A stretch of DNA of 14,385 nucleotides, from contig CATJRT010000204.1 of NCBI GenBank assembly GCA_949742895.1, positions 1 through 14,385 of the forward strand, read 5' to 3'. This stretch comes from an uncultured Eubacteriales bacterium (GTDB lineage Bacteria > Bacillota_A > Clostridia > Oscillospirales > Oscillospiraceae). Position 1 is the first letter of the stretch. Every line of letters begins with the position of its first letter. Positions 1 to 14,385 of the stretch are shown piece by piece. The notes under the pieces were generated by a model. The model searched no databases and was not told the origin of the DNA. It saw only the letters and a list, made by a program, of their open reading frames with translations. A program made the translations under genes and the position numbers.

Positions 1-99
1 GAAGGGCGGGGAGACTTGCTGAAGCAGGGGGGGTATCCCCTGCCCAACCCACGGGGAGATTATCAGGCTATTCAGCTCCACCTCACCGCAGGCGAATAA
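1..99 (+). CDS. C-terminal end of an unidentified protein, possibly alpha-galactosidase (partial)
   Basis: The window opens inside an open frame that starts at base 1 and stops at TAA (97-99), leaving 32 codons. The tail reads GYPLPNPRGDYQAIQLHLTA near its end. A Gly-Leu/Tyr-Pro-Leu-Pro stretch followed by Gly-Asp-Tyr/Phe resembles, from memory, the C-terminus of GH36 alpha-galactosidases. The next gene is an AraC regulator of the MsmR/RafR type, which is often found beside alpha-galactosidases. The family call is an inference from these weak signals. The reading frame itself is supported by its stop lying just before a terminator hairpin. Confidence 0.45.
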   Translation, partial: EGRGDLLKQGGYPLPNPRGDYQAIQLHLTAGE

Positions 100-104
100 A
101 ACGA

Positions 105-130
105 GGGACGGCCCCAGGGCCGTCCCTTTT
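105..130. terminator. Intrinsic terminator between convergent genes
   Basis: A perfect 9-bp stem, GGGACGGCC (105-113) with GGCCGTCCC (118-126), has a 4-base loop and is followed on the plus strand by TTTTGTGTT. On the minus strand it is followed by TCGTTTTATT, so it can work in both directions. It lies 5 bases after the stop of the partial forward gene and about 8 bases beyond the stop of the convergent araC-type gene. Confidence 0.85.
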
Positions 131-134
131 GTGT

Positions 135-980
135 TCAGTGCTGGTTTTGTGTGCGCCACTCACGGGGGGAGATGCCGTAGCGCTTCTTGAAGGCCCGGGA
201 GAAGTGGAGCTGGTTGGGATAGCCGCAGGCGGCGGAGATATCCCCGATGGAGGAATTGGTGGTTTTCATCAGCTCTGTGGCCTTGGACAGCCGCAGGCGG
301 ATGAGAAACTCCTGGGGCGGACAGCCCATATTTTCCTTGAACAGTTTGCTGAAATAGCTGCGGTTCAGCTTGCACACGTCAGCAAGCTCCTCCACGGTCA
401 GCTCTCTTTGATAGTGATTTTCCATGTAGTTGACCGCTTCCTGGATGTAGAAGTCCTTGAGCTGGGTGCCGTGATACTCCTGCCGGGTAATGGAGGATTG
501 GAGTAGCCCGTCAAGGAACAGGCACAGGTGGCCGATGAGGTGGAGGCTGGATGCCTGGTCGTGTTCGGTGATGTATAGCATGGTGTCCCGCACGGCCTGA
601 CCCTGGGTTGGGGTGTGGGGGATATACACCGGCTGGGAGGCGCCCAGTCCAGCGCTGTTCAGGTATTCTGCTACCCGCAGGCCATCGAACTCCAGCCAGA
701 CGTATTTCCAAGGCCAGAGCTTGTCGGCGCAGTAGGTATTCACCTGCCCGGGACAGATCAGGAAGCCCTGATCCGGGCCCAGACTGTAGTAATGGGTGAC
801 GCTGTTCTGGTCATTGGATTCCAGGCGGCCCTGACCAGAAATCACATAATGGAACAGAAAGTGGTTTCGCACAAAGGGTCCGAAGGAGTGCAGTGGAGCG
901 CATTGTTCCCAGCCGTACTGGTAGAGCCGTAGATCGAGGAAATTCTCATTCGGAAAAACAGAAAAAGAAAACTCACCCAT
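135..980 (-). CDS. AraC-family transcriptional regulator, sugar-responsive type (MsmR/RafR-like)
   Basis: A 281-residue DNA-binding regulator. Residues about 20-115 form the N-terminal cupin-like ligand-binding domain, with HSFGPFVRNHFLFHYVISG (31-49) and the WPWKYVWLEFDG segment (89-100). This pattern is typical of MsmR/RafR-type regulators of alpha-galactoside use, which is family knowledge. Residues about 178-276 are the double helix-turn-helix AraC domain: the first helix pair lies around LTVEELADVCKLNRSYFSKLF, and the second contains IGDISAACGY and LHFSRAFKKRYGISPREWR. The open frame extends 41 codons further upstream, but ATG at 978-980 is chosen because AAGGAAGG lies about 9 bases before it and the cupin fold starts soon after. 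The extension would also run back through the gene's own promoter. The likely target is the neighbouring sugar gene or operon to the left. The specific sugar is inferred. Confidence 0.9.
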   Translation of the reverse strand: MGEFSFSVFPNENFLDLRLYQYGWEQCAPLHSFGPFVRNHFLFHYVISGQGRLESNDQNSVTHYYSLGPDQGFLICPGQVNTYCADKLWPWKYVWLEFDGLRVAEYLNSAGLGASQPVYIPHTPTQGQAVRDTMLYITEHDQASSLHLIGHLCLFLDGLLQSSITRQEYHGTQLKDFYIQEAVNYMENHYQRELTVEELADVCKLNRSYFSKLFKENMGCPPQEFLIRLRLSKATELMKTTNSSIGDISAACGYPNQLHFSRAFKKRYGISPREWRTQNQH

Positions 981-1082
981 AGTCTTGCCCTTCCTTTCTG
1001 GTGCCGCCCCCGAAGCGGCCGTACAGATGGAGCCGGGTTTAGATGATGGATGGAGCATTGCGGGTTGGCCGCAACACTTTTC

Positions 1083-1111
1083 ATTATAGCGGAAGTTTTT
1101 CAAAAAGTCCA
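1083..1111 (-). promoter_or_regulatory. Sigma-A-type promoter of the araC-family gene
   Basis: On the minus strand, TGGACT (1106-1111) is followed 17 bases later by a perfect TATAAT (1083-1088). Transcription would begin near 1076, giving a leader of about 95 bases before the ATG at 980. The promoter is bracketed by the inverted repeat AACACT (1073-1078) and AGTGTT (1111-1116), which could be an operator for autoregulation. That last point is inference. Confidence 0.65.
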
Positions 1112-1162
1112 GTGTTAATAGGAAATAACAGGGGAAATTGTCCGTTTTTTGTAAGAAGATGT

Positions 1163-1330
1163 CCTTGCCAGCGGGCGGCAGTACACACTCCTGTGGGAGA
1201 TGTTTGTTCCAGCAGCGGACCGGGCGGTCCTTTTTGTGCGGGAACAGTGGCGCGGTGTACGGCCCGTGCAGTGACTCGGGTGAACAAAGGGCAGGGCGCC
1301 GGATTTTTACCGGCGCCTTGGGCTTCTTTT
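1163..1330 (+). ncRNA. Candidate structured small RNA with rod-like fold (6S-like shape)
   Basis: This intergenic stretch contains five nested complementary segments centred near 1223: CCTTGCC (1163-1169) with GGCAGGG (1290-1296, one G-U), CGGGC (1172-1176) with GCCCG (1262-1266), GTACAC (1181-1186) with GTGTAC (1255-1260), GTTCC (1206-1210) with GGAAC (1241-1245), and GGACC (1217-1221) with GGTCC (1226-1230) around a GGGC loop. A 19-base versus 9-base internal bubble separates the inner and outer helices, which recalls 6S RNA. An alternative helix, TTTGTTC (1203-1209) with GAACAAA (1282-1288), also exists. A terminator-like hairpin ends the unit. No convincing promoter was found just upstream, and the conserved 6S sequence could not be confirmed. 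No coding frame here looks real. Confidence 0.3.
1295..1330 (+). terminator. Terminator-like hairpin in the 981-1455 intergenic gap
   Basis: An 8-bp perfect stem, GGCGCCGG (1295-1302) with CCGGCGCC (1310-1317) and loop ATTTTTA, is followed by TTGGGCTTCTTTT. The interrupted T tract makes it a moderate terminator. It lies just before the hemerythrin-gene promoter, so it must end a transcript coming from the left. No protein gene lies there on this strand, which is one reason to suspect a small RNA. Confidence 0.55.
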
Positions 1331-1333
1331 AGG

Positions 1334-1362
1334 TGGACGTGGAAACGGAGTTGTGATACAAT
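1334..1362 (+). promoter_or_regulatory. Extended -10 promoter of the hemerythrin/receiver gene
   Basis: TGGACG (1334-1339), a 17-base spacer and TACAAT (1357-1362) preceded by TGA form an extended -10 promoter. Transcription would start near 1369, about 87 bases before the ATG. The start codon is served by GGAGGAGG (1442-1449). Confidence 0.65.
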
Positions 1363-1455
1363 AACGTGAAAGCGCATACTGTTTGCAGTCAGAGGGTTTT
1401 GAATGGATAACCGGCAAGCAGGCATAGCGTATGATCACATCGGAGGAGGGTTCGC

Positions 1456-2820
1456 ATGGATAATCAACTGGTATGGCAGGAAGGGTTCAACATCGGCGTG
1501 GACCTGATCGACCGGGAGCACCAGCGGCTGTTCAAAATCATCAATAAGCTGTTCGCGTTTCAGAAAGAAGAAAAGGACAGCCAGTGGATCAGCCAGGAGG
1601 GGATCAAGTACTTCAAAGGTCATGCAATGAAGCATTTTGAGGACGAAGAGGAGTACATGGCCTCCATTGGTTATGAAGGATTGGAGCAGCATAAGCGGAT
1701 ACACCGTGGGTTCCGGGAGAATACGCTTCCTACGCTGGAGCAGGAGCTGGAGCAGACGAACTATTCCCAGGATGCACTGGAGCATTTTCTGGGTGTCTGT
1801 GCCGGGTGGCTCATTGGACACACCCTGACGGAGGACCAGGCCATGACGGGGAAGCAGGAGGGAAAGTGGGAAAACCTGCTGCCCGGCGAGGAGCTTGCGG
1901 CCATGAAAAAGGTGATTGTTCAGCTGGTGTTTGATATGTTCCATCTGGAGTCCCAGCTGATCAGCGACGCCTATGGCGGAGAAAAGTTCGGGCGGGGGAT
2001 TTATTACCGGCTGGCCTACGGGACGCAGGGAGATGAAAAGCGGCAGGAGATCATCATGGTCTTTGAGGAAAAGCTGCTTATCAACACGGTGGGCAAGATC
2101 ATGGGCATCCAGACCAACAAGCTGGACAATATGCTGATGCACGCCGCCCGGTATACGGCGCGGCAGTTTGTGGGCCGGATTGTGGAGCAGCTTCCGGACT
2201 TGGGCCTGTATGAGCTGAAGGAGGAAAACCTTCTGTCCTATGAGCAGTTCCGAAAAATATTCGAGCGGGAGAATTTACAGGTCAGTCTGCTGTTCAACAC
2301 AAGTGGCGCGGGATATTTTGCCTACTGCGCCATTGCCCCCCACCTGCTGGAAAAGGGTGTAGGCACCCCCATCGAGGCAGAGAACGCCATGGACGAGGTG
2401 CAAAAATACCTGTCCAAACGGGAGAAACAGGAAGAAGAGGGAAGCAAAAAGCCGAAGGTGCTTGTGGTGGACGACTCTGCGACCATCCGGTGCAGCATGA
2501 AGCAGCTTCTGGAGGGAGATTATGAGGTTTCTCCGGTGGAATCCGGGGTGGCTGCTATACGGGCCATCACGCTGACCCGGCCGGACCTGATCCTGCTGGA
2601 CTATGAGATGCCGGTGTGCGATGGGCGGCAGACGCTGGTCATGCTGCGCTCGGAGAAGGAGTTTGCGGACATCCCAGTGATTTTCCTCACCGGCCGGGGA
2701 GATCCGGAGAGCGTGCGGAGGGTGATGGATTTAAAGCCGGAAGGATATCTGCTGAAATACTTAAAGCCTGAGGAGATCAAGAAAAAAATTGACAATTTTT
2801 TCGAACGGAAAAAGGTATAG
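1456..2820 (+). CDS. Bacteriohemerythrin - CheX-like - receiver domain fusion protein
   Basis: A 454-residue cytoplasmic protein with no signal peptide or membrane segment. Residues 1-130 are a bacteriohemerythrin domain with all seven di-iron ligands visible: H22, H60, E64, H79, H83, H122 and D127. It should therefore bind O2 (family knowledge). Residues about 145-300 resemble the CheX chemotaxis phosphatase fold, but at the usual ExxN catalytic site the sequence appears to read Y233 and R236, so phosphatase activity is unlikely. Residues 333-454 are a receiver domain with acidic pair D339/D340, phospho-acceptor D382, T412 and K434. The proline that normally follows the lysine is Tyr here. 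There is no DNA-binding or GGDEF output. The ATG at 1456 follows a GGAGGAGG ribosome site. The protein probably senses oxygen and integrates a phosphorelay signal through protein contacts. Its partner is not in the window. Confidence 0.88.
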   Translation: MDNQLVWQEGFNIGVDLIDREHQRLFKIINKLFAFQKEEKDSQWISQEGIKYFKGHAMKHFEDEEEYMASIGYEGLEQHKRIHRGFRENTLPTLEQELEQTNYSQDALEHFLGVCAGWLIGHTLTEDQAMTGKQEGKWENLLPGEELAAMKKVIVQLVFDMFHLESQLISDAYGGEKFGRGIYYRLAYGTQGDEKRQEIIMVFEEKLLINTVGKIMGIQTNKLDNMLMHAARYTARQFVGRIVEQLPDLGLYELKEENLLSYEQFRKIFERENLQVSLLFNTSGAGYFAYCAIAPHLLEKGVGTPIEAENAMDEVQKYLSKREKQEEEGSKKPKVLVVDDSATIRCSMKQLLEGDYEVSPVESGVAAIRAITLTRPDLILLDYEMPVCDGRQTLVMLRSEKEFADIPVIFLTGRGDPESVRRVMDLKPEGYLLKYLKPEEIKKKIDNFFERKKV

Positions 2821-2842
2821 GCCGTTTGAGGATAATACAGGA

Positions 2843-2872
2843 GAAGGGCGCGGCCAACAGGCCGCGCCCTTC
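2843..2872. terminator. Long hairpin between convergent genes, probable bidirectional terminator
   Basis: A perfect 13-bp stem, GAAGGGCGCGGCC (2843-2855) with GGCCGCGCCCTTC (2860-2872), has loop AACA. It lies 22 bases after the hemerythrin gene stop and 24 bases before the surface-protein stop. Neither side carries a good T run, so it may pause or stabilise transcript ends as much as terminate them. Confidence 0.7.
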
Positions 2873-2896
2873 CATTCGGTTGATGTTGCCGTGCGC

Positions 2897-5800
2897 TTAC
2901 ACCGTGTCATTCGCCTTGGGTGCCACGTTCTCATTGAAGCGCATCAGGATTGCAGCGACCTGAGCGCGGGTGGCCATGGCGGCGGGGCTGAGGGTGGTGG
3001 TGGAGGTGCCGCGGATCAGGCCGACCGCATTGGCCCAGGACATGGCCTCGACGGCGTATTCGCTCACCATACCGGCGTCGGTAAAGGCGGACAAATCAGC
3101 GCGGGCGCTGACATCGTAGCCGCGAAGCTGGGCATAGCGGTACAGGATTGCCACAAACTGCTCGCGTGTGACGTTGTCCTCGGGGCCAAAGCTGCCATTG
3201 CCGTAGCCTTTGATGATGCCCTGCTCAGCGGCCCAGTTGACGGCGTCGGTGTAGTACTTGTCGGCCAGCACGTCGTTAAAGCTGCCGGCAGCGGCGCTGG
3301 GCTTGTTCTCCATGCGGTGGAGGATGGTGACGACCATGCCGCGGGTGGTGTTGGTGCCGGGGGCGAAGCTACCGCCGCCAACGCCGTCCATTATGCCGTT
3401 GTCATAGACGAACTGCACCGCGCTGATGTACCAGGCGCCCTCCGCCAGGTCGGCGAAGATGGTTTCTACTGGTGCGCCGCTCAGGGGAGGATTGTCGGGA
3501 TCGGTGATGTCCTCGCCGGGGTCTTCGGAGGGCTCGGGGGTGCTGGGAATGACGATTTCAGAGATAAAGATCTCCCGGTTGACGGTCAAAGTGCCCAGTT
3601 CCTCCTGGATTTCGTAATTGTCCGGGGACGTTTCACCCCAAATCAGCTCGTAGGTGTTCTCGGAGGAGCCGATTTCGGTTTGCGTACCAGTTACGTTCAG
3701 GGTGACTTGCCCGGCGTCTGCCTCAACAAGGCCCTCTACGTGGCCTTCGGCGGTCAGGGGCTGGCCGTCATAAATCTTGACGGCACTCTCGGTGGTGACG
3801 ATCAGAAGTGCCTTTTCAACAGTCAAAACGCCCAGTTCTTCGCTGATTTCATAGTTATCAGCGGGACGGTAGCTACCGGTGGGGCCGGAATATGTCTTGA
3901 AGGTCAGAGTATAGGTGTTTTCAACGGCGCCGGCGTCAGTCAGGGAGCCGGTGGCCTTGAAGCTGTAAACCTCGTCCTCATCGCCGGCCATCAGACCTGC
4001 CAGCTCACATTCAGCGGCGGTAAGCGCAGTGCCGTCATAGGTCTTAACGGCGCTGCCCGTTTTGACAGTCAGGGGAGCCTTGGCGATGGAGAAGGTGTAG
4101 GGCTCACTGGCAGCCACGGTTTCGCCGTCTGCACGCAGCGTATACGTTACGGTGTAGTCGCCGGCGTTTCTGGCGTAAGAGGCGGTGACGGCATTGCCTG
4201 CCCGTACGTAGCTGGCATCCACCCGCACAGTATGACCGTTCCACTCGATGGAATCGGCGTTGGGCGTGACCTCGAAGGTTTCGGCCTTGCCGTTGCCGTC
4301 GGTAGCGGTGACGGTGACGGTGTTGACTCTGTGGTTCTGGCCGTCATAGATGCCGTTCAGTGCATTGACATTGGCCTCGTCCACATCCAGGGTCCAGTTG
4401 ATCTGCTGGCTTTGATAGACGGCGGTCAGAGTGACGTACTTTGTGCCGTCTGCATTGCTTTGAAGGATCGGGCTCAGTGCGCCCACTTCAACCTTCCGGC
4501 CGGTGCTGTCCTTCCAGTAGGCGACGGAGTCGCCGTCCTTCTCGTAGGACTTTACCTTGTAATAAGGGCTGCCCTTGCTGTAGTAGTAATCGGTCTGAAT
4601 CCCGGCACCGTCCGTATCCAGGTAGGTCGCGCAGGCGTCCACATACTTGGCAACCAGCTCACCGATGGTCTGCTTATTTTTCGCGCTTGTAGTCTCTGTA
4701 ATCTTCAGGGTAGCCTTAGCGGTAACAAAGGTGGTCTGGTCGTTGTATACGCCGGTGGCCTCGAAGGACTCCTTCACAGGATCGAGCTCGACTGTGTAAG
4801 TACCCTCGGAAAGCTCCAGTGTACCCAATTCCGGGTAAGCTGTGCCGGTAGCGCCATGCGGCTTGGAGGCTTGGCCAGCGAGGATTTCGTCACCAGCCTC
4901 GTTGCGAACAACATAGTTAATCACATAGTCATCTGTCACGAAGTAGTGATTATTGTTGGAAAGGATGCTGCTGGTAGAGACCTTCAGCCGCAGGGTAAAC
5001 ATCTTGGCGCCGCACAGCTCACATTGGTTCTTGCTGTCCAGGGTGTGCTCTTGGTGGCCTGCCACCGGAGCGCCGCAGTCATCGCACACGCCGTTGTGAG
5101 CGCCGTTGCCGTTGGTGGTATAGGTCACGTTTTCGTGGCTGCACTCAGCCCACACGGCGTAGAGGGTTCCTTCCCAGGGGGTCAGCGCAGTGTGTTCAGT
5201 TACAGTGTACTCACCGCCCGGCTGATAAACAGCGGCTGTGGTGTCGCTGTTTTCCGACCAGCCCAGGAAGCTGTAGCCCACCCGGGTGGGAATTTGATCG
5301 GGGATGGTAAAGACAGCCTTATCATTGTTGATGTATACGCCGTCTCCAAAAGAGGTGCTGCTCATGTTGGCAATGAACTGCGGATCGGGAACATTCTCCA
5401 CGCCTTCGCTGTTGCCGTTATAGTTCAGCTTGAGGATGCGGGACCAGTTTTCAATGGAACCGGCCTTCACCGTACCATCCTCTTCGATATTGCCCAGGTC
5501 CAGTACATAAGTGGTCTCATAGCTTGGTTCAAAGTCCAGCGTCCTCGGGTTATTATAGAGCTCATGACCCAAATGGCCCTTCAAATTCCCCTCTGTAAAG
5601 GTGATAGTATATACCTTGCCACTGGAAAGCTCTGCATCGACCAGGAACTTGACATATAGGTAAGAGCCGATTGCCTTGGCAGCCTCCTCGGTATCATAGA
5701 TCGAGCCTGCAGTGCAGGACCGGATGTACCGGGAGGCATCGATCTGGGTCGCAGGCACCACCACGTTGCCGTCCTCATCGGTGATCGTGTAGTACAGGTT

Positions 5801-8338
5801 AAGCGCTGTCCTTGTCGTATCCCTGGCATAGCTCACAGGATAATAATGCAGGTTTACATACACGCCCAGGAAAATGGCGTTCGCAGGCACCGCAGCGATG
5901 TTTGCGGCACGTGTCAAAGCACTTCCGTTGGTAGCATAAGTATTGTTCGCAGTGCGCTTGAACGAGCTGTTAAGCGTACCGGCTGCACTGATGTCGTTTG
6001 CAGTGAAGGTTCTTGTCACCCAGATGACCGTTTTACCGCTGCCGTCCACAAAACCGGTCAGTTTGTTTTCGCCGACTACGACAGGCTTCACCGGAGACGC
6101 GGCCTGGTTTTCCACCTTATACAATGCACCGGGGTCGCCCACAACGGTGATCTTGTACAGCAGGGTAACGCCCTCATCGGAAACCAGGATGGTCTCGTCC
6201 ATGTTGGCCGGGATGTACGCATTGGCTGCGGACACAATATTCCAGTCGGGTCCGTCCTCCATGGAGCGGGTGACAAGTTCGTGGGTGAATTCACCCAGCT
6301 CAGATTTGTTGACCTGAACGCCGTTGGCCCGCACAGTGAAGCTGCTGGCCTCGTCCTGAACAGATACGGTGTTGTAAAGTTTAACAGGGGAATAAGACTG
6401 CTGAGTTGCCAACGTATAGTCGTCGCGGTTGCTCTTTGTCTTGTCGTACCTGGGAAGGGTAAACCTTGCCGTCAAGGTCAGTTTGCCGGAAGGCACAGTC
6501 ACGGTCCAGGTAAGGCCATCCGTATTGGCGGCAATTTCCGTTCCGTCTTCGGCGTAAAGTTTGATGGGCTCATAGGGATCGCCATATTTGTCCACATACT
6601 TATTCGCGCCAAAGATAACTTTAGAAGTGCCGGCAGTTCCATCCCTCAGCACGTCGGTCAGAATAACCTCCTTCTCGCTGCTGCTCAGGTTGGAGATTTC
6701 AATAGTCCATTCAATGGTCTGGGCCATCTTGACCGCAGGTGCGGAAGCAGTCTGAGCTACAGTCAGGTAGTTCAGTTGGGGAACTTCCTCAATCTCTGCG
6801 GTGTTACAGATGGTGCAGGAACGGGCCTTTTTACCGGGGGCATCATAAGTTGCCTCTGTGGTGACGGTCCAATCGGTATAGTCGTGTGCGCCGGTGGCAG
6901 GGATCACGTCACGGCCTTCCTGAACCTTGCCGCAGATGGAGCATACCACGCCGGCGGTCAGGCCGGAATTCCCACAGTTGGCGGGCTGTTCCTCAACATC
7001 TACCCAGTTGTGGGGGCAGTGTGCGGCTTTGAGGGCCACGTTGCCGCTCCCGGTGTTAGCGGTAAACTGTTTGCTATAGACACTGTCATCATCCAGCTTA
7101 TCGCCCCAGCGGGCAGCGCTGCCGCTGTCGCCAGAGCCGTCGTAATACCAGCCGGTGACGGCTTCGCCGTTGGCCAGGGTCCAGTCGCCGGTGCTGCTCA
7201 GAGTCAGGCTCCTGGTAACATAGATATCGTCGCCCATGCCGTCGGCGGTGTTGCCGTAAACCGCGCCGCCGTTTACAGTCAAGTCTTTCGCATAAATTGC
7301 ACCGCCCTTGTCGCCGGCGGTGTTGCCTGTGATGGTGCCGCCGGACACAACGATTTTGCCGCCGCTGCCAGCCCAAACGGCACCGCCGTTGCCCGTTGCG
7401 GTATTGCCTGTGATGGTGCCGCCGGCAATCGTGAGGGTGGCTGTGGACTGACTGCCGTTCACATCAATTGCGCCGCCGATGGTAGAGCCATAGCTCTCTC
7501 TGCCGGCACCTCCGGTGATGACGCCGGTGCCGGCGCTGTCCTCGATGATGAGGTCATAAGTTCGAATACCGGCGCTGCCGAGAGGCCAGAAGGTGATGGT
7601 CGCGCCGCCATTGCCGGTGATGGTGTGGCCGTTCAGGTCGAAGGTCAGCTTGAAGCTGGTCTGCCCCAGCGCGATGAGGGCCCTGACATTGACGCTTTCA
7701 TTTACATCGTCCAGCAGAGTGAGGCTCCACTCGGCAATACCATCATAATAGTGCGCATTATACACTGCATCCAGCGCGTCCTGCAAAGTATCATAGTATC
7801 TGCCGTTTCCTTCGGCCTCCACATAGGCGGCTGCTTCATCCTCGCTGACCACCTTTTCCCAACGGGCGTAGAGGTTCAGCGTTGCTGAGGTGCTGGAGAC
7901 GTACGTGTCTCCGTCCTGATAACTATCGCCGGAAGCATCGGCTGTCTGTGTAGTCCAGCGGACCAGCTCATAGCCCTCGTAGCTGCAATCATCGGGGCAA
8001 ACCAGTATCGCTGAGGATCCCTTTGCAGAGACTGTTTTTACCGAAGTGCTGCCGTCAGGGTAATTGTAGTGATAATTTACCGTGATGGTCGGCGTTGTCG
8101 GCTTTGCCGCTGCTGCCGGCTCAACGGCCCCGGCGCCAGCCGCTTCAAGGTCCACGCGGTCTGCGTTGAGCTCCTCCTTTGCCGCGTCGGGCGTCAGCTC
8201 CTCTGCGGCGGCTTCTCCCACTGCTTCTGCGTGGCCGTGCTCATCCGGCTCGGCTGCGAACGCACTGACGCTGAGCAGGCTGAGGACCATGCTCATGGCC
8301 AGCAGGAGGGCCAATGCTTGTTTCAGTTTTTTTGCCAT
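2897..8338 (-). CDS. Large secreted SLH-domain surface protein with beta-helix, InlB-like and MBG/YDG-like repeats
   Basis: A 1813-residue exported cell-wall protein. Residues 1-28 form a signal peptide (MAKKLKQ, a long hydrophobic run, AFA cleavage site). An InlB_B-like unit ends at YARW (157-160). Residues about 230-370 are right-handed beta-helix repeats with GGTITGNT and GGAIY motifs. CxxC modules follow (C441, C455, C466/C469, C508/C511), then a DUF11-like region (about 525-635), a second InlB-like unit ending YAVW (1060-1063), and a second CxxC module (C1066, C1085/C1088, C1106/C1109). Tandem MBG/YDG-like repeats lie at 1421-1586, and a Pro/Glu/Asp linker at 1598-1623. Three SLH domains (about 1627-1795) carry TRGM, TREQ and TRAQ at 1665, 1724 and 1790 and should hold the protein on pyruvylated wall polymer (family knowledge). 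An upstream in-frame extension of 47 codons was rejected: ATG 8336-8338 follows AAGGAG by 9 bases and begins the signal peptide. Adhesin or matrix function is inferred. A cyclic di-GMP riboswitch precedes the gene. Confidence 0.9.
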   Translation of the reverse strand: MAKKLKQALALLLAMSMVLSLLSVSAFAAEPDEHGHAEAVGEAAAEELTPDAAKEELNADRVDLEAAGAGAVEPAAAAKPTTPTITVNYHYNYPDGSTSVKTVSAKGSSAILVCPDDCSYEGYELVRWTTQTADASGDSYQDGDTYVSSTSATLNLYARWEKVVSEDEAAAYVEAEGNGRYYDTLQDALDAVYNAHYYDGIAEWSLTLLDDVNESVNVRALIALGQTSFKLTFDLNGHTITGNGGATITFWPLGSAGIRTYDLIIEDSAGTGVITGGAGRESYGSTIGGAIDVNGSQSTATLTIAGGTITGNTATGNGGAVWAGSGGKIVVSGGTITGNTAGDKGGAIYAKDLTVNGGAVYGNTADGMGDDIYVTRSLTLSSTGDWTLANGEAVTGWYYDGSGDSGSAARWGDKLDDDSVYSKQFTANTGSGNVALKAAHCPHNWVDVEEQPANCGNSGLTAGVVCSICGKVQEGRDVIPATGAHDYTDWTVTTEATYDAPGKKARSCTICNTAEIEEVPQLNYLTVAQTASAPAVKMAQTIEWTIEISNLSSSEKEVILTDVLRDGTAGTSKVIFGANKYVDKYGDPYEPIKLYAEDGTEIAANTDGLTWTVTVPSGKLTLTARFTLPRYDKTKSNRDDYTLATQQSYSPVKLYNTVSVQDEASSFTVRANGVQVNKSELGEFTHELVTRSMEDGPDWNIVSAANAYIPANMDETILVSDEGVTLLYKITVVGDPGALYKVENQAASPVKPVVVGENKLTGFVDGSGKTVIWVTRTFTANDISAAGTLNSSFKRTANNTYATNGSALTRAANIAAVPANAIFLGVYVNLHYYPVSYARDTTRTALNLYYTITDEDGNVVVPATQIDASRYIRSCTAGSIYDTEEAAKAIGSYLYVKFLVDAELSSGKVYTITFTEGNLKGHLGHELYNNPRTLDFEPSYETTYVLDLGNIEEDGTVKAGSIENWSRILKLNYNGNSEGVENVPDPQFIANMSSTSFGDGVYINNDKAVFTIPDQIPTRVGYSFLGWSENSDTTAAVYQPGGEYTVTEHTALTPWEGTLYAVWAECSHENVTYTTNGNGAHNGVCDDCGAPVAGHQEHTLDSKNQCELCGAKMFTLRLKVSTSSILSNNNHYFVTDDYVINYVVRNEAGDEILAGQASKPHGATGTAYPELGTLELSEGTYTVELDPVKESFEATGVYNDQTTFVTAKATLKITETTSAKNKQTIGELVAKYVDACATYLDTDGAGIQTDYYYSKGSPYYKVKSYEKDGDSVAYWKDSTGRKVEVGALSPILQSNADGTKYVTLTAVYQSQQINWTLDVDEANVNALNGIYDGQNHRVNTVTVTATDGNGKAETFEVTPNADSIEWNGHTVRVDASYVRAGNAVTASYARNAGDYTVTYTLRADGETVAASEPYTFSIAKAPLTVKTGSAVKTYDGTALTAAECELAGLMAGDEDEVYSFKATGSLTDAGAVENTYTLTFKTYSGPTGSYRPADNYEISEELGVLTVEKALLIVTTESAVKIYDGQPLTAEGHVEGLVEADAGQVTLNVTGTQTEIGSSENTYELIWGETSPDNYEIQEELGTLTVNREIFISEIVIPSTPEPSEDPGEDITDPDNPPLSGAPVETIFADLAEGAWYISAVQFVYDNGIMDGVGGGSFAPGTNTTRGMVVTILHRMENKPSAAAGSFNDVLADKYYTDAVNWAAEQGIIKGYGNGSFGPEDNVTREQFVAILYRYAQLRGYDVSARADLSAFTDAGMVSEYAVEAMSWANAVGLIRGTSTTTLSPAAMATRAQVAAILMRFNENVAPKANDTV
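3581..4078 (-). repeat. Two tandem MBG/YDG-like repeat domains inside the surface protein
   Basis: Residues 1421-1507 and 1509-1586 of the surface protein align by eye. Each starts with a hydrophobic strand, then GSAVKTYDG or ESAVKIYDG, a GL(M/V) turn and an ENTY segment, and ends in NYEI-x-EELG-x-LTV. The second copy is slightly shorter. A more divergent third copy may begin at NGIYDGQNH (about 1328-1336). Such domains act as stalk-like spacers in bacterial surface proteins (family knowledge). Confidence 0.7.
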
Positions 8339-8364
8339 ACTTTCATTCTCCTTTTCAGAGTGAT

Positions 8365-8465
8365 GAAATTCTGGCAGCTGGGCTGGCATGGCGGTTCCCC
8401 TTACCGCTGTAGCTCCCTGGCTTTGCGTCCCGCCCTTTCGAAACGGTTTGCTCTTTTCAAAATTC
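8365..8465 (-). promoter_or_regulatory. Cyclic di-GMP-I (GEMM-I) riboswitch
   Basis: Read on the minus strand, the leader contains GCAAACC (8445-8451), a GAAA tetraloop (8436-8439) closing a short stem, and GGGACGCAAAGCC (8419-8431). This is the signature core of the class I cyclic di-GMP aptamer. The second helix is GCGG (8404-8407) with CCGC (8391-8394), followed by the ATGCCAGC segment that stands where the consensus has a U-G-G-C-A-G-C-type strand. P1 closes the fold: GAATTTTG (8458-8465) with CAGAATTTC (8365-8373), one bulged base. The aptamer ends 11 bases before the AAGGAG ribosome site (8348-8353), with no terminator hairpin between it and the start codon. Control of translation is therefore the simplest inference. 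Whether ligand turns the gene on or off cannot be read from the sequence. Confidence 0.88.
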
Positions 8466-8487
8466 CGCTGGGGACACACAGGGGAAT

Positions 8488-8530
8488 TGCTCGCCTTGGG
8501 CGAGCAGGGAAAAGGCGTACGCCTTTTCCC
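8488..8530. repeat. Two abutting perfect inverted repeats in the surface-protein leader
   Basis: TGCTCGCC (8488-8495) and GGCGAGCA (8499-8506) form an 8-bp hairpin with a 3-base loop. Directly beside it, GGGAAAAGGCGT (8507-8518) is followed at once by its exact reverse complement (8519-8530), a perfect 24-base palindrome. Both lie in the leader transcribed ahead of the riboswitch. Neither has a T run typical of a terminator. A leader-RNA structure, a protein-binding site or a dispersed palindromic repeat are all possible. Confidence 0.75.
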
Positions 8531-8643
8531 AAAATCAGGCTTGTCAATATCGACGTCCGGATGCGTTGCGGCGTATCAGTCCGGCTCTTCTGCGATTTAA
8601 TGCACAAAAGTGAGCGGGTATAACAAACTTGATTTTCCTGGTA

Positions 8644-8672
8644 ATTATACCAAGCCGTAACTCGGATTTCAA
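8644..8672 (-). promoter_or_regulatory. Strong sigma-A-type promoter of the surface-protein gene
   Basis: On the minus strand, TTGAAA (8667-8672), a 17-base spacer and TATAAT (8644-8649) preceded by TGG give a near-consensus extended -10 promoter. Transcription from about 8637 creates a leader of roughly 300 bases holding the two hairpins and the riboswitch. The surface-protein gene can therefore be expressed independently of the methionine operon upstream. Confidence 0.8.
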
Positions 8673-8840
8673 GTGGTTTTGTATCTTGAGATAAAATTTT
8701 GTAACAAATACCGACTTAACCGTCCTGCTTCCACATTGCTTGCCAAGTTGCGGGGACGTGAGGTTTGCTATTTTTCCCGACCGAGTGAAAATGGGACAAA
8801 AATGAATGTCAAACGGGCTCAGGCTGCAGCGGATCTCCGG
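8673..8840. other. Intergenic stretch with no recognised feature
   Basis: These bases lie between the end of the methionine operon and the surface-protein promoter. They are more AT-rich than the flanks. No clear intrinsic terminator for the methionine operon was found. The best pairing on the minus strand, GACA with TGTC around a T-rich loop near 8800-8815, is too weak to call. Read-through from the operon into the surface-protein leader is therefore possible. Confidence 0.4.
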
Positions 8841-10604
8841 TTACAGTTTTTTCAGAATGCGGGTCATCAGGGGGGTCCGCTTAAAGGGCGTCATGAGGTA
8901 GAGACCGTCTGTATAAGGGGCAATCTCCGCCGCGATGCGGGTAGAGATTGTCGCCGCCAGGGCTTCCGCCTCGTCCCTGTCCTTCCCTTCGTACAGCGTG
9001 ATGATCTCATCGCAGATGTGCATACCGGAAATTTCATTGTTGAGGAAGCAGGCGTTTTTATGGCTCACCACAGGGAGGATGCCGCCCAGGAGCTTGCCCT
9101 TCAGGACGCTCCTGGCCAGCTTCAGGTTTTCCAGCGCTTCCCGGGACAGGACCGGCTGGGTCAGGAAGCCTGCGGCGCCGCTGGCTTCCTTTTCCAGGGC
9201 CAGCTTGAGCTGTATGTCAAAGTTCCGGGCGTTCAGGTTCAGTGCGCCGAAGATGAGGAAGGGGGTGTGGAGGACCGTGCCGTTGAGGCCGCTGACATAG
9301 CGGATGAGCTGCCGGGAGTTGAAGTTGAACACGCTTTTGACCTCGTCCCGGCTGTCGGTAGGGATGGGATCACCAGTGACCAGCAGCACGTTGTGGACGT
9401 GCTCGATGGAAAGCCCCAGCAGTAGGGCCTTGGTGGCGTTCAGGTTCCGGTCCCGGCAGGTCATGTGGGGCAGGACCTCCATCCCCAGCTCCCGCTTGAT
9501 TTTGCAGGCCAGCAGGGAGCTATCCGCCCGAGGTCGGCCGATGGGGTTGTCGGCGATGGTGACAACGTCCGCCCCTGCGCTGCGCAGGGCGCGGATGCCG
9601 TCCAGGAAAAAGCCGATGCCGTCGTCCAACGGAGGGTCCAGCTCCACGGCGATGACCCGCTGTCCCCGGTCCAGCTTTTCCGCCAGGGGGTTGATGCCGG
9701 GGACAGGACGGGGGCCCGGTTCCCGGCTGGACTGGAAAGAGACGGCGGGGAGGACGGGAGTGGCCAGCGCGGCGGCGGCCCCGGCAATGTGGGCGGGGGT
9801 GGTGCCGCAGCAGCCGCCCACGATGGCCGCGCCGGCCTGAACAAGCTGGGCCAGCTTCTGGGCGAAGTAGTCCGGCGTACCCTGGAACGCCGTCCGGCGG
9901 CCCAGCACAGTGGGATAACCGGCGTTGGGCATGACGGAGAGGATCGCGCCGCCGGTGTCCAGGGTGCGGATGTACTCCAACAGGTGGTGGGGGCCGGACA
10001 TACAGTTGAAGCCTACGGCGTCCACCTCGTCCAATGCGGCGGTGCGCCGGAACAGGGCCTGTCCGGACAGGCCCTCACGGGTGATGCCGTCGAAGGACAC
10101 GGCGAAGGAGACCAGAAGAAAGGCGTCGGGGCACCGGGCCTTCAGGTGCGCGGCCAGCTCCGGAACGCCGTCGTCGGTGGGCAGGGTCTCCACCAGGAAG
10201 TGGCGCACGCCATGCTCCAGAAAGATATCCGCCTGACGGTAATAGTTTTCTCTGCGGCAGAGGGCCTTTTCCTCCGGCGCGGGCCCTATGTCCGCGAACA
10301 CGTAAGCGCCGAAGGGGGCGGCGCAGTCCAGGGCCAGGCGGCAGGCGGATTCGATGATCTGCCGGGCCAGGGCCTCGTGCCCCTGGGCCAGATCTGCTCC
10401 GGCGGTGAAGGTGTTGGTCTTGACGGCGCGGCAGCCGGCCTCCAGATAGGCGCGGTGGATGGCGGCGATCTCCTCCGGATGGTCCATGCAGGCCAGTTCG
10501 CAGCGCTCGCCGGCCCGGCCGGACAGGGCGGCAAAGCAGGTGCCCATGGCTCCGTCGAACAGCAACGGGGTTCCGCCCTTCAAAAACGTACGGATATCGG
10601 TCAT
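8841..10604 (-). CDS. Bifunctional homocysteine S-methyltransferase / methylenetetrahydrofolate reductase (YitJ-type)
   Basis: A 587-residue cytoplasmic fusion like Bacillus subtilis YitJ. Residues 1-280 form the homocysteine S-methyltransferase barrel: the start motif FDGAMGT lies at 16-22, and the zinc cysteines are C201 in GFNCMSG and C265/C266 in GGCCGTTP. Residues about 310-587 form the MetF-type flavin reductase that reduces methylene-THF to methyl-THF. Visible motifs are VELDPP (320-325), HMTCRDRN (380-387) and TGDP (410-413), followed by a C-terminal GLYLMTPF region. No cobalamin domain is present. The ATG overlaps the metH stop in ATGA and follows AAGGAAGG, so translation is likely coupled to metH. 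In this operon it should supply methyl-THF to MetH. Whether its N-terminal domain also uses S-methylmethionine or another donor is unknown. Confidence 0.93.
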   Translation of the reverse strand: MTDIRTFLKGGTPLLFDGAMGTCFAALSGRAGERCELACMDHPEEIAAIHRAYLEAGCRAVKTNTFTAGADLAQGHEALARQIIESACRLALDCAAPFGAYVFADIGPAPEEKALCRRENYYRQADIFLEHGVRHFLVETLPTDDGVPELAAHLKARCPDAFLLVSFAVSFDGITREGLSGQALFRRTAALDEVDAVGFNCMSGPHHLLEYIRTLDTGGAILSVMPNAGYPTVLGRRTAFQGTPDYFAQKLAQLVQAGAAIVGGCCGTTPAHIAGAAAALATPVLPAVSFQSSREPGPRPVPGINPLAEKLDRGQRVIAVELDPPLDDGIGFFLDGIRALRSAGADVVTIADNPIGRPRADSSLLACKIKRELGMEVLPHMTCRDRNLNATKALLLGLSIEHVHNVLLVTGDPIPTDSRDEVKSVFNFNSRQLIRYVSGLNGTVLHTPFLIFGALNLNARNFDIQLKLALEKEASGAAGFLTQPVLSREALENLKLARSVLKGKLLGGILPVVSHKNACFLNNEISGMHICDEIITLYEGKDRDEAEALAATISTRIAAEIAPYTDGLYLMTPFKRTPLMTRILKKL

Positions 10605-12964
10605 CCCAACACCTTCCTTGCAATTTCTACGGATTGGCGGGCGTCCTTGGCGTAGCAGTCCGCCCCGATCTGGCGGGCATACTCCGGTGTGACTACCGCG
10701 CCGCCCACCCAGACTGCCGGAGGCCGGGGCAGGGCCTTCAGCAGACGGACTGTTTCCTCCATGGCGGGCAGGGTGGTGGTCATCAGGGCGGACAGGCCCA
10801 CCAGGCGGATGTTCTGCTCTGCGGCGGTCCGGGCGACGGTTTCGGGGGGGACGTCCCGGCCCAGGTCCAGCACGTCATAGCCGTAATTCTCCAGCACGGT
10901 TTTGACAATGTTTTTTCCGATGTCGTGGATGTCGCCACGGACCGTGGCGACAATAATTTTTCCCTTTTTGACCGGTGCGCCCCCCTTGTCCGTGATGGAG
11001 GCGCGGACGGCCTCAAAGACCGCTTGGGCGGCCTGGGCGGCGCTGAGGAGCTGAGGGAGAAAGACCGTTCCCTGTTCATAGCCCTCGCCCACCTGGTCCA
11101 GTGCGGGGATCAGGTGGCGTTCCACCAGGTTCAGCTCGCTTTCCGCGTTCAGGGCCTGCTTGGCCAGACGGCCTGCGTCGGCCTTCAGGCCCCGGACGAT
11201 GGCCTCGTTCAGGGTCATCGCCGCGCTCTGGCCGGGAGCGGGCCGGGGGTCGGAGCCGCCCCCAGCGAACCGGGCCACATAGTCTTGGCACTGGCCGTCC
11301 TCCCCGGAGAGGACCCGAAAGGCGGCGACGGCGTCCAGCATTTCCCGCTGGTTAGGGTTGATAATGGGCAGGGTCAGCCCGGCGGCCAGGGCCTGGATCA
11401 GGAAGCTCTGGGTGATAAGGGGGCGGTTGGGCAGGCCGAAGGAGATATTGGACACGCCCAGCACCGTCTGGAGCCCCAGCTCATGCCGGACAGTGCGGAC
11501 GGCCTTCAAGGTTTCCGCAGCCTGGTCCTGCTGTGCGGAAACGGTGAGGGTCAGGCAGTCGATCCACACATCCTCCCTGGGAATGCCATAGGACAGGGCG
11601 GCGTCCAGGATGCGGCGGGCGATGGCGGTGCGGCCTTCGGAGGTCTGTGGGATGCCGTCCTTGTCCAGGGTCAGCCCTACCACGCAGGCGCCGTATTTCC
11701 TGACGGTGGGCAGGATACGCTCCAGCACCTCCGGATCGCCGTTGACAGAGTTTACCGCCGCCTTGCCGTTGTAGACCCGCAGGCCGGCTTCGACGGCGTC
11801 CGGATTGGAGGAATCAAGCTGTAAGGGCAGGGAGACGGCGCTTTGCAGTGTCTTGACCACCCGTGGCAGCATGGAAACTTCGTCCACGCCGGGAAAGCCC
11901 ACGTTTACGTCCAAAATGTCTGCCCCAGCCTCTTCCTGCTGGATGGCTACGTCCAGGATGTAGTCCAGGTCGTCCTCCAGCAGCGCCTGCTGGAAGCGTT
12001 TTTTGCCCGTGGGGTTGATGCGCTCGCCGATGACCCGTACGCCGTCCAGCCGGGTGGGAGTCGTAGGGGTACATACAAAGCTGCCGCCCGCATAACGGCG
12101 GGGGGCGGGAGCTTTTCCGGACAAAGCGGCCTTCAACTGCCGGATATACTCCGGAGAGGTGCCACAGCAGCCACCGAAGATGGTGACGCCGTATTCCAGG
12201 CAGGGGAGAAGGGCGGCGGCGAATTCCTCAGGACCCATATCGTAATGGCCGTCTACCGGGTCGGGAAGTCCGGCGTTGGGCTTGGCGATGACGGGCAGGC
12301 GGGTGTTTTTGCACAGCTCCTTCAGCAGCGGCCCAAGCTGGCCAGGGCCAAGAGAGCAGTTCAGGCCGATGGCGTCAGCCCCCAGTCCCTCCAGGGTGCG
12401 GGCCATGGAGGCAATGGTGCAGCCGGTGAAGGTGCGCCCCCCCTCGTCAAAGGACATGGTGACAAACGCCGGTAAACCGGAGTTTTCCTTGACGGCCAGC
12501 AGGGCTGCCTTGGCCTCGTAGAGGTCGGTCATGGTTTCGATGGACACCAGATCCGCCCCGGCCTGCTCTCCGGCCACGGCCACCTCCCGGAACAGCTCAT
12601 AGGCCCGCTCGAAGGTGAGGCTGCCCATAGGCTCCAGCAGCTCGCCCAGAGGTCCCATATCCAGGGATATCTTTACGTTCGTTCCGGTGGCAGCCCGTCT
12701 GGCAATGGCGATTGCGGCGGAAATTATCTCCTCCACGGTGTGGCCTGTGCCCGCCAGCTTGGGCGCGCTGGCCCCGAAGGTATTGGCGCAGATGATCTGG
12801 CTTCCGGCCTCAATATATTCCCGGTAGATGGAGTACATCAGATCCGGGTCGGTAAGGTTGACCAGATCCGGCCTGCCGCCGGGGGGCAGGCCACGCTGCT
12901 GGAGGACGGTGCCCATGGCGCCGTCCCAAATGACGATCCCATCCTGTAAAAAATCAATTCCCAC
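10601..12964 (-). CDS. metH: Cobalamin-dependent methionine synthase core, lacking the reactivation domain
   Basis: A 787-residue protein that transfers the methyl group from methyl-THF through cobalamin to homocysteine. Residues 1-285 form the homocysteine/zinc barrel (WDGAMGT at 13-19; zinc ligands C203, C266 and C267). Residues about 305-560 form the pterin-binding barrel (VIGERINPTG at 311-320, LQLDSSNP at 381-388). Residues about 580-660 form the helical cap, and 665-787 the B12-binding Rossmann domain with the DxHxxG motif (D678, H680, G683), S725 and GGAVV (754-758). It ends there, whereas Escherichia coli MetH (1227 residues) continues into an AdoMet reactivation domain. That function is encoded by the gene just upstream. 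The open frame extends 61 codons further, but GTG at 12962-12964 is chosen because GGAGG lies 8 bases before it and the conserved fold starts at once. It overlaps the upstream gene by 11 bases and the downstream gene by 4. Confidence 0.94.
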   Translation of the reverse strand: MGIDFLQDGIVIWDGAMGTVLQQRGLPPGGRPDLVNLTDPDLMYSIYREYIEAGSQIICANTFGASAPKLAGTGHTVEEIISAAIAIARRAATGTNVKISLDMGPLGELLEPMGSLTFERAYELFREVAVAGEQAGADLVSIETMTDLYEAKAALLAVKENSGLPAFVTMSFDEGGRTFTGCTIASMARTLEGLGADAIGLNCSLGPGQLGPLLKELCKNTRLPVIAKPNAGLPDPVDGHYDMGPEEFAAALLPCLEYGVTIFGGCCGTSPEYIRQLKAALSGKAPAPRRYAGGSFVCTPTTPTRLDGVRVIGERINPTGKKRFQQALLEDDLDYILDVAIQQEEAGADILDVNVGFPGVDEVSMLPRVVKTLQSAVSLPLQLDSSNPDAVEAGLRVYNGKAAVNSVNGDPEVLERILPTVRKYGACVVGLTLDKDGIPQTSEGRTAIARRILDAALSYGIPREDVWIDCLTLTVSAQQDQAAETLKAVRTVRHELGLQTVLGVSNISFGLPNRPLITQSFLIQALAAGLTLPIINPNQREMLDAVAAFRVLSGEDGQCQDYVARFAGGGSDPRPAPGQSAAMTLNEAIVRGLKADAGRLAKQALNAESELNLVERHLIPALDQVGEGYEQGTVFLPQLLSAAQAAQAVFEAVRASITDKGGAPVKKGKIIVATVRGDIHDIGKNIVKTVLENYGYDVLDLGRDVPPETVARTAAEQNIRLVGLSALMTTTLPAMEETVRLLKALPRPPAVWVGGAVVTPEYARQIGADCYAKDARQSVEIARKVLG

Positions 12965-13661
12965 AGTGATTTCCTCCCTTGCGCATGGAACAGGTTTCCC
13001 GCATCCGGCAATAAGCGCAGCCCCGGATACGGGCGGGCTGAGGCCTGTCCGACAGGCCGATGACCGCAGTGACGGATTTGACGGGGTTAAGCAGAAGGCT
13101 CTTTGTAACGTGAAGGCCCAGCCGCCGGGGGGTGTCCAGGGCGGCACAGAGGTCCGGCTGAAGGCTCAGGGGCAGGTCGCCGTAGCCCGGGCTGAACCGG
13201 TCGGTGAGAAAGCGGTCCGGGAACCGGGCGGCCAGCTCCCTCTCGGCGTCATCGCAGCCACTCTCCACATAGGCGCTGCCACAGGCGTCCAGGATGACGG
13301 CCTGGGCCATATCCCTGGCCTGTGCCGACAAAAGCATTCGGTCGAAGGCGGAGCCCAGTGTACAGGCCAACAGGACTGCCTGGCAGCACTGCGTCAGCAT
13401 ACGGTGGGCGGAGCTTCCGGTAAGGGTAACATTCGTTCCCATAAGACATATCTCCTTACCGGAAAAGGTCAGGTCAAAGACCCGGTAGGTATACCGGGGC
13501 CGAAGCTGCTTGACCAGCGCCTCCGCTGTGCTGCTGACCTGCTGCCGCATATCGTCTGAAGCGTTTGCTTCCGCGCCCAGATAGCGCAGCGCGTCTGAAA
13601 TGATTGGCTTGATAAGGCTCCCTCCCTCTGGCGGTACAGCCGTGTCTGAGCTATTATACAA
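12954..13661 (-). CDS. Methionine synthase reactivation (AdoMet activation) domain protein
   Basis: Up to 235 residues, matching the stand-alone activation-domain proteins that accompany short MetH in Clostridia and Thermotoga. They bind AdoMet and remethylate oxidised cob(II)alamin (family knowledge). Motifs seen are ALRYLG (24-29), RFSPGYGDLPL (155-165), the counterpart of the R-x-x-x-G-Y AdoMet motif, and KSVTAVIGLS (195-204). A C-terminal cysteine cluster (C215, C218, C224, C233) may bind metal. The left boundary is firm and overlaps metH by 11 bases. The start is doubtful. The only ATG/GTG/TTG near the conserved start is TTG at 13659-13661, but it adjoins a probable -10 box and has no ribosome site. 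A strong GGGAGGG lies further in, with ATC at 13611-13613 seven bases after it, so initiation there would give about 219 residues. It is the first gene of the operon. Confidence 0.85.
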   Translation of the reverse strand: MYNSSDTAVPPEGGSLIKPIISDALRYLGAEANASDDMRQQVSSTAEALVKQLRPRYTYRVFDLTFSGKEICLMGTNVTLTGSSAHRMLTQCCQAVLLACTLGSAFDRMLLSAQARDMAQAVILDACGSAYVESGCDDAERELAARFPDRFLTDRFSPGYGDLPLSLQPDLCAALDTPRRLGLHVTKSLLLNPVKSVTAVIGLSDRPQPARIRGCAYCRMRETCSMRKGGNHCGN

Positions 13662-13681
13662 TGCGGTTGCCAGGAATTCAA
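13653..13681 (-). promoter_or_regulatory. Probable promoter of the methionine synthase operon
   Basis: On the minus strand, TTGAAT (13676-13681), a 17-base spacer and a perfect TATAAT (13653-13658) are present. Transcription would begin near 13646, giving a leader of about 30 bases to the proposed start. That leaves no room for a SAM or cobalamin riboswitch, and none of their motifs was seen further upstream. Confidence 0.6.
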
Positions 13682-13804
13682 TCGGGGTATCGGAATTTCA
13701 GCGAAGTCCGGGGCGGAGGTGGAAAGAGCGGCGCAGGCATTTATAATGAGGTAGCCGGATGGGGCGCTATGGCCGTCTTAAATTTATTTTAATCATTTTC
13801 CCGG

Positions 13805-13833
13805 TTGCAACTTAAACGGCGGACTGATACTAT
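13805..13833 (+). promoter_or_regulatory. Promoter of the response-regulator gene
   Basis: TTGCAA (13805-13810), a 17-base spacer and TACTAT (13828-13833) preceded by TGA give an extended -10 promoter about 37 bases before the ATG. CTTAAA-type sequences lie at 13777 and 13811, and an inverted TTTAAG lies over the start region (13833-13838). They could be binding sites for the regulator itself, which is inference. Confidence 0.65.
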
Positions 13834-13869
13834 TTAAGGTACAAAGCGTGACAACAGGAGGGGTTCGCC

Positions 13870-14385
13870 ATGTATACTGTGCTCATCTGCGACGACGACA
13901 AGGATATTGTATCAGCGCTGGAAATCTACCTTACCAGCGAGGGCTATCGGACCGTTTCCGCCTACAACGGCGAGGAGGCCATCGCCGCCGTCAACGAGGG
14001 GAACGTCGACCTGATCCTCATGGATATCATGATGCCCAAGCTGGACGGCATCCGCACCACCGCCCGGCTGAGGGAAGCCGGAGGGAACATCCCCATCATC
14101 CTGCTCACCGCCAAGAGTGAGGACAGCGACAAGGTGCTGGGGCTGAACATCGGCGCGGACGACTATGTGACCAAGCCCTTCAACCCCATCGAGGTGCTGG
14201 CACGGGTGAAGAGCCAGCTGCGGCGGTACACCACCCTGGGGGGCAAGGCTCAGCCGGAGGAGGATGGGCTGTTGCGCAACGGCGAGCTGGTGATGGACGA
14301 CAACGCCAAGGCGGTTGCTATGGGGGGCGAGAGCATCAGCCTTACCCCCATCGAGTACAATATCCTTCGCCTGCTGATGAAAAAC
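13870..14385 (+). CDS. OmpR/PhoB-family response regulator (partial, runs off the window)
   Basis: The first 172 residues of a two-component response regulator; the end lies beyond the window. Residues 1-118 are a receiver domain with acidic residues D8/D9, phospho-acceptor D52 in LILMDIMMP, T80 in LLTAK and K102 in DDYVTKPF. After a short linker, residues from about 135 begin the OmpR/PhoB winged-helix DNA-binding domain (NGELVMD, then SLTPIEYNILRLL at 157-169). The ATG follows AGGAGG at 13856-13861. The gene is divergent from the methionine operon. A sensor kinase is expected downstream, outside the window. The regulon cannot be told from this sequence. Confidence 0.92.
   Translation, partial: MYTVLICDDDKDIVSALEIYLTSEGYRTVSAYNGEEAIAAVNEGNVDLILMDIMMPKLDGIRTTARLREAGGNIPIILLTAKSEDSDKVLGLNIGADDYVTKPFNPIEVLARVKSQLRRYTTLGGKAQPEEDGLLRNGELVMDDNAKAVAMGGESISLTPIEYNILRLLMKN

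What the first reader, a model, noticed from the sequence alone, without database searches (positions are those of the whole stretch)
8339..8465. Class I cyclic di-GMP riboswitch placed to control a giant SLH surface protein
The minus-strand leader shows the GEMM-I core (GCAAACC, GAAA tetraloop, GGGACGCAAAGCC), a closing P1 helix (8458-8465 with 8365-8373) and a ribosome site 11 bases after P1. The gene behind it is a 1813-residue wall-anchored protein. Known cyclic di-GMP switches often act on motility and adhesion genes, so this points to second-messenger control of surface attachment in this organism. The short distance to the ribosome site, and the lack of a terminator, suggest control of translation.
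Basis: partly seen in the sequence, partly recalled or inferred. Interest (0 to 1): 0.7.

Follow-up and report, generated by a model that had tools for sequence, protein, structure and literature searches.

The report
Second-messenger RNA switch for surface protein
The stretch before this gut bacterium's giant surface-protein gene is a genuine cyclic-di-GMP-type RNA switch, and related bacteria suggest that without the signal it hides the gene's start codon by pairing it with part of the sensor itself, so that the signal would turn the protein on.

Summary
Rfam c-di-GMP-I (RF01051) matches 8462-8370 (-) at 66.1 bits (cut-off 35), 31 nt before the ATG (8338) of a 1813-residue protein with three SLH domains; no terminator was found. 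Translational control is well supported and gains a predicted polarity, ON. Without ligand a hairpin (-16.2 kcal/mol) pairs the aptamer's UGCCA with UGGCA of the start and Ala-2 codons and encloses the Shine-Dalgarno; P1 of the bound form needs the same strand. In relatives 65 of 68 leaders of this type keep GGC at the start, against 13 of 62 signal-peptide-like controls and 1 of 17 leaders with another platform. Arm-swap and covariation tests agree. Caveats: in the predicted bound fold the Shine-Dalgarno stays mostly paired, and in longer RNAs the G of AUG too; A8452 replaces the usual selectivity G (Vc2 G20), so 3',3'-cGAMP is not excluded, though c-di-GMP is likelier. A member of a known class with a platform I did not find described. 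Nothing was tested at the bench.

The parts
8644..8672 (-). predicted sigma-70 promoter TTGAAA-17-TATAAT of the leader mRNA
   Evidence: consensus scan, 11 of 12, 0.3 expected by shuffling; start site not mapped
8370..8462 (-). c-di-GMP-I (GEMM-I) aptamer
   Evidence: Rfam RF01051 66.1 bits, E 2.3e-11
8458..8466 (-). P1 5' strand GGAAUUUUG, competitor of the hairpin's 3' arm for the shared strand
   Evidence: constrained fold; P1 pairing in 36 type A leaders, own arms -7.3 against permuted -5.7 kcal/mol, 0 of 5000 permutations
8452..8452 (-). A at the position equivalent to Vc2 G20 (ligand-selectivity base)
   Evidence: Rfam alignment, model G11 reads A; among 111 aptamers of 80 arrays: G 80, A 23, C 3, unread 5; equivalence to Vc2 numbering recalled, in line with PMC9262584 and PMC4933901 passages
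8365..8376 (-). shared switching strand UGCCAGAAUUUC: P1 3' strand (8373-8365) when bound, 5' arm of the hairpin when free; C8374 is the presumed ligand-pairing C (Vc2 C92)
   Evidence: folds; C92 equivalence recalled
8331..8376 (-). translational expression platform (type A): hairpin over Shine-Dalgarno and start codon
   Evidence: RNA model R1 54.1 bits, E 8.2e-10 (the window was one of the 17 training sequences); fold -16.2 kcal/mol for 8377-8331
8348..8353 (-). Shine-Dalgarno AAGGAG; GGAG 8351-8348 pairs with CUCU 8360-8357
   Evidence: sequence, folds
8333..8338 (-). start codon plus Ala codon AUGGCA; UGGCA pairs with UGCCA 8376-8372
   Evidence: fold; GGC kept in 65 of 68 type A leaders
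2897..8338 (-). regulated gene: 1813-aa surface protein, signal peptide (read by eye), three C-terminal SLH domains
   Evidence: ORF; Pfam PF00395 E 3e-29, sub-cut-off DUF11 and Flg_new

Best explanation
It is a class I (GEMM-I) cyclic dinucleotide riboswitch that acts on translation as an ON switch, most likely for c-di-GMP. Shown by sequence comparison: the aptamer, the masking hairpin, its conservation in relatives, and the sharing of one strand between hairpin and P1. Inferred: without ligand the aptamer's 3' end (UGCCA) pairs with the start codon and codon 2 (UGGCA), and the next stem closes over the Shine-Dalgarno, so ribosomes cannot start; ligand pairs with the C that otherwise holds codon 2 (Vc2 C92 equivalent, recalled), P1 forms with the shared strand, the start region opens and the SLH surface protein is made.
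For: Rfam hit; no terminator. Free leader 8470-8331: U and G of AUG unpaired 0.02 and 0.00; with aptamer and P1 imposed 0.96 and 0.98. GGC within 10 nt of the start in 65 of 68 type A leaders from 38 genomes (window counted as one): ATGGC 48, ATGATGGC 10, ATG[TC]TGGC 6, ATGAAGGC 1; controls 13 of 62 signal-peptide-like ORFs, 39 of 216 ORFs, 1 of 17 type B leaders (starts picked without using GGC). Own hairpin arms pair better than swapped ones: -17.6 against -15.1 kcal/mol, 0 of 20000 permutations, n=66. Inner helix 99.2% paired over 50 distinct sequences, with G-C to A-U (15) and U-A to C-G (5) double changes; whole structure 94.3% paired, slid controls 26-53%. In ten chosen genomes 26 of 26 sense matches of the platform model abut a c-di-GMP-I aptamer. 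ON control of adhesins by class I switches is known: Bc2-cap (PMC4933901), Vc1-gbpA (PMC4744006), passages.
Against: With P1 imposed GGAG stays mostly paired (unpaired 0.02-0.26), and in longer RNAs (to 8300) the G of AUG is also paired (0.05 and 0.00), the U free (0.90, 1.0). The free form is better by 8 kcal/mol for 8470-8331 (-41.0 against -33.0), by 10.5 and 18 for the longer RNAs, so ligand and tertiary contacts must pay or control must be kinetic. Only two pair positions show double changes, no more than shuffles give (361 of 500 reach 2); the outermost U-A pair is missing in 24 of 50; the GCC/GGC pairs cannot covary because the aptamer fixes GCC. A5 was fitted to the structure. RNAalifold on the plain alignment A1 found only 3 pairs, none of these helices. 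Class I switches tested in C. difficile were OFF (PMC6200980, passages).
Confidence: 0.68

Rival explanations
1. Same device, but the natural ligand is 3',3'-cGAMP (or both dinucleotides), because A replaces the selectivity G.
For: A8452. A at this place is commonly seen in variants that respond to c-AMP-GMP (PMC9481103, passage) and the position is called a selectivity factor (PMC9262584, passage).
Against: Bc2 of B. thuringiensis has A there and responds to c-di-GMP (PMC4933901, passages; cGAMP is not among the ligands named there). In G380 and G266, relatives with A at such a leader, 18 GGDEF matches showed D at the expected substrate position in 16, N in one degenerate domain, one not covered, none Ser. 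The window's own genome is not held, and other cGAMP synthases were not looked for.
Confidence: 0.13
2. Ligand turns translation OFF, as described for Vc2.
For: Class I switches in C. difficile functioned uniformly as OFF switches (PMC6200980, passages); Vc2 is called a translational OFF switch (PMC9262584, passage). The predicted bound fold keeps most of the Shine-Dalgarno paired, and in longer RNAs the G of AUG.
Against: The masking hairpin uses bases of the ligand site and of P1, so the bound form must lose part of it. A different leader type, Shine-Dalgarno 11-13 nt-gap leaders of 5 transglutaminase-like genes, is the arrangement one would expect for OFF.
Confidence: 0.11
3. Control is mainly by mRNA stability or Rho-dependent termination.
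For: No intrinsic terminator; such effects can follow lost translation (recalled).
Against: Conserved start-codon pairing would be hard to explain unless translation is affected.
Confidence: 0.08
4. A decayed aptamer that no longer switches.
For: A at the selectivity base; two of the other type A leaders with A there (G266_L151, G380_L173) have the weakest masking arms of 36 (-7.6 and -6.2 against a mean of -16.8 kcal/mol). No expression data.
Against: 66.1 bits with the other core motifs kept; the window's own arms are average (-16.7 kcal/mol) and the gene is open over 1813 codons.
Confidence: 0.06

Closest known systems
Bc2 RNA - cap, Bacillus thuringiensis (c-di-GMP-I)
   Same: class I aptamer with A at the place predicted to contact one guanine of the ligand, ON switch, adhesin target (PMC4933901, abstract and passages)
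   Different: Bc2 works by a transcription terminator; here no terminator and a start-codon hairpin
Vc1 - gbpA, Vibrio cholerae (c-di-GMP-I)
   Same: class I, positive regulation of an adhesin (PMC4744006, abstract and passages)
   Different: mechanism stated as unclear there, no apparent terminator or anti-Shine-Dalgarno; start codon more than 100 nt after the aptamer
Vc2, Vibrio cholerae (c-di-GMP-I)
   Same: translational class I switch in which P1 is decisive (PMC9262584, passages)
   Different: described as an OFF switch
pilM riboswitch, Geobacter metallireducens (cGAMP)
   Same: related aptamer, ON switch whose platform captures the ligand-pairing C, C75 (PMC9262584, passages)
   Different: transcriptional: the capturing strand belongs to a terminator, not to the start codon
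tandem c-di-GMP-I riboswitches
   Same: 347 doublets and 12 triplets reported (PMC9481103, passage); relatives of the window have such arrays
   Different: one aptamer in the window
SLH motif RNA (orphan riboswitch candidate)
   Same: lies before SLH-domain genes in Clostridia and others; its authors suggest c-di-GMP as a possible ligand (PMC6429828, section 13)
   Different: a separate motif; not compared here in sequence

Membership tests
c-di-GMP-I riboswitch (RF01051) | covariance-model score above the gathering cut-off over the whole model | tested here: met
   66.1 against 35 bits, positions 1-87 of 87
c-di-GMP-I riboswitch (RF01051) | ligand-pairing C and closing P1 helix | tested here: met
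   C8374 present, P1 9 bp possible; identity of the C recalled
c-di-GMP-I riboswitch (RF01051) | ligand-selectivity base (Vc2 G20): G usual, A known in a c-di-GMP responder (Bc2) | tested here: inconclusive
   A8452; Bc2 has A11 (PMC4933901)
c-di-GMP-I riboswitch (RF01051) | binds c-di-GMP | not testable with these tools
   needs in-line probing or ITC
cGAMP riboswitch (GEMM-Ib) | A at the selectivity position | tested here: met
   A8452
cGAMP riboswitch (GEMM-Ib) | selective binding of cGAMP | not testable with these tools
   needs binding assay
cGAMP riboswitch (GEMM-Ib) | cGAMP synthase (Hypr GGDEF) in the genome | tested here: inconclusive
   own genome not held; none among 17 readable of 18 GGDEF matches of two relatives
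translational riboswitch | alternative pairing masks Shine-Dalgarno or start codon; no terminator | tested here: met
   release of the Shine-Dalgarno on binding only weakly predicted
SLH surface protein | SLH domains above the Pfam cut-off | tested here: met
   three SLH, 101.2 bits against 20.8

The most novel reading that the evidence does not exclude
Gut Oscillospiraceae share a dedicated translational ON platform in which the ligand-contacting end of a c-di-GMP-I aptamer captures the start codon and codon 2, so that a second-messenger aptamer dictates the first codons (MA, MMA, MLA, MKA) of dozens of large surface proteins, while some of the same genomes (G214, G157, G206) place transglutaminase-like genes under an arrangement expected to act in the opposite sense.
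Probability: 0.65. Interest if true: 0.62.

Novelty: new variant of a known kind. Interest (0 to 1): 0.5.

Why it matters
The aptamer class and the adhesin-like target are known kinds. The platform seems new: a compact hairpin kept in many genomes, in which ligand and start region compete for one strand, leaving a mark in the coding sequence by which targets can be found. Bacillota riboswitches are reported to favour transcriptional platforms (PMC12452182, passage), so a large translational set is of interest. It predicts a c-di-GMP-induced surface-protein regulon in gut commensals and is testable with single-codon changes in a reporter.

Tried and rejected
Second aptamer near the window's leader: none at E up to 5. 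Whole genome of the window: not held. The MAFFT alignment A1 of 36 leaders gave no useful consensus fold (3 pairs) because the 5' arms were misaligned; arm-swap tests and a structural model were used instead. In one search the forced hairpin pairs had wrong indices (its last two rows are void); one search replaces it. One search read minus-strand loci unoriented; one search replaces it. Searches missed several GGDEF domains; one search read the rest. Apart from the window's own protein, no full-length ortholog of the SLH protein is among the 120 listed of 1084 hits (7976 candidates scored); the best is 82% over 12% of the query. Papers: the ten searches showed no listing that describes this platform; I saw listings, abstracts, passages and one section, so prior description is not excluded.

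Rows left out and selection: 17 of the 20 loci were taken to (L016, L017, L020 left out). Two sub-cut-off genus matches (G320:C253, G318:C5) were not fetched. The 40 family-level regions (50 arrays) were picked by hand from the listed part, partly because they looked like type A, so type frequencies are not representative. Of 130 arrays (80, 50) 85 had the start 24-52 nt after the aptamer and were classed: 68 A, 17 B. Type A means 'short gap and not type B'; it was not selected on GGC, and a few members (G201_L237) are type A by default only. Of the three type A rows without GGC, L121 is a wrong start call beside an ATGGC. The arm-swap test used 66 unique pairs of 68. One search kept 52 of the 87 matches. 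Control ORFs are mechanical (200 codons or more between stops, first start with a Shine-Dalgarno-like word). The ten genomes were chosen because they have riboswitches, at most 150 first-look candidates were scored in each, and some training sequences of R1 come from them.

Full report
Observation. The minus strand 8462-8370 is a c-di-GMP-I aptamer by covariance model: 66.1 bits, cut-off 35, E 2.3e-11, full length, the only Rfam hit at gathering threshold in the window. A promoter-like site (11 of 12) lies at 8672-8644 and no terminator-like site was found in 8300-8860. The gene starts at ATG 8338 and encodes 1813 aa with three SLH domains. A neighbouring gene (8844-10604) has 20 relatives in genome contigs, 46-74% identical, most titled Oscillospiraceae or other Clostridia MAGs; the best over the full length is 71%. 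The window's own genome is not held.

Ligand position. The base before GCAAACC is A8452, where the Rfam consensus has G. This is Vc2 G20 (numbering recalled; PMC9262584 equates Cd1 G11 with Vc2 G20). A here is commonly seen in variants that answer to c-AMP-GMP (PMC9481103). But B. thuringiensis Bc2 has A11 there and responds to c-di-GMP (PMC4933901), and the position is described as a selectivity factor rather than a hard filter. In the 80 arrays (111 aptamers, window included) the base is G 80, A 23, C 3, unread 5. In G380 and G266, which have A at a type A leader, 18 GGDEF matches showed the usual D in 16, N in one degenerate domain, one not covered, none Ser (the position is recalled from PleD and GacA). 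c-di-GMP is therefore likelier; cGAMP is not excluded.

Relatives. RF01051 is found in 5 of 17 genomes reached through the neighbour gene, in 85 of 300 of the family of G006 (82 over the cut-off) and in 39 of 86 of the genus that holds G002, G004 and G006 (two searches returned the same 86). I fetched the genus arrays. In 53 of 80 arrays, window included, the start codon is 24-52 nt after the last aptamer. By a loose pattern, all 65 type A proteins longer than 40 residues and 17 of 17 type B proteins look signal-peptide-like. Of 29 closed proteins of short-gap genus arrays, window included, 8 have SLH, 6 Flg_new, 6 VWA_2, 4 Cna_B, 4 GBS104-like, 3 FctA, 3 SpaA and 2 MucBP domains: surface and pilin-like proteins.

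Platform. In the window UGCCA 8376-8372 can pair with UGGCA 8337-8333, UUUCAU 8368-8363 with AUGAAA 8346-8341, and CUCU 8360-8357 with GGAG 8351-8348 (-16.2 kcal/mol for 8377-8331); most type A leaders of the genus fold alike. P1 of the bound form, GGAAUUUUG 8466-8458 with CAGAAUUUC 8373-8365, needs the same strand. Imposing aptamer and P1 on 8470-8331 frees the U and G of AUG (0.02 and 0.00 to 0.96 and 0.98), but GGAG stays largely paired (0.02-0.26). On 8470-8300 and 8540-8300 the U is freed (0.90, 1.0) while the G finds another partner in the coding region (0.05, 0.00). The free form is better by 8, 10.5 and 18 kcal/mol in the three RNAs.

Tests against chance. Of 85 short-gap leaders, 68 are type A and 17 type B (a CUUUGC-type element after the aptamer instead). 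GGC lies within the first 10 nt in 65 of 68 type A, 1 of 17 type B, 39 of 216 control ORFs and 13 of 62 signal-peptide-like controls (Fisher 1e-19 against the last, relatedness not corrected). It is reached through different N-termini: ATGGC 48, ATGATGGC 10, ATG[TC]TGGC 6, ATGAAGGC 1, which speaks for selection on RNA. Swapping hairpin arms between leaders loses 2.5 kcal/mol on average, none of 20000 permutations as good (n=66; likewise n=36). P1 arms: none of 5000 (n=36). On A3 (17 leaders, aligned without structure) 96.5% of cells pair against 22-45% when slid. On A5 (50 distinct, fitted to the model) 94.3% against 26-53%, with 20 double-changed cells against 6.6 shuffled; but the number of pairs with a double change, 2, is what shuffles give (361 of 500), and the outermost U-A pair is missing in 24 of 50. 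In 100 sources (659 kb, mostly riboswitch loci) the model's matches with E below 0.25 lie at aptamer leaders, some as antisense mirrors. In ten genomes chosen for their riboswitches 26 of 26 sense matches abut a c-di-GMP-I aptamer, plus 2 mirrors; G380 had none.

Mechanism. The free RNA hides the start region with the aptamer's own 3' end; ligand claims the C opposite codon 2 and P1 takes the shared strand. That predicts ligand = ON. Capture of the ligand-pairing C by the platform is known in Cd1 and pilM (PMC9262584), there by transcriptional elements. ON control of adhesins by class I switches is known (Bc2-cap; Vc1-gbpA). The same family carries leaders with the start 11-13 nt after the aptamer and the Shine-Dalgarno between (5 of 50 arrays), all five before transglutaminase-like proteins; I expect these to be OFF, but folded none of them.

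Verdict. A real class I riboswitch before a giant SLH protein, translational, probably ON, probably for c-di-GMP. Ordinary in class; the platform variant was not found described in ten paper searches of which I saw listings, abstracts and passages only.

Noticed in passing
window 8507-8530 and 8488-8506 (-): A perfect GTAC-centred palindrome (24 nt) directly followed by a second hairpin, between promoter and aptamer. Palindrome-plus-hairpin pairs also stand in a leader (L147) or inside the P3 of aptamers (L154, L170, and L025 of G006) in relatives, perhaps a small mobile element; the other GTAC palindromes were not placed.
   Followed up: partly
L043 5587-5962 and 10132-10507: Two copies of a triple aptamer array before two similar surface genes; the hairpin loop of the inserted element reads AGAA in one and TTCT in the other, as if inverted.
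   Followed up: no
L126, L128, L140, L142, L144, L148, L149, L153, L154, L157, L162, L164, L167, L168, L169, L170, L043, L051, L052: In 23 abutting aptamer pairs the 5' aptamer has G at the selectivity place in 23 of 23, the 3' one in 12 of 23 (A 7, C 3, unread 1). Perhaps paired sensors of different ligand preference; relatedness not corrected.
   Followed up: partly
L200, L203, L206, L222, L230: c-di-GMP-I aptamers with the Shine-Dalgarno directly after or in the P1 3' strand (by eye) before transglutaminase-like genes (PF01841 in 5 of 5): expected OFF switches.
   Followed up: partly
L142 5242-6108 and L144 7040-7900 (G343): Divergent genes with aptamers on both strands of one intergenic region.
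   Followed up: no
window 1456-2820 (+): Hemerythrin domain and response-regulator receiver in one protein.
   Followed up: no
window 8841-13661 (-): Homocysteine methyltransferase-MTHFR fusion, a methionine synthase-like protein that ends in its B12 domain, and a separate 235-aa protein with a sub-cut-off match to the methionine synthase activation domain.
   Followed up: no
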